Source: Verrucomicrobiaceae bacterium (lineage in GTDB: Bacteria; Pseudomonadota; Gammaproteobacteria; Pseudomonadales; CAMLJR01). From it: a stretch of 64,000 nt of DNA. Shown piece after piece: positions 1-64,000 of this stretch (positions are counted from its first letter, which is position 1; each line of letters begins with the position of its first letter). The notes beneath the pieces were generated by a model. It saw nothing but the letters and a program-made list of their open reading frames with translations. It had not been told where the DNA came from and made no database searches. The stretch spans positions 62,001 through 126,000 of the forward strand of contig JAQGNY010000005.1 of NCBI GenBank assembly GCA_028293825.1. The letters run 5' to 3'. Made by a program: the position numbers and the translations under genes.

Positions 1-1021
1 GAGCGCTGTCGGTGCAACCATCAAACATTGTTTCGACACCGCGTTTGAATTACATGCGGAGCGCGCGTTTTTGACCGTGTCGATCGGCGCGGCCAGTGTT
101 GAAAATAGTGGCGATGTCGATCAGTTGCTGCGTTTTGCCGGCATAGCGTTACAGCGCGCAAAAGCCGGTGGGCGCAATAATTTCCAAGTGTTCCAAGACA
201 CAATGATGCTGCCGACACGCGAACGGCTCACGCTCGAAAATGAATTGCGCACTGCGTTGCAAGACGGCGAATTCGAATTGTTTTATCAGGGTAAATTCGC
301 GTTGGCGACCGATACGTTAATCGGCGCCGAAGCATTATTGCGTTGGCGCTCGAAAACACGCGGATTGGTTTCGCCAATCGATTTCATTCCATTGCTCGAA
401 GAAACCGGGCTTATTTTACCGGTGGGCGATTGGATTTTGGCGGAAGCCTGTCGGCAAGTGCGCACTTGGTACAAACGCACCGGCACCTGGTTGCCGGTGG
501 CAGTGAACGTGTCTGCGCTGCAAATCGTTAATCGAGCCTTCGGTGAAAATGCGCTGACGATTCTGCAAAAAAGTGGCGTACCGGCTGGTGTTATCGAACT
601 TGAGATTACCGAGTCGGCGTTGATGTCCGATGCCGCGCACGGCGGCCAATTAATTAGCACGCTGAAAGCAGCCGGATTTGCGATTGCGCTCGATGATTTC
701 GGTACCGGGTATTCAAACCTGAGTTATTTGCGCCGGTTCGCGCCGAATACGTTAAAAATCGATCGCAGTTTCGTGGCCGAGTTGACCGCTAAAAATAGCG
801 ACCGGGCCATCGTCGAAGTGGTATTGCAATTGGCGAGTGCGCTGCAAATCGATGTGGTTGCCGAAGGCATCGAAACCATCGAGCAGCAAGCCATTTTATG
901 CGAAATGAATTGCCATTTAGGGCAGGGCTATTTGTTTTGCAAACCGCTGACGGCACTGCAATTCGAGCAGGATGTAATGCGGCTGCCGGCACCGCCGCGC
1001 ACGAATGCGCGCTGGCGTTGA
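1..1021 (+). CDS. GGDEF/EAL cyclic-di-GMP protein, 5' end outside window
   Basis: The frame is open from the first bases of the window, so the gene starts upstream and only its C-terminal part is seen. The first ~50 residues match the end of a GGDEF domain (TVSIGAA, then LLRFAGIALQRAKAGGRN). From about position 215 an EAL phosphodiesterase domain follows, with the signature GAEALLRW, the DDFGTGYSNL loop and the late VVAEGIE motif, so the metal-binding and catalytic residues look intact. EAL domains hydrolyse c-di-GMP to pGpG. With GGDEF and EAL in tandem the protein may be bifunctional or a GGDEF-regulated phosphodiesterase; the GGDEF signature itself is not in the window. It converges on the broken mscS-like gene. 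Confidence 0.93.
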   Translation, partial: SAVGATIKHCFDTAFELHAERAFLTVSIGAASVENSGDVDQLLRFAGIALQRAKAGGRNNFQVFQDTMMLPTRERLTLENELRTALQDGEFELFYQGKFALATDTLIGAEALLRWRSKTRGLVSPIDFIPLLEETGLILPVGDWILAEACRQVRTWYKRTGTWLPVAVNVSALQIVNRAFGENALTILQKSGVPAGVIELEITESALMSDAAHGGQLISTLKAAGFAIALDDFGTGYSNLSYLRRFAPNTLKIDRSFVAELTAKNSDRAIVEVVLQLASALQIDVVAEGIETIEQQAILCEMNCHLGQGYLFCKPLTALQFEQDVMRLPAPPRTNARWR

Positions 1022-1043
1022 TACAAGCAAATAGTAAATACGA

Positions 1044-1881
1044 TCACTCGACAGCTGTGGTGTCGGGCTTGATCGGCAACGGTGCGTTATTGGCGAAATG
1101 AACCGTGCGCGTCGGAAATGGAATGCGATCTTCGTTGTATCGAAGGCCAATTTAATTTCTTCATGCAAGCTGTCGCGCATGTCACCGTGATTTTCGCGCG
1201 CCGCCCACACCGGTAACTGAATATCCACTGACGATTCGCTGAAGCCCTGAAATATAATTTGCGGGCGCGGCTCTCAAGACATAGCGGGTTATCCGTCGCC
1301 ATTTGCTGCAATACACGCGCGCCAGCGCAATATTCCGAGTTGTACGCAATCGATGTTTTTAAATCCGAGCGGCGAATTTGAAACTTGCTCAAATTAATCA
1401 CGTCGGTTTTTATAAGGGTTTCATTCGGGATACGCACATAGCGGTTGTCGAACGTACGCAATTTTACCGACAGCATATCCACCGATAACACTTCGCCGGT
1501 GTGATTGCCGACTTGAATAATATCGCCGATCAAAAAGCTCCGTTCGCTGATGACGAACAACCCGCTGATTATATTGGCCGCCGATGTTTGTGCGGCGAAA
1601 CCAATCGCGACGGAAAATACGCCGGCCGCACCGAGCACACATTAATTTTGAAACCGAGTTGATGCAGCGCCGTGTCGATGAATATCGCCAGAATCAACCA
1701 GCCGCCGAAGCGCGGCAAATGACTGAGAAAGCTGCGGCGTCAATCGAAAATAAAGCTGCGAAAAAACGATGCCCGCAACAATTAGCATTGCCGTGCGCAA
1801 CGCGTTGGCCGTATCGATCGAATTGATGACGTGCTGAATCGAGTTTATAAAATAAAAATTAAGCTGATAAAAACGAGGCAC
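1044..1881 (-). pseudogene. MscS-family mechanosensitive channel, broken by several frameshifts
   Basis: Reading from 1881 downwards, MscS-like sequence continues but jumps frame at least four times, near 1720, 1640, 1285 and 1135. Successive pieces are an N-terminal membrane segment, WLILAIFIDTALHQLGFKIN in a second frame, LGAAGVFSVAIGFAAQTSAA (pore helix TM3 and the start of the beta domain) in a third, then PQIIFQGFSESSVDIQLPVW, and finally the C-terminal IPFPTRTVHFANN ending at a stop at 1044-1046. MscS channels release solutes on hypo-osmotic shock. All pieces are well conserved, so either the gene decayed recently or the assembly carries clustered single-base errors; neighbouring genes are intact. 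The first codon is uncertain (GTG at 1881). Confidence 0.85.
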
Positions 1882-1946
1882 TTTTTTTGGAGAAGCGCCA
1901 GGTTTTGTATCGATCGGGTGAATGTCGGTTAAGTGTGCCGTTTAAT

Positions 1947-2603
1947 TTATTGCGGAGCGGGTTTGGCGCTACCGTCTTTTACCGGCGGCGCTGCATCCGC
2001 TTCACTGACGGCGTTTAATGCCGCGTCCAATCCCTGTTGCTCGAATACCGGTTTTATTGCATTGAACAAGGTCAGGCTGACGACAATGCCATCGACCGCC
2101 ATGTCGTTGATTAACCAATCGCCGCCGCTGTTCGATAAGGAAAAGTCGACCTGAATAATTTGACTGTTGGGGCGGCGAATGCGCGTGCGCGCCTGACTTT
2201 TATCGCCGTCTTCTTTCACGCTGATCACGCTCAGCGTGTCGCCGGAATAACTTGAGAGCGCCACAGCGTACGTGCGCACCAGCGAGTCGATCACGCGGCG
2301 CGTCGCATCGTCCTGTTTATTGGCCTTCACAATTTGCTGCCAGTACTGCCGAAACACGCGCTGCGTCAGCCGTTGCTGGTCGATGTGCGGCACGATTTCG
2401 GTGCGAATCATTTGTTCGAGCGCAGGGCGATCGCCGATGCGCTTGGCTTTGTACAGTTTGTCGAGTTCGGTGGAGGTTTGATCGATCAGCTGTTTAATCA
2501 CGGCCTCTGAATTATCGGCGGCGAAACTCGCATGCGGCGCGGCAAATAACAGGGCAATCATTACGCTGCGTAAAACCAGGGTGGGAATTATCGATAGTTT
2601 CAT
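1947..2603 (-). CDS. mlaC: MlaC/Ttg2D-type phospholipid-binding periplasmic protein
   Basis: This 218-residue protein has a clear signal peptide (MKLSIIPTLVLRSVMIALLF, cleavage near ASFA-AD) and the fold signature of the MlaC/toluene-tolerance Ttg2D family, with FRQYWQQI, LVRTYAVALSSYSG and the terminal W-LINDMAVDGI region. MlaC shuttles phospholipids across the periplasm between the MlaA-porin complex and the MlaFEDB ABC transporter to keep the outer membrane asymmetric. The other mla genes are not adjacent, so this may be an orphan paralogue. The start is supported by AGGA seven bases before the ATG. It lies 34 bp downstream of fumC on the same strand. The C-terminal tail is Ala/Pro-rich and probably disordered. 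Confidence 0.85.
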   Translation of the reverse strand: MKLSIIPTLVLRSVMIALLFAAPHASFAADNSEAVIKQLIDQTSTELDKLYKAKRIGDRPALEQMIRTEIVPHIDQQRLTQRVFRQYWQQIVKANKQDDATRRVIDSLVRTYAVALSSYSGDTLSVISVKEDGDKSQARTRIRRPNSQIIQVDFSLSNSGGDWLINDMAVDGIVVSLTLFNAIKPVFEQQGLDAALNAVSEADAAPPVKDGSAKPAPQ

Positions 2604-2637
2604 GTGATTCCTCGCTTATTAGAATAAATCGAAAAAC

Positions 2638-4032
2638 TCAAACGGATTTCTGCGGAGCGCCGCCTTCGGTCAAGCGCTGCGGGTCCAGCAATTGTTGGAG
2701 TGTTTTTTTATCGATATTACTCAGCTCGGCGGCAATTTCAATAATCGGGCGCTGTTCGGCCACCGCGCGCTTCACGATTTTCGCGGCTAATTCGTAGCCC
2801 AGCTCCGGCGCCAGCGCGGTGGCGAGGATCGGATTGCGCGCGGCTGTGGCGGCCAATGCCGCGCGCTGCACGGTGAAATCGGCGATGCCGCCGCGCCCGG
2901 CCAGCGCGATGCAGGCGCGCGCCAAAATGCCGATCATCTGCAGCAAGTTGTCGGCGACCAGCGGTAGCATCACATTCAATTGAAAATTGCCGGATTGGCC
3001 GGCTAGCGCAATCGCGGTATCGAGCCCTACGCAGTGCGTCGCCGCCATCGCACAGGCTTCCGGAATCACCGGGTTGACCTTGCCCGGCATGATGCTGCTG
3101 CCCGGCTGCAGCGCCGCCAGTTGAATTTCGCCAAGACCGCTAAAAGGTCCGCTGTTCATCCAGCGCAAATCGTTGCTGATTTTTATCAGCGCCAGCGCCA
3201 GCGTGCGCAATTGGCCGGAAAACTCCACCGCGCAATCGACGCTGCTCATGCGCTCGAAGCGATTGCGGCAAGGCTGCAGTTCGAGGCCGGTGCTCGCAGC
3301 CAATTGTGCAATGACGCGCGGCGCGAAGATCGGATCGGCGTTGACGCCGGTGCCGACGGCGGTGCCACCGAGCGGCAATTCGCCGAGGTGTTTCGCGCTG
3401 ATCGCTAGGCGTTCACGCGCATTAATAATTTGCTGGCGCCAGCCCGATAATTCCTGATCCATCCGAATCGGCATCGCGTCCATTAAATGCGTGCGCCCGG
3501 TTTTCACTACATCGGCTAATTCGTGTGCGCGGCTTTCAATGACTGCACTGAGTTTTTCGAGTGCGGGATCGAGCAGTTGCTGCCATTGCAATAACGCACT
3601 TAATTGCAATGCGGTGGGAATGACATCGTTGCTGCTTTGGCCGGCGTTGACGTGATCGTTGGGATGCACGCGCTGGCCGCTCAACGCGCTGGCGCGATGC
3701 GCCAACACTTCGTTCACATTCATGTTGGTGCTGGTGCCGGAACCGGTTTGAAAAACATCGATGGGAAATTGATCGGAAAACTGTCCGCTCAACACTTCAT
3801 CGGCGGCGCTTTTAATCGCATCAGCAACGGCGTTGTCTATCGCACCGAGCTCGGCATTAACGCCGGCGGCTACGCGTTTAATTCGGCAAACCGCGTGCAC
3901 AAACACTGTCGGTAAGGCGCGCCCGGCAATCGCGAAATTTTCAATGGCGCGCTGCGTTTGCGCACCGAATAACGCGTCGCCCGGAACGCTGACACTGCCG
4001 AGGCTATCGCTTTCAGTTCTGCTCGTCGTCAT
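2638..4032 (-). CDS. fumC: Class II fumarate hydratase
   Basis: This 464-residue protein interconverts fumarate and L-malate in the TCA cycle. Family markers are GSGTSTNMNVNEV, HPNDHVNAGQSSND, the GTAVGTG loop and the fumarase/aspartase signature GSSIMPGKVNP. Class II enzymes are iron-free homotetramers, useful under oxidative stress or iron limitation. I chose the ATG at 4032 because GGAG lies about seven bases upstream; an ATG at 4047 is also in frame. The gene is divergent from the diguanylate cyclase, sharing a ~160-bp promoter region. Length is normal for the family. Confidence 0.96.
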   Translation of the reverse strand: MTTSRTESDSLGSVSVPGDALFGAQTQRAIENFAIAGRALPTVFVHAVCRIKRVAAGVNAELGAIDNAVADAIKSAADEVLSGQFSDQFPIDVFQTGSGTSTNMNVNEVLAHRASALSGQRVHPNDHVNAGQSSNDVIPTALQLSALLQWQQLLDPALEKLSAVIESRAHELADVVKTGRTHLMDAMPIRMDQELSGWRQQIINARERLAISAKHLGELPLGGTAVGTGVNADPIFAPRVIAQLAASTGLELQPCRNRFERMSSVDCAVEFSGQLRTLALALIKISNDLRWMNSGPFSGLGEIQLAALQPGSSIMPGKVNPVIPEACAMAATHCVGLDTAIALAGQSGNFQLNVMLPLVADNLLQMIGILARACIALAGRGGIADFTVQRAALAATAARNPILATALAPELGYELAAKIVKRAVAEQRPIIEIAAELSNIDKKTLQQLLDPQRLTEGGAPQKSV

Positions 4033-4192
4033 GGACTTGCTCCGCATCGTAGAGGTTGGGCGAGAATAGCACCGAAGATACTCTGCTCAGATCTAACAAC
4101 AGATACTTTCCTCGCATCTAACAACTTCACTATGGTTTTCATTTCGCTCGCTATACTGCAATTTTACGTCTGTGTAATGGAGTTCAATCTTC

Positions 4193-6148
4193 ATGTTCGG
4201 TTGGCTGCAATCGTTGACCAACGATCCCGGTTTTATGCCGCACGGCCATTGCTTTTTGTGGACGCCCGCATTGCTGTGGTTGTATCTGCTCGCCGATGGT
4301 TTGATCGCGGCGGCGTACTTCAGTATTCCGATTGCACTGTGGTATTACGCGCGCCGCCGTCCCGATTTGCCGTATCGCTGGATCGTCCTTTTATTCGGCG
4401 CATTTATCATTGCGTGCGGTGTTACGCACATCATTAAAATTTGGAATATCTGGAATCACGCGTATTGGATTGAGGCGGTATTCGCCTTGATAACGGGCAT
4501 TATTTCGATGGTGTGCGCCATCGTGTTGTGGCCGATTATTCCGCAGGCATTGGCGTTGCCTAGCCATGCGCAGCTGCGCAAAGCACACGACGATTTACTG
4601 CGCCGCCACGAACAACTTACCGAAAGCGAAAACAGTTATCGGCTGCTGATCGAAACCGCCGAAGAGGGCGTTTGGATGCTCGATCGCCACGGCGTTACCA
4701 CGCACTCCAACGACATCATGCAGAAGTTGTTGGGCTGCCCAGGGGCGTTGCTTGGGCACAGCGTGCTGGAGTTTGTGTTCGAAGAAGACCGCGCTATCGC
4801 GCAGGAAAATTTGCAGCGGCGGATGCTGGGTGTCGCCAATAAATACCAATTCAGTTTGCGCCGCGTCGACGGTGGCCGTGTGCATGTATTGGTGTCGTCG
4901 GCACCGGCGTTAAGCCGCGATGGTGAAGTCACCGGCATTCTCGCGCTGGTCACCGACGTCACCGAGTTAATTGGCATCCGCCATGAATTGCAGCAGCTCA
5001 ACCGGCAGCTGGAAGCACGCGTCGAAGAGCGCACCCGCGCGTTGGAACTGAGCAACAGTGAGTTGGCGCGCGAAGTCGTCGTGCGCGAATACACGCAGCA
5101 GGAATTGCGTGAAAGCAACGAGCGCTTGAATCGATACCTGCGCGAGTTGGAGCGTCACAACGAGGACAACACCCGTCTCAATTTACTCAGCGATCAATTG
5201 CATTGCTGCGACAGCCACGCCGAATTACAGAAAGTACTGGAGCGCAGCTGTAGCGAAGTGTTCGGCAGCGAAGGCGGCGCGCTGTTGCAGTGGTGCGATG
5301 ACGAGCTGTGTCTGCTCGGCGCACCGTGGGGCGCAGGTGTCGGTCAGAACTGGCAATTGGTCGCGGCGGCGCAACTGGCGCTCAAACGCGGCCGGCTGTT
5401 CCCGGCGTTTATCGAAGAGCAGGGCCAAGCCAGCGCGAATGTTTTTCAGGGCAATTGGCAGTTGCTGTGCGCGCCGTTGCAATCGCGCGGCAGCAGTATC
5501 GGCGTGCTGGCGCAGTTGCGCTCGACGCCGTTTTGGACCGGCGATTCGATTGCCGACGATAAGCTTGAACAAATGCTGCGCGCGATGGCCGATCACACCG
5601 CGCTGGCGCTGAATAATCTGAGCCTGCGCGAACAATTGCGCGAGCAGTCGCTGAGCGATCCGCTGACCGGGCTCTATAACCGACGTTTTATGTATCAGCA
5701 GATGGACCGGCTGGTGTCGCTGTGGGAGCGCAACAATCAGCCGTTTGCGCTGATCCTGCTCGATGTCGATCATTTCAAATCGGTTAACGATCGCTTCGGC
5801 CACGACGTTGGCGATGAAGTGTTGGTTTGTCTCGCCGATATGTTGGGTCATCAGGTGCGGCGCAGCGATGTCGCCTGCCGCATGGGCGGTGAAGAATTCG
5901 TCGTATTAATGGGCGGCGCCGAGCAGAAGCAGGCGCTGGAGCGGGCCGAAGCGATTCGCCTTGCGATCGCGACTATGCGCGTGGTGGGCGCCGGCGACAG
6001 TCAAATTACGGTGTCCGCCGGGGTGGCGTTATATCCCCAGCACGGCGATGACGCCTACATGTTGCTGCGCGCGGCAGATCGCGCGTTGTATGAGAGCAAA
6101 AATCAGGGCCGCGACCGCATCACGCTGGCCTCGCGCGACGTGCCGTGA
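4193..6148 (+). CDS. Diguanylate cyclase with ETR1-like ethylene-binding N-terminus (EBD-PAS-GAF-GGDEF)
   Basis: The 651-residue protein begins with three membrane helices (about residues 20-110) that resemble the ethylene-binding domain of plant ETR1. The ETR1 ligand and copper residues D25, Y32, I35, P36, I62, C65 and H69 have equivalents here at D35, Y42, I45, P46, I72, C75 and H79 with identical spacing. A PAS domain (~145-265), a coiled coil with heptad-like charged repeats (~265-320), a GAF-like domain (~325-470) and a GGDEF domain (~480-645) follow. The active site is GGEEF (565-569), and an RxxD inhibitory site (RRSD, 556-559) lies five residues upstream, so the cyclase should be active and feedback-inhibited. 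It is expected in the inner membrane. Ethylene sensing is inferred from residue conservation only. Confidence 0.93.
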   Translation: MFGWLQSLTNDPGFMPHGHCFLWTPALLWLYLLADGLIAAAYFSIPIALWYYARRRPDLPYRWIVLLFGAFIIACGVTHIIKIWNIWNHAYWIEAVFALITGIISMVCAIVLWPIIPQALALPSHAQLRKAHDDLLRRHEQLTESENSYRLLIETAEEGVWMLDRHGVTTHSNDIMQKLLGCPGALLGHSVLEFVFEEDRAIAQENLQRRMLGVANKYQFSLRRVDGGRVHVLVSSAPALSRDGEVTGILALVTDVTELIGIRHELQQLNRQLEARVEERTRALELSNSELAREVVVREYTQQELRESNERLNRYLRELERHNEDNTRLNLLSDQLHCCDSHAELQKVLERSCSEVFGSEGGALLQWCDDELCLLGAPWGAGVGQNWQLVAAAQLALKRGRLFPAFIEEQGQASANVFQGNWQLLCAPLQSRGSSIGVLAQLRSTPFWTGDSIADDKLEQMLRAMADHTALALNNLSLREQLREQSLSDPLTGLYNRRFMYQQMDRLVSLWERNNQPFALILLDVDHFKSVNDRFGHDVGDEVLVCLADMLGHQVRRSDVACRMGGEEFVVLMGGAEQKQALERAEAIRLAIATMRVVGAGDSQITVSAGVALYPQHGDDAYMLLRAADRALYESKNQGRDRITLASRDVP

Positions 6149-6167
6149 GCTGCGCCAAATCGCGGGC

Positions 6168-6194
6168 AAAAAAAAAGCACCTCGGAAGGTGCTT
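6168..6194 (-). terminator. Rho-independent terminator pointing to the minus strand
   Basis: On the minus strand an 8-bp perfect stem (AAGCACCT / AGGTGCTT, 4-base loop) is followed by a run of nine T. On the plus strand the hairpin is not followed by T, so it does not look like the end of the upstream diguanylate cyclase. No minus-strand protein gene reads into it, which suggests an unannotated minus-strand transcript. Confidence 0.6.
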
Positions 6195-6240
6195 AGGCGC
6201 TGTTCAACTGGAGAGACCTGAATGGATAACAGCATGTACG
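6168..6240 (-). ncRNA. Candidate small RNA ending at the minus-strand terminator
   Basis: A strong terminator (6168-6194) on the minus strand has no protein gene feeding it. A weak promoter-like pair lies upstream on that strand: TTTATT (complement of 6264-6269) and TATGCT (complement of 6242-6247), 16 bases apart. This would give a transcript of about 70 nt with a U-rich 3' end, as in Hfq-dependent sRNAs. The promoter match is poor, and no known sRNA family was recognised. Confidence 0.2.
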
Positions 6241-6352
6241 AAGCATAGACACGGCTAGCGCTAAATAAATCCGTAAATGCCCGTATGGCCTGGTTTTTCG
6301 TTAGAGGTGTCGTCTAATAGAAAGGTTTATGGCCCTGTTTTTTAGGGTTGAT

Positions 6353-6384
6353 TAGTCAGCAGAAAATGGAATGCTGACTATAAT
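6353..6384 (+). promoter_or_regulatory. Putative fimV promoter -10 with overlapping 9-bp palindrome
   Basis: TATAAT lies at 6379-6384, about 58 bases before the fimV ATG. Directly upstream is a perfect inverted repeat, TAGTCAGCA (6353-6361) and TGCTGACTA (6372-6380), separated by 10 bases, whose right arm runs into the -10 box. No good -35 is visible at 17 bp, as expected for an activator- or repressor-controlled promoter. The regulator is unknown. Confidence 0.45.
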
Positions 6385-6441
6385 CTTGTGAACCAGTTCC
6401 CCATTCCCAACCTATCGGCGCCTCTGACCGAAGGAGTTTCC

Positions 6442-8169
6442 ATGACATCACATCGTCGCAAATTGCTGCCGCTCTGCGTTGCGCTTGCCTTGCTTAGCGG
6501 TCACGCCGGCGCCGTTGGATTGGGAGAAATCCAGCTAAGTTCATATCTCGGCAAGCCGTTGCAGGCTGAAATCGCGCTCAACGATATGGGCGATTTAAGC
6601 AGCGACCAGCTGAAGGTTCGTATCGGCAGTGAAGCCGATTATCAGGCGCTGGGCGTTGAGCATACTTATTTGCACAGCCAGCTGAAGCTCGAACCGTTTG
6701 TGCGCAACGGCCACGGCTATGTGCGTATCAGCACGCGTGAACCGATCAGCGAGCCGTTTCTTAATTTCGTGCTGACGCTGCAATGGCCGAAAGGGCAGGT
6801 GGTGCGCGAATTTACCGTATTGCTCGATCCGGCTCCCGTATCTGCAGTTGCAGCTGTACCCAGCGCGATAGCGCCGACATCGGCTTTTGCCGCCAGCGAA
6901 TCCACTGCCGAACCGCGCGAAATGGCCGCGACCGCACCGGTAGCTAAAGAGCACGCTCGTCATCGCCCCGTCCGCTCCCAGCCAAGCATCCCGGCAAGCG
7001 AAGCGAATGTTGAGTTGACGGCCGCCCACGATGCGTATGTCGTGCAGCGCGGTGACAGCCTGTGGCGGATTGCTTCCAAACTGCGCCCCAGCGGCGTGTC
7101 GTTGGAGCAAACGATGAGTGCTATCGCTGCCCGTAATCCTGATGCATTTATCAATGGCGATCACGGCAAGCTGAAAGAAGCCGCGCAGATTATCGCGCCG
7201 AGTGCAGCTGAAATAGCTGGCGGCGCTCCGGCAGTTGCGCCGACGCGCGCAGTTGCCAGCGCACCTGCAACCTCCAGCGCGAAGATCGATGGAGCGGCTG
7301 TTGCGAGTGCGCCACTGGCAGAAGAAAATGCATCGCTTAAAGCCCAGGTTAGCGATTTGTCCGGCAATGTCGCCGCGTTGAATCAATCGTTGGCCGAGTC
7401 ACAAGAGCGCTTGCGCACAATGGAGACGCAGCTCGACAACGTGCTGCAGCAGTTTCAACAACAGCGTGCCACGATTGCCGCGCTCAGCAATGGCGGTGAA
7501 ACACCGGCTGCGAATACTAATGCTGTAGTGCCGGTGGGCGGATCGATGATTAGTCACGTCAGCGCGGCGGAATTGCGACCCACGCCAGTCGCGCGCATGC
7601 CGTGGTGGATGCATTTGGTTTATTGGCTGGGCATTGGCGCCGCTGTTACCTGGGCGATCCGTGAACACTTCTGGCCGCAGCGCCGTCTGGCTCTGGTCGG
7701 CGTCGGCAGCGAGGACGGTTTTCCCATGGCCGCGCGCGGCAGCGTGGCACCGGTTGCCGTGCGCGAGTCCCGCACCGTAGTTGAATCGACTAGTTGGCAA
7801 CACGATTCGATCGACGACATCGTCGCCGCCGAACCGAGCGACGACGAAATGGTCATGACATCGGTGCCGGCAAGCGAGCCGGCTCCATCGCTGGAACGCC
7901 ATGTCGACGATCCGGTCGATGCCAGCATCAGCGCCGGTGTGTTCGTGGCATTTGGTCGCTTTGATGAGGCCGAGCGCTTGTTGTTGGACGCGTTGAAGCA
8001 AGTGCCAGAACGCACCGATCTGAAACTGCAGTTACTCGATGTGTACATGCAGGCGGATCAGCGCGAAGCGTTTGAAGTGCTAGCGCACGAGATTGAACAG
8101 GGGCCTACCACGCCGGAAGTTATCGCCGAGCTGGCGGTGCTGCGCGACGGTTATCGGTCGCATCTGTAA
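6442..8169 (+). CDS. fimV: FimV-type polar/peptidoglycan-binding assembly protein
   Basis: The 575-residue protein starts at ATG 6442 with AAGGAG seven bases upstream (an in-frame start at 6388 has no such site). A signal peptide (ending AGA-VGLGEI) is followed by the FimV N-terminal domain (GLGEIQLSSYLGKPLQAEI), a LysM domain (YVVQRGDSLWRIASKL), an Ala/Pro-rich linker, a coiled coil (ENASLKAQVSDLSGNVAALN), one membrane helix (WWMHLVYWLGIGAAVTWAI) and an acidic cytoplasmic tail ending in a TPR-like FimV C-terminal domain (SAGVFVAFGRFDEAERLLL). In Pseudomonas FimV binds peptidoglycan and organises polar type IV pili and cAMP signalling. It is shorter than Pseudomonas FimV (about 900 residues). 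It lies next to two c-di-GMP genes. Confidence 0.9.
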   Translation: MTSHRRKLLPLCVALALLSGHAGAVGLGEIQLSSYLGKPLQAEIALNDMGDLSSDQLKVRIGSEADYQALGVEHTYLHSQLKLEPFVRNGHGYVRISTREPISEPFLNFVLTLQWPKGQVVREFTVLLDPAPVSAVAAVPSAIAPTSAFAASESTAEPREMAATAPVAKEHARHRPVRSQPSIPASEANVELTAAHDAYVVQRGDSLWRIASKLRPSGVSLEQTMSAIAARNPDAFINGDHGKLKEAAQIIAPSAAEIAGGAPAVAPTRAVASAPATSSAKIDGAAVASAPLAEENASLKAQVSDLSGNVAALNQSLAESQERLRTMETQLDNVLQQFQQQRATIAALSNGGETPAANTNAVVPVGGSMISHVSAAELRPTPVARMPWWMHLVYWLGIGAAVTWAIREHFWPQRRLALVGVGSEDGFPMAARGSVAPVAVRESRTVVESTSWQHDSIDDIVAAEPSDDEMVMTSVPASEPAPSLERHVDDPVDASISAGVFVAFGRFDEAERLLLDALKQVPERTDLKLQLLDVYMQADQREAFEVLAHEIEQGPTTPEVIAELAVLRDGYRSHL

Positions 8170-8215
8170 TTAGCTTTTACAATCGGCTAATTCACTCAAC
8201 CGCTAAACAATACGT

Positions 8216-9172
8216 TTATATCAGTGCCGGCGCAGCTTCACTGCGTCGGCCGACCTCTTCGCACTCTGCCGCCAACACTTTAAAAAACGGCGGCAATTGT
8301 TCCAAAAACCAATTCTCCGCCCGCCCACGTGGCTCGACGCGCGACGCCAGAAACAGTTCCACCTGATCGATCGCGACCGGCAGCGGAATCCGTTTCAGGC
8401 TGCCGCGCGTCAGCGCAGTGCTGGCCAGCGCGGCAGGTACGGTGCCAATGCCCAGCCCCGCTTCAAGCGCCGCGATCTTCGCGGTAAAACTGCTGACGGT
8501 GAGTGTCGGTTGCTGCGTGCCGACCCGCACCGTGCGCGGCGCGCGCTGGCGCGCGGTATCGGCGACCACGATGGCGCGATGGTCGAGCAAATTGATCAGC
8601 GCGTTATCGCCCTGAAACACGGCGTGACTCGGTGCCGCCACATAAATAAATTCGACGCCGCCGAGCGCGACCTTGCGAAAAGTATTCGGCAATGCCACCA
8701 GCTCGGAGCCGATGGCGATATCGGCGCGGCCCGATTCCAATGCATCCCACGCGCCGACCAATACTTCCGCGCTGATACGGACATTGGTATTGGCGCCAGT
8801 CGGTGCCTGCTCGTCGTAAAACTTTTTTACCAGCGGCAACAGCAATTGCTCGGGGTAAACCTGATCGAGCGCAATGGTCAGGCGCGGCTCCCAGCCGCAC
8901 GCCACCGCGCGCGCGTCCTCGACCAATTGCGCCGAGGCGGCCAACAAATCACGTCCGCGTTCGACCAGCAGCTTGCCAGCGACGGTTAATTTTGCGCGAT
9001 GGCCGGAGCGATCGAACAGCACGATATCGAGATCCTCCTCCAACTTCTGCACCGTGTACGACACCGCCGACGTAACGCGATGCAATTCATCGGCGGCGGC
9101 GGCAAAGCTACCGCGCCGGGCAATGGTTTCAAGAACGCGCAGGGCGTCGAGCGTGAGCGGCTGCTGAATCAT
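8216..9172 (-). CDS. LysR-family transcriptional regulator
   Basis: The 318-residue protein has an N-terminal winged helix-turn-helix typical of LysR regulators (LDALRVLETIARRGSFAAAA, then VTSAVSYTVQKLEEDL) and a C-terminal periplasmic-binding-protein-like effector domain. It is divergent from the pirin gene with a 97-bp gap, the usual layout for a LysR regulator and its target. E. coli has a similar pairing of the LysR gene yhaJ with the pirin gene yhaK, so a YhaJ-like role is a reasonable inference. The effector is not predictable from sequence. Confidence 0.93.
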   Translation of the reverse strand: MIQQPLTLDALRVLETIARRGSFAAAADELHRVTSAVSYTVQKLEEDLDIVLFDRSGHRAKLTVAGKLLVERGRDLLAASAQLVEDARAVACGWEPRLTIALDQVYPEQLLLPLVKKFYDEQAPTGANTNVRISAEVLVGAWDALESGRADIAIGSELVALPNTFRKVALGGVEFIYVAAPSHAVFQGDNALINLLDHRAIVVADTARQRAPRTVRVGTQQPTLTVSSFTAKIAALEAGLGIGTVPAALASTALTRGSLKRIPLPVAIDQVELFLASRVEPRGRAENWFLEQLPPFFKVLAAECEEVGRRSEAAPALI

Positions 9173-9215
9173 GTCGATCAGATTTTTTGATAGAGGAGTT
9201 CGAAACTTATCGCTT

Positions 9216-9225
9216 TTTGCGCAAA
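9216..9225. promoter_or_regulatory. Palindrome in the LysR/pirin divergent promoter region
   Basis: A perfect 10-bp palindrome, TTTGCGCAAA, sits mid-way between the divergent LysR and pirin starts. Its position fits an operator for the adjacent LysR protein, but it lacks the full T-N11-A layout and is short enough to be chance. Confidence 0.25.
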
Positions 9226-9269
9226 GGGGGAAGCTCTAGCATGGCTCCATCACTTACAGGAGGTTCACC

Positions 9270-9974
9270 ATGTTGATTCCCTTTAGCGCAGAACGTCGCG
9301 GCTATTCCAATCTCGATTGGCTGCAGAGTTATCACACATTCTCGTTCGCCGAGTTTTATGATCCCGAGCGCATGGGCGTTTCCGTGCTGCGCGTGATCAA
9401 CGACGACACGGTGGCTGGTGGCGGCGGTTTCGGCACGCACCCGCATCGCGATATGGAAATCATCACGTACATGGTCAACGGCGTGATTGAGCATCGCGAC
9501 AGCATGGGCAACACCGAACAGATCACCGCCGGCGAAGTGCAACGCATGACGGCAGGTAGCGGCGTGACGCACAGCGAGTACAACGCGTCGGGTGAAAAAC
9601 CGTTGCGGCTGTTGCAAATTTGGATCAAGCCGGCCCAGAACAATTTGCCGCCGTCGTACGAGCAAAAACTTATCGCTCCGCAGGTCGGTTTAACCTGGAT
9701 CGCGCGTGGCGATAGCAATACCGACGGCGTGCATATTCACCAGGATGCGCATATCGCACGGATCAGCGGCGCCGGCGAACATGTTTTACCGTTGGGCAAA
9801 GATCGCATCGGTTTTATTCAGGTAGTGCATGGCAGCGCGCAAATGAATGGCGCGACGCAACAAGTCGGTGATGCGGTGGCAATGGTTGATGAAGAAAATC
9901 CGGTGCTGACATTAGCCGACAACGCCGAGGTTTTATTTTTCGATCTGCCGCCCGTGCAGCGCAAAGCGGCTTAA
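9270..9974 (+). CDS. Pirin-family cupin protein (YhaK/YhhW-like)
   Basis: The 234-residue bicupin has the pirin metal site in the N-terminal cupin: THPHRDMEIITYM supplies two histidines, and the later THSEYN supplies another. A strong AGGAGGT precedes the ATG. Bacterial pirins such as YhhW have quercetin 2,3-dioxygenase activity, while others affect redox responses; the true substrate here is unknown. It is the first gene of a co-directional group with cytochrome b561 and two YceI proteins and is probably controlled by the divergent LysR regulator. Confidence 0.93.
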   Translation: MLIPFSAERRGYSNLDWLQSYHTFSFAEFYDPERMGVSVLRVINDDTVAGGGGFGTHPHRDMEIITYMVNGVIEHRDSMGNTEQITAGEVQRMTAGSGVTHSEYNASGEKPLRLLQIWIKPAQNNLPPSYEQKLIAPQVGLTWIARGDSNTDGVHIHQDAHIARISGAGEHVLPLGKDRIGFIQVVHGSAQMNGATQQVGDAVAMVDEENPVLTLADNAEVLFFDLPPVQRKAA

Positions 9975-10049
9975 GTTAAGCAACGCAATAAGAGCCGCGT
10001 AACAAAGCGGCGTAAATAAAATCAAAGCGTATCAATGGAGAATGTGGCG

Positions 10050-10607
10050 ATGACAATGCAACGCGAAAAATACACAGCCACCGCGATGTTATTGCACTGG
10101 TTACTGGCGCTGTTAATTATCAGCGCCTTTTTTCTCGGCCTGACGATGACCAACATGCCCGGCATCACGCCGACCAAACTTAAATATTTTAATTGGCATA
10201 AATGGTTGGGGGTGACGATTCTGGCGCTAGCCTTTATTCGCGCGCTGTGGCGGTTATCGCATAAAGCACCGCCATTACCTGCGACGATTCCGCGCTGGCA
10301 ACACTACGTTTCCGCCGCCACGCATTTAGCGCTGTACGTTTTAATGTTTGCGGTACCGTTGTCGGGTTATTTTTATTCGTTAGCGGCGGGATTCAAAGTG
10401 GTTTATCTCGGTCTATTTCCGCTGCCGGTATTAATCGATCCGAATCCAACGTTGAAGCCGATTTTAAAAGCGACACATTACTGGCTAACGATGGGAATGG
10501 CGGCGCTGGTAGTGATGCATGTCGGTGCCGCGCTCAAACATCATTTTTGGGATCGCGATACAGTGTTGTTGCGCATGCTACCCGGTCGAAAAAAATTGCC
10601 AGGTTGA
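10050..10607 (+). CDS. Cytochrome b561 family protein
   Basis: The 185-residue membrane protein has four predicted helices and the conserved histidines of prokaryotic b561 proteins (ATAMLLHWLLALLI, FNWHKWLGV, THLALYVLMF, MHVGAALKHHFW), so it should bind two b-type haems. It probably moves electrons between the quinone pool and the periplasm. I prefer ATG 10050 because GGAG lies nine bases upstream; ATG 10035 is an alternative. It is followed by two yceI genes, the same pairing as yceJ-yceI in E. coli. Confidence 0.92.
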   Translation: MTMQREKYTATAMLLHWLLALLIISAFFLGLTMTNMPGITPTKLKYFNWHKWLGVTILALAFIRALWRLSHKAPPLPATIPRWQHYVSAATHLALYVLMFAVPLSGYFYSLAAGFKVVYLGLFPLPVLIDPNPTLKPILKATHYWLTMGMAALVVMHVGAALKHHFWDRDTVLLRMLPGRKKLPG

Positions 10608-10677
10608 AAAAATAAATCAATTTATTCCCTGTTTTTTTAAATAGCTTCCTAAATAGGTTTTTAAACGGAGATAAACC

Positions 10678-11244
10678 ATGAAACAACCAAAAGCTTTAGC
10701 TTTGTTGGTTCTATTTGTCACGGCATTTTCCGCGCTGGTATTTGCGGCGGCGAATAGCATCGATAAAAAAACCAGCGCCATTGAAATCACCTTCAAGCAA
10801 GAAGGCGTGCCAGTATCGGCAAAATTCAACGATTTCTCGGGCAGTATCGATTACGATCCGGCGAATATCGCGGCGGCCAAAGCGCAACTCGTGGTGCAGT
10901 TGACCAGTTTCGATATCGGCGATGACGCGTATAACAAAGAAGTACAGAAGAAAACTTGGTTCGATACCACGCAATTTCCGCAGGCCACATTTACCAGTGC
11001 CTCAATCAAAGCGCTCGGTGCGGATAAATTGCAAGCGCAGGGAAAGCTCGTTATAAAGGGCAGATCGCAGGATATAACAGTGCCGATTACGCTCAAGCAG
11101 AATGGCAATATAAAAATATTCAGCGGTTCGCTGCCGATCAAGCGTCTCTATTTCAATATCGGCGATGGCGAATGGAGGGATACCGATGTGCTCGCCGATG
11201 AAGTCATTATCAAATTCTCTATTGCTACAAATACCGGGTCGTAA
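10678..11244 (+). CDS. YceI-family periplasmic protein (first copy)
   Basis: The 188-residue protein has a signal peptide (cleavage near VFA-AANS) and a YceI lipocalin-like beta barrel: FKQEGVPVSAKF, KKTWFDTTQFPQATFTS, GKLVIKGRSQDITVP. YceI barrels in bacteria bind polyisoprenoids or isoprenoid quinones. This copy lies 70 bp after the cytochrome b561 gene and 86 bp before a second YceI protein. The two are clearly diverged, so they may hold different ligands. Confidence 0.92.
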   Translation: MKQPKALALLVLFVTAFSALVFAAANSIDKKTSAIEITFKQEGVPVSAKFNDFSGSIDYDPANIAAAKAQLVVQLTSFDIGDDAYNKEVQKKTWFDTTQFPQATFTSASIKALGADKLQAQGKLVIKGRSQDITVPITLKQNGNIKIFSGSLPIKRLYFNIGDGEWRDTDVLADEVIIKFSIATNTGS

Positions 11245-11330
11245 TTTTTTTTCGATTGGTTTCGTTTTAAATTGTTGTTGTGCGCATTTTTTTAAATCCA
11301 TTACGTTCATTCAAAAAAGGAAATAATGTC

Positions 11331-11924
11331 ATGAAAAAAAATCTATTCACTGCTCTGGTTAGCGCTTCCGTGTTGAGTGCTGCGATTGCCACCTCCGCGA
11401 TGGCGGCACCTGTTACTTACAATCTCGATCCCAATCACACATACCCCAGTTTCGAAGCCGACCATTTTGGTGGTCTGTCAGTATGGCGCGGCAAGTTCAA
11501 ACAGTCGTCCGGCAAAGTTGTGCTCGATCGTGCGGCGAAAACAGGCACGGTTGATGTAACGGTACAAACCGATTCGGTGGATTTCGGTCACGAGAAAATG
11601 GACGCGCATTTTAAAGGCGAAGAGTTTTTCGATACCGCGAAATATCCAACTGCAACCTATAAAGGAAAGTTCAGCGCATTCAATGGCGATGTTCCCACGG
11701 AAGTGCAGGGCGAATTCACGTTGCACGGCGTCACCAAGCCGCTAACGTTGAAAATCAATCAGTTCAAATGCATCACCAACCCGATGCTGAAAAAGGATGT
11801 CTGTGGCGCGGACGCTTCTGCCGATTTCAAGCGCAGCGATTATGGCGTTAATTTTGGCGAAGCTTACGGCTTCAATATGGATGTGAAATTGCTGATTCAG
11901 GTTGAAGGCATTAAAGCCGATTAA
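11331..11924 (+). CDS. YceI-family periplasmic protein (second copy)
   Basis: The start at ATG 11331 is supported by AAGGAAA upstream and a typical signal peptide ending SAMA-APVTY. The mature protein carries classical YceI motifs ([47 protein letters not shown]) and two cysteines (KCITN and KDVCGAD) near the barrel mouth. It probably binds an isoprenoid such as ubiquinone-8 or octaprenyl chains and may work with the upstream b561 protein in periplasmic quinone handling. That functional link is inference. A terminator follows at 11942. Confidence 0.94.
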
Positions 11925-11941
11925 TTTCGATAAACCGTTAA

Positions 11942-11973
11942 ATAAAAAAGCCGCCAGCTGGCGGCTTTTTTAT
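11942..11973. terminator. Bidirectional terminator between yceI and the NlpC/P60 gene
   Basis: A perfect palindrome with the GC core GCCGCCAGCTGGCGGC is flanked by six A on the left and six T on the right, so it can end transcription from both converging genes. Confidence 0.9.
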
Positions 11974-11984
11974 GCACGATGAAA

Positions 11985-12488
11985 TCAGGTTTTAACGCGA
12001 ACCGATTTCCAATAGGTGCGCAACCAATATTGGTCGTCGAGGTTCGAAATCATTACGCCTTTCTCCGTCGATGCATGCAAGAATTTTCCGTCTTCCAGAT
12101 AGATGCCAACGTGGCGCATGGTTTTCCCCGTTTTAAAGAAAATTAAATCGCCGGGAATTAAATCGCGCTGCTGAATAGTGGTGCCGACGTTTACTTGGTC
12201 TTCGGTACTGCGCGGCAATTTAATGCCGAAGCGCGCATCGAAAGTGAGAAACACAAAGCCGGAGCAATCGACGCCGCCTTTCGACAAACCGCCGCCTTTG
12301 TATTTCACATTTTTCCAGTCGCTGTATTGCGCGTACAGCGTTTGCTTGACCCAGCTTGAATTGTTCAGGTCATTGCGCGAGCTGGATACAGGCGGTTGCG
12401 GCTGTGTTTCAACGCGCTGTCCCGCGCAGCCGGCGAGCAGTGCAGTCAGTACGAAAAATACAATAAACGGTAACGAGCGAAAACGCAT
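11985..12488 (-). CDS. NlpC/P60-family lipoprotein endopeptidase
   Basis: The 167-residue protein begins at ATG 12488 with a lipoprotein signal peptide and lipobox LAGC; an upstream in-frame start at 12536 would bury this signal. The NlpC/P60 catalytic cysteine is in GGVDCSGFV and the histidine in MRHVGIYL, with DQYWLRTYW at the end. Such enzymes (E. coli Spr/MepS, NlpC) cut peptidoglycan cross-links or stem peptides. It should be anchored in the outer membrane; the residue after the lipidated Cys is Ala, consistent with no Lol avoidance signal. It lies 58 bp downstream of the DUF748 gene. Confidence 0.92.
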   Translation of the reverse strand: MRFRSLPFIVFFVLTALLAGCAGQRVETQPQPPVSSSRNDLNNSSWVKQTLYAQYSDWKNVKYKGGGLSKGGVDCSGFVFLTFDARFGIKLPRSTEDQVNVGTTIQQRDLIPGDLIFFKTGKTMRHVGIYLEDGKFLHASTEKGVMISNLDDQYWLRTYWKSVRVKT

Positions 12489-12546
12489 GATCGACGGGCT
12501 ATCTAAATAAAGTCGATTGAGTATAGCAACTGTCATAAGTGGACCA

Positions 12547-15500
12547 TTAATTCACTTCCATCGTAACGGTGGCGCCGGGAGTTTTATCGGCGCCAATATC
12601 AACCGGTTTAACAAATGCGCGATCCGCCGCGAGTCCGATGTCGGTTACCAACAATTGTTTCACCGCCAGCGCGCGGCGATTGGCGAGTTCCGACAATGCG
12701 CTCGATGGCAATTCGACGTTGTCGCGCATCGCATCGTTCATTTGCATCGGTTCCAGCTTTTCGGATTTTCTATCGGGAAAGCGATTGCCAAATAGTTTCG
12801 CCACCGCGCGCTGCCAGTTTTTTGATTGCTGCTGAATATCCGCTGCATTCAAACTACCTAGCGCGATTAATGCCGAACTTAAATCGCCGTCGCGCAGCGC
12901 TTCGATATCGCGACTTGGACTGACATGACCGGTGAGTCCCAATTTCAATGCGGATTTTTTATTCAGCGCATCGACCAGCGTGTGTAGTTTTTCTTTGTGC
13001 TCGCTTGCGATCTGATCACTGCCCGCAGTGAAATCGACGCGGTCCAAATCGTCGTGATCGCCGCCGCCGACTAAATTCGCCAACGCGCGAAATGGCGACG
13101 TCACCGTTTTCACAATCACGTTGCGAAACGCTTTCCAGATAATACTGCCTACGCTGAAATCAGGATCGTCGACACTACCGGTAACATCGACGCCAAGGTC
13201 CATGGTGCCGTTCGAGTCGGTCAATAAATAAATCGCAAAGCGCAACGGCAAATCCATCACTTTCGGCCCACTAACCTGCGGCCCCAATTGCATTTGGTTC
13301 ACCACGATATGGTTGGTGCCGACAATACGATTGTCCTGCAGCGTATAAACCAACTGTACGCTCAAGCGACCGCCGTCGATTACATAACCGGCGTAGGTGC
13401 CCGAATACGGCGTCAACGTGGCGAGGTCGAGGTTGGTGATGTCGAGCGCAATTTTCATTGCCGGCGGTTTGCCGAATGGATTAATCGTGCCCGACAGCGC
13501 CACCGGCGCGTAGCCATCGACGGTGCCTTTCAGTGCGACTTTTGCATTCTCACCTTTCGCGCGATTTGAGATGCCGGAAATATCGCCGGTGAAATCCGCG
13601 ATATTGGTGCGGAACGCGCGCGACAGCGAATCGTCGCGAAAATCGAGATTGGCTTTTTCGATATGCACCGTATCGATGGCGAGTTGCCACGGCTTGTCGT
13701 TTTGTTTCGCAGCATTTTTCTGCGGCGCAGGATTTTTATTAGCCGTTTTTTGGGCGTCGGATTTCTGTGCGGCTGGCTGCGTAATTATTAATTGTTGAAA
13801 ATTATTAGTGCCGCCCTTATTGATGCGAAACTGTGCCCACGGTTGGTCAATGGAAGCTAACTGCAGTTGCAATTGCTGCTTCGGTAAATCGACCGCGAGT
13901 TGTTTCCATTGCAATTGATTCCACGCCAGCAATTTGCGCTTTTCCGGCAGACTTTGTAATTCGAATTTGTCGACCGAGCCTTCGCTCTGCAGCGTAATCG
14001 GCGCGCCTTGTTCCAGTGTCGCTTGTACGCGCGCGCTTAGCTGGCCGCTGTGCAACGTCGCGTGCATGTATTGGCCGAACAGCGTATTCGCCCATTCGAG
14101 CGGCAGGCCGCTGACTTCGCCGTTAATTTTACCGGTCACTTCAGCGGGAATTAATTCGCCCTGCAGCGCGAGTTTGGCGGTGTCATTGATGGTGGTATCG
14201 AATTGTAATTGCAGCGGTGCCGCTTGCGGCCACAACACATGACTAACATGTGCGCTCAGCGGTGCGATCACTATGGGCAAATCGGGTAATTGACTGGCCT
14301 GCCAGTGAATGGCGCCGCCCTGTGTTTCGATGTCGTCGATTTGAATCTGCCACGGCGGCGACGTGCTTTCTTCGTCAGTGCTGGCAACATGCAGCATATC
14401 GAGCACGCTGATTTGCATGTCTTGATTCGAACCGCTCAGCGTGAAATCGCGCAGTAATATTTTGGCAATTTTCGCCTGCGGTTGCGCGCTGTCGACCGCA
14501 ACGCCATCAATCTGTAAAGCAGCCAGTGCGATGTTGGTTTTGTCATCGAGCTTCGATTGCAATTGCACGTCGTGCAAATTGAGACGGCTGTTGGTCAGCG
14601 CGTAATGCAACGGCTCGGACCAATTTACGTTGAATTGCATATCGCCATCGAGCGCGGCGCGCTGTGTGACGAACGCAAATTTCGGCGACAGATAACGCCA
14701 GGCGGGTACCAGATCAAGGTTGCGTAATGTAACCGTGCCACTGCTGTGTTTAGCGCCGAGCGCAGCATTGGCTTTGACATTGAGTTGACCGCCACTCGCA
14801 TCGGTAATAGTGAGCGACAGCGGTTGCTCCTGGGTTGCGCCCAGCGCAATTTCCTTGCTGGCGATATGCAAATCTTTCAACTGCGTAGCGAACGGTTCCT
14901 GTTCGCGCAGTAATTTAATGCCGATACTTTTTAAAGCGATATCAATTGCACCGGTGCGCAATGGCGATTGTTTGCTGTCGTTGTTTTTTTCTGCAACCGT
15001 GGTGATATCAGCGAGTTTAATGGTGGTGTCGTTGAGATCGAGCGCAAATGGTTCGCTCAAATACGGCGCTTTAATACCGATATGCGCCGCCGAAAAAATC
15101 ACACTCGAAATATCGATTGGAAAAATTGCAGTGCTGTCGTCGGTTTTTGTTTTTGGCTGCGCGGTAGCAGGAAAATGTTGCGCGCGATAAGCGAGAATTT
15201 CGCTGAAATTAAATTGCTCAGCATTCTTTTGATCGATCTGCAGATTCAATCGGGTTAATTGCAACTCATCGAGAACGATGTGTCGCCGCCAGATGCTCGC
15301 CAGCGCCACATTCACGCGCAATTGTTGCAGCGACCAGAATGCGCTGCCATCGCTATTAGCGCTGGAGGCGCCGCGCACATTGAGTGCGAGCGTGAATGGG
15401 TTTATCCAAATAATTTTATCGAGCTTGAGTTCGCGGCCGGTTTGCTCGCGATAAATTTTCGGCGCGAGCAGATTGAGCGCAGGCATCGCCACGAGCATCA

Positions 15501-15570
15501 GCAATGCCAGGTAGGCGAGATAAATAAGTACGATTATTTTTAGGCTGCGCGGTACGCGAACGGCGATCAT
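12547..15570 (-). CDS. DUF748 / AsmA-like envelope protein
   Basis: The 1007-residue protein starts with one membrane helix (LKIIVLIYLAYLALLMLVAM) and continues as a long beta-rich periplasmic region. The DUF748 signatures NPFTLALNVRG and LDELQLTRLNLQID are near the N-terminus, and SGTINPFGKPPAMKIALDIT with LDLATLTPYSGTYAGY lies in the C-terminal half. The last ~150 residues (VDFTAGSDQIASEHKEKL onwards) look OmpA-like. AsmA-type proteins form hydrophobic grooves that bridge the envelope and are implicated in phospholipid transport. A lysine/asparagine/alanine-rich linker lies near residue 600. It may form a transcription unit with the downstream NlpC/P60 lipoprotein. Confidence 0.88.
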   Translation of the reverse strand: MIAVRVPRSLKIIVLIYLAYLALLMLVAMPALNLLAPKIYREQTGRELKLDKIIWINPFTLALNVRGASSANSDGSAFWSLQQLRVNVALASIWRRHIVLDELQLTRLNLQIDQKNAEQFNFSEILAYRAQHFPATAQPKTKTDDSTAIFPIDISSVIFSAAHIGIKAPYLSEPFALDLNDTTIKLADITTVAEKNNDSKQSPLRTGAIDIALKSIGIKLLREQEPFATQLKDLHIASKEIALGATQEQPLSLTITDASGGQLNVKANAALGAKHSSGTVTLRNLDLVPAWRYLSPKFAFVTQRAALDGDMQFNVNWSEPLHYALTNSRLNLHDVQLQSKLDDKTNIALAALQIDGVAVDSAQPQAKIAKILLRDFTLSGSNQDMQISVLDMLHVASTDEESTSPPWQIQIDDIETQGGAIHWQASQLPDLPIVIAPLSAHVSHVLWPQAAPLQLQFDTTINDTAKLALQGELIPAEVTGKINGEVSGLPLEWANTLFGQYMHATLHSGQLSARVQATLEQGAPITLQSEGSVDKFELQSLPEKRKLLAWNQLQWKQLAVDLPKQQLQLQLASIDQPWAQFRINKGGTNNFQQLIITQPAAQKSDAQKTANKNPAPQKNAAKQNDKPWQLAIDTVHIEKANLDFRDDSLSRAFRTNIADFTGDISGISNRAKGENAKVALKGTVDGYAPVALSGTINPFGKPPAMKIALDITNLDLATLTPYSGTYAGYVIDGGRLSVQLVYTLQDNRIVGTNHIVVNQMQLGPQVSGPKVMDLPLRFAIYLLTDSNGTMDLGVDVTGSVDDPDFSVGSIIWKAFRNVIVKTVTSPFRALANLVGGGDHDDLDRVDFTAGSDQIASEHKEKLHTLVDALNKKSALKLGLTGHVSPSRDIEALRDGDLSSALIALGSLNAADIQQQSKNWQRAVAKLFGNRFPDRKSEKLEPMQMNDAMRDNVELPSSALSELANRRALAVKQLLVTDIGLAADRAFVKPVDIGADKTPGATVTMEVN

Positions 15571-15781
15571 GTTTCGCTCTCTTGATTTTTTATCGGCAAC
15601 GAACTGTGTCGCTCAATGTGTTTCGTTTATGCGGCGGCGCTGTTCGTGTGCGTTGTCGAGCAGCGAGTGTAACGCCGCTGCGCACAAACCTTCCAGTACA
15701 CAACCGACAAGTGCGGTAGCGGTCGCAGGCAGCGCGGGGTAAAGTGGTCGCGCTTTGCGATTTAAATTAGGAGAATGCAGC

Positions 15782-16369
15782 ATGCGTCGATTTTGGTTAG
15801 CTCTCACATTAACGTTGCCGTTATTGGGTGGTTGCGGAGTCAACAATATTCCCACCCTGGATGAGCAGGTAAAAGCCGCGTGGGGACAGGTTGAAAACCA
15901 ATATCAGCGCCGTGCCGATCTGGTGCCGAATTTGGTCGAGACGGTGAAAGGTTATGCAACGCAAGAGCGCGAAACGCTGACCGCTGTGACCGAGGCGCGC
16001 GCCAAAGTTGGATCGATTCAGGTCGATAGCAAATTGCTCGATGATCCGCAGCGGCTTAAACAATTTGAAGAGGCGCAGTCGCAATTGCGCGGCTCGCTGC
16101 AGCGTTTAATGGTAGTCGCCGAGCAATATCCCGATTTGAAATCGAATCAGAATTTTCTCGCGCTGCAATCGCAACTCGAAGGCACTGAAAATCGTATCGC
16201 GGTCGCGCGTCGCGATTACGTGGCTGCGGTGCAGCAGTACAACACCGAGATTCGCACGTTTCCCGGCAGCATTTGGCACAAGCTGATGTACAGCAGTCTG
16301 CCGGTGCGCGAAACCTATCAGGCCACCAGCGACAATGCCGAAAAAGCGCCGGCGGTGAAATTTAATTGA
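15782..16369 (+). CDS. lemA: LemA-family lipoprotein
   Basis: The 195-residue protein starts at ATG 15782 (AGGAG upstream). A signal peptide with lipobox LGGC is followed by the LemA core: WGQVENQYQRRADLVPNLVE, then VKGYATQERETLTAVTEARA, and RDYVAAVQQYNTEIRTFPG. LemA proteins are helical, membrane-attached and of poorly defined function. The stop overlaps the start of the next gene (TGATG), so translation is probably coupled. The LemA-TPM-TPM order is conserved in many proteobacteria. Confidence 0.94.
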   Translation: MRRFWLALTLTLPLLGGCGVNNIPTLDEQVKAAWGQVENQYQRRADLVPNLVETVKGYATQERETLTAVTEARAKVGSIQVDSKLLDDPQRLKQFEEAQSQLRGSLQRLMVVAEQYPDLKSNQNFLALQSQLEGTENRIAVARRDYVAAVQQYNTEIRTFPGSIWHKLMYSSLPVRETYQATSDNAEKAPAVKFN

Positions 16370-17109
16370 TGCCTGCTGCAATGTCCGTGACGTCGACCGT
16401 GGCGCGCTGGTTTGCGCTGCTGTTACTACTGTGCAGTGTTTCTGTATTCGCCGCGCCGCAATTTCCCGCATTAAGCGGCCGCGTGGTCGATGCAGCCAAT
16501 ATTCTTAGTCCGGCAATGCAGCAACAATTGGCGGCACAGCTCGATGCGTTCGAGCGCGCCAGCAGCATTCAGTTAGTGGTGGTGACGCTACCTGATTTAC
16601 AGGGCTATGAAATCGAAGAGTTTGGTTATCAGCTCGGCCGCGAATGGGGTATCGGTCAGAAGGGAAAAAATAATGGCGCGATGCTGATCGTCGCGCAGGC
16701 CGAACGTAAAGTGCGCATCGAGGTCGGTTACGGTCTTGAGGGCGCGCTGACCGATGCGCTGTCTGCCAACATCATCAACACGGTCATCGTGCCGCAATTC
16801 AAGCGCGGTCAATTCGAAGACGGCATCGCGCAGGGCACCGCTGCAATCATGGCCGCGTTAAAAGGCGAGTATCAGCCGCAGGCCGCTCGACCGACATACG
16901 GCGCGCGTGGCGGCAGTGTGTTTTGGTTCATTTTGGTGGTTATCGGCGTAATGTTTTTTCGCGGGTTCGGTGGCCCCGGCGGATTTGGCGGCGGGCGGCG
17001 CGGAATTTTCATTCCCGGTGGTTTTGGTGGTGGTGGCTTTGGCGGCGGTGGTGGTTTCTCCGGCGGAGGCGGTGGTTTTGGCGGCGGCGGCGCGTCGGGG
17101 GGGTGGTGA
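16369..17109 (+). CDS. TPM-domain membrane protein with glycine-rich tail (YgcG-like)
   Basis: The 246-residue protein has a signal peptide, a TPM domain (GRVVDAANILSPAMQQQLAA, then GYEIEEFGYQLGREWGIGQK and VRIEVGYGLEGALTDA), a membrane helix (VFWFILVVIGVMFF) and a glycine/phenylalanine-rich tail of GGFGGGG type. TPM_phosphatase-fold proteins are often membrane linked; the plant member TLP18.3 acts in photosystem II repair, but the bacterial role is open. It overlaps lemA by one base (ATG 16369) and the next TPM gene by one base. The Gly tail is repetitive at the DNA level (GGT/GGC runs at 16965-17105) and prone to length change. Confidence 0.92.
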   Translation: MPAAMSVTSTVARWFALLLLLCSVSVFAAPQFPALSGRVVDAANILSPAMQQQLAAQLDAFERASSIQLVVVTLPDLQGYEIEEFGYQLGREWGIGQKGKNNGAMLIVAQAERKVRIEVGYGLEGALTDALSANIINTVIVPQFKRGQFEDGIAQGTAAIMAALKGEYQPQAARPTYGARGGSVFWFILVVIGVMFFRGFGGPGGFGGGRRGIFIPGGFGGGGFGGGGGFSGGGGGFGGGGASGGW

Positions 17110-17726
17110 TGACATTGTTGACGGCAGCCGAAAAAGAGTTAGTCGCGCAAGCGATCGCGGAAGTCGAGCGTGAAACCGATGCGGAGTTGATTACGGTGCT
17201 AGCGGCGCGCGCCGATGATTACGCGCATGTGCCATTGCTGTGGGCCGCAGCGCTGGCGTTGTTAACGCCGGGCTTGTTGGCGCTGACACCGTTCTGGCTG
17301 GATTTATGGAACGTATTAATTTTGCAGTGGCTGGTATTTATTGTGTTGGTGCTGCTATTTCGGGTGCCCGCTTTGCGTATGGTTTTGGTGCCGAAACCAC
17401 TCAAACGCTGGCGTGCCGCGCAATTGGCGCAGCGTCAGTTTCTCGAACAAAATCTGCATCACACGCGCGGCAATACCGGTGTACTTATTTTTGTTAGCGA
17501 AGCGGAACACTACGTCGAAATCATCGGCGATAAAGGCATTGATCAGCATGTCAGCGCCGCCGAGTGGCAGCGCATTGTCGACAATTTCACCGCGCAGGTG
17601 CGCGCGGGTAAAACACTGCAGGGATTTATCGATTGCGTGCGCGGCTGTGGCGAATTATTAAAAACGCACGTGCCGGTCAGCGATCAAAAAAACGAACTAC
17701 CGAATCATATGGTCGTGCTGGACTGA
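17109..17726 (+). CDS. Second TPM-domain membrane protein
   Basis: The start at ATG 17109 overlaps the previous stop (TGATG); the frame is open further upstream, but that part reads through the Gly-rich repeat as an Arg/Trp string and is not credible. The 205-residue protein has a charged N-terminus (LLTAAEKELVAQAIAEVE, ETDAELITVLA), two membrane helices around residues 45-85, and the second half of a TPM domain (TGVLIFVSEAEHYVEIIGDK, VSAAEWQRIVDNFT). It probably works with the preceding TPM protein and LemA. Its end overlaps the end of RNase II by 22 bp on the opposite strand. Confidence 0.9.
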   Translation: MTLLTAAEKELVAQAIAEVERETDAELITVLAARADDYAHVPLLWAAALALLTPGLLALTPFWLDLWNVLILQWLVFIVLVLLFRVPALRMVLVPKPLKRWRAAQLAQRQFLEQNLHHTRGNTGVLIFVSEAEHYVEIIGDKGIDQHVSAAEWQRIVDNFTAQVRAGKTLQGFIDCVRGCGELLKTHVPVSDQKNELPNHMVVLD

Positions 17727-19711
17727 GTCGACGCTTGCATTGTTTCTTGCGACACCTCTGGTGGCACTTCAGCAACAGCTATCGGGGCGAGCTGAAAACT
17801 AATCGCGCGTTTTTTCATATCAATAGCGGTGATGGTGACATCGACTTGCTGCAATAGAAGAAATTGCTGCGTTGCCGAACTCAGGCGCATATAGACATTA
17901 TCGAAACTGAATTTCTCGCCACTGCGCCGCGTATCCACTAAACCCTGAATACCGTTGTCGAGTAGCCGCACCACGATACCGCTGCTGGTGACATGCACGA
18001 TTTCACTGCGAAAAATCTGGCCGGGACTTTGTTGCAATTGCTGTTGCAGGTAGACGCAATCGAGCCACTGCTGCGCTAGATTGCTCGCCTGCCGCGCGCG
18101 ATCGCCGCAATCTTGGATGTGCTCGATTTGTTCGACGGCAATCGGTTCGGCTGTTTCGCCGCGCAATTTTGTTTTGATCGCACGCTGCATTAAATAATCG
18201 TTGAACTTGCGAATCGGCGACGTCACCGTCGTATAGCAGGGCAGGCCCATACCGAAATGCGGCGTCGGTTTATTACTGAATTGGCTGCGTTCCAGCGAGC
18301 GGAATAAAATTTCGCGCAGTGGTAATTCGTGCTCCAACTCCGCCAGCGTCTGCATCAATGCGGTATAGCCGTCGAGCGTGGTGACATCGCGATCGGCGAG
18401 TTCCGGCAATTGTTCGTTTAACAAGCGCGTGACGTTTTCCAGACGCTCGGGACGAAAACCGCGATGCGCGACAAACAGCGCGACCGAATTTGCCAGCGCG
18501 TCGTTTTTCAAAAAATCCGCTGCGCTGCGATTCACCGCGACCATGCATTCTTCGACCAGTTGCTGCGCGCTGTTTTTTTCCTGGCGCGAATAACTGGCGA
18601 TTTTGCCGTTTTCATCGTAGTGCGCCCGATAATCGCCGCGCTCGGGCAGCACGATATGATCGCGTGCCCGCTGCTGTTGCAACTGCTGCGAGATGGCGAA
18701 TAACTCGCGCACGGAATCGCTCCATGCATTTTCTTCTGTCACCGTCTGCGTGTTTAAAAATTCACTGACGTTGTCATAGCTGAGTTTGGCGCAAGAGCGA
18801 ATAAGCGCTTCGCTGAATTCGTAATGCACAACCTTGCCGGTATTGTCGATTTGCAATTCACAGACGATGGCCAGACGTTCGATATTCGGTTGCAGCGAGC
18901 AACGATCGTTCGCCAATACATCGGGCAGCATCGCCACATTAAGACGCGGCAGATAAATACTGCTGCCGCGCTGCGCAATCGCCAGCTCAAGTTTGGAGCC
19001 GGGTTTCACCCATGCGCTGGGATCGGCGATAGCGACAGCAAGCTTCCAGCCATCGGCATTCTTTTCTGCGAATAGTGCGTCGTCCATATCGCGGGTTTCA
19101 GCGCCGTCGATAGTGACAAATGGCAGCGCAGTGAGGTCGCGACGCGCGGTGAAATCCGGCGTCAGTAAATCGTTTTCATCGATCGGCAACGCGCGATCGT
19201 GCAAGCGAAAACGGGTCAGAGCGTAATTGGCTTCGATGCCTTTTTGTGCGGCATCGCCAATCACTTTTTCAACACGCGCCTGCGCGCGGCCGTCTTCGAA
19301 TGGATGTCGCGTAATCGACGCGCGCACAAAATCGCCGTGCTTGGCATTCATGCGCTGCTTCGGCGGAATAAATATCCAGCGGCTTAGGCGCGGTAAATCC
19401 GGTTCGACGAAATGTGCGTTGTCGCGCACCACATATTGACCGGTGAAATCGCGCAGCTCAGTGCTGGCGAGTTTTTCCAGCAATGCCACTGGTTTACCTT
19501 CGGGACCGGTGACGATTTCGATATCGATGCAATCGTCGGGAAAAACGTGCTGCATTTGTTCGGCCGGCAGATAAATTTCGCGACCATCGGCCAGCACCGC
19601 AAAACCAAAGCGACCCTGTGTTCCGCGCACCGTACCTCGCGCGTGCTCTTTGTCGTCGAGGATTTGCTGCTTCAGCGAGCGCAGTTGCGCCAGGGCGTCA
19701 TTGTTTAGCAT
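17705..19711 (-). CDS. rnb: Exoribonuclease II (RNB family)
   Basis: This 668-residue enzyme degrades RNA processively 3' to 5'. N-terminal cold-shock/OB domains (TVRGTQGRFGFAVLADGRE) precede the RNB domain with the acidic active site in TIDGAETRDMDDALFAEK, and a C-terminal S1-like domain follows (SEIVHVTSSGIVVRLLDNG). RNase R is usually longer with basic tails, so RNase II is the better call. The last 22 bp overlap the convergent TPM gene, which could give antisense mRNA pairing. Confidence 0.93.
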   Translation of the reverse strand: MLNNDALAQLRSLKQQILDDKEHARGTVRGTQGRFGFAVLADGREIYLPAEQMQHVFPDDCIDIEIVTGPEGKPVALLEKLASTELRDFTGQYVVRDNAHFVEPDLPRLSRWIFIPPKQRMNAKHGDFVRASITRHPFEDGRAQARVEKVIGDAAQKGIEANYALTRFRLHDRALPIDENDLLTPDFTARRDLTALPFVTIDGAETRDMDDALFAEKNADGWKLAVAIADPSAWVKPGSKLELAIAQRGSSIYLPRLNVAMLPDVLANDRCSLQPNIERLAIVCELQIDNTGKVVHYEFSEALIRSCAKLSYDNVSEFLNTQTVTEENAWSDSVRELFAISQQLQQQRARDHIVLPERGDYRAHYDENGKIASYSRQEKNSAQQLVEECMVAVNRSAADFLKNDALANSVALFVAHRGFRPERLENVTRLLNEQLPELADRDVTTLDGYTALMQTLAELEHELPLREILFRSLERSQFSNKPTPHFGMGLPCYTTVTSPIRKFNDYLMQRAIKTKLRGETAEPIAVEQIEHIQDCGDRARQASNLAQQWLDCVYLQQQLQQSPGQIFRSEIVHVTSSGIVVRLLDNGIQGLVDTRRSGEKFSFDNVYMRLSSATQQFLLLQQVDVTITAIDMKKRAISFQLAPIAVAEVPPEVSQETMQASTQSSTTI

Positions 19712-20301
19712 GGAAAAAATTCGGCATGGGAAGAAATCAACATGGAAAAATTGCGATGCAAGAATGAATCGGGGCGCCTAGCCTAACGGAAAATACCTGC
19801 GATTAGCACGTCGAGTTTTCATGTTTTGGGCAAATCAACGAATTCTTTTGCCCGGGCTAAATAATCCAGTGGCAGCCGTTGACAAACCGGGGCCGCGCTC
19901 AAATAATCCAACGACGTTCCATTCCAGGACTACTTCGTTGCCCCGACCGTTTTTGCAGCGCAATCGGTTAAGGTCTGTCTGGAGCGTTTGCGCTTGATTT
20001 ATTCGCGTTCAGGCGCCGCTTTACCAGGCCCATTCGCCGCTTCCTTGTGGCGTCGCTATCGCGCGGCGTGGACATCGCACCTTTCGCACTTACAACGTTG
20101 CACTTCCTTTCTAAGCTTTTTTTCCGAGGCTTTCTTTTTACGTTTCGCAACACGCCGCAAAGTAGCTGTGGGTTACTCGGCACGCGTTTGTGTTAATTCG
20201 GCCGGCCGAATTAATTTTCCGTTAGTTGTTGTTCCATCGTTTGTCTATTCCTTCCATCCGTTGTTTAACGTTTTAACACGCAATTGCGCGGAGAATGTGT
20301 C
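19712..20301. other. Non-coding stretch upstream of phoH
   Basis: About 590 bp without a convincing gene separates rnb and the PIN-PhoH gene. The minus strand from about 20142 to 20000 can be read as a Lys/Arg-rich string (VAKRKKKASEKKLRKEVQ, then CKCERC), but it lacks a good start and is broken by a stop, so at most it is a relic of a small gene. Two AATAATCCA direct repeats occur near 19860 and 19900. The 3' part should hold the phoH promoter and leader. Confidence 0.5.
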
Positions 20302-21708
20302 ATGAAAAAAAGCGCCGATATGGAAAAAATTTACGTTCTGGATACCAACGTATTGCTGCACGATCCGCTCGCGTTGAGTGCGTTCGACGAGCATCGCGTG
20401 GTGGTGCCGATGACGGTGCTGGAAGAGCTGGATGCAATTAAAGATCGGCGCGATAAAGATGTGAGCCGCGAGGCGCGCATCGCGATTAATGCGATCGATA
20501 AAATTCTCGCGAATGCTTCGCCGAAGGAAATTCAGGAAGGCGTTGAAATTCCAGGCAGCGTGTTGGGCGGACGGGCCAGCGGCAGATTATCGGTTTTTCC
20601 CGATCAATTAATTCATCTCGATCACAAAGCGCCGTATTTGGATGGATCGTCACAGCAGGCCAATGACAACCGCATTATCAATGTCGCGCTGCATTTACAG
20701 GCGACGAATCTGGGCGCGTATGTTTGTCTCGTCACCAAAGACATCAATATGCGCTTAAAAGCAAAAGGCTCGGGACTGCAAAATGTCGAGGATTACCGCA
20801 AAGATCGCGTACTCGACGATATCGATTTAATGGCGAAAGGTTTCGATAAAGTCGAAGGCGACTTCTGGTCGCGCGTCGATAAAGTAAAAACATTTCGTCG
20901 CGGTATCGACACCGTGCATTTAATTGCGCGTCATGTTTTGCCCGATGCTTATCCGAATATGTTTATCGTCGACGACACCAAATTTGTCGGCTACATCGAG
21001 CATCTCGATCACGAATTTATCGAGTTGGTCGATCTGCATGTTGATCGCTTGATGTCGCAGCGATTGTGGGGATTGACGCCACGCAATCTTGAGCAGGCGA
21101 TGGCATTTTTTCTGATTCAACGTCCCGAGGTGGATCTCGCTGTGCTAACGGGCCCGGCGGGTTCCGGCAAAACCTTAATTGCACTTGCATACGGGTTGCA
21201 CGCAATTATCGAGCAGAAGCGTTTCGATAAATTAATTGTCGCGCGCTCGACGCCGCCTATCGCCGAAGACATTGGTTTTCTACCCGGCACCGAGGAAGAA
21301 AAAATGGCGCCGTGGCTGGCGGCGTTCGATGACAACTTGGAAGTGCTGCACGGTGGCGACGATTCGCCGACGAGCAGTATGGAATACGTTAAACAGCGTG
21401 CGAATATTCAATTCAAATCGCTGAATTTTATGCGCGGTCGTTCATTCAATAATGCCTACATTATTATCGATGAAGCGCAGGGTCTGACGCAGTTTCAACT
21501 TAAGTCGATTATCACGCGCGTCGGCGTCAATTCAAAAATTGTTGTGCTCGGCAATTTGGCGCAAATCGATAATAAATACATATCACCGCTGACATCGGGT
21601 CTGACGTACTTGGTTGAAAAATGTAAAGGCTTCGAGCATGCGGCGCTGATGCACGTGATGGGTATCGAGCGCAGTCGTCTCGCTGCGTTTGCGGAGGAAA
21701 ATCTTTAA
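20302..21708 (+). CDS. PIN-domain plus PhoH-like ATPase
   Basis: The 468-residue protein combines an N-terminal PIN nuclease domain (IYVLDTNVLLHDPLAL, VTVLEELD-like acidic region, and NDNRIIN...CLVTKDINM) with a C-terminal PhoH ATPase (Walker A GPAGSGKT at ~284-291; Walker B AYIIIDEAQG). This is the PhoH2/YlaK-type architecture, for which RNA helicase and ribonuclease activity has been shown in mycobacteria and others. ATG 20302 has GGAG nine bases upstream. The gene stands alone. The four PIN acidic residues appear to be retained, so nuclease activity is likely. Confidence 0.93.
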   Translation: MKKSADMEKIYVLDTNVLLHDPLALSAFDEHRVVVPMTVLEELDAIKDRRDKDVSREARIAINAIDKILANASPKEIQEGVEIPGSVLGGRASGRLSVFPDQLIHLDHKAPYLDGSSQQANDNRIINVALHLQATNLGAYVCLVTKDINMRLKAKGSGLQNVEDYRKDRVLDDIDLMAKGFDKVEGDFWSRVDKVKTFRRGIDTVHLIARHVLPDAYPNMFIVDDTKFVGYIEHLDHEFIELVDLHVDRLMSQRLWGLTPRNLEQAMAFFLIQRPEVDLAVLTGPAGSGKTLIALAYGLHAIIEQKRFDKLIVARSTPPIAEDIGFLPGTEEEKMAPWLAAFDDNLEVLHGGDDSPTSSMEYVKQRANIQFKSLNFMRGRSFNNAYIIIDEAQGLTQFQLKSIITRVGVNSKIVVLGNLAQIDNKYISPLTSGLTYLVEKCKGFEHAALMHVMGIERSRLAAFAEENL

Positions 21709-21827
21709 TTAAAAAACCGGATCGGTCTGCTGGCCGATCTGCTCAAGCTTATGTCATATTACCCCTGTCGATCACTAAGCTTCATTCTCTGTTACAGAGG
21801 GTGAAGTTTTATCGCGTTAATAACTAA

Positions 21828-22472
21828 GTGTGGAAAAAACCAATGGTGGAAATCATGACCGCTATAAGGTGGGGCGACGGCCGGCGTGCGGATTCTGATT
21901 TCGCGCGCGAACAAATACTCGATGCAGCGTGCAGTTGCTATGCAGCCAATACAATTTATAAAACCAGCATGGATAATATCGCGCGCGAAGCAAAAATTTC
22001 ACGCACAACTATTTATCGTTATTTTGAAAATCGTGACGAAGTATTAACCGGCGTGTTAGTTCGCGCTGTTGCCGAAATTAACGCGCGTATTCGCGAGCGG
22101 GTAGAACCGTCGGAAACGTTCGCCGAGTATTTGGTGGAATCGCAGGCGCTGTTGGTGGAAATGGTGCCGCAGGTGCCATTGTTCGTGTTGTTTCTGCGCG
22201 AGCAAAGTGCGGTGATGAGCCGCATCTGCATCGGCTCGGCTGAAGTTGCTGCGCTGATGATCGATTTTTATCAAGACCGTTTTATCGCGGCGCAAGCTAC
22301 CGGTGAGGTGCGCACCGATGTCGATATCGGCCAGATGATCGACTGGATAACGCATATCTCCAGTTCGTATTTGTTGTCGCCAACATCTTTACGCAGCGGT
22401 GGTTACGACTGGCGTGAAATGTTACAGCAGTTTTTATTGCCGGCAATTTTAAATGAGCGCGTTTCGCGCTAA
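21828..22472 (+). CDS. TetR-family transcriptional regulator
   Basis: The protein has a TetR N-terminal DNA-binding domain (REQILDAACSCYAANTIYKT, then MDNIAREAKISRTTIYRYFE) and a helical ligand-binding C-terminal domain with no assignable ligand. The longest frame starts at GTG 21828; ATG 21843 or 21855 are alternative starts with no clear ribosome site for any. It lies 91 bp upstream of a small antibiotic-biosynthesis-monooxygenase-like gene, which may be a target. Some unusual cysteines (CSCY) sit in the first helix. Confidence 0.9.
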   Translation: MWKKPMVEIMTAIRWGDGRRADSDFAREQILDAACSCYAANTIYKTSMDNIAREAKISRTTIYRYFENRDEVLTGVLVRAVAEINARIRERVEPSETFAEYLVESQALLVEMVPQVPLFVLFLREQSAVMSRICIGSAEVAALMIDFYQDRFIAAQATGEVRTDVDIGQMIDWITHISSSYLLSPTSLRSGGYDWREMLQQFLLPAILNERVSR

Positions 22473-22562
22473 TAAAAATCGATTAAATTTTAAAGCCGTG
22501 CTGCAATTAAAAATAAATACCGCGGGCAAGCATTTTGATAATAAAAAATAGGGAGATGGGCT

Positions 22563-22856
22563 GTGGTACTTGAGCTTGCAATATTACATATTCGATCCGG
22601 GCAGTCGTCGGAATTCGAAAAAGCTTTTGCGTCTGCGCAAAATATTATCGCGTCGATGCCGGGTTATTTAAGCCATGAACTACAACACTGCGTTGAGCAG
22701 GCGGATAAATATCTTCTGCTTGTTCGTTGGCAAACGCTTGCCGATCACGAGCAGGGGTTTCGCGGATCACGTGAATATCAACAATGGAAGCAACTGCTGC
22801 ACCATTTCTATGATCCCTTTCCCATGGTCGAGCATTTCGAGCGGGTCAATTTTTAA
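22563..22856 (+). CDS. Antibiotic biosynthesis monooxygenase (ABM) fold protein
   Basis: This 97-residue protein has the ABM ferredoxin-like fold: VLELAILHIRSGQSSEFEKA, then MPGYLSHELQHC, KYLLLVRWQTLADHEQGFRG and a terminal MVEHFERV. Family members are small monooxygenases or haem/quinone-modifying enzymes, and many are of unknown substrate. The start is GTG with GGGAGATGG upstream. It follows the TetR gene and its end overlaps the convergent pgpA end by four bases. Confidence 0.88.
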   Translation: MVLELAILHIRSGQSSEFEKAFASAQNIIASMPGYLSHELQHCVEQADKYLLLVRWQTLADHEQGFRGSREYQQWKQLLHHFYDPFPMVEHFERVNF

Positions 22857-23389
22857 AATAGGAATGCAGCGATGCGCAGTATTGCCAACGCAAAAAAACC
22901 GGCAATCGCGTCATCAACCATAATGCCAAAACCACCGTAAATATTTTTATCGCACCAGCTAATCGGCCACGGCTTCCAGATATCGAATAGGCGAAATAAT
23001 AAAAAGCCGGCGACGATCCAAAAAATATTGGTAGGAATCCACGCTAGCGTGATCCACAGGCCGATAAATTCATCCCAGACGATAGAGCCGTGATCGTGCG
23101 TGCGCAAATCGCGCGCGGTTTTTCCGCACAAATAAATGCCGACCGCGAAGCCAAGAATAATGACCAGCCAATAATAAATCGGATTTAAAAAGTGCAGCGG
23201 CCACCACGGAATTAACGCGGCGAGTGTGCCGAACGTACCGGGTGCGCGCGGCGCCAGTCCGCTGCCAAATCCAGCGGCGATTAAATGAATGGGTTTGCGA
23301 ATATCTGGCTTTGCCATTGTGGTGAGTCGCTGAAGTCGAGCAATCATTATAAGTGGCGGATCAATCGATTCGCTCATCGAATGCCGCAC
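22853..23389 (-). CDS. pgpA: Phosphatidylglycerophosphatase A
   Basis: PgpA dephosphorylates phosphatidylglycerophosphate to phosphatidylglycerol in the inner membrane. Family markers are GFGSGLAPRAPGTFGT, the metal-binding HDHGSIVWDEFIGLW, FRLFDIWKPWPI and GGFGIMVDDAIAG; three to four membrane helices are predicted. The reading frame allows starts at 23389, 23377 or ATG 23317 (giving 154 residues); the core begins right after the last, but E. coli PgpA has a short N-terminal extension, so the start is unresolved. It is the last gene of the nrdR-rib-nusB-thiL series. Confidence 0.93.
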   Translation of the reverse strand: MRHSMSESIDPPLIMIARLQRLTTMAKPDIRKPIHLIAAGFGSGLAPRAPGTFGTLAALIPWWPLHFLNPIYYWLVIILGFAVGIYLCGKTARDLRTHDHGSIVWDEFIGLWITLAWIPTNIFWIVAGFLLFRLFDIWKPWPISWCDKNIYGGFGIMVDDAIAGFFALAILRIAAFLF

Positions 23390-23426
23390 TGGCGAAAATT
23401 AACCTGAAGTGGTTACATTTTTTTCA

Positions 23427-24383
23427 TTATGAAAAATGCGTGTAACCGGCACTGATGATCGGTTGCAGATTGCCGTTCGCGCGTGCGAATAATCCAGAGT
23501 CTTTAAAAATCTCGCCGATCGCTGTAATCGGTATCGAGAACTTCTGCGCGAGCGCGGTAATTTCTTCAACGCGAGATTTTGCAGCGGTAAAACATAATTC
23601 GTAATCGTCGCCGCCGTGCAGAGCGAATTGTTGTGCGTCGTTATGAATTTTAAGTGCGGTTGAAATCGGTAAATTTTCAAGCTCGATTTGGGCGCCAACA
23701 TTGCTGCGTTCGAGTATGTGCGTCAGGTCCGCGCTCAAACCGTCGGAGATGTCGATTGCAGAGTTGGCAATGCCACGCAGAGATTGCGCAAATTGCACGC
23801 GCGGAGTCGGTGTGTAATAGCGCTGCAGAAAAAATTGTTGTGCTTTATTCAGCTTTTGCATCGGTGTCGATAAATAATCGAGCGCCGCGCGCGCATCGCC
23901 TAAAGTGCCGGTGATAAAAATAATATCGCCGACGTTTGCGCCGCTGCGAGTTAGCGCTGAGCCGTTTGGAATCGAGCCCATCACTTGAATCGTGATTACG
24001 TGCTGCGGACCGCGCGTGGTGTCGCCGCCGATTAATGCGATATCGAATTCCTGCGCGCATGCGCGCAAACCGCGACTGAATGCGGCGAGCCATTTTTCGT
24101 TGGAGTTTGGTAGTGTTAACGCCAGCGTAAATGCCAGCGGTTGTGCTCCCATCGCGGCAAGATCGCTTAAGTTCGAGCGCAAGGCTTTTTGCGCGATTAA
24201 TTCAGGATTACCGAGTGCGGGAAAATGCACATCTGCAACTAATGTGTCGACAGAAATAGCAAGCTGATGGCCCGCTGGTGGTGTGATTAACGCGCAGTCG
24301 TCGCCGACACCTAAATCAATATGCGAAGAATGGCCAATGCCGGTGAAATATTTTTCGATTAATGCAAATTCACCGATGGCCAT
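23427..24383 (-). CDS. thiL: Thiamine-monophosphate kinase
   Basis: ThiL phosphorylates thiamine monophosphate to the active cofactor thiamine diphosphate. The 318-residue protein shows the ThiL/PurM-type motifs GEFALIEKYF, LGVGDDCALI, the metal-binding SVDTLVADVHFP, ALRSNLSDLAAMGAQP, and ISDGLSADL. I chose ATG 24383 because AGGAG lies seven bases before it. It follows nusB closely, an arrangement common in gammaproteobacteria. Confidence 0.95.
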   Translation of the reverse strand: MAIGEFALIEKYFTGIGHSSHIDLGVGDDCALITPPAGHQLAISVDTLVADVHFPALGNPELIAQKALRSNLSDLAAMGAQPLAFTLALTLPNSNEKWLAAFSRGLRACAQEFDIALIGGDTTRGPQHVITIQVMGSIPNGSALTRSGANVGDIIFITGTLGDARAALDYLSTPMQKLNKAQQFFLQRYYTPTPRVQFAQSLRGIANSAIDISDGLSADLTHILERSNVGAQIELENLPISTALKIHNDAQQFALHGGDDYELCFTAAKSRVEEITALAQKFSIPITAIGEIFKDSGLFARANGNLQPIISAGYTHFS

Positions 24384-24404
24384 TCCGTTCTCCTGCACGC
24401 GTCG

Positions 24405-24857
24405 TTACCGTTTGTTGGCAGCGACTTCCACAGCGCGCGAAGTTTTCGCGACATTATCCAAAATGCTGTTGATGTATTTGTGGCTTTCGGCGGCGCCGAA
24501 TTTTTTCGCCAGCGATACGGCTTCGTTGATCGCGACTTTAAATGGCACATCGATGCGATGGGCCAATTCGTAAGTGCCCATGCGTAGTAATGCGAGTTCG
24601 ATCGGGGTGATTTCTTTGATCGGGCGATCGAGATGCGGCGAAAACAATGCGTCGATAGCGCCGAGTTGTGCGGGAATGTTGTGCAGTAATTCTTGGAAAA
24701 ATTCGAGATCGACCTGGCTGAAATCGTATTCGGCGCGAAATTGATTTTCGATTTGCTGCAGCGCATTGCGGCTGATTTGCCATTGATACAATGCCTGCAT
24801 CGCGTAATGGCGCGCTTTGTGTCGCAGCGCCGCATTAAAGCCGGTAGGTTTAGCCAC
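24405..24857 (-). CDS. nusB: Transcription antitermination factor NusB
   Basis: NusB binds boxA RNA with NusE (S10) and promotes antitermination of rRNA operons. The 150-residue all-helical protein has HKARHYAMQALYQWQIS, ITPIELALLRMGTYEL and VAINEAVSLAKKFG. No ATG is present at the N-terminus: GTG 24857 gives a family-typical length, while GTG 24887 adds ten residues. It sits between ribH and thiL. Confidence 0.94.
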   Translation of the reverse strand: MAKPTGFNAALRHKARHYAMQALYQWQISRNALQQIENQFRAEYDFSQVDLEFFQELLHNIPAQLGAIDALFSPHLDRPIKEITPIELALLRMGTYELAHRIDVPFKVAINEAVSLAKKFGAAESHKYINSILDNVAKTSRAVEVAANKR

Positions 24858-24954
24858 AGCAATTCTCTCTCTCAAAATAAAGAACACGGAAATCGTTTCG
24901 ATTCCGTTACCACGTTAAAACTTGCTTGAATTGTCGATGCTAATAGCGACATCG

Positions 24955-24976
24955 AAACGCCCCGTGCGAGGCGTTT
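24955..24976 (-). terminator. Weak hairpin between ribH and nusB
   Basis: A 7-bp stem (AAACGCC / GGCGTTT) with an 8-base loop lies 11 bases downstream of the ribH stop and has no strong T run. It may cause partial termination or mRNA processing between the rib genes and nusB. Confidence 0.35.
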
Positions 24977-24986
24977 ATTTATCGGC

Positions 24987-25454
24987 TTACAAATTGCCGA
25001 GCAGGCTGACCATTTCGAGCGCGGACGTAGCAGCCTCTGCGCCTTTATTGCCTGCTTTGGTGCCGGCGCGTTCAATCGCCTGCTCGATGGTATCGACCGT
25101 GAGCACGCCGAACGAAACTGGAATGCCGTATTGCAGCATTACTTGCGCGAGGCCTTTAGTGCATTCACCGGCGACGTATTCGAAATGCGGGGTGCCGCCG
25201 CGAATCACCGCGCCGAGTGCGATGATGGCGTCGAATTGTTTTTTCTCCGCGACTTTCTGACACACCAGCGGAATCTCAAAAGCGCCCGGCGCGCGCACGA
25301 TGGTGATTTGATCTTCTTCGATACCGTGCCGACGCAATGTATCGACCGCGCCGCTGACCAGGCTTTCCACAACAAAGCTGTTCCAGCGGCCGACCACGAT
25401 CGCAAAGCGACCTTTGGTTGCCGTGAAATTACCTTCGATGGTTTTTATGCTCAT
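24987..25454 (-). CDS. ribH: 6,7-dimethyl-8-ribityllumazine synthase
   Basis: RibH condenses 5-amino-6-ribitylamino-uracil with 3,4-dihydroxy-2-butanone 4-phosphate in the penultimate step of riboflavin synthesis. The 155-residue protein has [43 protein letters not shown] and the C-terminal [21 protein letters not shown]. The catalytic histidine is in the GGTPHFEY stretch. It is the fourth rib gene of the cluster, 103 bp after ribBA. Confidence 0.96.
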
Positions 25455-25557
25455 GGTTTTCTCTTTGTCTCATCAAGATTTGGCAATTGAGATTTGTTAA
25501 TTCGCAATTCGTATTTGCACGTGACAAGTAGCGCGGACGAATTCAATTGGGTGACGA

Positions 25558-26670
25558 TCAATCGGGATCGACATAGTCGATGACTTCGAGATCAAAACCG
25601 GAAATCGCATTGTACTTGACCGGTGTTCCCATCACGCGGAATTTGTGCAGACCCAAATCGCGCAGAATTTGTGAGCCCAGGCCTATCGTTAACAATGTGC
25701 TGCGCCCACCGATTGCAGCCGGTGCTGGCGTGTCGCGTTTGCCGAGTGCGATGTCGGCGCTGGCGAGCAAATCGTCGGTCGATTCGCTGCCGGCTAACAG
25801 CAGCACGACGCCGCCTTCTTTGGCGATGCGCTCGAGGCAGCGATGCGTATTCCAGCTGCTGTGCCCGCGCGGCTGCGTGCCGACCAAATCGCGCAGCACG
25901 CTGCTGAACTGCACGCGCACCAGCGGTGCTGGATTGTTTTTCAAATCGCCATTCACAATTGCGAAATGAATATCGTCGTGCAGATGATCGCGGTAGGTGT
26001 GCAGAATAAAATCGCCGTAGTCGGTATGAATCGGACCTTCGTTGATTTTCTCGATGCTGCTTTCATTGACGACGCGGTAGTGAATCAAATCGGCGATGGT
26101 GCCGATTTTTAAATTGTGTTCCTGCGCGAATTTCTCCAGGTCGGGACGGCGCGCCATGGTGCCGTCCGGATTCATCACTTCGCAAATAACGCCCGATGCT
26201 TCGAAGCCTGCTAGGCGTGCCAAATCGCACGCGGCTTCGGTGTGGCCCGCGCGCACCATCACGCCGCCGGGATCGGCCATCAGCGGAAAAATATGGCCGG
26301 GCTGCACGATGTCTTCGGCCTTCGCGTTGCGCGCGACGGCGGCGCGCACGGTGAGCGCGCGATCGGCAGCGGAAATACCGGTACTAACGCCGTGCGCGGC
26401 CTCAATCGAGACGGTGAATTTGGTGCCGAAGCCCGATGCATTGCGCTGCACCATCAGCGGTAAATTCAATTTCGCGCAGCGCTCGCGCGTCATCGGCATG
26501 CAAATCAGGCCGCAGGCATAGCGGGCCATGAACGCGATATGTTCGGCGCTCACGCACTCGGCCGCCATCACCACATCGCCTTCGTTCTCGCGATCCTCGT
26601 CGTCCATCAGGATCACCATTTTGCCGAGGCGAATGTCCTGGATGATTTCTTCGATCGTATTGAGCGCCAT
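25558..26670 (-). CDS. ribBA: RibB (DHBP synthase) fused to a degenerate GTP cyclohydrolase II-like domain
   Basis: Residues 1-205 are a complete 3,4-dihydroxy-2-butanone-4-phosphate synthase ([48 protein letters not shown]), which makes the four-carbon precursor of riboflavin from ribulose 5-phosphate. The rest resembles GTP cyclohydrolase II ([38 protein letters not shown]), but where active enzymes carry the zinc triad C-x(10)-C-x-C this protein reads [20 protein letters not shown], with no cysteine. The second domain is therefore probably not a cyclohydrolase, and a separate ribA should exist elsewhere. This degenerate layout is known in pseudomonads. Confidence 0.95.
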
Positions 26671-26680
26671 CTTTTAAGCC

Positions 26681-27343
26681 TTATTGTTTTTGGCCGAATC
26701 CGTTTTCGGCGAGAAATGCTTGGGTGATGCCGCCGCTGCCCTGCGCGGCTTTTTCGCCGAGCAATAAGCGCTCAATGTAACGCGCAACCACATCGACTTC
26801 GAGATTCACGCGCGTGCCGACGCGGTAATTGCCGATCACAGTAACGCGCGCGGTGTGCGGGATGATATTCAATTCGAAATCGGCGCCGTTGACCGCATTG
26901 ACGGTCAGGCTGATGCCATCGACACAGATCGAGCCTTTGTGCGCGATGTATTTGGCCAGCGTCGCCGGTGCGCGCACGGTCAGGCGAATCGAGCGTGCAT
27001 CTTCGCTGCGGGCGACGACTTCGCCGATGCCGTCGACATGGCCGCTGACGATGTGGCCGCCGAGCCGCGATTCCGGCGTCAGCGCGCGTTCGAGATTGAC
27101 GCTGTCGCCGACATGCCATTGCTCGACGGTGGTGAAGGCGATGGTTTCGCGCGATACATCCGCCCAATAGCCGTCGCCCGGTAATTCGACCACCGTCAGG
27201 CATACGCCGTTAGTGGCGATGCTGTCGCCGATGGTGACGCCGTTTAGGTCGAGTTCGCCGGTGGCGATATGCACGCGCAAATCGCCCGAGCGCGGTTGCA
27301 ATGCGACGACGCGGCCCATGGCTTCGATAATTCCGGTGAACAT
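26681..27343 (-). CDS. ribE: Riboflavin synthase, alpha subunit
   Basis: Riboflavin synthase dismutates two 6,7-dimethyl-8-ribityllumazine molecules to riboflavin. The 220-residue protein starts with the invariant MFTGIIE and has two lumazine-binding repeats (first with GVCLTVVELPGDGYWADVS, second with GISLTVNAVNGADFELNIIP). The C-terminal tail (AAQGSGGITQAFLAENGFGQ) is family-typical. It lies between ribD (41 bp) and ribBA (10 bp) on the minus strand and is certainly co-transcribed with ribBA. Confidence 0.96.
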   Translation of the reverse strand: MFTGIIEAMGRVVALQPRSGDLRVHIATGELDLNGVTIGDSIATNGVCLTVVELPGDGYWADVSRETIAFTTVEQWHVGDSVNLERALTPESRLGGHIVSGHVDGIGEVVARSEDARSIRLTVRAPATLAKYIAHKGSICVDGISLTVNAVNGADFELNIIPHTARVTVIGNYRVGTRVNLEVDVVARYIERLLLGEKAAQGSGGITQAFLAENGFGQKQ

Positions 27344-27384
27344 GTCAGAGCACCTCTAAAGTTGTATTTGCGTGCGCCCGAAGC

Positions 27385-28512
27385 TTAAGGCTGCAGCGGG
27401 CTGGCGTCGATGCGCCAGTCGTTGCCGACGGCGCGCATATCGTGAATGACCAGGCGCTTTTGCTCGCGCATTTTTTCCAGCGGCAAATCGAGCAACGGCC
27501 GACCGGCACTGCCGAGTAAAGTGGGCGCCATATAAATCGTCAACCAATCGACCAGACCCGCGCGCCAGAATGCACCGGCCAGCGTGGCGCCGGCCTCGAC
27601 CAGCACTTCATTGCACTGCTGCTGGTTGAGGTAGTGCATCAGCGCATCCAGATCGATGCGGTTGTCGCGGCCGGGCAAATGCAAGATCTCGCCACCGGCA
27701 TCGACCACCTGTTCCCAGCGCCGCTGTTCTTCGTTCAGCGTGGCGATGGCGAGCCGGCCCGGTTGCGCGAAAATCCGCGCCGGCGGTTGCAGCCGCAGTT
27801 TCGAGTCGAGCACCACGCGCAATGGCTGTCGCTGCGCGATGATTTCGGCGTCCGGTAGGTTTAATTCTTCCGCGCGCACACTCAGCGCGGCATTGTCGTG
27901 CAAAACGGTGTCGACGCCGCTGACAACGGCGCAGCTGCGCGCGCGCAGGCGCTGCACATCGGAGCGCGCGGCCGGGCCGGTCAGCCACTGGCTTTCGCCG
28001 GAGGCCATCGCGGTGCGGCCATCCAGGCTCATCGCCAGTTTCACCCGGACCCACGGCCGCTTGCGTTCCATACGGCTGATAAAGCCGACGTTCAGTTGGC
28101 GCGCTTCCGCCTCCAGCAAACCGCTGTCGACGGCGATGCCGGCATTGCGCAAATAAGCGATACCGCGCCCCGATACCAGTGGATTCGGGTCCTGCATCGC
28201 GACGACCACGCGGACCACGCCTTCGGCCGCCAGCGCCTCGCAACACGGCGGTGTTTTGCCGTGATGGCTGCACGGTTCGAGCGTCACATATACGGTGGCG
28301 CCGCGTACATGGCCGTACATTTTTTTGGCTTCTTTGAGCGCATTGATTTCGGCATGCGCGGCGCCGGCCCACTCGTGCCAGCCGCGTCCAAGAACTTTAC
28401 CATCGCGCACGATCACCGAACCGACGCGCGGATTCGGCGACGTAGTGTAAAGGCCGTTGTGCGCGAGCTGCAGCGCTTCGGCCATGTATTCGCGATCGGC
28501 GATGTCGCTCAT
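27385..28512 (-). CDS. ribD: Bifunctional riboflavin deaminase/reductase RibD
   Basis: RibD carries out the second and third steps of riboflavin synthesis. The N-terminal deaminase domain has the zinc motif HAEINAL and PCSHHGKTPPCCEAL; the C-terminal NADPH-dependent reductase has VRVKLAMSLDGRTAMASGES, the ITGxxAR-like LTGPAARSDVQRLRA and LVEAGATLAGAFW. The 375-residue length is normal. It starts two bases after the nrdR stop, so the two genes are translationally close, as in many proteobacteria. Confidence 0.96.
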   Translation of the reverse strand: MSDIADREYMAEALQLAHNGLYTTSPNPRVGSVIVRDGKVLGRGWHEWAGAAHAEINALKEAKKMYGHVRGATVYVTLEPCSHHGKTPPCCEALAAEGVVRVVVAMQDPNPLVSGRGIAYLRNAGIAVDSGLLEAEARQLNVGFISRMERKRPWVRVKLAMSLDGRTAMASGESQWLTGPAARSDVQRLRARSCAVVSGVDTVLHDNAALSVRAEELNLPDAEIIAQRQPLRVVLDSKLRLQPPARIFAQPGRLAIATLNEEQRRWEQVVDAGGEILHLPGRDNRIDLDALMHYLNQQQCNEVLVEAGATLAGAFWRAGLVDWLTIYMAPTLLGSAGRPLLDLPLEKMREQKRLVIHDMRAVGNDWRIDASPLQP

Positions 28513-28514
28513 AG

Positions 28515-29006
28515 TCAGCCTGCGCTGGACGGTGGCTTCTGTTCACCAAGCTCAGGTTCTTGGGTGAGTTTGTCGATTTCGGCGCGAAACTCCGCCAGAT
28601 CCTGAAAACTGCGATACACCGAAGCAAAGCGCACATAGGCGACGTGGTCGAGTTGCCTCAACGCTTCCATCACCATCTCGCCGATCACGCGCGAATCCAG
28701 CTCGCGCTCGCCGGTCGCCTGCAATTGATGTTTGATCTGGGTGATGACGGTTTCGATTTGCTCGATGCTGACCGGGCGCTTCTGTACCGCGCGCAGAAAA
28801 CCGTTGCGCAGCTTTTCTTCGTCAAACGGCTCGCGCGAACCGTTGGTTTTGATCACGCGCGGCATCAGTAATTCGGCGCTTTCGAACGTGGTGAAGCGTT
28901 CTGCGCAGGACAGGCATTCACGCCGACGCCGCACTTGGCTGCCTTCGGCAACCAGACGCGAGTCGATTACTTTAGTGTCATCAAAACCGCAGAAGGGACA
29001 GCGCAT
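28515..29006 (-). CDS. nrdR: Transcriptional repressor NrdR
   Basis: NrdR represses ribonucleotide reductase genes in response to dATP/ATP. The 163-residue protein has an N-terminal zinc ribbon ([15 protein letters not shown] and [13 protein letters not shown]) and an ATP-cone domain ([20 protein letters not shown]). It heads the riboflavin operon downstream of glyA; the region between glyA and nrdR contains a large palindromic repeat. Confidence 0.96.
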
Positions 29007-29050
29007 TGGGGGCTCGTTGAAAGAGGAGGTCTGACGCCGGCGTGGTCAAC

Positions 29051-29132
29051 TTCCCCCTTTGAAAAAGGGGGATTGAGGGGGATTTGGCCGTCCCGAAAAT
29101 CCCCCCTAGCCCCTCTTTAATTAAAGGGGGGG
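29051..29132. repeat. Imperfect long palindrome with CCCCC/GGGGG arms
   Basis: Two ~35-bp arms (29051-29085 and 29097-29132) are near-exact reverse complements: each contains CCCCCTTT, a mini-palindrome with AAAGGGGG, then a G-rich segment and GATTT toward the centre. The element has three nested hairpins and lies in the 149-bp gap between glyA and nrdR. It looks like a dispersed intergenic repeat of MITE/REP type and would fold strongly in either transcript. Confidence 0.75.
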
Positions 29133-29155
29133 ATGAGATCGTGCTAGACGCTGAG

Positions 29156-30421
<1,266 letters not shown>

Positions 30422-30548
30422 CGGAGTCCTCCGGAGGAATGCACTGAAACTGGCGGCCGAAACGGGCTTGGCCACGGAAAAGGGCGCAATTGTAGCGTAT
30501 TGAGCTGGGGCGGCATACCTGCAGATTGCTCAGGAGGAGCCGATTCGG

Positions 30549-30659
30549 CAGGGAGTTTGCAGAGACCGTCGGCGGCATGGATACCCATGACAGCTGGGCA
30601 CAAGTGCTGCCGTCGAGCCTCCATGGATGGATTTACGGCGCGTCGTCGCAAACTCCCTG
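30549..30659. repeat. 111-bp imperfect inverted repeat between glyA and ettA
   Basis: The ends are a perfect 12-bp inverted repeat, CAGGGAGTTTGC (30549-30560) and GCAAACTCCCTG (30648-30659). Pairing continues inwards through GACCGTCGGCGG versus the complement of TTTACGGCGCGTC, and the centre holds CATGGAT/ATCCATG-type mini-palindromes (CATGGATACCCATG and CCATGGATGG). The gap between the divergent glyA and ettA starts is 340 bp and contains no gene; this element fills the middle third. It resembles dispersed intergenic palindromes; no second copy was noticed in the window. Confidence 0.6.
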
Positions 30660-30761
30660 ACGGAGCGGCGCATTAGCGGCGAGAAACCTTTCGCGTCGAT
30701 TGCTTCCACTGGGCGGATTCGGTACCTTCCCGCCAACTGCTAATTCGAGGTATTCCACGGC

Positions 30762-32423
30762 ATGGCCCAATACGTTTATACGATGAACCGCGTGAGTAAG
30801 ATCGTGCCGCCCAAGCGCGAAATTCTCTCCAATATCTCGCTGTCGTTTTTCCCCGGCGCCAAGATCGGCGTGCTCGGCCTGAACGGTTCGGGTAAGTCCA
30901 CGCTGCTGCGCATCATGGCTGGCGTCGATACTGAAATTAACGGCGAGGCGCGTCCGCAGCCCGGTATCAAGATCGGTTATCTGTCGCAGGAACCGCCACT
31001 CGATCCGACCAAGGACGTGCGCGGCAATGTCGAGGAAGGCGTCGCCGACGCGATCAACGCGCTCGCCGATCTGGAGAAGGTGTACGCCGCGTATGCGGAG
31101 CCGGACGCCGATTTCGACGCGTTGGCAAAGAAGCAAGAGCAGCTCGAAAACATCATCCAGGCGCTGGACGCACATAACCTCGAACACAAACTCGAAGTCG
31201 CCGCCGATGCACTGCGGCTGCCGGCGTGGGACGCGGATGTCACCAAAATTTCCGGTGGCGAGCGCCGCCGTGTCGCGCTGTGCCGCTTGTTGCTTTCGAA
31301 TCCCGATATGTTGCTGCTCGACGAGCCGACCAACCACTTGGATGCCGAAAGCGTCGCGTGGCTCGAGCATTTCCTGCTGGAGTTCCCCGGCACCGTGGTC
31401 GCGATTACTCACGATCGCTACTTCCTCGACAACGCCGCCAGCTGGATTCTCGAACTCGACCGCGGTCGCGGTATTCCGTACGAAGGCAATTATTCCGCCT
31501 GGCTGGAAGCGCGCGAGCAGCGCCTCGAGCGCGAACAGAAACAGGAGGTTTCGCACCTCAAGTCGATGAAATCCGAATTGGAATGGGTGCGGCAGAACGC
31601 GAAAGGCCGGCAGGCGAAAAGCAAAGCCCGCTTGGCGCGCTTCGAGGAAATGCAGTCGCAGGAATTCCAGGAACGCAACGAGACCAACGAGATTTACATT
31701 CCGCCTGGACCGCGCCTCGGCGATGTCGTCGTTGAGCTCAATAACGTCTCCAAATCGTATGGCGATCGGGTGCTGTTCGAAAACCTCAGCTTCAGCGTGC
31801 CGCAGGGTGCACTCGTTGGCATCGTAGGTGGTAACGGCGCGGGTAAATCGACGCTGTTTCGCATGATTGCCGGTCGCGAGCAACCCGACAGCGGCAGCAT
31901 CCGCGTCGGCGACACGGTGCAGCTCGCCTACGTCGAACAGACCCGCGAAAAACTCGACGACAGCAAAACGGTGTGGGAAGCGGTGTCGGAAGGCTCCGAT
32001 ATCATCAAGATCGGCAACTACGAAGTGCAGTCGCGCTCTTACATTGGCCGCTTCAACTTCAAAGGCGGTGACCAGCAGAAGCGCGTCGGCGATTTGTCCG
32101 GCGGCGAGCGCGGTCGTCTGCAGCTCGCCTGCACGCTGAAAGAGGGCGGCAATCTGTTGCTGCTCGACGAACCGTCGAACGATCTCGATGTGGAAACATT
32201 GCGCGCGCTGGAAGAAGCGCTGCTGGCATTTCCCGGTTGCGCGATGGTGATTTCGCACGATCGCTGGTTCCTCGATCGGATTGCGACCCATATCCTCGCC
32301 TACGAAGGCGATTCGCAGGTGCTGTTTTTCGAAGGCAACTACACCGAATACCACGCCGATTTGATCAAACGTAAAGGCGAGCAAGCCACGCCACAGCGGA
32401 TGAAATACCGTCGTCTCAAGTGA
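30762..32423 (+). CDS. ettA: Energy-dependent translational throttle EttA (ABC-F ATPase)
   Basis: EttA binds the ribosomal E site and gates the first elongation step according to the ATP/ADP ratio. The 553-residue protein has two ABC domains: Walker A GLNGSGKST and GGNGAGKST, signature SGGERRRVALCRLL and SGGERGRLQLACTL, Walker B LLLDEPTNHLD and LLLDEPSNDLD. Between them is the charged P-site tRNA-interaction linker (KQEVSHLKSMKSELEWVRQN). No membrane segment exists, as expected for ABC-F. Length equals that of E. coli EttA within two residues. Confidence 0.97.
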   Translation: MAQYVYTMNRVSKIVPPKREILSNISLSFFPGAKIGVLGLNGSGKSTLLRIMAGVDTEINGEARPQPGIKIGYLSQEPPLDPTKDVRGNVEEGVADAINALADLEKVYAAYAEPDADFDALAKKQEQLENIIQALDAHNLEHKLEVAADALRLPAWDADVTKISGGERRRVALCRLLLSNPDMLLLDEPTNHLDAESVAWLEHFLLEFPGTVVAITHDRYFLDNAASWILELDRGRGIPYEGNYSAWLEAREQRLEREQKQEVSHLKSMKSELEWVRQNAKGRQAKSKARLARFEEMQSQEFQERNETNEIYIPPGPRLGDVVVELNNVSKSYGDRVLFENLSFSVPQGALVGIVGGNGAGKSTLFRMIAGREQPDSGSIRVGDTVQLAYVEQTREKLDDSKTVWEAVSEGSDIIKIGNYEVQSRSYIGRFNFKGGDQQKRVGDLSGGERGRLQLACTLKEGGNLLLLDEPSNDLDVETLRALEEALLAFPGCAMVISHDRWFLDRIATHILAYEGDSQVLFFEGNYTEYHADLIKRKGEQATPQRMKYRRLK

Positions 32424-32498
32424 GGCGACGCGTTCTCGTCTACGCTGTCAAAACTTAAGATTCGATAACGACCCAAGATTCAATAACGAGTAGAAACC

Positions 32499-32870
32499 AT
32501 GAGCGATCAACCGCAAGAGCGCCGCCAGTTCAGCCGAGTTGTATTCGATGCCTGGGCCGAACTGCAGCAGGGCGATAAATCCTGGCAGGCGGCGGTGGTG
32601 GACGTGTCGCTGAAAGGGCTGCTAGTGCGCGAACCGGCGGATTGGCAGATCGATACCGCGCAGCCGATTCATGCGGCGATTCGGTTGGATTCGAGCGCCA
32701 CTATTCAAATGTCGGTGCTGGCGCGCCATCAGGAAAATGGTTTGATTGGGTTCGAATGCCAGCACATTGATATCGACAGCATCAGCAATTTAAGGCGTTT
32801 GGTGGAGTTGAATCTCGGCGATCCTGAGCTGCTGGAACGGCAATTGGGTGCGCTCGGCGGAGTTCACTGA
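32499..32870 (+). CDS. PilZ-domain c-di-GMP-binding protein
   Basis: The 123-residue protein is a stand-alone PilZ domain. It has the c-di-GMP-binding RxxxR region at the N-terminus (ERRQFSR) and the second motif D-x-S-x-x-G as DVSLKGLLV, with the usual six-stranded barrel pattern. It probably relays c-di-GMP made by cyclases such as the one at 4193-6148 to an unknown target. It lies 75 bp after ettA, with a strong terminator behind it. Confidence 0.92.
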   Translation: MSDQPQERRQFSRVVFDAWAELQQGDKSWQAAVVDVSLKGLLVREPADWQIDTAQPIHAAIRLDSSATIQMSVLARHQENGLIGFECQHIDIDSISNLRRLVELNLGDPELLERQLGALGGVH

Positions 32871-32890
32871 GTCCAAACCGCTTCGCGCGG

Positions 32891-32928
32891 CAATAAAAAA
32901 GGCGACCCAAGGGTCGCCTTTTTTATTG
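32891..32928. terminator. Bidirectional terminator between the PilZ gene and malic enzyme
   Basis: Two perfect 18-bp arms (CAATAAAAAAGGCGACCC and its complement) with a 2-base gap give a GC stem flanked by A6 and T6, suited to stop transcription from both converging genes. Confidence 0.93.
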
Positions 32929-32943
32929 CGCACAAATTGAGAA

Positions 32944-34194
32944 TTAAAGCGGGTAGTGCTTCGGGTATGGCAGACGCGCCACGCCGGATTCGACCGCCGC
33001 TTGTGCCACCGCCGCAGAAACGCGGCTGAGCAGGCGCACATCCATCGGTTTCGGAATGATGTATTCGCGACCGAATTCGAGATGGGCCAAGTTGTAAGCG
33101 CCCAGCACTTCGATGGGAATGGGCTCTTTAGCCAACGTGCGAATCGATTCGACGGCGGCGATTTTCATCGCTTCGTTGATACGACGCGCGCGCACATCGA
33201 GCGCGCCGCGGAAGATGAACGGAAAACCGAGCACGTTGTTTACCTGGTTCGGATAATCGCTGCGGCCGGTGGCGATGATGATGTCGTCGCGGGTGGCGTG
33301 GGCGAGTTCCGGGCGAATCTCCGGGTCGGGGTTCGAGCATGCGAAAATAATCGGGCGCGGCGCCATTACCTTCAGCATCTCGGCGCTCATCAGGTCGGCA
33401 CCGGACAAGCCGACGAACACATCGGCGCCATGCAGGGCGTCAGTCAATGTGCGCGCGCCAGTGTCATTGAGGAATTCTTCTTTGTATTGGTTCAAACCTT
33501 CGCGACCCGGGTAGATCACACCGCGGCGGTCGATCATGTACAGATTGCTTTTCTTCGCGCCGAGGCTGACCAGCAGGCGCATACAGGCAACGGCGGCAGC
33601 GCCGGCGCCGAGACAGACAATTTTTGCTTCGTGCAGCGTTTTGCCCTGGATTTCCAGTGCATTCAGCATGCCCGCCGCAGTGACGATGGCAGTGCCGTGT
33701 TGGTCATCGTGGAAAACCGGGATATCGCATTGTTCGATCAATACGCGCTCGATTTCAAAACACTCGGGCGCTTTGATGTCTTCCAGATTGATGCCGCCAA
33801 AGGTGTCGGCGATGCGGGTGACGGTGTCGATAAAGGCCTGCGGGCTTTCCGCGTTGACTTCGATATCGACCGAATCGATACCGGCGAAGCGTTTGAACAG
33901 CAGCGCTTTGCCTTCCATAACCGGTTTGCTTGCCAATGGGCCGAGATCGCCCAGGCCGAGAATCGCGCTGCCGTCGGAAATAACGGCGACCAAGTTGCCT
34001 TTGCCGGTGTAACGGTATGCGTTGGCGGGGTCGCGCGCAATTTCGCGCACCGGTTCGGCGACGCCGGGGCTGTAGGCAAGCGCCAGTTGCGCTGCGGTCT
34101 CAGCGGGCTTGCTCAGTTCGACACTGATCTTTCCGGGCTTCGGAAATTCGTGATAATCGAGCGCCGCTTGCTTGAGATCGGTCGACATAGACAT
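32944..34194 (-). CDS. Malic enzyme (NAD(P)-dependent, short MaeB type)
   Basis: Malic enzyme oxidatively decarboxylates malate to pyruvate, producing NAD(P)H. The 416-residue protein has the N-terminal malic domain (LALAYSPGVAEPVREIARDP, TGKGNLVAVISDGSAILGLG), the metal/substrate site ECFEIE...FHDDQHGTAIV, and the Rossmann motif GAGAAAVACMRLL. It lacks the phosphotransacetylase-like C-terminal domain of full-length MaeB (about 760 residues). Cofactor preference cannot be read reliably. In pseudomonads a malic enzyme gene also lies near rpmE-priA, so this is conserved synteny. Confidence 0.94.
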   Translation of the reverse strand: MSMSTDLKQAALDYHEFPKPGKISVELSKPAETAAQLALAYSPGVAEPVREIARDPANAYRYTGKGNLVAVISDGSAILGLGDLGPLASKPVMEGKALLFKRFAGIDSVDIEVNAESPQAFIDTVTRIADTFGGINLEDIKAPECFEIERVLIEQCDIPVFHDDQHGTAIVTAAGMLNALEIQGKTLHEAKIVCLGAGAAAVACMRLLVSLGAKKSNLYMIDRRGVIYPGREGLNQYKEEFLNDTGARTLTDALHGADVFVGLSGADLMSAEMLKVMAPRPIIFACSNPDPEIRPELAHATRDDIIIATGRSDYPNQVNNVLGFPFIFRGALDVRARRINEAMKIAAVESIRTLAKEPIPIEVLGAYNLAHLEFGREYIIPKPMDVRLLSRVSAAVAQAAVESGVARLPYPKHYPL

Positions 34195-34414
34195 ACCATC
34201 TTGGAAGGGGAAAAAGGCCTCGGATCATATAGAAAAGGCCTATTTCTAACAAGCGCGCTGATCGGCGTCAGCCGCTAACGACGATTGCTGGCGCAGGTTC
34301 TCGCGACATATTGCGTCACATTGTTCGATGCTTTGAGCGTTCGGCAATCGCAGCGCTTGCCGGGACGCTTGCCATAAATCCGCTGCGCCGACACAACGAC
34401 AAATTTCACATAGC

Positions 34415-34441
34415 AAAACGCCCGGCAGAACCGGGCGTTTT
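34415..34441 (-). terminator. rpmE terminator
   Basis: A hairpin with stem AAAACGCCCGG / CCGGGCGTTTT and a 5-base loop begins 17 bases after the rpmE stop on the minus strand and ends in a short T run. Confidence 0.85.
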
Positions 34442-34457
34442 CGCGACCAACCGACGC

Positions 34458-34676
34458 TTACGCGGGCTTGGTGGTGCGTGCACCGAAACGCTTGCGGAAG
34501 CGATCGACACGGCCGCCTGCATCGGCAACTTTCTGTTTGCCGGTGTAAAACGGGTGGCATTGCGAGCAGACGTCGAGGTGGATGTCTTTACCCAGCGTGG
34601 AGCGGGTTTGGAACACCGAGCCGCAACTGCAGCTGGCGGTGATGAGCGTGTAGTTCGGATGAATTTCAGCTTGCAT
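34458..34676 (-). CDS. rpmE: 50S ribosomal protein L31, zinc-binding form
   Basis: The 72-residue protein begins [20 protein letters not shown] and carries the zinc-binding cysteines C-x-C at residues 16/18 and C-S-Q-C around 37-40 (C+ form), followed by HPFYTGKQK. Zinc-containing L31 is typically replaced by a cysteine-free paralogue under zinc starvation; no such paralogue is in the window. The ATG at 34676 gives the family-standard start, while the longer frame to 34766 is not credible. It is divergent from priA, as in E. coli and Pseudomonas. Confidence 0.96.
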
Positions 34677-34889
34677 GGCAGTTGTCCTAGTCTGTGGCGC
34701 CGCCACCCGATCCTGCGTCGAGTACCGCACCGAGCTATAGCGAGTCGGCGATGGGCCGGCGCGCAAAGGGCAGGCATAGTATCAAAATTTGATCATCTGG
34801 CAAGTGCTGTAGGTATTTCTCGCAAAATAGCCGCGAAGGATGTGGCGCCGGACCCTCTGCTAAACTGCGCCACCTTTTGCCGACGCTGA

Positions 34890-37094
34890 ATGCCTGTTGT
34901 GACTGTGATATTGCGCGTGGCGGTGCCCAGCCCGCTGCGCCGTCTCTTCGATTACCTGCCGCCCGCCGCTTGCGCCACCGAGGATTTAGTTCCCGGTCTG
35001 CGCGTGCGCGTGCCGTTCGGTCAGCGCGAATTGATCGGCATTTTGATCGAAGTCGCCGATGCCACCGACATCGGCGCGGGCCAATTAAAATCCGCCACCG
35101 AAGTACTCGACCGTCAGCCGATTTTCTCGCTCGGTTTACTTTCTCTGCTGCGATGGGCGGCAGACTATTACCACACGCCGCTGGGCGAGTGCGTTGCGCA
35201 AGCCTTGCCGACCTTGCTGCGTCAAGGCGAATCCGCCAGCTCGCGCGAAACCCATTGGCGTCTGACGATTGCCGGCATGGCCTTGCCGGAAGGTGCGCTT
35301 AAGCGTGCGAAACAACAGGCACATGCGCTCGCGCTGCTGCAAAAACAGGCAAGCATCAGCACCGACGAATTAAAAGCGGCGGGTGTGGAAGCGCCGCATC
35401 TGCGTGCGCTGGCGGTCAAAGGTCTGGCGGAGCGCTTTGAAATCGATGTCGAAATGGCGGCGCCGTTAAAGTCTGCGCACCACGAATCGCCCTTGCAGTT
35501 ATCGCCCGAGCAGGGCGCTGCTGTGGCCGCCGTGACGGCCGATTTCGATACGTTTCGCTGCCATTTATTGGAAGGCGTTACCGGCAGCGGTAAAACCGAG
35601 GTGTATCTGCATTTGCTGGCGCAGGTAATTGCGCGGGGCGAGCAGGCATTGGTGTTGATTCCGGAAATTGGCCTGACGCCGCAAACGCTGGCGCGCTTTC
35701 AGCAGCGGCTGCAAACGCCCATCGCCGTGCTGCACTCCGGCCTCAGCGATAACGAGCGCCTGAAAGCATGGCGACTGGCGCGCAGCGGTCGCGCCGGTGT
35801 CGTGCTTGGCACCCGTTCCGCCGTATTTACTGCATTTGCGCGACTGCGGCTGATCATCGTCGATGAAGAGCATGACGCGTCGTATAAGCAGCAGGATGGT
35901 TTTCGCTATTCGGCGCGCGATATCGCAATCAAGCGCGCCGCCGATGAAAACATTCCAATTCTGCTTGGCTCGGCTACGCCCAGTCTCGAAACGCTGCACA
36001 ACGCATTGAGCGGTCGTTATCGGCACTCGCCATTGCGCGAACGCGCGGCCGGTGCTGCGCAGCCGACGCTCGACGTTATCGATATTCGCCATGCGCCGAT
36101 GCGTGAAGGCTTGGCGCCAGCGGTGGTCGATGCGCTGGCCTCGACGTCGCAGCGCGGCGATCAAGCGCTTGTGTTTTTGAATCGACGCGGCTTCGCGCCG
36201 ACGTTGATTTGTCATGACTGCGGTTGGATCGCGCAATGCCCGCATTGCGATACGCGGCTGACCGTCCACGTCGGCGAACAGCGGTTGCGCTGTCATCACT
36301 GCGGGCACGTGAAGCCGCTCGTTAAAACCTGCCCGGATTGTCGCAGTACGCAATTGCAGTTTCGCGGGCCGGGCACTGAGCGCTTGGAAATGGTGTTGAC
36401 GGCACTATTTCCTCAGGTTCCGGTGGTGCGCATCGATCGCGATACCACGCAGCGCAAGCATGCATTGCGCGACAAAGTGGCGACGGTCAGCGCAGGTCAG
36501 CCCTGCATTCTGGTCGGCACGCAGATGTTGGCCAAAGGACATCACTTTCCCGATGTAACGCTAGTGGTGATGGTCGATATCGACGGCGGTTTATTCAGCG
36601 CCGATCTGCGCGCGCCGGAGCGGATGGGGCAGTTGCTGACGCAGGTTGCCGGTCGCGCCGGTCGCGCGGAAAAAAGCGGCCGCGTGCTGATTCAAACGCA
36701 TTACCCTGATCATCCGTTGATTACAGGTTTGGTGCGCGATGGCTATCACGCATTCGCATGCAGGCTGCTCGATGAGCGGCGCATTAGCGGCGCGCCGCCG
36801 TTTGGGTTTTTCGCGCTGGTGCGAGCCGACGCGCGCTCGCTCACCGAGGCCGAGCAGCTGTTGGCGGAGTTTCGTCAGGCAGTGACAACACAGGCGGGCG
36901 TGCAGGCGTTGGGTCCGCTGCCGGCACCGCTGAGTCGTCGCGCCGGCATGTATCGCGCGCAGTTATTGCTAACGGCGATGCAGCGGGCGGCGCTGCATCG
37001 CGCACTGCACAAAATCGTCGAGCATGCCGAACGCGAGCCGTTGGCGCGGCGCGTGAAATGGTCGATCGATGTCGATCCGGTCGATTTCTCCTAA
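34890..37094 (+). CDS. priA: Primosomal replication restart helicase PriA
   Basis: PriA recognises stalled forks and loads the replicative helicase. The 734-residue protein has the N-terminal 3'-DNA-binding domain (LRRLFDYLPP, GLRVRVPFGQRELIGIL), helicase motifs (Walker A GVTGSGKTEVYLHLL, DEEHDASYKQ, GSATPSLET), two zinc sites (CHDCGWIAQCPHCD, CHHCGHVKPLVKTCPDC) and the C-terminal motifs GTERLEMVL and QVAGRAGRAEKSGRV. Length is normal. It is divergent from rpmE. Confidence 0.97.
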   Translation: MPVVTVILRVAVPSPLRRLFDYLPPAACATEDLVPGLRVRVPFGQRELIGILIEVADATDIGAGQLKSATEVLDRQPIFSLGLLSLLRWAADYYHTPLGECVAQALPTLLRQGESASSRETHWRLTIAGMALPEGALKRAKQQAHALALLQKQASISTDELKAAGVEAPHLRALAVKGLAERFEIDVEMAAPLKSAHHESPLQLSPEQGAAVAAVTADFDTFRCHLLEGVTGSGKTEVYLHLLAQVIARGEQALVLIPEIGLTPQTLARFQQRLQTPIAVLHSGLSDNERLKAWRLARSGRAGVVLGTRSAVFTAFARLRLIIVDEEHDASYKQQDGFRYSARDIAIKRAADENIPILLGSATPSLETLHNALSGRYRHSPLRERAAGAAQPTLDVIDIRHAPMREGLAPAVVDALASTSQRGDQALVFLNRRGFAPTLICHDCGWIAQCPHCDTRLTVHVGEQRLRCHHCGHVKPLVKTCPDCRSTQLQFRGPGTERLEMVLTALFPQVPVVRIDRDTTQRKHALRDKVATVSAGQPCILVGTQMLAKGHHFPDVTLVVMVDIDGGLFSADLRAPERMGQLLTQVAGRAGRAEKSGRVLIQTHYPDHPLITGLVRDGYHAFACRLLDERRISGAPPFGFFALVRADARSLTEAEQLLAEFRQAVTTQAGVQALGPLPAPLSRRAGMYRAQLLLTAMQRAALHRALHKIVEHAEREPLARRVKWSIDVDPVDFS

Positions 37095-37265
37095 GCGTAT
37101 TTTTATTGCCGCGCACGCTGAATTTTTGGCGGATTTCAAACGGCCGCGACAAATCCTTGCAGTACATCAATTGATCGTTCCACTGCGCTATGCGAAGCTG
37201 CGGCTTCCTACTTTGTTGTTCAACGCCCCCAAAACTTTTAAAGAAAAATAAAGGACGTGACCACT

Positions 37266-38249
37266 ATGTCGCTTCGCCAATGTCAGCGCTTGCGCGCGCT
37301 TTTTACCGTCAGCTTTCTCGCTATTACTTTCGTTGCTATGCCGCACACTGCCAACGCCGGCACCGATGAAATGTGGGAAGTCACCACCAAAACCGAAATG
37401 GCGGGAATGCCGATGGCGATGCCGGCGATGACGAATCAAACGTGTTTGCCGAAGGATCGCAAATCCGACGATGCCTTGGTGCCGAAGGATAAAAACAGCG
37501 ACTGCAAGATGGATAGCCTGCAAACAAGCGGCAACAAAACCACGTTCAAAATGACTTGCACCGGCAAAAATGCAATGTCCGGCAGCGGCGAAATCGAAAA
37601 ATCGGCGGACACCTATCGCGGCAGTATGCATATCGTCGGCAATGCCGAAGGCCGGCCGATCGATATGACGCAGAATTTTTCCGGTAAAAAAATCGGCAGC
37701 TGCACGTACGAGGATGTCGGCAAAAAAATCGTCGCACAGCAGCAGGCGTATAACGCCGAGATGTGTCGCAAAGGCATCGACGAATTGCAGCCGCTTGTAT
37801 TTTCCGACGCCAAACAGTTCGAGGCGTGCAAACCGTTTAAAAAAGAATTTTGCGCGCGCGTGACCAAAGTGTCCGCTGAGATGCGCGATCCCGATGGTTT
37901 TCGCAATCTGGTGAAAAAGCAAAGCGATTGGAAAACGTTGCTGACGACATGCGGCATCGAACCGCAAACCGTGCTCGACGACAGCTGTAAAAAAGGTAAG
38001 GCCGCACAGGACTGGAATTTCATCGTCGATTATTGCCCGGCAGATGCGAAAGCGCTCGCCACCGAATACTGCGCCGGTCGCGACTACACCTCGGCGATGA
38101 CCGGACCTTACGCGCCGCTGTGTCGCAGTTACGGGCGCAGCCAATTGCAAGTTCAACAAGATCAACCTGCAGCGCCGAGCAAAGAAGAAGCGCTAAAAAA
38201 CGGCGTCAGCGAAGGCGTCAATAAACTCAAAAAATTATTGCCATTCTGA
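37266..38249 (+). CDS. DUF3617-family secreted protein
   Basis: The 327-residue protein has a signal peptide (cleavage near ANA-GTDEMW) and the DUF3617 start WEVTTKTEMAGMP, followed by a cysteine-rich body (about fifteen Cys) and a charged C-terminus ending NKLKKLLPF. The family is periplasmic and of unknown function. A Met-rich stretch (MAGMPMAMPAM) right after the first strand could bind copper, but that is speculation. ATG 37266 is favoured by AAGGA ten bases upstream over the GTG at 37257. It stands alone between priA and the TMTC-like gene. Confidence 0.85.
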   Translation: MSLRQCQRLRALFTVSFLAITFVAMPHTANAGTDEMWEVTTKTEMAGMPMAMPAMTNQTCLPKDRKSDDALVPKDKNSDCKMDSLQTSGNKTTFKMTCTGKNAMSGSGEIEKSADTYRGSMHIVGNAEGRPIDMTQNFSGKKIGSCTYEDVGKKIVAQQQAYNAEMCRKGIDELQPLVFSDAKQFEACKPFKKEFCARVTKVSAEMRDPDGFRNLVKKQSDWKTLLTTCGIEPQTVLDDSCKKGKAAQDWNFIVDYCPADAKALATEYCAGRDYTSAMTGPYAPLCRSYGRSQLQVQQDQPAAPSKEEALKNGVSEGVNKLKKLLPF

Positions 38250-38364
38250 GTCCGCAATGACGAGCTGTGATGGTTGTCGTTGAATATGCGTAGGGGCTTG
38301 TCTTACTCGACTTGGCCGCTGCGCGAGCGCAGGCTGTGGCGATGATGCAAGCACAGGTGGCAGC

Positions 38365-39696
38365 ATGAAACAGCCGGCGCACGATCTAACGGTTTTAATC
38401 AGCGGCGTGGCTTTATTGCTGTTGACCGCCATTGTTTATTACAGCGCGCTGCCCGGCAGTTTTCAGTTCGACGATTTTAATGTCATCGTCAATAACGCCA
38501 AAGTACATTCCTGGTCGGCGTGGCGCGCCGAATTGCCGTCGATGCGGCCGCTGTTAAAACTTTCCTATCTCGGCAATTGGTTGCTCGACGCGCGTCCGTG
38601 GGGATTTCACCTATTCAATGTGTGCTGTCATGCCGTCAACGTATTGTTGGTGTTGGCGCTCGGCCGCCAGTTGTTTGCGGCTCAACCCGATGGCGTGTTG
38701 ATCGCAATTATCGCGGCCGCCATTTTTGCGTTGCATCCCGCGCAAACCGAAGCCGTGACTTACATCAGCGGTCGCTCGATAACATTGATGGGTACGTTTT
38801 ATCTGGGCAGTTTGGTCGCCGGTTGCAGCGGCTATCGCGCGCTGCGCTTGGTTGTATCGCCGCTGCTGTTTGCCGCTGCGTTATTGACGAAGGAAATTGC
38901 CTGGACGCTGCCGCTGGCACTGCTGTTGATAAATTATTTGCGCGTGATGCCGGCGCGCGAAAATGTGCTGCGAGTTGTACCGCATGCGCTTGTCGGTCTC
39001 GCGGTGGTCGTACTGTTTTTCTTCACGCCGGCGTATCAGCGCTTGTTTCAGCACAGCATCTCGATTCGTCCGCTGTTGGATAATTTGGCGCTGCAGGTCG
39101 ATGGCTGGTTTTATTTAATTACCCGACCGCTGCTGTTGCTGCAGACCAATATCGATCCCGAATTGCCCGCGCATCCGCTGTTTTCGACATTCTGGTTCGC
39201 GCAGTTACTGGTTTTGTTCATCGTGTTGTTACTTGCATTGCAGTGGCGTCAGCTCGTGTTCGGGTTTGGTCTGCTGTGGTTTTTACTGCAATTGTTGCCG
39301 ACCAATTCGCTGTTGCCGCGCAACGACATCGCCAACGATCGGCAATTATATTTAGCGCTGCTGGGGCCGGCGTGGATGCTGGCGAGCGGTTTGGTGACGG
39401 TGGTGACGCAAAAATTAATAATTCCGTTTGCGACGTTGTTGATGGTTTCGCTCGGTATCGCGACGATGACGCGCAACCGCGATTATCTCGATGAAATTCA
39501 ATTGTGGCAGTCCACGGCGGATCAATCGCCGACCAAAGCGCGGGTCTGGAATAATCTTGGCTATGCGTATCAATTGGCGGGATTTAGTGCGGAAGCGCGC
39601 GTGGCGTATCAGCATGCATTGCATTTAGACCCGGACATGGATCGCGCGCGGATTAATTTATTGTTGCTCGAACCCATTGCCGCACCGGCGAAATAA
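38365..39696 (+). CDS. Multi-spanning membrane protein with C-terminal TPR (TMTC/DUF1736-like)
   Basis: The 443-residue protein has about ten hydrophobic helices. The N-terminal FQFDDFNVIVNN with acidic residues after helix 1, HLFNVCCHAVNVLLVLALG and FALHPAQTEAVTYISGRS are typical of TMTC/GT-C-like glycosyltransferase-fold proteins. The last 60 residues are one TPR unit (RVWNNLGYAYQLAGFSAEAR). GT-C enzymes use lipid-linked sugars, and the DD pair could be the catalytic acidic motif, but donor and acceptor are unknown. The start has AGGTGG upstream. No glycan genes are nearby. Confidence 0.82.
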   Translation: MKQPAHDLTVLISGVALLLLTAIVYYSALPGSFQFDDFNVIVNNAKVHSWSAWRAELPSMRPLLKLSYLGNWLLDARPWGFHLFNVCCHAVNVLLVLALGRQLFAAQPDGVLIAIIAAAIFALHPAQTEAVTYISGRSITLMGTFYLGSLVAGCSGYRALRLVVSPLLFAAALLTKEIAWTLPLALLLINYLRVMPARENVLRVVPHALVGLAVVVLFFFTPAYQRLFQHSISIRPLLDNLALQVDGWFYLITRPLLLLQTNIDPELPAHPLFSTFWFAQLLVLFIVLLLALQWRQLVFGFGLLWFLLQLLPTNSLLPRNDIANDRQLYLALLGPAWMLASGLVTVVTQKLIIPFATLLMVSLGIATMTRNRDYLDEIQLWQSTADQSPTKARVWNNLGYAYQLAGFSAEARVAYQHALHLDPDMDRARINLLLLEPIAAPAK

Positions 39697-40005
39697 GCCA
39701 GCTTTCCTGGGTTTTTGCGCGCGTCGTACACAGTCTTGATGAAGATCGCATTGCAAAAGCCAGATTTTCCGCAAATTTTTTATTTTAAAACTTGCGTCTC
39801 ATCGAAAAAACATCTGAAATGTTAAGGGCTCGGTGCTTCAGAAAGCGATAGGTTCGGAAATAGGTTCAATAAAAACAAAACCTGCCTGCTCCCGCTGATG
39901 CTAAGTCGTGCTGTTTTAACGGTCGGACGCGCAGATAACACCAGTTATGAGAGTGGCAATTGCGCGCTCGTAGTTGGCGGCTAGCTTGATAATGGGTTGG
40001 GTGGA
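39697..40005. other. Intergenic region before the PBP7-type gene
   Basis: About 310 bp with AT-rich stretches (39775-39800, TTTTTTATTTTAAAA) and no gene, terminator or clear repeat that I can support. It should contain the promoter of the downstream peptidase gene. Confidence 0.5.
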
Positions 40006-40872
40006 ATGAACACATCGAAGACACGCTTTCTTACGCTGGTGCTGTGCACGCTAGCGTTTATTTCCAGTGCGCACGCTGGAACCGCACCCACGTATCACCC
40101 CGCCGTATCGGCTGGTTTGGTCAAATTACAGAATCAAGTGTTGTGGGAACAGGATGCCGATGAGCGTCTGCCGCAAGCCAGCCTCACCAAAATCATGACC
40201 GCGTTGCTGGTGCTCGAAAAATACCAGCCCGATGCCGTCGTCACCATCAGCCCCGAAGCCGCCGCCGCGCATCCGACCAAAATCGGTTTGCACAAAGGCG
40301 ATCGCATGCGTGTGGCCGATTTGTTGGCGGCGACGTTGATTCACTCCGCCAACGATGCCTGTCACGCGCTGGCCGATTGGCATTCCGGCAATGAAGAGAA
40401 ATTCGTCGAGCGCATGAACGAGCGCGCCAAGCAGCTCGGCCTGCACGACACCCATTTCGCCAACGCTTGTGGCTTCGACGCGGAAGGTCATTACAGCAGC
40501 GCGCACGATCTAGCCAAACTGGCCGATCTAGCATTGCAGAACAAGACGTTTAGCCGGCTGGTGACCAAACAGAAAATGGTTATCCGCACTGTCGATGGCA
40601 AACGCAAATTCATATTCCAAACCACCAACGCGCTGATCGGCAAATACGACGGCGCGATGGGCGTGAAAACCGGCTTCACCTTCAAAGCCGGACCGTGCCT
40701 GGTGGCGATCTCCAAACGCAATAATGTGCGCGTGATGATCGTGATGCTGAACGCCCGCAACCGCTGGCCGAATGCGCGCGAAATGTTCGATCTCGCCTTC
40801 CAGCAAGCGCCGCGTCTGCGCGAACAGCGAGTCGCGTCGCGCGTAGTGTCGTCGGAATCCAAATCGCTTTAA
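40006..40872 (+). CDS. pbpG: D-alanyl-D-alanine endopeptidase, PBP7 type
   Basis: The 288-residue serine peptidase (S11 family) has a signal peptide (ending AHA-GTAPTY), and all three active-site motifs: SxxK as SLTK (~59-62), SxN as SAN (in LIHSANDACHAL), and KTG (in GVKTGFTFKAGPC). PBP7 cleaves D-Ala-mDAP cross-links in peptidoglycan. Short length without the C-terminal amphipathic anchor domain of PBP5/6 favours PBP7. ATG 40006 is preferred over the upstream TTG. A perfect hairpin follows the gene. Confidence 0.92.
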   Translation: MNTSKTRFLTLVLCTLAFISSAHAGTAPTYHPAVSAGLVKLQNQVLWEQDADERLPQASLTKIMTALLVLEKYQPDAVVTISPEAAAAHPTKIGLHKGDRMRVADLLAATLIHSANDACHALADWHSGNEEKFVERMNERAKQLGLHDTHFANACGFDAEGHYSSAHDLAKLADLALQNKTFSRLVTKQKMVIRTVDGKRKFIFQTTNALIGKYDGAMGVKTGFTFKAGPCLVAISKRNNVRVMIVMLNARNRWPNAREMFDLAFQQAPRLREQRVASRVVSSESKSL

Positions 40873-40884
40873 TTGCGCTGCTGA

Positions 40885-40912
40885 GAGGCGATAGTTTCAA
40901 CGCTATCGCCTC
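40885..40912 (+). terminator. Hairpin after pbpG
   Basis: A perfect 10-bp stem, GAGGCGATAG / CTATCGCCTC, with an 8-base loop lies 12 bases after the stop. It has no T tract, so it is a stable 3' end or a weak terminator. Confidence 0.45.
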
Positions 40913-41084
40913 ATCGAAACGCGATACTGCTCGTCAAAACTTACCCACCGCACGCTAATCGCTACATTCCTTTTGCTTCCCTAGCCGCATCACGGATAAA
41001 TGGGGATAATGGCGCCCTCGCGCAGGGCACCTCTCTGCATCGTCGTTGCCGGCGATCCGTCATTTCCTCAATGAAAAGTATCTG

Positions 41085-42770
41085 ATGAAAAATCACGTTG
41101 CCGAATTGATCGGCCAAGCTTTGGCACAACTGCAAGCCAGCGGCGATCTGCCGGCTGATGTTGTCGCCGCGATCACCATTGATCACACCAAAGACAAAGC
41201 GCACGGCGACTTCGCCAGCAATATCGCCTTGGCGCTGGCCAAACCTGCGCGCAAGCCGCCGCGTCAGCTCGCTGAGTTGATCGTTAAGGCGCTGCCGGCC
41301 TCGCCGCGCGTCACCAAGGTGGAAATCGCCGGCCCCGGTTTTATCAATTTCTTTTTGTCCGGTGCTGCGCAAACAGCCGTTGTCGCCGAGATTCTCGCCG
41401 CCGGCAGCGAGTTCGGTCGCAGTGCCGATGGCGCTCGCCGCAAAGTGCAGGTCGAGTTTGTATCCGCCAACCCAACCGGACCGCTGCATGTCGGCCACGG
41501 GCGCGGCGCGGCGGTGGGCGATTGCCTGTGTCGATTGCTCGAAGCCACCGGCTGGGATGTGACGCGCGAGTTTTACTACAACGATGCTGGCGTACAGATC
41601 AGCAATTTGGCACTGTCGGTGCAGGCGCGCTGTCGCGGTATCGGTCCGGACGATCTCGACTGGCCGGCCGATGGTTATCGCGGCTCGTACATTCGCGACG
41701 TGGCCGATTCCTACATGGCCGGCGAAACCGTCGAGGCCGACGACAAGCGCTTTACCGGCACCGCCGATGTTGAAGACCTGGACGCGATCCGCCATTTTGC
41801 GGTCGCATATTTGCGCCGCGAGCAGGATTTGGATTTACGCGCATTCGGTGTTGGCTTCGATGTGTATTTTCTCGAATCGTCGCTGTACGCCGAAGGCAAA
41901 GTGGCGGAAATCGTCGAGCGTCTGATTGCTAGCGGTTTCACCTATGAAGACGGCGGCGCGCTGTGGCTGAAAACCACCGCGTTCGGCGACGACAAAGACC
42001 GCGTCATGCGCAAACAGGACGGCACCTTCACCTATTTTCTGCCCGACGTGGCCTATCACGTCGCCAAATGGCATCGCGGTTTTCAGCGCGTCATCAACGA
42101 GCAGGGCGCGGATCACCACAGCACAATCACGCGCGTGCGCGCCGGTTTGCAGGCGCTCGATATCGGCATTCCGCAGGGCTGGCCGGATTACGTGCTGCAC
42201 CAGATGGTCACCGTGATGCGCGGTGGCGAGGAAGTGAAAATCTCCAAACGCGCCGGCAGCTATGTAACGCTGCGCGATTTGATCGATGAAGTCGGTCGCG
42301 ATGCCACGCGTTATTTTCTGGCGGCGCGCCGCTCCGATTCGCAGCTGACCTTCGATATCGATCTCGCCCGCGCGCAGACCAACGACAACCCGGTCTATTA
42401 CATTCAATACGCCCATGCCCGCGTGTGCAGCGTACTGCGCCAAGCACAGGAAAAAAGTCTGACCTGGAATACCGCCAACGGTCTGGCCAAGCTGGAAAAA
42501 CTCGACAGCGAACACGAGCAGGCGTTGTCGAATCAACTCGCGCGCTACCCCGAGCTGGTGGCAATCGCGGCAAAAAATCTGGAACCGCATCTGGTGGCGC
42601 AGTATCTGCGCGATCTCGCCGGCAACTTGCACGGCTGGTATCACGCTGAGCAATTTCTGGTGGAAGACGCCGACGTGCGCGATGCGCGTTTGGCACTGGC
42701 GGTAGCGACGCGGCAGGTATTGCGCAATGGCCTCGACTTGCTCGGCGTGTCCGCGCCTGAGGAAATGTAA
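41085..42770 (+). CDS. argS: Arginyl-tRNA synthetase
   Basis: ArgRS is a class I synthetase. The 561-residue protein shows the N-terminal Add-1 domain, the HIGH-like motif [12 protein letters not shown] preceded by [22 protein letters not shown], and [15 protein letters not shown] in place of KMSKS, with the C-terminal DALR domain ending VSAPEEM. ATG 41085 is chosen; a TTG-type start at 41046 would add 13 untypical residues. It runs directly into the SPOR gene (adjacent stop/start), as in Pseudomonas. Confidence 0.97.
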
Positions 42771-43493
42771 ATGCCCAGCCCGCAATACAATCCGCGCCGC
42801 CAAAACAAACCGGTCGAGAAGAAAAAGCCAAAACGCAGCGGTGCCTCGTCGTCGCGTTCAGGTGGCGAGTCGGTCAACGTGCCGTGGTGGATCTGGCTGG
42901 TCGGTGGCGTCGCGGTGGGGGTGTTCGTCAGCTTTCTGATTCGATTGACGCATACGCCTCCAGCAGCAACGACCGATCCGGTAAGCATGCAAAAAACGCC
43001 GGACAAAAAAGTGCTGCCACCAGTCGATGTAGTGAAGGTCGATAACGCCAAGGTTGATGGCAAGGACAATAAAGACAGCAAAGACAAAGGCGCCGATAAG
43101 TCAGCGCCGGACGACGCCAAAACCGTCACCAAATTCGATTTTTATACGCTGCTGCCGGAGCGTGAAGTAATCGTGCCGAACGAGCGCGATGCGGTCAAAG
43201 CCGTCGATAAACAAAAGCCGCAAACAGGACAAGCGGGTGCGGCCGATACCGTCGCTCCGGAGCAATTGCTATTACAAGCCGGCTCGTTCCGCTCCGCGCA
43301 GGAAGCCGAGCGTCGCCGCGCGCAAATCGCCGCGTTGAGTTTGGAGGCCAAAGTCGAATCGGTGCGCGCCAACGGCGATACCTGGTATCGGGTGCAGGCC
43401 GGGCCGTTTACCTCGCGCGATCAACTCAGCAAGGCGCGCGATCAGCTCGGCGCCGCTGGTATCGAATCGCTGCTGCTGAAACAAAAACCCTAG
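42771..43493 (+). CDS. SPOR-domain cell-division protein (FtsN-like)
   Basis: The 240-residue protein has a basic cytoplasmic N-terminus (RRQNKPVEKKKPKR), a single membrane helix (VPWWIWLVGGVAVGVFVSFL), a Lys/Asp-rich periplasmic linker (KVDGKDNKDSKDKGADKS) and a C-terminal SPOR domain (LLLQAGSFRSAQEAERRRAQ, WYRVQAGPFTSRDQL) that binds septal denuded glycan. Layout and position after argS and before hslVU match the FtsN-like gene of other gammaproteobacteria. The ATG follows the argS stop immediately, with GAGG inside the end of argS. Confidence 0.92.
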   Translation: MPSPQYNPRRQNKPVEKKKPKRSGASSSRSGGESVNVPWWIWLVGGVAVGVFVSFLIRLTHTPPAATTDPVSMQKTPDKKVLPPVDVVKVDNAKVDGKDNKDSKDKGADKSAPDDAKTVTKFDFYTLLPEREVIVPNERDAVKAVDKQKPQTGQAGAADTVAPEQLLLQAGSFRSAQEAERRRAQIAALSLEAKVESVRANGDTWYRVQAGPFTSRDQLSKARDQLGAAGIESLLLKQKP

Positions 43494-43561
43494 ATCGCCG
43501 CGATCACGACAGGCCGTGGCGCAACTGATTAATCCGCAGCGCTAAAAGTGCCGGTGTTATT

Positions 43562-43630
43562 GATATTGAATCGGCGGTGCCATTGATAGTGAAAGTGCCG
43601 CGCTAGCGATATTGAAATAGCGCCGGCCGC
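43562..43630. repeat. Three tandem 23-bp degenerate repeats upstream of hslV
   Basis: The sequence GATA(T/G)TGAA recurs at 43562, 43585 and 43608, exactly 23 bp apart, each followed by a GC-rich GCGG/GCCG segment. The third unit contains the -35 box of the predicted sigma32 promoter. Confidence 0.7.
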
Positions 43631-43638
43631 CCCCATTT
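43611..43638 (+). promoter_or_regulatory. Predicted sigma32 (heat-shock) promoter of hslVU
   Basis: ATTGAAA (43611-43617) and CCCCATTT (43631-43638) match the sigma32 consensus CTTGAAA and CCCCATNT with 13 bases between the boxes, inside the accepted range. It lies 111 bp before the hslV start, which fits the known heat-shock control of hslVU. Confidence 0.7.
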
Positions 43639-43748
43639 CATCCTGCCCATTGCTCGCGGCGCCGCTGCGCAAAGCAATGGTGCATTCCCGCTAATCGAAT
43701 TCCTGACATTCCGCGCCACGCGCCGGAATCATCAGCGAGGATTTCATT

Positions 43749-44294
43749 TTGGAACAATATCGCGGTACCACCATTCTCTCCGTGCGTCGCAAAGGCAAAG
43801 TCGTCATCGGCGGCGATGGTCAGGTTTCGATGGGCAACACCATCATGAAAGGCAACGCGCGCAAAGTGCGGCGCTTGCATCACGGCAACGTCATTGCGGG
43901 TTTTGCCGGCGGCACCGCCGACGCATTTACGCTGTTCGAGTTATTCGAAGGCCAGCTCGATAAACACCAGGGCCATTTGGTGCGTGCCGCCGTCGAACTC
44001 GCCAAGGCGTGGCGCACCGAGCGCTCGCTGCGCCGTTTAGAAGCGCTGTTAGCGGTCGCTGATAAATCGACATCGCTGATCATTACGGGCAATGGCGATG
44101 TCATCGAACCGGAAGATAATTTAATCGCGATCGGCTCTGGCGGTCCGTTCGCGCAATCGGCGGCGCGCGCGATGCTCGACACCACTGAACTCGGCGCGCG
44201 CGACATCGTCGAAAAAAGTCTGGGCATCGCCGCCGATATTTGTATTTACACGAACCACAATCGCACCATCGAAGAATTGGATTGCTCGCAATGA
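43749..44294 (+). CDS. hslV: ATP-dependent protease subunit HslV
   Basis: HslV is the threonine peptidase of the HslUV protease. The 181-residue protein reads [14 protein letters not shown]: the catalytic Thr is expected at residue 7 after removal of a six-residue leader, whereas E. coli HslV starts directly MTTIVSVRR. The body has [36 protein letters not shown] and [17 protein letters not shown]. The only start in this frame is TTG 43749, with GCGAGG upstream. The end overlaps hslU (ATGA), giving coupled translation. Confidence 0.95.
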
Positions 44295-45643
44295 CGAACA
44301 CTTTCCGCGAAACCATGACGCCTCGAGAAATAGTCAGCGAACTCGACAAACACATTGTCGGCCAACACAACGCCAAGCGCGCGGTGGCAAATGCGCTGCG
44401 CAATCGCTGGCGCCGCATGCAATTAGGCGAAGGTCTGCGCGCCGAAATCACGCCGAAAAATATTTTGATGATCGGACCGACCGGCGTCGGCAAAACCGAA
44501 ATCGCGCGCCGTTTGGCGAAAATCGCCGACGCGCCATTTATCAAAGTGGAAGCGACAAAATTTACCGAAGTCGGTTACGTCGGTCGCGATGTCGAATCGA
44601 TCATTCGCGATTTGGTTGAAGCTGCGATCAAAATGCATCGCGAGCGCGAACTGGATCGTGTGCGTGAACGTGCGCTCGACGCCGCCGAAGATCGTGTGCT
44701 CGATGCATTACTGCCAGCGGCGCGTACGTCGTTCGGTTTCGCCAGCGAGCAGGAAGCAGCGCCGGAAAATTCAACGCGGCAGCTATTTCGCAAACGCCTG
44801 CGCGAAGGCGAACTCGACGACAAAGAAATTGAAATCGAAGTGAGTGTTGCGCCAATCGGTGTCGACATCATGGCGCCACCCGGCATGGAAGAAATGACCA
44901 GCCAGCTGCAGGGCATGTTTTCCAATCTCGGCGCGGACAAAAAGAAAAAGCGCAAATTGAATGTGAAAACCGCGTTGAAAAAAATGCAGGACGAAGAAGC
45001 CGCGAAACTCGTCAATGAAGAAGAGTTGAAAGCGCGCGCGATTACTGCGGTCGAGCAAAACGGCATTGTTTTTATCGATGAAATCGACAAGGTTTGCCAG
45101 CGCGGCGATATGAGTGGCGCCGGTGTGTCGCGCGAAGGTGTGCAACGCGATTTACTGCCGTTGATCGAAGGCAGCACCGTTACCACCAAACACGGCACGA
45201 TCAAAACCGATTACATTTTATTTATTGCATCCGGTGCGTTTCATTTATCGAAGCCGTCCGATTTGATTCCCGAATTGCAGGGTCGTCTGCCGATTCGCGT
45301 TGAGCTCGATGCATTAAAAACCGACGATTTTGTGCGTATTCTCACCGAGCCAGACGCGTCGTTGACCGAGCAATATCAAGCGTTGTTGGCTACCGAAGGA
45401 TTGAGCGTAACGTTCAGCGCCGACGGTATTCGCCGCATCGCCGAAATCGCGTGGGAAGTAAACGAGCGCACTGAAAATATCGGTGCACGCCGTTTGCATA
45501 CCGTGCTCGAACGGTTGCTCGACGATGTATCGTTCGGCGCCTCGGACAGCAACGAGAAAGAATTAATAATCGACGCAACCTATGTCGATAAACAACTCGG
45601 TGAACTCGCGCGCGACGAAGATTTAAGTCGTTTCATTTTATAA
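44291..45643 (+). CDS. hslU: HslUV unfoldase ATPase HslU
   Basis: The 450-residue AAA+ protein unfolds substrates for HslV. Motifs: [20 protein letters not shown], Walker [33 protein letters not shown], an intermediate I-domain (~residues 110-240), Walker [11 protein letters not shown] and the arginine/sensor region [20 protein letters not shown]. The C-terminal residues LSRFIL dock into HslV. ATG 44291 overlaps the hslV stop; the in-frame start at 44240 is not credible. A terminator follows at 45667. Confidence 0.97.
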
Positions 45644-45666
45644 CGATGAATCGCGACGATGGCATA

Positions 45667-45696
45667 CAAGGGCGCAATTCATTGCGCCCTTGTTTT
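45667..45696 (+). terminator. hslVU terminator
   Basis: A perfect 12-bp stem (CAAGGGCGCAAT / ATTGCGCCCTTG) with a 2-base gap is followed by TTTT, 23 bases after the hslU stop. Confidence 0.85.
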
Positions 45697-45733
45697 CGTG
45701 AATTTAAATTTGTTCGCAGCGGAATTTAAAACA

Positions 45734-46162
45734 ATGAATAAAAAAGCGCCGCCCTTGACCTCGATCGAATTGCATCGACAATCGCGCACTCTCGATTTGA
45801 GTTATAGCAACGATGAGAAATACACGCTCACTTGCGAATATCTGCGCGTGTATTCGCCATCGGCGGAAGTGCGCGGCCACGGTGAAGGGCAGGAAACTTT
45901 ACAGGTCGGAAAAATCAACGTTGCGATTACCAATATTCAGCCAGTGGGTAATTACGCGGTGCAATTGACGTTCAGCGATGGCCACGATACCGGGTTATAT
46001 TCGTGGGAATATCTTTACGAGCTATGCACACAACAGTCGCCCTATTGGGATAAATATTTAAAACGCTTGCACGATGCCGGCGCTGGACGCGATCCCGAAG
46101 TGCAAGTGGTACGTATTGGTTTGGGTTCTACGCTTCAGCATTTCACGCCGGAAAAAAAATAA
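45734..46162 (+). CDS. DUF971-domain protein
   Basis: The 142-residue protein has the DUF971 pattern (SIELHRQSRTLDLSYSNDEK, CEYLRVYSPSAEVRGHG, TFSDGHDTGLYSWEYLYEL), the domain also found at the N-terminus of gamma-butyrobetaine hydroxylases and in Fe-S assembly-related proteins. The start at ATG 45734 avoids reading through the hslVU terminator. Its place after hslU is conserved in Pseudomonas. The function is not established. Confidence 0.9.
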   Translation: MNKKAPPLTSIELHRQSRTLDLSYSNDEKYTLTCEYLRVYSPSAEVRGHGEGQETLQVGKINVAITNIQPVGNYAVQLTFSDGHDTGLYSWEYLYELCTQQSPYWDKYLKRLHDAGAGRDPEVQVVRIGLGSTLQHFTPEKK

Positions 46163-46227
46163 GCGAATGGCGTATTACCAGTGCGATATTCGCGAGTAAA
46201 TATTGGCTATCGAAAAAGTGCGGCTGG

Positions 46228-47268
46228 TTACACCAGCCACTGAATAGTCGATCCATGCGGATGGCCGCTGGCCAATAAAATTTCCTCTCCGTGCGGCCAT
46301 AATGTCAATTTCAATTCTGTTGCCCGCGCAGCCAATTCAAACCGCAACCAAGCCAGCGGTGCCTCTGCACTCGCTTGCGCGCCGGATGCTTGCAGCAGTT
46401 TTTCAATATGCTGCTTCGTCGTTTCTGGAAAATAACTCCACGTGATCGAATGAAACAGCACGCGCGTGCTGCCAATACGTGGCTGCATAAATTGCGCGCG
46501 CTCCAACCATTGCGCGGCATCGGCGCATTCAATGGTCGGTGGATCGCGCAGCCATAATGAAATCGCCGCATCAAGACGCTGCAGCCTGTCGGTTTGATCC
46601 GCCCATACGTACGACAGTAAGCGTAAGCGCGCAGCTTCATTTTTCAAGTCGATCGGGTTTATATCCACGCCTTCACGCGACTCGATATTTAAAACAGTTT
46701 CGACGAGAGGCGCTGCGCCTTGCCATTGTGGTTTTATCAGTACCGGCGACTTTGAGTCGCCCCATTTCGCGGCGCCAAACTGGTAGCGATAACGGTCGAG
46801 AATTAGATTAAGTCCGGCGCTCGCGCCGATTTCATAAAGTGCTAGCGGCAATCCAGTAATTGCGGCAATTTTTAGCAGACCGGGCAGCAACGCGGCCGAT
46901 CGCATTACCTCATTGGTTTGCGGTGGCCCGGCCAAGTACTCGCGAATAATTTCATCGCATTCGATAAGTGCCGTGCGAATAGACAGCCACAATGAGTCGT
47001 CATTCGCAGCATGCGGTGGATAAACGTTGCCGAGAGATGACGATTTTTTATTGCGCGCCACATAGTGCAACGCACCGGCTACGCGCAATGGCAAGGAATC
47101 CGCTTTGGCGGAAGGATCGCCGGGCCAATTTAAAATGGTGGCGGCGACTGGAATATCGGTGCGTAAATTTTCTGCAATTAAACGACATACACGTGCAGTA
47201 AATGGCGATCCTAATTTGTCGCACCATTTGGCTTGATTGTTAAAGGCTTCGCGCACGATAGTGCTCAT
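46228..47268 (-). CDS. DUF2332-family protein
   Basis: The 346-residue protein belongs to DUF2332: AFNNQAKWCDKLGSPFTARV, RVAGALHYVARNK, ALYEIGASAGLNLILDRYRY and GCDINP-like REGVDINPIDLKNEAARLRL, and VLFHSITWSYFPETTKQHIE. The EIGASAGLNL stretch resembles a SAM-binding glycine motif of methyltransferases, but the family has no proven activity. ATG 47268 has GGAGGAGC upstream. It stands between DUF971 and the PduO-type gene. Confidence 0.85.
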   Translation of the reverse strand: MSTIVREAFNNQAKWCDKLGSPFTARVCRLIAENLRTDIPVAATILNWPGDPSAKADSLPLRVAGALHYVARNKKSSSLGNVYPPHAANDDSLWLSIRTALIECDEIIREYLAGPPQTNEVMRSAALLPGLLKIAAITGLPLALYEIGASAGLNLILDRYRYQFGAAKWGDSKSPVLIKPQWQGAAPLVETVLNIESREGVDINPIDLKNEAARLRLLSYVWADQTDRLQRLDAAISLWLRDPPTIECADAAQWLERAQFMQPRIGSTRVLFHSITWSYFPETTKQHIEKLLQASGAQASAEAPLAWLRFELAARATELKLTLWPHGEEILLASGHPHGSTIQWLV

Positions 47269-47361
47269 GCAAGCTCCTCCGGCTCTCTCTAAATTTTGCT
47301 GAGTCGTTTGGTGAGTTGGCTTTTTCACAAACAATGTAAAGCGGCGAAATGCGTTTGAAGA

Positions 47362-47919
47362 TCAGTTGCTTGGTTGTGCCTGCCGCCACAATACTTCCTG
47401 TCCGCCATCCCTGCGCGCCAGCGAGCGCGCCAGCACAAATAAAAAATCCGAAAGTCGATTAACATAATGCCGGCCGGCTATGTTGATTTCATTGTCGCTG
47501 GCGAGTGTCACTAAATCGCGCTCGGCGCGGCGACACACCGCACGCGCGAGATGACACACGGCCGCACTGCGCGAACCGCCCGGCAAAATAAAATTCTTCA
47601 GCGGCGGCAGCGGTTCGTTTAATTCATCGAGCAATACTTCCAGCGCGGTAACGTGTTCGGGTTTAATCATCACGTAGCTGGGAATCGATAATTCGCCGCC
47701 GAGATTAAACAGATTGTGCTGTATCGCCGACAGCGGTTCGCGCAGCGCATCTTCGACAGGCAATTCCGCAATCAGCATGCCGATCAAACTATTTAATTCA
47801 TCGACACTGCCGATGGCTTCCATCCGCGGGTGATCCTTGGCGATGCGTCCGCCATCGCCGAGCCCGGTGGTGCCGTCATCGCCGGTGCGGGTGTAAATTT
47901 TCGATAAGCGGTTTCCCAT
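47362..47919 (-). CDS. ATP:cob(I)alamin adenosyltransferase, PduO type
   Basis: PduO-type enzymes transfer the adenosyl group from ATP to cob(I)alamin to give adenosylcobalamin. The 185-residue protein has the ATP-binding start KIYTRTGDDGTTGLGDGGR, GSVDELNSLIGMLIAEL, the central LPGGSRSAAVCHLARAVCRR with the conserved Arg/Glu pair, and NRLSDFLFVLAR. It is divergent from cobU. A second, unrelated adenosyltransferase (CobO/BtuR) is encoded at 56877-57473. Confidence 0.95.
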   Translation of the reverse strand: MGNRLSKIYTRTGDDGTTGLGDGGRIAKDHPRMEAIGSVDELNSLIGMLIAELPVEDALREPLSAIQHNLFNLGGELSIPSYVMIKPEHVTALEVLLDELNEPLPPLKNFILPGGSRSAAVCHLARAVCRRAERDLVTLASDNEINIAGRHYVNRLSDFLFVLARSLARRDGGQEVLWRQAQPSN

Positions 47920-48028
47920 GATTCTTCCTCGCGCCAGAATGTCTGCTCCGAGTTAATATACCAACTTCGCCCGTGGCTCGGCGCGAAAATATCTCCCCAT
48001 CGGGCATCACGCTTAACAGGCATTAACA

Positions 48029-48550
48029 GTGATTGAATTAATTCTTGGCGGTGCTCGTTCCGGTAAAAGCCGGTTTGCCGAGCAGCGCGCGCTGGATAGC
48101 GGCAGCGAATGCATTTATATCGCCACTGCGCAGGCCGGCGATGGCGAGATGGCCGCGCGTATTCAATTGCATCGCGAGCAGCGCAGCGGTTTCGCGCAAA
48201 CCATTGAAGAGCCGCTCGCATTGGCACAAATAATTGCCGACGCGATGCACGATTCGCGTTGTCTGCTTGTCGATTGTCTGACGCTGTGGCTGACCAATTT
48301 ATTGCTGGCTGAAAATGCCGCTACGTTTGCCGACGAGCGCGCGCAATTATTCGACGTGTTATCGCGCGCGCGCGGTCGCATCATTTTTGTCAGCAACGAG
48401 GTCGGGCAGGGCGTGGTGCCGATGGACGCATTGAGCCGTCGCTTTGTCGATGACAGCGGGCGCCTGCATCAAGCCATCGCGCAAATAGCTGATCGCGTAT
48501 TTTTCGTGACCGCTGGGCTGCCGCAATTATTGAAAGGCGCCGTTCAATGA
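48029..48550 (+). CDS. cobU: Adenosylcobinamide kinase / guanylyltransferase
   Basis: CobU phosphorylates adenosylcobinamide and attaches GMP, activating it for lower-loop addition. The 173-residue protein has the P-loop GGARSGKS, the catalytic-histidine region ARIQLHREQRSGFAQTIEEP, the WLTNLLL segment after DCLTLW, and SNEVGQGVVPMDALSRRFVD. The start is GTG 48029 with AACAGG upstream. The stop overlaps a possible 51-codon frame; cobT follows 135 bp later. Confidence 0.95.
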   Translation: MIELILGGARSGKSRFAEQRALDSGSECIYIATAQAGDGEMAARIQLHREQRSGFAQTIEEPLALAQIIADAMHDSRCLLVDCLTLWLTNLLLAENAATFADERAQLFDVLSRARGRIIFVSNEVGQGVVPMDALSRRFVDDSGRLHQAIAQIADRVFFVTAGLPQLLKGAVQ

Positions 48551-48702
48551 AAGCGCTGCATGAAATTTTTCAGCGCACTTTTTTTGGCAGCGAAGGTTTT
48601 GCAATGAAAGTTTTGCAACAAAAATCTCATAACGAAAGCTTTCGCAAAGAAATTAATTTGAACCCAATTTATAGGAATCAAAACAGTGACGCAGTGGTTT
48701 GA
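48547..48702 (+). CDS. Possible 51-residue ORF bridging cobU and cobT
   Basis: An ATG overlapping the cobU stop (ATGA) opens a 51-codon frame, [20 protein letters not shown] and onward, which ends 14 bases inside cobT. Such coupling suggests translation could pass from cobU to cobT through it. The predicted peptide is not recognised, has no domain or signal and an AT-rich composition unlike its neighbours, so it may be only a spacer. Confidence 0.2.
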
Positions 48703-49726
48703 GGAAGACGCTCGCGTAGTGAGCGAAGTGCATCGACAAAACGCGTTGGCTCGGCAGAATCAATTGACCAAGCCGGCCGGCTCGCTCGGCGTTCTGGAGC
48801 ATTGCGCCGTGCAACTCGCGGCATTGCAGCAGCGCGATCAACCGACTGCCGAAAAAATCAGCGTGCGTATTTTTGCCGCCGATCATGGCGTGGCGAGTGA
48901 AGGCGTGTCGCTATTTCCACAAGCGGTTACCGCCGAAATGGTGCGCAATTTTTCTGCAGGCGGCGCCGCGATTACGGTGCTAGCGCGCGAGCTTAGTGCC
49001 GATTTTCAAGTGATCAATGTCGGCACGGTCGGCGTGCTGGAGAATCTCGCGGCAGTTGTCGATAAACGCATCGGTGCTGGCACGGCTAATTTGCGCGTCG
49101 CACCGGCCATGTCGCCCGACGAATGCGCGCGCGCATTAGCGGTAGGTCGCGATGCAGTCAATGCGCTTACACCTACCGATATTTTTATCGGCGGTGAAAT
49201 GGGCATCGCGAATACCACCAGCGCTAGCGCACTGGCATGTGCGTTATTGAATTTGCCGCCGCAGGATTTAGTTGGCCGTGGCACTGGTGTCGACGACGCG
49301 GGCGTTGCGCTTAAAGCGACGGTCATCGGCGATGCACTGCAATTGCATCGCGCGCATTTAAATGCGCCGCTGCAAGTGCTGCAATATCTCGGCGGTTTTG
49401 AAATTGCCGCATTGGCAGGTGCGTATATTCGCTGCGCGCAGCGCGGTATTCCAGTGCTGGTCGATGGTTTTATTTGCACGGCGGCAGCATTGGTGGCAGC
49501 GCAGCTGAATGAATCCGTTAGGGCGTGGTTATTGTTTTCACACGCTTCGGCAGAGCGTGGCCACCGGTTGCTGATCGAGCATCTCGACGTGCGGCCATTA
49601 TTGAATCTCGATATGCGCTTGGGCGAGGGCAGCGGTGCGGCGGTGGCGGTGCCACTGTTGCGCATGGCGTGCGCGCTGCACAACCAAATGGCGAGTTTTG
49701 AAAGTGCGGGAGTCAGTCGTGAATAA
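48686..49726 (+). CDS. cobT: Nicotinate-nucleotide:DMB phosphoribosyltransferase
   Basis: CobT makes alpha-ribazole phosphate from nicotinate mononucleotide and dimethylbenzimidazole for the cobalamin lower loop. The 346-residue protein shows [56 protein letters not shown], and the catalytic-glutamate tail [17 protein letters not shown]. The start is GTG 48686. The end overlaps the next start by eight bases. Confidence 0.96.
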
Positions 49727-50351
49727 ACAACGCGTGTTACCTGCCGATGTGCAAATGACCACCATCGATTTGTTGCGTCATGGCGAATGCGAAGGCGGTG
49801 AAATATTTCGCGGTAGCACCGACGTGCCGTTGATTGAAGCCGGTTGGGAACAAATGCGGCAATCGCTGCAGCCGCACAGCGGTTGGGATTGCGTGGTCAG
49901 TTCATCGCTGCAACGCTGTCGTTTATTCGCCGAACAGTTTTCGACGCAACACGAATTGCCGTTAAGCGTAAACGCGAATTTCGCGGAAATTCATTTCGGT
50001 GATTGGGAAGGTCAGAAAATTACCGACGTCGAGCGTGAGCATGGTGCATCGCTGTGGCGTTTTTGGAATGACCCGGAGCGCTTTTCGCCGCCGAATGGCG
50101 AAACCATGCATGTGTTTCGCGATCGGGTTTTGGCGGCGATAAAAGAAGTGCTGGTGGAACACGGCGGCAAACACATTTTATTGATTTCGCACGGCGCGGT
50201 TATTCGCGCGTTGCTATGCGATTGGTTGCAAATGCCACTTACTGCTTTTTCGACGATTGCGGTACCGTATGCGGGGTTATCGCGGATTCGCATTTATCGG
50301 CGCGGCGACGAGAAGCCATGGATACAATTTGTATTTCATCGCGGCGAATAG
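49719..50351 (+). CDS. cobC: Alpha-ribazole phosphatase-like histidine phosphatase
   Basis: The 210-residue histidine-phosphatase protein has the catalytic [34 protein letters not shown] and [13 protein letters not shown]. It presumably dephosphorylates alpha-ribazole-5'-phosphate or cobalamin phosphate. GTG 49719, preceded by GGGAG, overlaps the cobT end; ATG 49755 is a shorter option directly before the domain. cobS (cobalamin synthase), often next in such operons, is absent here. Confidence 0.9.
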
Positions 50352-50378
50352 ATTTCGCCGTATTCGTTTTAATGCGAT

Positions 50379-51830
50379 TCAAAAAATTAATTGTTCGATC
50401 AGCGCGAAATTAATATTTTCCTCAACCGAATCGGCTAGCCGATTTATATCGGCTTCGCGGCGCGCGTGATAATCGAATTCTTCCGTAACCTGTAAACCGG
50501 CCCAGCGCAACAACGCATCGCGCGCTGCGGTCTCATCGAAAATACCGTGTAAATAGGTGCCGGCAATGTTGCCGTCAGCGGAGATAGCGCCGTCGTTGCG
50601 CCCGTCTAAGTTCACTAACGGATTTTGCAACGCGATGCCGCTCGTAACACCGGCGTGGATTTCATAACCGGTAGTTACTGCGCCTTCCAATGCTAGTTTT
50701 CCGCTCACACGTTCTAATTGTTTTTCTGGCTCCAACACAGTTGTGCAATTTAAATAGCCCAGCGCGGTATCGGTTCCGGCCGCGCCTTCTACCGCGTGCG
50801 GATCAGCGATATGTTGGCCGAGCATTTGAAAGCCGCCGCAAATACCCAGCACTTTGCCGCAGTAGCGTAAATGCTTGGCGATGGCAGTGTCCCAGCCGTG
50901 GCTGCGCAGTGCGGATAAATCGCCGCGCACATTTTTCGAGCCCGGCAAAATAATTAAATCGCACTCCGGTATTGGCTGGCCCGGTTTTATCATTTGCAGA
51001 TCGACCTGCGGATGCAAGCGCAGCGCATCGAAATCGGTGTGGTTACTGATGCGCGGATAAACCGGCACCGCTACCCGCAGAATATTTTTGTCGCGCTGCA
51101 CAATTTGCTGTTGTGCGATCGCATCTTCTGCTTCCAAATGCCAATCGGTTAAATACGGCAACACGCCCAGCACTTTTTTATCGGTGTATTCTTCGAGCCA
51201 ATCGAGGCCGGGTTGCAACAAACCGATATCGCCACGAAAACGATTTATCACAAAACCTTGCACGCGCTGCTGTTCGCTCGGCGATAACAATTGCAGCGTG
51301 CCCACTAAATGGGCGAACACACCGCCGCGATCGATATCGGCAATCAGCACCACCGGACAATCCACCGCTTCGGCAAAACCCATATTGGCGATATCGCGAT
51401 CGCGCAAATTAATTTCGGCAGGGCTGCCGGCACCTTCGACAATAATCACATCGTATAGCGCCGATAAGCGTCGATGCGATTCGAGCACCGCTGCCATCGC
51501 GGTACTTTTATATTCGTGATACGCACGCGCTTTCATCGCGCCAATGGCTTTGCCATGAATAATGACTTGCGCGCCGATGTCGCTGTTCGGTTTTAATAAC
51601 ACCGGATTCATATCGGTGTGTGCGTCAAGAAAACACGCCTGCGCCTGCACCGCCTGTGCGCGACCGATTTCGCCGCCATCGACGGTGACTGCGCTATTCA
51701 GTGCCATATTTTGCGGCTTGAATGGCGCGACTTTAATACCGCGCCGCGCCAGCACGCGACACAGGCCCGTGACCAATGTGCTTTTGCCGGCATCGGACGT
51801 GGTGCCTTGAATCATCAATGTTTTTGCCAT
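50379..51830 (-). CDS. cobQ: Cobyric acid synthase
   Basis: CobQ amidates four side chains of adenosylcobyrinic acid a,c-diamide using glutamine. The 483-residue protein has the N-terminal ATPase motif [40 protein letters not shown], and the C-terminal class I glutaminase-like domain with the nucleophile in [10 protein letters not shown] and the histidine in [12 protein letters not shown] 51830 is the family-typical start; the frame allows 51857. It lies on the opposite strand, tail-to-tail with cobC and head-to-head with cobB. Confidence 0.96.
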
Positions 51831-51951
51831 TTCGAAAACCCGTTCCGCGACGTGCAACCGTATGGATGCCGCGAGATTCCTTGACCGCTATAAACACGAA
51901 AGATACAGTGCCTGACGTTATTTATCCGCTATTTTTTCCGAGAATTTTGTT

Positions 51952-53250
51952 ATCAACGCGACTTATCAATGTCCCGCCCTTCTGCTTTGCGCGCCCGGTT
52001 CCGGCCACGGTAAAACGTCGATCACCGCCGCGCTCGCGCGCTTGCATAATCGCAACGGTTTGCGCGTGCGCTGTTTTAAAGTCGGCCCCGATTTTATCGA
52101 TCCCACCATTTTGCTGCAGGCATCGGGACAGCCCGTGTACAACCTCGATATCTGGATGATGGGGATCGAACACTGCCGCGAATTATTATTCGAGGCCGCA
52201 CAAAGCAGCGATTTAATTTTGGTCGAAGGTGTGATGGGTTTGTACGACGGCGAGCCGAGCAGTGCCGATGTCGCATTGCAATTCGGTTTGCCGATTCTGC
52301 CGGTGATTAATGCAGCGTCAACCGCGCAAACATTCGCTGCAATATTGCACGGCCTGTCCACCTACCGCGATGGTTTGCAGATCGCTGGCGTTGTTGCCAA
52401 TCGCATTGCATCGCCGCGCCATGAAGAATTAGTGTGCAGTGGATTACCCGCATCGTTACCGGTGACGGTTGTTAAACGCAGCGATGCAGTGAATTTACCG
52501 GAGCGCCATCTCGGTCTGCATATCGCCGACGATATCGATGATTTGGATTCGCGTATTGATGCGCTTGCCGATTTACTCACCGCAACGGCGCTAACAAATT
52601 TACCGCCGGTGATTGAATTTTTCGCACCGCAGCAAACATCGACAGTGGCGCAGTTGCTCGATGGCATTTCAATTGCGGTGGCGTGCGATCAGGCATTTTG
52701 TTTTTTGTATTTAGCCAATCTCGAATGGCTGCAGCGCATGGGCGCGCATCTGCACATTTTTTCTCCGCTCGACGACAGCGAATTACCCGACGTCGACGCG
52801 ATTTATTTACCCGGCGGTTATCCTGAATTACACGCGCAAAAATTATCTGCCAATAGCGCCATCGCCGATCAGATTCGCGCACACGTTAATGCCGGCAAAC
52901 CGTTGCTCGCCGAATGCGGTGGTATGTTGTATCTCGCCGATGCGTTGATCGATCTTGACGGAAAAAAATTCGCCATGCTCGGTTTGTTGCCGGGTGAAGT
53001 GACGATGGGAAAACGACTCGCATCGATCGGCCCGCAACAATTAATCGCCGATGGCGAATCGATTCGCGGACACACGTTTCACTATTCGAGTTTTAATACG
53101 GAAATAGCGCCAATCGCGCGCGCGACCACCGCTAACGGTCGCGATGGCGAAGCAGTTTATCAAATCGATTCGATTGTTGCGTCCTACGTGCATTGGTATT
53201 TTCCGTCGAATCCAACGCGCGTTGCGCGCTGGTTGTTAGGTGAAGATTGA
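51952..53250 (+). CDS. cobB: Cobyrinate / hydrogenobyrinate a,c-diamide synthase
   Basis: CobB/CbiA amidates the a and c side chains of the corrin. The frame encodes LLLCAPGSGHGKTSITAALA (P-loop at 51997-52017), CFKVGPDFIDPTIL, LVEGVMGLYDG, then the glutaminase domain IYLPGGYPELHAQ, LAECGGMLYLADAL and the late YVHWYFPSNP. A puzzle is the start: between the in-frame stop at 51913 and the P-loop there is no ATG, GTG or TTG; the first TTG (52042) lies after it. ATT 51931, ATC 51952 or CTG 51982 could initiate, or a one-base indel has occurred (an out-of-frame ATG is at 51969). I placed the start at ATC 51952 arbitrarily. Confidence 0.93.
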   Translation: MNATYQCPALLLCAPGSGHGKTSITAALARLHNRNGLRVRCFKVGPDFIDPTILLQASGQPVYNLDIWMMGIEHCRELLFEAAQSSDLILVEGVMGLYDGEPSSADVALQFGLPILPVINAASTAQTFAAILHGLSTYRDGLQIAGVVANRIASPRHEELVCSGLPASLPVTVVKRSDAVNLPERHLGLHIADDIDDLDSRIDALADLLTATALTNLPPVIEFFAPQQTSTVAQLLDGISIAVACDQAFCFLYLANLEWLQRMGAHLHIFSPLDDSELPDVDAIYLPGGYPELHAQKLSANSAIADQIRAHVNAGKPLLAECGGMLYLADALIDLDGKKFAMLGLLPGEVTMGKRLASIGPQQLIADGESIRGHTFHYSSFNTEIAPIARATTANGRDGEAVYQIDSIVASYVHWYFPSNPTRVARWLLGED

Positions 53251-53253
53251 GCG

Positions 53254-54198
53254 ATGTTTATTTCGCTGATTATTTTAGTCGTCGCATTGGTGCTCGATCA
53301 GTTGCTGGGTGAGCCACGCCGATTTCATCCGCTGGTCGGCTTCGGCAATATCGCCAATCGCGTCGAGCGTTATTTAAATCGCGGCGATCATTGGGGCGAG
53401 GAGCGTTATTGGCGCGGCGTATTCGCTTGGGTGGTAATGGTGGCGCCCCCCGTTATTGTCGCCATCGTATTGCATTATTTTTTATTGGAATTTTCTCCAA
53501 TAATTTCAGTGCTTGGCGAAGCGTTAATTGTTTATCTCGCGCTGGGCCGGAAAAGTTTGATCGCCCACGCGCGCGCGGTATATTCCAAGTTGCAGCAATT
53601 CAATATGCCGGGTGCGCGACGCGCGGTCGGTTTAATCGTGACGCGCGATACCCTAGCGCTGGATGAAAACGGGGTTAGCACAGCGGCTGTCGAAAGCGTG
53701 TTGGAAAACGGCAGCGATGCAATATTCGCCAGCGTATTTTGGTTTGCACTGGCGGGAATTCCCGGTGTGGTTTTGCACCGCGCCGCTAATACGCTCGACG
53801 CCATGTGGGGTTATCGCAATGAGCGGTTTGAAGAATTCGGTTGGGCCGCAGCGCGCTTCGACGATGTGTTGAATTATATTCCGGCGCGTTTTACTGCTAT
53901 CAGTTATGCGCTATGCGGCCAGCTTAAACTGGCATTGCGCAGTTGGTACAAGCAGGCGCCGCAATGGTCGAGCCCGAATGCAGGGCCGGTTATGGCCGCC
54001 GGTGCTGGCGCGTTGGCTATTCGCCTTGGTGGCGCTGCGATTTATCACGGTGAAAGTGAAGAGCGTCCGCAATTAGGTTTCGGTCGTCCGGCGCAAGCCG
54101 ACGATATACAGCGCGCATTGATATTGCTCGATCGCGCACTGATGTTGTGGGTGGCAGTTCTATTGCTGGCAGCAGCTTCGAATCGCTGGTTGTTTTAA
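53254..54198 (+). CDS. cbiB: Adenosylcobinamide-phosphate synthase (CbiB/CobD)
   Basis: CbiB attaches aminopropanol (phosphate) to adenosylcobyric acid at the inner membrane. The 314-residue integral protein has LVLDQLLGEPRRFHPLVGFG, the RAVGLIVTRDTLALDENGVS segment, AAVESVLENGSDAIFASVFW, and ANTLDAMWGYRNERFEEFGW. Four to five helices are predicted. The ATG lies three bases after the cobB stop, so the two are coupled. Confidence 0.95.
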   Translation: MFISLIILVVALVLDQLLGEPRRFHPLVGFGNIANRVERYLNRGDHWGEERYWRGVFAWVVMVAPPVIVAIVLHYFLLEFSPIISVLGEALIVYLALGRKSLIAHARAVYSKLQQFNMPGARRAVGLIVTRDTLALDENGVSTAAVESVLENGSDAIFASVFWFALAGIPGVVLHRAANTLDAMWGYRNERFEEFGWAAARFDDVLNYIPARFTAISYALCGQLKLALRSWYKQAPQWSSPNAGPVMAAGAGALAIRLGGAAIYHGESEERPQLGFGRPAQADDIQRALILLDRALMLWVAVLLLAAASNRWLF

Positions 54199-54236
54199 TT
54201 TTCCCTTATTTTTAATTTTTTTTGCAAAACTAATTG

Positions 54237-55307
54237 ATGATAACGCCTAACGAATTATTGCCGATACCGCCCGCGCACGGCGCCGATCTGGCAGCTGCTA
54301 GTCAGCGTTACGGTATTGCGCTGTCGGATTGGCTCGATGTTTCCACGGGCATTAATCCGCGCGCCTATCCCGTTGGCGCGATCGATCCTGCGTTATTTCA
54401 ACATCTACCGTTTGGCGATGATGAGTTGCGCAGCGCTGCAAAAAATTATTGCGTCGCACCGGCGTTACCCATTGCTGCAGCTGGCTCGCAAACATTGATC
54501 CAATGGTTGCCATTGGTGAAAGCCCAGCTAACTAAAAGACAATGCCGCGTCGCGGTACCGAGCATCGGTTACAGTGAACATGAGTTTCGTTGGCGCTGGG
54601 CGGGCCATGAAATTATTTATTACGATCCGCGCGATTCGCGCAGCATCGATAAATTATTGGATGAAAGATCCATCGATGTATTGGTAGTTATCAACGCGCA
54701 CAATCCGCTTGGGTCGCTGATTTCAGCGGAGCAATTATTAACATGGCAGCAACAGCTTGAAAAAAATGACGGCTGGTTGATTATCGATGAAGCATTTATC
54801 GATGCAACGCCTGAATACAGCGTCGCCGCGCATACACAGCGTGCTGGATTAATTGTGCTGCGTTCGTTGGGCAAGTTTTTTGGTTTGGCGGGTGTACGCT
54901 GCGGCTTTGCATTTGCGTGCGATGAAATTCTGGCGCCGTTGCAGATTGCAATCGGTCCGTGGAATGTTGCCGGTCCAACCATCGCGATTGCCACGCAAGC
55001 ATTACGTGATAATAGTTGGCAGCAAACAATGCGCATCGATTTAAAAACTATCAGCGCTGAAAATGTCGCACTGTTGCAACAAAAAAATTGGGCCGCCAAT
55101 AATCCGTTTTTACGCAACGCATTATTTAACAGTATCGAGTTGCCGGTAGTGCAGGCAGCGCAGATAGAGAATAAATTGGCACAGCGCGGAATTCGCGTAC
55201 GCAGAATCGAAATAAATGCCGGGTTTAATTTACTGCGCTTCGGCTTGGTCGATCCATCCCAAAGCGATACGTGGCGGCGCTATAAACAAGCATTAAATAA
55301 TCTCTAA
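54237..55307 (+). CDS. cobD: L-threonine-O-3-phosphate decarboxylase / cobalamin aminotransferase
   Basis: The enzyme is a class I aminotransferase-fold PLP protein that decarboxylates threonine phosphate to aminopropanol phosphate for CbiB (named CobD in Salmonella, CobC in the aerobic nomenclature). The protein has [50 protein letters not shown] and the PLP lysine in [18 protein letters not shown]. Length (356) is normal. ATG 54237 is preferred over TTG 54234; the ribosome site is weak. It follows cbiB by 38 bp. Confidence 0.92.
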
Positions 55308-55327
55308 TTCGAAGGCGGGAATACAGA

Positions 55328-55660
55328 ATGAAAAGCTGGCTATTTCTCTCCATCGCAATCGCTGCAGAAGTTATTGCGACTTCCGCGCTTAAAACCAGCG
55401 ATGGTTTTAGCAAATTATGGCCGTCGGTGTTAGTCGTTGTTGGATATGGCACTGCTTTTTTCTTTATGTCGTTGGCATTGCGCACGTTGCCGGTCAGTAT
55501 CGTTTACGCGGTATGGTCCGGCGCTGGAATTGTTTTAATTTCATTAGTGGCGTGGTTGTTCTTCGGACAAAAGCTTGATTTGCCGGCCATTCTGGGCATG
55601 CTGTTGATAATTTCGGGTGTCGTCGTGCTAAATGTCTTCTCTAAATCGGTTCCGCATTAA
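55328..55660 (+). CDS. Small multidrug resistance (SMR) efflux protein
   Basis: The 110-residue, four-helix protein has SMR features: the essential membrane glutamate in [17 protein letters not shown] (E14-equivalent), the [20 protein letters not shown] loop, [16 protein letters not shown] and [17 protein letters not shown]. EmrE-type members export quaternary cations in exchange for protons; the guanidinium-exporter (Gdx) subtype is an alternative. It lies 20 bp after the cobD gene in the same direction and is probably co-transcribed with it, though no cobalamin role is known. Confidence 0.93.
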
Positions 55661-55742
55661 TTCTTAAAACAGGTTCTCAGGCGTTTAATAAAATCGGAGA
55701 ATCGAATTTTAGTATCAATTGTCTTTCAATCGGGAGGTTCGC

Positions 55743-56381
55743 TTGAACGGTCCGAATCCCTTCGACAAACATCCAATGACGGGCTTTCCACAAGTCTGTT
55801 TTATTAAAAACACCGTCACCAATCCCAATATCATTATTGGCGATTACACCTACTACGACGACCCGGACGATTCCGAAAATTTCGAGCGCAATGTTCTCTA
55901 CCACTTTCCATTTATTGGCGACCAATTAATTATCGGTAAATTTTGCGCGTTGGCTCGCGGCGTAAAATTTATTATGAATGGCGCCAATCATAAAACTTCG
56001 GGCATCTCGACATACCCATTTCAAATATTCGGCAATGGCTGGGAAAAAGTAATGCCGCAGCCGAGCGATCTGCCTTATAAAGGCGATACCATTGTCGGCA
56101 ATGACGTTTGGATCGGTTACGACTGTTTAATCATGCCCGGTGTGAATATTGGCAGCGGCGCGATTATTTCGTCGCGATCAGTTGTTGTCGGTGATGTGCC
56201 TGCTTACACGGTTGTCGGCGGCAATCCGGCAAAACCAATTAAGCCGCGTTTTTCTGTGGAAGTTATTGCAGAGCTTGAAGCGATTGCATGGTGGGATTGG
56301 CCGATAGGAAAAATATCCGAGCATTTATCCATTATTGTGACGGCTGATATTGAAGCGCTTAAGGCATGTGTTGATGAGTGA
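55743..56381 (+). CDS. Vat/XAT-like left-handed beta-helix acetyltransferase
   Basis: The 212-residue protein is a hexapeptide-repeat xenobiotic acetyltransferase: MNGPNPFDKHPMTGFPQVCF, NPNIIIGDYTYYDDPDDSEN, the LbH coil TIVGNDVWIGYDCLIMPGVN, GSGAIISSRSVVVGDVPAYT and VVGGNPAKPIK. The best match is the Vat streptogramin A / CatB group, with the catalytic histidine likely in FIMNGANHKTSGIS. The start is TTG 55743 with GGGAGG six bases upstream. Resistance is not assured: many chromosomal homologues are cryptic or have other substrates. Confidence 0.9.
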   Translation: MNGPNPFDKHPMTGFPQVCFIKNTVTNPNIIIGDYTYYDDPDDSENFERNVLYHFPFIGDQLIIGKFCALARGVKFIMNGANHKTSGISTYPFQIFGNGWEKVMPQPSDLPYKGDTIVGNDVWIGYDCLIMPGVNIGSGAIISSRSVVVGDVPAYTVVGGNPAKPIKPRFSVEVIAELEAIAWWDWPIGKISEHLSIIVTADIEALKACVDE

Positions 56382-56451
56382 ATTTTTATAAACCGCTGGT
56401 ATAGATTGGCACTGGATCGTTGGAGTCATAGAGTCATCGAGGAGAGTCGCC

Positions 56452-56847
56452 ATGTACATACCGCCGGGCTTTAATACAGTTACTCCGTATTTTTTCGTCG
56501 CCAATGCGGAGCGCTTCGTGGCATTTTTAATCAACGGTTTGAGTGGCATCGAAACCTGTCGAACCTTTCGCGCCGATGGCTTAATTGCCAATGTGCAAAT
56601 TAAATTAGGCACCTCAACGGTAATGATCAGCGAAGCCAGCGAAAATTATCCACCGATGGCCGCCGCTTATTATCTGTATGTGGAGGATGCTGACGCAGCA
56701 ATGGCGCTCGCGCTTAAGCATGGCGCTACGGCGGAGATGGAAGTAAGGGATATGCCGTACGGTGATAGACAGGGTGGCGTCAAAGATTCGCACGGCAATA
56801 TTTGGTGGATTTCGCAGCGCATCGTGCAGGCGCCATATTCGCCTTAA
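56452..56847 (+). CDS. VOC-superfamily protein (glyoxalase/bleomycin-resistance fold, PhnB-like)
   Basis: The 131-residue protein has two VOC beta-alpha-beta-beta-beta units: VTPYFFVANAERFVAFLING and YYLYVEDADAAMALALKHGA, ending in DMPYGDRQGGVKDSHGNIWW. It resembles PhnB/YaeR-type proteins with an open metal or substrate site; substrate unknown. GAGGAG precedes the ATG. It is the last plus-strand gene before the convergent cobO operon. Confidence 0.9.
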   Translation: MYIPPGFNTVTPYFFVANAERFVAFLINGLSGIETCRTFRADGLIANVQIKLGTSTVMISEASENYPPMAAAYYLYVEDADAAMALALKHGATAEMEVRDMPYGDRQGGVKDSHGNIWWISQRIVQAPYSP

Positions 56848-56876
56848 TACGCTTCAAATTAATCCTACGATTTAAA

Positions 56877-57473
56877 TTAAAACTCAATTCCCTTTTGCCC
56901 TTTCACACCCTGCTCTTTGTATGGATGTTTAAGGGGTCGAATATCGCTGACCAAATCCGCTGCTTCGATTAGTGCATCGGGTGCATGGCGGCCAGTAATG
57001 ATTACGTGTTGCATCGCTGGTTTTTTGCTGAGCGTTGCCAGCACCTCGTTCACACCGACGTATTCGTATTTCAAAATCGTGTTTAGTTCGTCGAGTATCA
57101 CCATGTCGTAATTACTATTGCCGATTAATTGCGCCGCCTGCGCCCAGGCTTTTTGCGCGGTGGCGATATCGCGCTCGCGATCTTGTGTAACCCAGGTGAA
57201 GCCGTCGCCGATGGTAAACCAATCGACATTTGGAAATTGTTCGAACAGCGTGCGCTCGGCGGTGGGTTTCGCGCCTTTGATAAATTGCACCACGCCCAAA
57301 CGCATGCCGTGGCCGACTGCGCGCAAACCCATGCCGAGCGCGCTGGTGGTTTTACCTTTGCCGGTGCCGGTGATAACAATCACTAAACCTTTTTCCAGCG
57401 TGGCCTGCGCCTGTTTTTTTTCATAGCCGGCGTTGCGCTTCTCTGTCATACGTTGGTGCGCGTCGTTATCCAT
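56877..57473 (-). CDS. cobO: Cob(I)yrinic acid a,c-diamide adenosyltransferase (CobO/BtuR)
   Basis: The 198-residue enzyme adenosylates corrinoids (CobA/BtuR/CobO type). It has the unusual P-loop VITGTGKGKTTSALGMGLRA, VVQFIKGAKPTAERTLFEQF, VILDELNTILKYEYVGVNEV and IITGRHAPDALIEAADLVSD. This is the last gene of the minus-strand cobW-cobN-chlI-chlD series, 56 bp after the VWA gene. CobO acts during de novo synthesis, while the PduO-type protein at 47362 can serve salvage. Confidence 0.95.
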   Translation of the reverse strand: MDNDAHQRMTEKRNAGYEKKQAQATLEKGLVIVITGTGKGKTTSALGMGLRAVGHGMRLGVVQFIKGAKPTAERTLFEQFPNVDWFTIGDGFTWVTQDRERDIATAQKAWAQAAQLIGNSNYDMVILDELNTILKYEYVGVNEVLATLSKKPAMQHVIITGRHAPDALIEAADLVSDIRPLKHPYKEQGVKGQKGIEF

Positions 57474-57528
57474 GTTGATCTCCCGGTCGGCTCGATAAGC
57501 CGACGTTAAAAATAAGATTAGAAATTGA

Positions 57529-58185
57529 TTAAATAATCAGATCGTTCAGTGTCTGATAATCCGCCTGCCAATAGTCGGCGATTTTCTTGCAACGATTTAG
57601 CGCAATGCGTTGCTGCTCGCAATCGATCACCATTAATACATCGGCGTGTGCAGGGCGCTCTGGCATTTCATTGCTGCGACCGTCGCTTAACAGCCACAGC
57701 CAGCATTGTTGTTCCGGCTTGCGATATTTCCGTTGTGCGATTAATGCATCCGCAGCGGTGACACCGCGCGCAAATGGTGTACCGCCACCCGCTTGTAACG
57801 CGGGCAACCAAGCGTTGATATGCAGCGTGTTAAAAGGTCGGGCCGCGGTCGGATAAATACGCGTGATGGCCTGCTCTCCGGCGTAGCTAATTAACGCAAT
57901 GTCCGCACGCTGTTGGTACGCACGCTGATGCAAATGACGCAATGCACCCTGTGCCAATGCCAATTGATTGGCTGCGCGCATCGAACCAGAGCAATCCACT
58001 AAGAAAAAATGCAACACGCCGCTGCGTGCAATTTTAGTTTTATATTGAAAGTGTTCCGACGACAACGCGCGCTGTTTTTTTTCGATTAGCGTGCGCGGCC
58101 AATGCAATTTATTGCTTAGTTCACCACGCAATGCAGCGCGATTTTTGCCGAGCGCACGCGTGCCGTGTTGCGCCTGCGTCGCCAC
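57529..58185 (-). CDS. chlD: VWA-domain chelatase subunit (ChlD/BchD-like C-terminal half)
   Basis: The frame carries a basic linker followed by a von Willebrand A domain with an intact MIDAS metal site (HFFLVDCSGSMRAANQLALA, GGGTPFARG, LLSDGRS). This is the C-terminal half of ChlD-type AAA+/VWA chelatase subunits that assist CobN. The frame is open upstream to 58278 and overlaps the end of chlI; a separate start could be GTG 58185. No ribosome site is well placed for it. A -1 slip at 58206-58212 fuses this domain to the AAA+ protein without any start, and I consider this the more likely route of expression. Confidence 0.88.
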   Translation of the reverse strand: MATQAQHGTRALGKNRAALRGELSNKLHWPRTLIEKKQRALSSEHFQYKTKIARSGVLHFFLVDCSGSMRAANQLALAQGALRHLHQRAYQQRADIALISYAGEQAITRIYPTAARPFNTLHINAWLPALQAGGGTPFARGVTAADALIAQRKYRKPEQQCWLWLLSDGRSNEMPERPAHADVLMVIDCEQQRIALNRCKKIADYWQADYQTLNDLII

Positions 58186-58212
58186 CCGCGCGGGATGGCT
58201 CAGCGCTTTTTT
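58182..58212 (-). other. Predicted -1 programmed frameshift signal at the chlI/chlD junction
   Basis: In the chlI frame the last codons read GTA AAA AAG CGC TGA, i.e. the slippery heptamer A AAA AAG (complement of 58206-58212) just before the stop (58200-58202). After 7 bases a hairpin forms (CCA-bulge-CCC, loop GCGC, GGGTGG; 58182-58198), and AAGGAG lies 16 bases upstream of the heptamer. A -1 shift continues as KKALSHPARVATQ into the VWA frame. This is the same design as dnaX. Confidence 0.75.
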
Positions 58213-59222
58213 ACCGGCAGCGGTTTTACTCCTTTCACCACGATGGCTTCGACAGATTGCGGCGGCATTTCTCCCCACGTCTCGGGTTGCTCAGATTGCT
58301 GCTTTTCATTCGCTGTGTTTTGCGTTGACGCAGCGCTGTCATTTTGTTGTTTGCGCGATGATGTCTGCGGCGGTGCGTGTCGGCGATGATGCAACGCCAG
58401 CTCTGCAATTGCATCGACATGCGCAACGGTGATTTCGGTGTCGCCCTGCAGCGCGGCTAATGCGCGCGCGGCACGTAGCATCACTAAGTCGGCACGCAGG
58501 CCATCGACCTGCGCGGCGATGCATAATTCGCTGGCGTGCGCGTACACGGCATCGCTGAATATTAATTGCGGCAGATTTGTGCGCGCGCGTTGAATGGTTG
58601 CCGTCAGCGTTTGTTGTTGAGCGACGAAGCGTTCACGAAAGACGGTGGGATTGTTATCGAATTCGATGCGTGCTTTCACGATGCATTGACGTTGCTTCGC
58701 ATCATTATAGTTTTCAAGCGCTAATGCCAAGCCGAAACGATCGAGCAATTGCGGGCGCAGCTCGCCTTCCTCGCGATTCATCGTACCGATCAATACGAAG
58801 CTCGCTGCGTGCGCATGCGAAATGCCGTCGCGTTCGATCACGTTGACCTGGCTGGCGGCGACATCGAGCAGTTGATCGACCAACGCATCCGGCAGCAAAT
58901 TCACTTCGTCGACATACAGCACGCCGCCGTGTGCTTTCGCCAATAAGCCGGGAGCGAACTTCACCTCGCTTTTTTGCAAAACATTTTCAAGATCGAGCGA
59001 GCCGAGCAATTGTTCTTCGCTCGCGCCCAACGGCAACGTCACGAAATGACTGTCCGGCAATAATTCGGAGAGCGCACGTGCGCTGGTGGATTTCGCGGTG
59101 CCGCGCGGGCCTTCGATTAAGACGCCGCCAATACTGGGATCGATGGCACTCAATAATAAAGCGCGTTGCAAATTTTCTTGGCCGAGCAGAGCGCTGAACG
59201 GAAATAGCGGTGGTTGCGACAT
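58200..59222 (-). CDS. chlI: AAA+ chelatase subunit (ChlI/BchI-like), first part of ChlD
   Basis: The 340-residue AAA+ ATPase powers metal insertion by CobN. It has Walker A GVLIEGPRGTAKSTSARA, Walker B GVLYVDEVNLLPDALVD, the sensor FVLIGTMNREEGELRPQLLD and a lid domain (LRADLVMLRAARALAALQGD), then a Gln/Ser/Glu-rich linker (QQNDSAASTQNTANEKQQSE) of the type joining AAA+ to VWA in ChlD. The stop codon follows the slippery sequence. ATG 59222 overlaps the cobN stop (TAATG). Confidence 0.93.
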   Translation of the reverse strand: MSQPPLFPFSALLGQENLQRALLLSAIDPSIGGVLIEGPRGTAKSTSARALSELLPDSHFVTLPLGASEEQLLGSLDLENVLQKSEVKFAPGLLAKAHGGVLYVDEVNLLPDALVDQLLDVAASQVNVIERDGISHAHAASFVLIGTMNREEGELRPQLLDRFGLALALENYNDAKQRQCIVKARIEFDNNPTVFRERFVAQQQTLTATIQRARTNLPQLIFSDAVYAHASELCIAAQVDGLRADLVMLRAARALAALQGDTEITVAHVDAIAELALHHRRHAPPQTSSRKQQNDSAASTQNTANEKQQSEQPETWGEMPPQSVEAIVVKGVKPLPVKKR

Positions 59223-62200
59223 TATATTTTCTCCGCCAGCGTATCGGCTTCCATGCGATTTTCGCTGTCGAGTAAATGATGTTCAATTTGAGTTTGAAAT
59301 TCGCCGGGGTTTTGCCACAGGCCGCGTTGAATTGCTTCAAGCAAGCGTTCGCACACTTCGCGAAATGCGGCGGGGTTGTGCTGTTGCATAAATTCGCGAT
59401 TGGTGTCGTCGTTAACGTAAGCATCCGTTACCAATGCGTATTGATAATCGCCGACTACGCGGGCAGTGGCGTCGTACGCAAATAAATAATCGACCGTCGC
59501 CGCCATTTCCGCAGCGCCTTTGTAGCCGTGGCGCTTTACGCCGCTCAACCATTTTGGATTGACCACGCGCGCGCGCACCACGCGACTGATTTCTTCCTGC
59601 AGCGAGCGCACTTTCGGCGCAGCAGGATTGCTGTGATCGGCGTGATAAATTTCCGGCTGCGCACCGCTGAAGTGGCGCACCGCCGCCGTCATGCCGCCTT
59701 GGAATTGATAATAATCGTCGGAGTCGAGTAGGTCGTGCTCGCGGTTATCCTGATTCTGCAAAACCAAATCGATAGTGGCGAGCCGTTCGCTAAAGCGTTC
59801 CGGTGCTGTTTCGCCGTAATGATTTTGCGAATACGCGTAGCCGCCCCAATTGCGATACGCGGTGGCGAGATCTTCGTCGTCATTCCAGCAGCGTTCGTCG
59901 ATAAGTGCTTGCAGGCCCGCGCCATACGCGCCGGGTTTCGATCCGAAAATACGCAGGCCGGCCTGGCGTCGTGCTTCTTCGCTAGACAGGCCGCGTGTAA
60001 TTAATTCTTCTTTTTCTTTTAACACGCGTGCGCGTAACGGATTTATTTCAGCAGGCTCATCGAGTTCCGCGATTGCCTGCACGGCGCCGTCGAATAATTG
60101 CATCACGTTGGCAAACGCATCGCGAAAAAATCCGGAGACGCGCAGCGTCACGTCGATACGCGGGCGATCGAGCAACGACATCGGCAGAATTTCAACGCCG
60201 GTGACGCGATGACTGCCAGTCGCCCATTGTGGCCGCGCGCCGATCAATGCAAATGCCTGGGCGATATCGTCGCCGCCGGTGCGCATGGTCGCGGTGCCCC
60301 ACACCGATAAACCAATCGCGCGCGGATAATCGCCGTGATCCTGCAAATAACGTTCGAGCAAAATGCTCGCGGATTTCAAGCCGAGCGTCCACGCGGTCGG
60401 TGTTGGGATCGCGCGCGTATCGACCGAATAAAAATTGCGGCCGGTGGGCAATACATCGGGACGACCGCGCGTCGGCGCGCCACTGGGGCCGGGCGCAACG
60501 AATTTGCCGTCGAGGCCGTCGCGTAAACCATTTAATTCATACGCGCCGCACGCATCGATGGCGGGCAATAATTTTTCGCGGATACGATTCAGCACGCGCT
60601 GCGTTTTTGGCAGCGAAGAAATTGCTTCTTCGGTGTCATTCCCAGACGCAATAATCGTTTCAATCAATTGGGTGGCGAATAATTCCAAACGCTCGCGCGT
60701 ATCGCCGCAATTGCGCCACGGTTCCGCGCTGATGGCCTCAAGAATTTTTGGTTTTTCACCGAGCCACGGTGCCGACCAATCGGCATCGAGCGGATCGAAA
60801 TCCTGTTCGCGCCCAGCATCGGAATATAATTCGAAATCGCAGGCCAGCGCTTGAATCAAACTCGCGCCGCTGTCGTTGTTATTTGCTCCCGATGGAAAAC
60901 GCGCCAGCGCCAACAATGTATCGCGCTGTTGAATACCGGTCGGCGAGCGCCCGAAAATATGCAGGCCATCGCGAATTTGCGATTCTTTCACTTCGCATAA
61001 ATAAGCATCGGCTTTGGTCAGCAGCGCATCTTCGCCGTTGCGATCGCGTGGAATATCCAGCCCCAAATCGCGGTGCAAATTATTGTCGACGATATTTGCG
61101 AGAATATTTTTGCGCAGCAGCAGCGCGCGTTTCGGATCGACCAGCAGTGCTTCGTAATATTCGTCCACCTGGCGTTCGAGATCCTGCAGCGGGCCGTAAT
61201 TTTCGGCGCGCGTCAGCGGCGGCATCAGATGATCGATAATTACTGCCTGCGCGCGGCGTTTGGCCTGACTGCCTTCGCCGGGATCGTTGACGATAAACGG
61301 ATACAGATGCGGCAAGGGGCCGAAAATTAAATCCGGCCAGCATTCGTTGCTCAGTGCAATAGTTTTGCCGGGCAGCCATTCCAGATTGCCGTGCTTGCCG
61401 ACATGGACGATGGCGTCGCAATTAAATGCGCTGCGCAGCCAAAAATAGAAGGCGAGGTAGTAATGCGGCGGCGCCAGATCGGGGCTGTGATACGTCGCGT
61501 AAGGATCGAGGTTGTAGCCGCGCGACGGTTGAATGCCGACAAAAATATTGCCGTAGCGAATACCGGCAATCATAAAACGCGGTTGATTATTCGCATCGTT
61601 GCGCAACATCGGATCGACGTCGGGCGCGCCCCAACGCTCGATAATGGCGTTTTTATTTACTGCCGGTAATTGCTCGAATAATTTTAAATAATTGGCAAGG
61701 CTGAAACTTTGCCGTGCCGGTCGCAGCGCCCACTGCTCGGGATCATTGGTGACACCGCCGAGCAATTCGCGCAGCAGAGCATCGCCATCGGCCGGAATAG
61801 TGTCGGTTAAATTGTCTTGGGTTCGATAATGCTGCGCTTGCAGCATCCGCAAAATACTGATCGCCGAATTCGGCGTATCGAGCCCGACGCCATTGCCAAT
61901 ACGGCCTTCTTTCGCCGGATAATTCGCGAGAATTAATGCCACGCGTTTTTCGCAGTTTTCCAGCGTACGCAAGCGACACCAGCGCGCTGCGAGTTCAACC
62001 ACAAAGGCCAGACGCTCCGTATCGGGTTGATACAGCACTACATCGGTTTGTGTTTTTTCGCAGCGATAAGCGAGGCCTTTGAAGCTGATCGCACGCGTAA
62101 TTATACGGCCGTCAACTTCCGGCAATGCGACCTGCATGGCGATGTCGCGTGGATTTAATCCCTGCGTATCGTCCTGCCAACTTTCGCGGTCGCCGCCGCT

Positions 62201-63097
62201 TAAAATAATTTGAAATACCGGTGCATTGCCGGCGAGGGGTGCGTGCGTATTTCCATTACTTTCAGTTTCATTAATCGAGGCGACGCAGAACGCGGTGGTA
62301 TTTAATACCAGTGCGACGGCGTGATCCGCACACAACTGCTGCAAGGTTTGCATGCACAGCGGATCTTTCAGCGACGTCAATGCAATCGGCAGCGGATTCA
62401 GATATTGTTTTTGTAACTCGGTGCAGAGCGCATCGAATACCAGCGTATTGCCGGCCTGCAAATGCGCGCGATAAAAAATAATGGCAACGGTTGCCTGCTC
62501 GGCACGCCATTCTTTTTTCCAGTCGTCGATGGTGGCGATGCCATGGGCCGGATGATAAATCGCGATATCCGGCAACGGCTTTGGCGGAAAAATTAAATCG
62601 TCGCGCTGAAAAAATTGCTGACCGATAAAATTAAAAAATTGCTGCGCATTGTCGGCACCGCCTTCGCGCAGATAACGCCAAAGCTCGTGGCATTGTGCCG
62701 GTGCTGCGGTGCTTTTATTGATGAGGTTGGCGTCTTCACTGCGATCGCCGGAAAACATCACCAGCGTTTTTTTATGCGCGTGTGCCAGTTGAATTAATTG
62801 TTCGGTGCCGTACGGCCAATACGATTCGCCGCCGAGGTGATCGACGATAATCACACGTGCGTGTTGCAGCACTTCGTCGAGGTACATATCGATGCTGGCG
62901 GCTTGGCGCAAATACAATAAGTTGCACAGGCGCACGCTGGGAAAATCAGCCGGTAATTTTGCATGCGCCGCCGCCAACAATGCGAGCGTGGTATCGGCGG
63001 CGCTGAGAATAATAATATCCGCTGGATCTTGTTCGATCCGAATCAATCCCGCCGTGTCGTCGGCGAGACCGCCCGGTCGCGTCGCCAGCAAATGCAT
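59222..63097 (-). CDS. cobN: Cobaltochelatase large subunit CobN
   Basis: CobN inserts Co2+ into hydrogenobyrinic acid a,c-diamide in the aerobic pathway. The 1291-residue protein has the CobN/BchH signatures IVHVGKHGNLEWLPGKTIAL, IRYGNIFVGIQPSRGYNLDP, PSGAPTRGRPDVLPTGRNFY, LSVWGTATMRTGGDDIAQAF and HRVTGVEILPMSLLDRPRID. Length fits CobN (about 1,250-1,300). Start and stop overlap the neighbours by one to three bases (TAATG on both sides), so cobW, cobN and chlI are translationally coupled. Confidence 0.97.
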   Translation of the reverse strand: MHLLATRPGGLADDTAGLIRIEQDPADIIILSAADTTLALLAAAHAKLPADFPSVRLCNLLYLRQAASIDMYLDEVLQHARVIIVDHLGGESYWPYGTEQLIQLAHAHKKTLVMFSGDRSEDANLINKSTAAPAQCHELWRYLREGGADNAQQFFNFIGQQFFQRDDLIFPPKPLPDIAIYHPAHGIATIDDWKKEWRAEQATVAIIFYRAHLQAGNTLVFDALCTELQKQYLNPLPIALTSLKDPLCMQTLQQLCADHAVALVLNTTAFCVASINETESNGNTHAPLAGNAPVFQIILSGGDRESWQDDTQGLNPRDIAMQVALPEVDGRIITRAISFKGLAYRCEKTQTDVVLYQPDTERLAFVVELAARWCRLRTLENCEKRVALILANYPAKEGRIGNGVGLDTPNSAISILRMLQAQHYRTQDNLTDTIPADGDALLRELLGGVTNDPEQWALRPARQSFSLANYLKLFEQLPAVNKNAIIERWGAPDVDPMLRNDANNQPRFMIAGIRYGNIFVGIQPSRGYNLDPYATYHSPDLAPPHYYLAFYFWLRSAFNCDAIVHVGKHGNLEWLPGKTIALSNECWPDLIFGPLPHLYPFIVNDPGEGSQAKRRAQAVIIDHLMPPLTRAENYGPLQDLERQVDEYYEALLVDPKRALLLRKNILANIVDNNLHRDLGLDIPRDRNGEDALLTKADAYLCEVKESQIRDGLHIFGRSPTGIQQRDTLLALARFPSGANNNDSGASLIQALACDFELYSDAGREQDFDPLDADWSAPWLGEKPKILEAISAEPWRNCGDTRERLELFATQLIETIIASGNDTEEAISSLPKTQRVLNRIREKLLPAIDACGAYELNGLRDGLDGKFVAPGPSGAPTRGRPDVLPTGRNFYSVDTRAIPTPTAWTLGLKSASILLERYLQDHGDYPRAIGLSVWGTATMRTGGDDIAQAFALIGARPQWATGSHRVTGVEILPMSLLDRPRIDVTLRVSGFFRDAFANVMQLFDGAVQAIAELDEPAEINPLRARVLKEKEELITRGLSSEEARRQAGLRIFGSKPGAYGAGLQALIDERCWNDDEDLATAYRNWGGYAYSQNHYGETAPERFSERLATIDLVLQNQDNREHDLLDSDDYYQFQGGMTAAVRHFSGAQPEIYHADHSNPAAPKVRSLQEEISRVVRARVVNPKWLSGVKRHGYKGAAEMAATVDYLFAYDATARVVGDYQYALVTDAYVNDDTNREFMQQHNPAAFREVCERLLEAIQRGLWQNPGEFQTQIEHHLLDSENRMEADTLAEKI

Positions 63098-64000
63098 TAG
63101 GCGGTCTCGGTCAGCGCCGTGTGCTGCAGCGCTTTTTGTAGAACGGCTTGATCGAGCTCCTGACCGATCAGCACGATATGCGTGCTCGGTGTTTCATCGC
63201 TGCGCCAGGCGCGATCGAAATAACTGTCGAAGCGACGACCGACGCCGTGCACGACCAAACGCCGTGGTTTATCCGCCAGTGCGACAAAGCCTTTGACGCG
63301 ATAAATCGTGTGCGCTTCGACCAGCTCGCGCAGCGTTGCCAGCAATTTATCTTTATCGACCAGCGGCAGCTCGACCACGACCGAATCGAATTCGTCGTGA
63401 TCGTGATCTTCTTCCAGATCGTGATGGCTGGTGCGCAAATGAATGTTGTCTTCGGACGCGCTGTTCAGGCCGAGCAGAATATTTAAATCGATCACGCCCT
63501 GATTGGCGCTGGTGATTTTTACCGACGCCGGAATTTCCTCGCGTACTAACACTTCGACTTGGGCGCGCTGCGCGGCATCGATCAAATCGGTTTTGGTCAG
63601 TATCACCAAATCGGCGGCGGATAATTGATCGGCGAACAATTCGTGCAGCGGCGATTCGTGATCGAGGTTCGGATCGGCGCGGCGCTGTTCGTCAACCGCT
63701 TCGGGGTTTTCGGCGAATTGGCCGTCGGCGGTGGCGGGTGCATCGACCACGGTAATGACGGCATCGACGGTAAACGCGCTTTTAATTTCCGGCCAGTTGA
63801 ATGCCTGCACTAACGGTTTCGGTAAGGCGAGGCCGGACGTTTCAATCAACAGATGATCGATTTCATGGCGGCGTTCGGCCAGTTTTTGCATCACCGGGAA
63901 AAACTCTTCCTGCACGGTGCAGCACAGGCAGCCATTGGCGAGTTCGTAGAGTTTGCCTTCGGTCTCCTGTTCTTCGCAGCCGATGTCGCAGCCTTTTAAT
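63097..64000 (-). CDS. cobW: CobW-family GTPase / metallochaperone, 5' end outside window
   Basis: The frame is open to the window edge, so the N-terminal P-loop is missing. The visible part has the metal-binding CxCC motif (NGCLCCTV, near 63930), IDHLLIETSGLALPKPLVQA, the GTPase specificity motif LTKTDLID, a His/Asp-rich loop (HHDLEEDHDHDEFD) and the C-terminal CobW_C domain (FVALADKPRRLVVHGVGRRF). COG0523 proteins of this type deliver metals; next to cobN the likely metal is cobalt. The extra cysteines (CDIGCEE) lie just upstream of the CxCC. Confidence 0.95.
   Translation of the reverse strand, partial: LKGCDIGCEEQETEGKLYELANGCLCCTVQEEFFPVMQKLAERRHEIDHLLIETSGLALPKPLVQAFNWPEIKSAFTVDAVITVVDAPATADGQFAENPEAVDEQRRADPNLDHESPLHELFADQLSAADLVILTKTDLIDAAQRAQVEVLVREEIPASVKITSANQGVIDLNILLGLNSASEDNIHLRTSHHDLEEDHDHDEFDSVVVELPLVDKDKLLATLRELVEAHTIYRVKGFVALADKPRRLVVHGVGRRFDSYFDRAWRSDETPSTHIVLIGQELDQAVLQKALQHTALTETA

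Follow-up and report, generated by a model that had tools for sequence, protein, structure and literature searches.

The window analysed here, a stretch of 64,000 nucleotides, carries near its left end a gene for a putative sensor diguanylate cyclase (hereafter the focal protein), transcribed divergently from the fumarase gene fumC and preceded by a GGAG ribosome-binding-like site at 4179-4182. The features of this locus are collected in Table 1. The neighbouring genes encode an EAL protein, MlaC, fumarase C, a FimV-like protein, a LysR regulator, a pirin and a cytochrome b561, with no copper- or ethylene-related gene among them. There were no Rfam matches at 3900-6500, and a promoter scan was set aside, its one match being the chance expectation. 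The bacterium is rich in c-di-GMP functions, and a further GGDEF-EAL gene ends at window position 1021. The 4.3 Mb genome contains a single ethylene-binding domain (EBD) and 34 GGDEF matches, so the focal protein is one among numerous potential c-di-GMP enzymes. ACC deaminase, considered as a marker of plant ethylene, was rejected, the best match in the genome reaching 174 bits where the cut-off is 392. Given the lack of an ACC deaminase over the cut-off, and the ordinary neighbours, the tie to plant, fruit or soil gas that an earlier note on this DNA had drawn is a guess.

Table 1. Features of the focal gene and its divergent neighbour (window coordinates).
Feature	Position	Strand	Basis
fumC (class II fumarase), divergent neighbour of the focal gene	2638..4047	-	synteny conserved with congener
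EBD-PAS-coil-GAF-GGEEF sensor diguanylate cyclase (focal protein)	4193..6148	+	ORF of 651 aa, ATG start
P16-H17-G18-H19-C20 motif preceding TM1, near-invariant in bacterial EBDs	4238..4252	+	conservation count
Ethylene-binding domain (EBD, ETR1_N), three TM helices	4265..4558	+	Pfam, E=1.1e-36; AlphaFold2 model
Helix-1 ligand residues D35, Y42, I45, P46	4295..4330	+	alignment with AzoEtr1 and other bacterial EBDs
Helix-2 residues I72, C75, H79; predicted copper ligands C75/H79	4406..4429	+	alignment
K82, on the C75/H79 face of helix 2; proposed substitute for the lost helix-3 lysine	4436..4438	+	alignment, helical wheel, scan
A98, replacing the near-invariant helix-3 lysine (AtETR1 K91, AzoEtr1 K98)	4484..4486	+	179-EBD alignment
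PAS domain, residues 149-256	4637..4960	+	Pfam, 51.3 bits
Coiled-coil linker, residues ~257-337	4961..5203	+	helices 257-291 and 299-337, full-length model
GAF domain, residues ~342-475, weak in the focal protein	5216..5617	+	Pfam, model, orthologue
GGDEF diguanylate cyclase domain, residues 488-642	5654..6118	+	Pfam, 160.7 bits, E=3e-47
I-site RRSD (556-559) and active site GGEEF (565-569)	5858..5899	+	sequence reading

Residues 27-122 match the Pfam family ETR1_N (PF25487) far beyond chance, at 125.5 bits where the curated cut-off is 27 (E=1.1e-36). Homology of the N-terminus to ETR1-like EBDs, proposed in the earlier note, is on this evidence virtually certain; the profile search, whose failure the note had named as grounds for rejecting its proposal, did not go against it. 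The output named there, PAS-GAF-GGEEF with an intact I-site rather than a kinase, is likewise borne out by Pfam and by the RRSD and GGEEF motifs, with the GAF domain its weak member: the match at 421-473 is sub-threshold (16.9 bits against 22.4), the orthologue in a congener exceeds the cut-off (24.7 bits), and GAF-like secondary structure occupies residues 342-450 of a full-length AlphaFold2 model of low confidence. That model (pTM 0.31, three alignment rows) was used for domain order only, and it runs from PAS strands (159-255) through a coiled coil (257-337), the GAF-like region and a signalling helix (452-487) to the GGDEF fold. Pfam gave no HisKA or HATPase match in the focal protein, which has a GGDEF output instead and falls outside the histidine-kinase receptor class of ETR1, SynEtr1 and AzoEtr1. 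By its domain content it is genuinely an EBD-diguanylate cyclase, of a type already known but in variant form.

The catalytic domain appears complete. Residues 556-569 read RRSD-VACRM-GGEEF, placing the RxxD inhibitory site five residues ahead of GGEEF, and the substrate and metal motifs DPLTGLYNRR, DVDHFK and NxRFGHDVGD are intact (489-541 and 629); of the solved structures, PleD is the nearest in sequence (E=4e-32). Judged from these motifs, the cyclase is very likely active. Degenerate GGDEF proteins do exist, and the focal protein might be catalytically inactive or act as a c-di-GMP receptor through its I-site, but nothing specific to it points in that direction, and, with the active site, the I-site and the motifs for metal and substrate all intact, we regard this as highly improbable.

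In the alignment all seven ethylene-binding residues of ETR1 (D35, Y42, I45, P46, I72, C75 and H79) are present where the earlier note had placed them; that account holds for the seven but overlooked A98, in place of the helix-3 lysine (AtETR1 K91). The motif that precedes TM1 is also kept. Among 91 EBDs retaining C75/H79, and not selected by the motif, H17 occurs in 88 and C20 in 89. Conservation of PHGxC equals that of the copper ligands in bacterial EBDs, and the motif is absent from several EBDs without C75/H79; presumably it is absent from plant ETR1 too. It may form a second metal or copper-transfer site. The probabilities voiced in this text are matters of judgement rather than of calculation; on that footing, copper binding by the focal EBD is somewhat more probable than its absence. 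Ethylene sensing by the protein is plausible, and only plausible, because the helix-3 lysine is lost here and the copper-binding cysteine is lost in the copy of a sister species.

An AlphaFold2 model of the EBD built on a 74-EBD alignment has transmembrane helices at 25-55, 62-87 and 91-120 and a stalk helix from 125 (mean pLDDT 87; block values of 80-96 across residues 21-120). On a helical wheel C75, H79 and K82 share one face of helix 2 (0, 40 and 340 degrees) and D35, Y42 and P46 share one face of helix 1; the helical phase of D35, C75 and H79, which conveys no distances, is compatible with their facing one another. No EBD was found in the PDB by sequence, where the matches were GGDEF relatives and one weak PAS, and Foldseek gave no EBD-like fold there at E<=0.001, as would be expected if no EBD structure has been solved. 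Nor did these sequence and fold searches of the PDB return an experimental structure of a plant-receptor transmembrane domain.

The departure from the usual site lies on helix 3. Position 98 is basic in 167 of 179 EBDs (K in 160, R in 7), and among the 132 that have all seven residues, K/R is missing only in the focal EBD (A98) and in L049 (H98). In AtETR1 the corresponding lysine, K91, has a part in output and is predicted to form a bridge with the ligand aspartate, and an Asp-to-Asn change in ETR1 at the equivalent of D35 lowers affinity about 100-fold (PMC13012798; PMC11819568). As the alignment reads, A98 breaks this conserved Asp-Lys pair, and the focal EBD stands outside the canonical Asp-Lys subtype, a trait that is not among the seven residues.

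A candidate replacement is K82. Lysine at this position is found in one other EBD among the 179, and a blind scan of the transmembrane columns for a basic residue gained upon loss of basic 98 ranked position 82 at the top (5/12 vs 2/167, p=1e-5). The test was repeated without the congener orthologue because the H82 of that row hinges on the alignment, and gave 4/11 vs 2/167 (p=1e-4); both p-values come from few events and are inflated by related sequences. A phylogeny-aware independent-pairs test of 82 against 98 had too few events on the tree to decide. Taken together, there is moderate support for the hypothesis that the lysine moved from position 98 to 82 in the focal EBD. Two EBDs from an apparently methanotrophic order, L098 (genome G342) and L193 (G1292), have N35, H/K82 and D98. 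The Asp-Lys pair appears to be swapped in them, its acid now on helix 3 instead of helix 1 and its base on helix 2 instead of helix 3.

When 84,980 species genomes were scanned with an EBD alignment, at least 552 relatives came up, 80 of which were kept; genomes over the ETR1_N cut-off numbered 12 of 369 class-wide and 28 of 398 phylum-wide. The 179 different EBDs are joined to histidine kinases in 126 cases and to GGDEF or GGDEF-EAL proteins in 25, and any count of GGDEF-only EBDs among them is an upper bound because some loci are incomplete. All seven residues are kept in 18 of the 25. The c-di-GMP fusions are scattered over the EBD tree, with ~10 label changes, at least 2 to 3 of which are forced by well-supported branches. 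Fusion of EBDs to c-di-GMP enzymes is, by this genomic sampling, recurrent in bacteria. The literature searched gave no description of an EBD on a diguanylate cyclase; key reviews lay outside the search, so this is no proof of novelty. The earlier note's remark that direct fusions to a cyclase have been described far less is fair for that literature but does not extend to genomes, where c-di-GMP fusions account for 25 of the 179 sampled EBDs.

Complete, EAL-free EBD-cyclases other than the focal protein and its orthologue are L020 of Amantichitinum ursilacus and L200. The former (811 aa) shares EBD, PAS, GAF and GGEEF with the focal protein, at 45% identity over residues 1-315, but has a second PAS domain (EBD-PAS-PAS-GAF-GGEEF), keeps K98 and has Ala for P46. 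L200, from a methanotroph-order genome, is a stand-alone EBD-diguanylate cyclase of 475 aa (EBD-PAS-GGDEF) with all seven residues; unlike the focal protein it has no GAF domain, its GGDEF and K98 are canonical, and its EBD is distant. On the tree the focal EBD and the Amantichitinum EBD are sisters (support 91 and 95), amid betaproteobacterial EBDs. Since the two proteins also align through EBD-PAS and then GAF-GGEEF, either the EBD stayed with such an output or the gene passed from one lineage to another. An EBD is also joined to c-di-GMP enzymes in proteins of Methylophilaceae, Methylobacter, Noviherbaspirillum and Nostoc, but these carry an additional EAL phosphodiesterase domain.

To our knowledge, the proven bacterial ethylene receptors so far all signal via histidine kinases. 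SynEtr1 (slr1212) of Synechocystis, compared by description only, is a bacterial EBD receptor with PAS and GAF domains like the focal protein, but it is a histidine kinase and its GAF domain binds a bilin chromophore. Plant ETR1 has the seven-residue Cu(I)/ethylene site across three helices, whereas its Lys91 is present and its output consists of GAF, kinase and receiver. The closest proven receptor is AzoEtr1 of Azospirillum brasilense, in which D35, C75 and H79 are numbered as in the focal EBD, identity reaches 40.7% across 99% of that domain, and PAS likewise follows; it differs in keeping the helix-3 K98 and in its output through a histidine kinase and response regulator, its effect on c-di-GMP being indirect. 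The first 130 residues of AzoEtr1, with D35, C75, H79 and K98, bind ethylene when expressed in Pichia, and in A. brasilense ethylene lowers c-di-GMP by an indirect route (PMC11819568).

A syntenic orthologue occurs in G001, the one other genome of the genus examined, where it is divergent from fumC as at the focal locus. It is 44% identical to the focal protein over residues 25-486 and has an intact GGEEF and I-site. Its EBD carries C75S, Y42C, I45L and I72F and lacks the PHGxC motif; position 79 is Leu, and a 3-residue insertion in the alignment would give His there. ETR1_N still scores 55 bits in this altered domain, so a profile match alone is no proof of a copper site. With C75 lost, even congeners do not share the copper/ethylene site, and an orthologue without C75 but with its cyclase indicates that the sensor can be lost while the cyclase stays. 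Nothing else weighs as heavily against a role in ethylene sensing that is conserved across the genus. The congener also has a second, divergent EBD (L009/L112) on a hybrid histidine kinase, which reads D, F, V, P, S, C, H and is without PHGxC.

The main rival to the reading preferred below is an EBD drifting away from ethylene: it may be under relaxed or changed selection in the genus, persisting as an anchor that dimerises in the membrane or as a sensor of Cu(I), with the sensed signals entering via PAS and GAF. The loss of K98 in the focal protein would fit, as would an orthologue that lacks C75, Y42 and PHGxC yet retains PAS, coil, GAF and GGEEF and whose 55-bit match implies that the fold can outlast the site. 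Between the two orthologues the EBD is among the least conserved parts, at 37% identity against 57% for GGDEF (PAS 44%, coil 56%, GAF 42%). However, long-term drift would be expected to cost some of the seven residues and PHGHC, all of which the focal protein keeps, and in comparison with Amantichitinum the focal EBD is the best conserved large domain (54%, against 45% for GGDEF and 41% for PAS). We consider relaxed or changed selection possible, but the less probable course.

The reading preferred here is that of a one-component membrane Cu(I)/ethylene-type sensor cyclase, which we hold to be evenly balanced between right and wrong. It starts from features legible in the sequence (EBD homology, the seven residues, the three helices and the intact GGEEF and I-site). 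The three helices would form an ETR1-type site in which Cu(I) is held by C75 and H79 with D35 alongside, and would bind ethylene or a similar small olefin. Binding would shift helix 3 and the stalk helix, and the signal would run through PAS, coiled coil and GAF to the GGEEF cyclase, whose I-site would restrain its activity. The residue that balances the charge of D35 has probably shifted from helix 3 (K98, now A98) to helix 2 (K82). Plant receptors and SynEtr1 are turned off by ethylene; by analogy with these, and with c-di-GMP in Azospirillum, ethylene would be expected to lower cyclase output. Whether the output of the focal protein is ethylene-regulated at all could, from its sequence, equally go either way. 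The fuller proposal, of a direct ethylene-to-c-di-GMP enzyme with a rewired site in which the lysine of D35 has been relocated to K82, one turn from the copper ligands, is more tentative and is put forward as a doubtful but specific possibility.

The same site could instead belong to a Cu(I)-dependent sensor whose physiological ligand is not ethylene but another small alkene, an alkyne, CO or copper itself, with K82/A98 tuning affinity or specificity. What the seven residues specify is a Cu(I) site that takes small pi-ligands, and the focal protein alters precisely the Asp-Lys pair that is tied to output (PMC13012798; PMC11819568); bacterial EBDs tested so far nevertheless bind ethylene, which makes a different ligand unlikely.

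EBDs are strikingly common in the order of genome G230, where 41 of 101 genomes exceed the ETR1_N cut-off, against the 12 of 369 class-wide, with up to five copies each. By its neighbouring loci this order is apparently methanotrophic (relatives of Methylobacter and Methylomonas). Since methanotrophs deal with large amounts of copper and have monooxygenases that act on ethylene, the sensing of either in this EBD-rich order is worth study.

An EBD on a cyclase would convert a gas directly into a second messenger within one protein, so that ligand binding and output could both be measured on a single polypeptide and no phosphorelay partner would have to be found. A ready set with which to probe the role of the Asp-Lys pair, a question posed by the plant receptors as well, is provided by the A98/K82 change, the orthologue with its natural C75S and the canonical relative in Amantichitinum. 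If the rewired site is real, a movable Asp-Lys pair, and not a fixed helix-3 contact, would set the output of EBDs.
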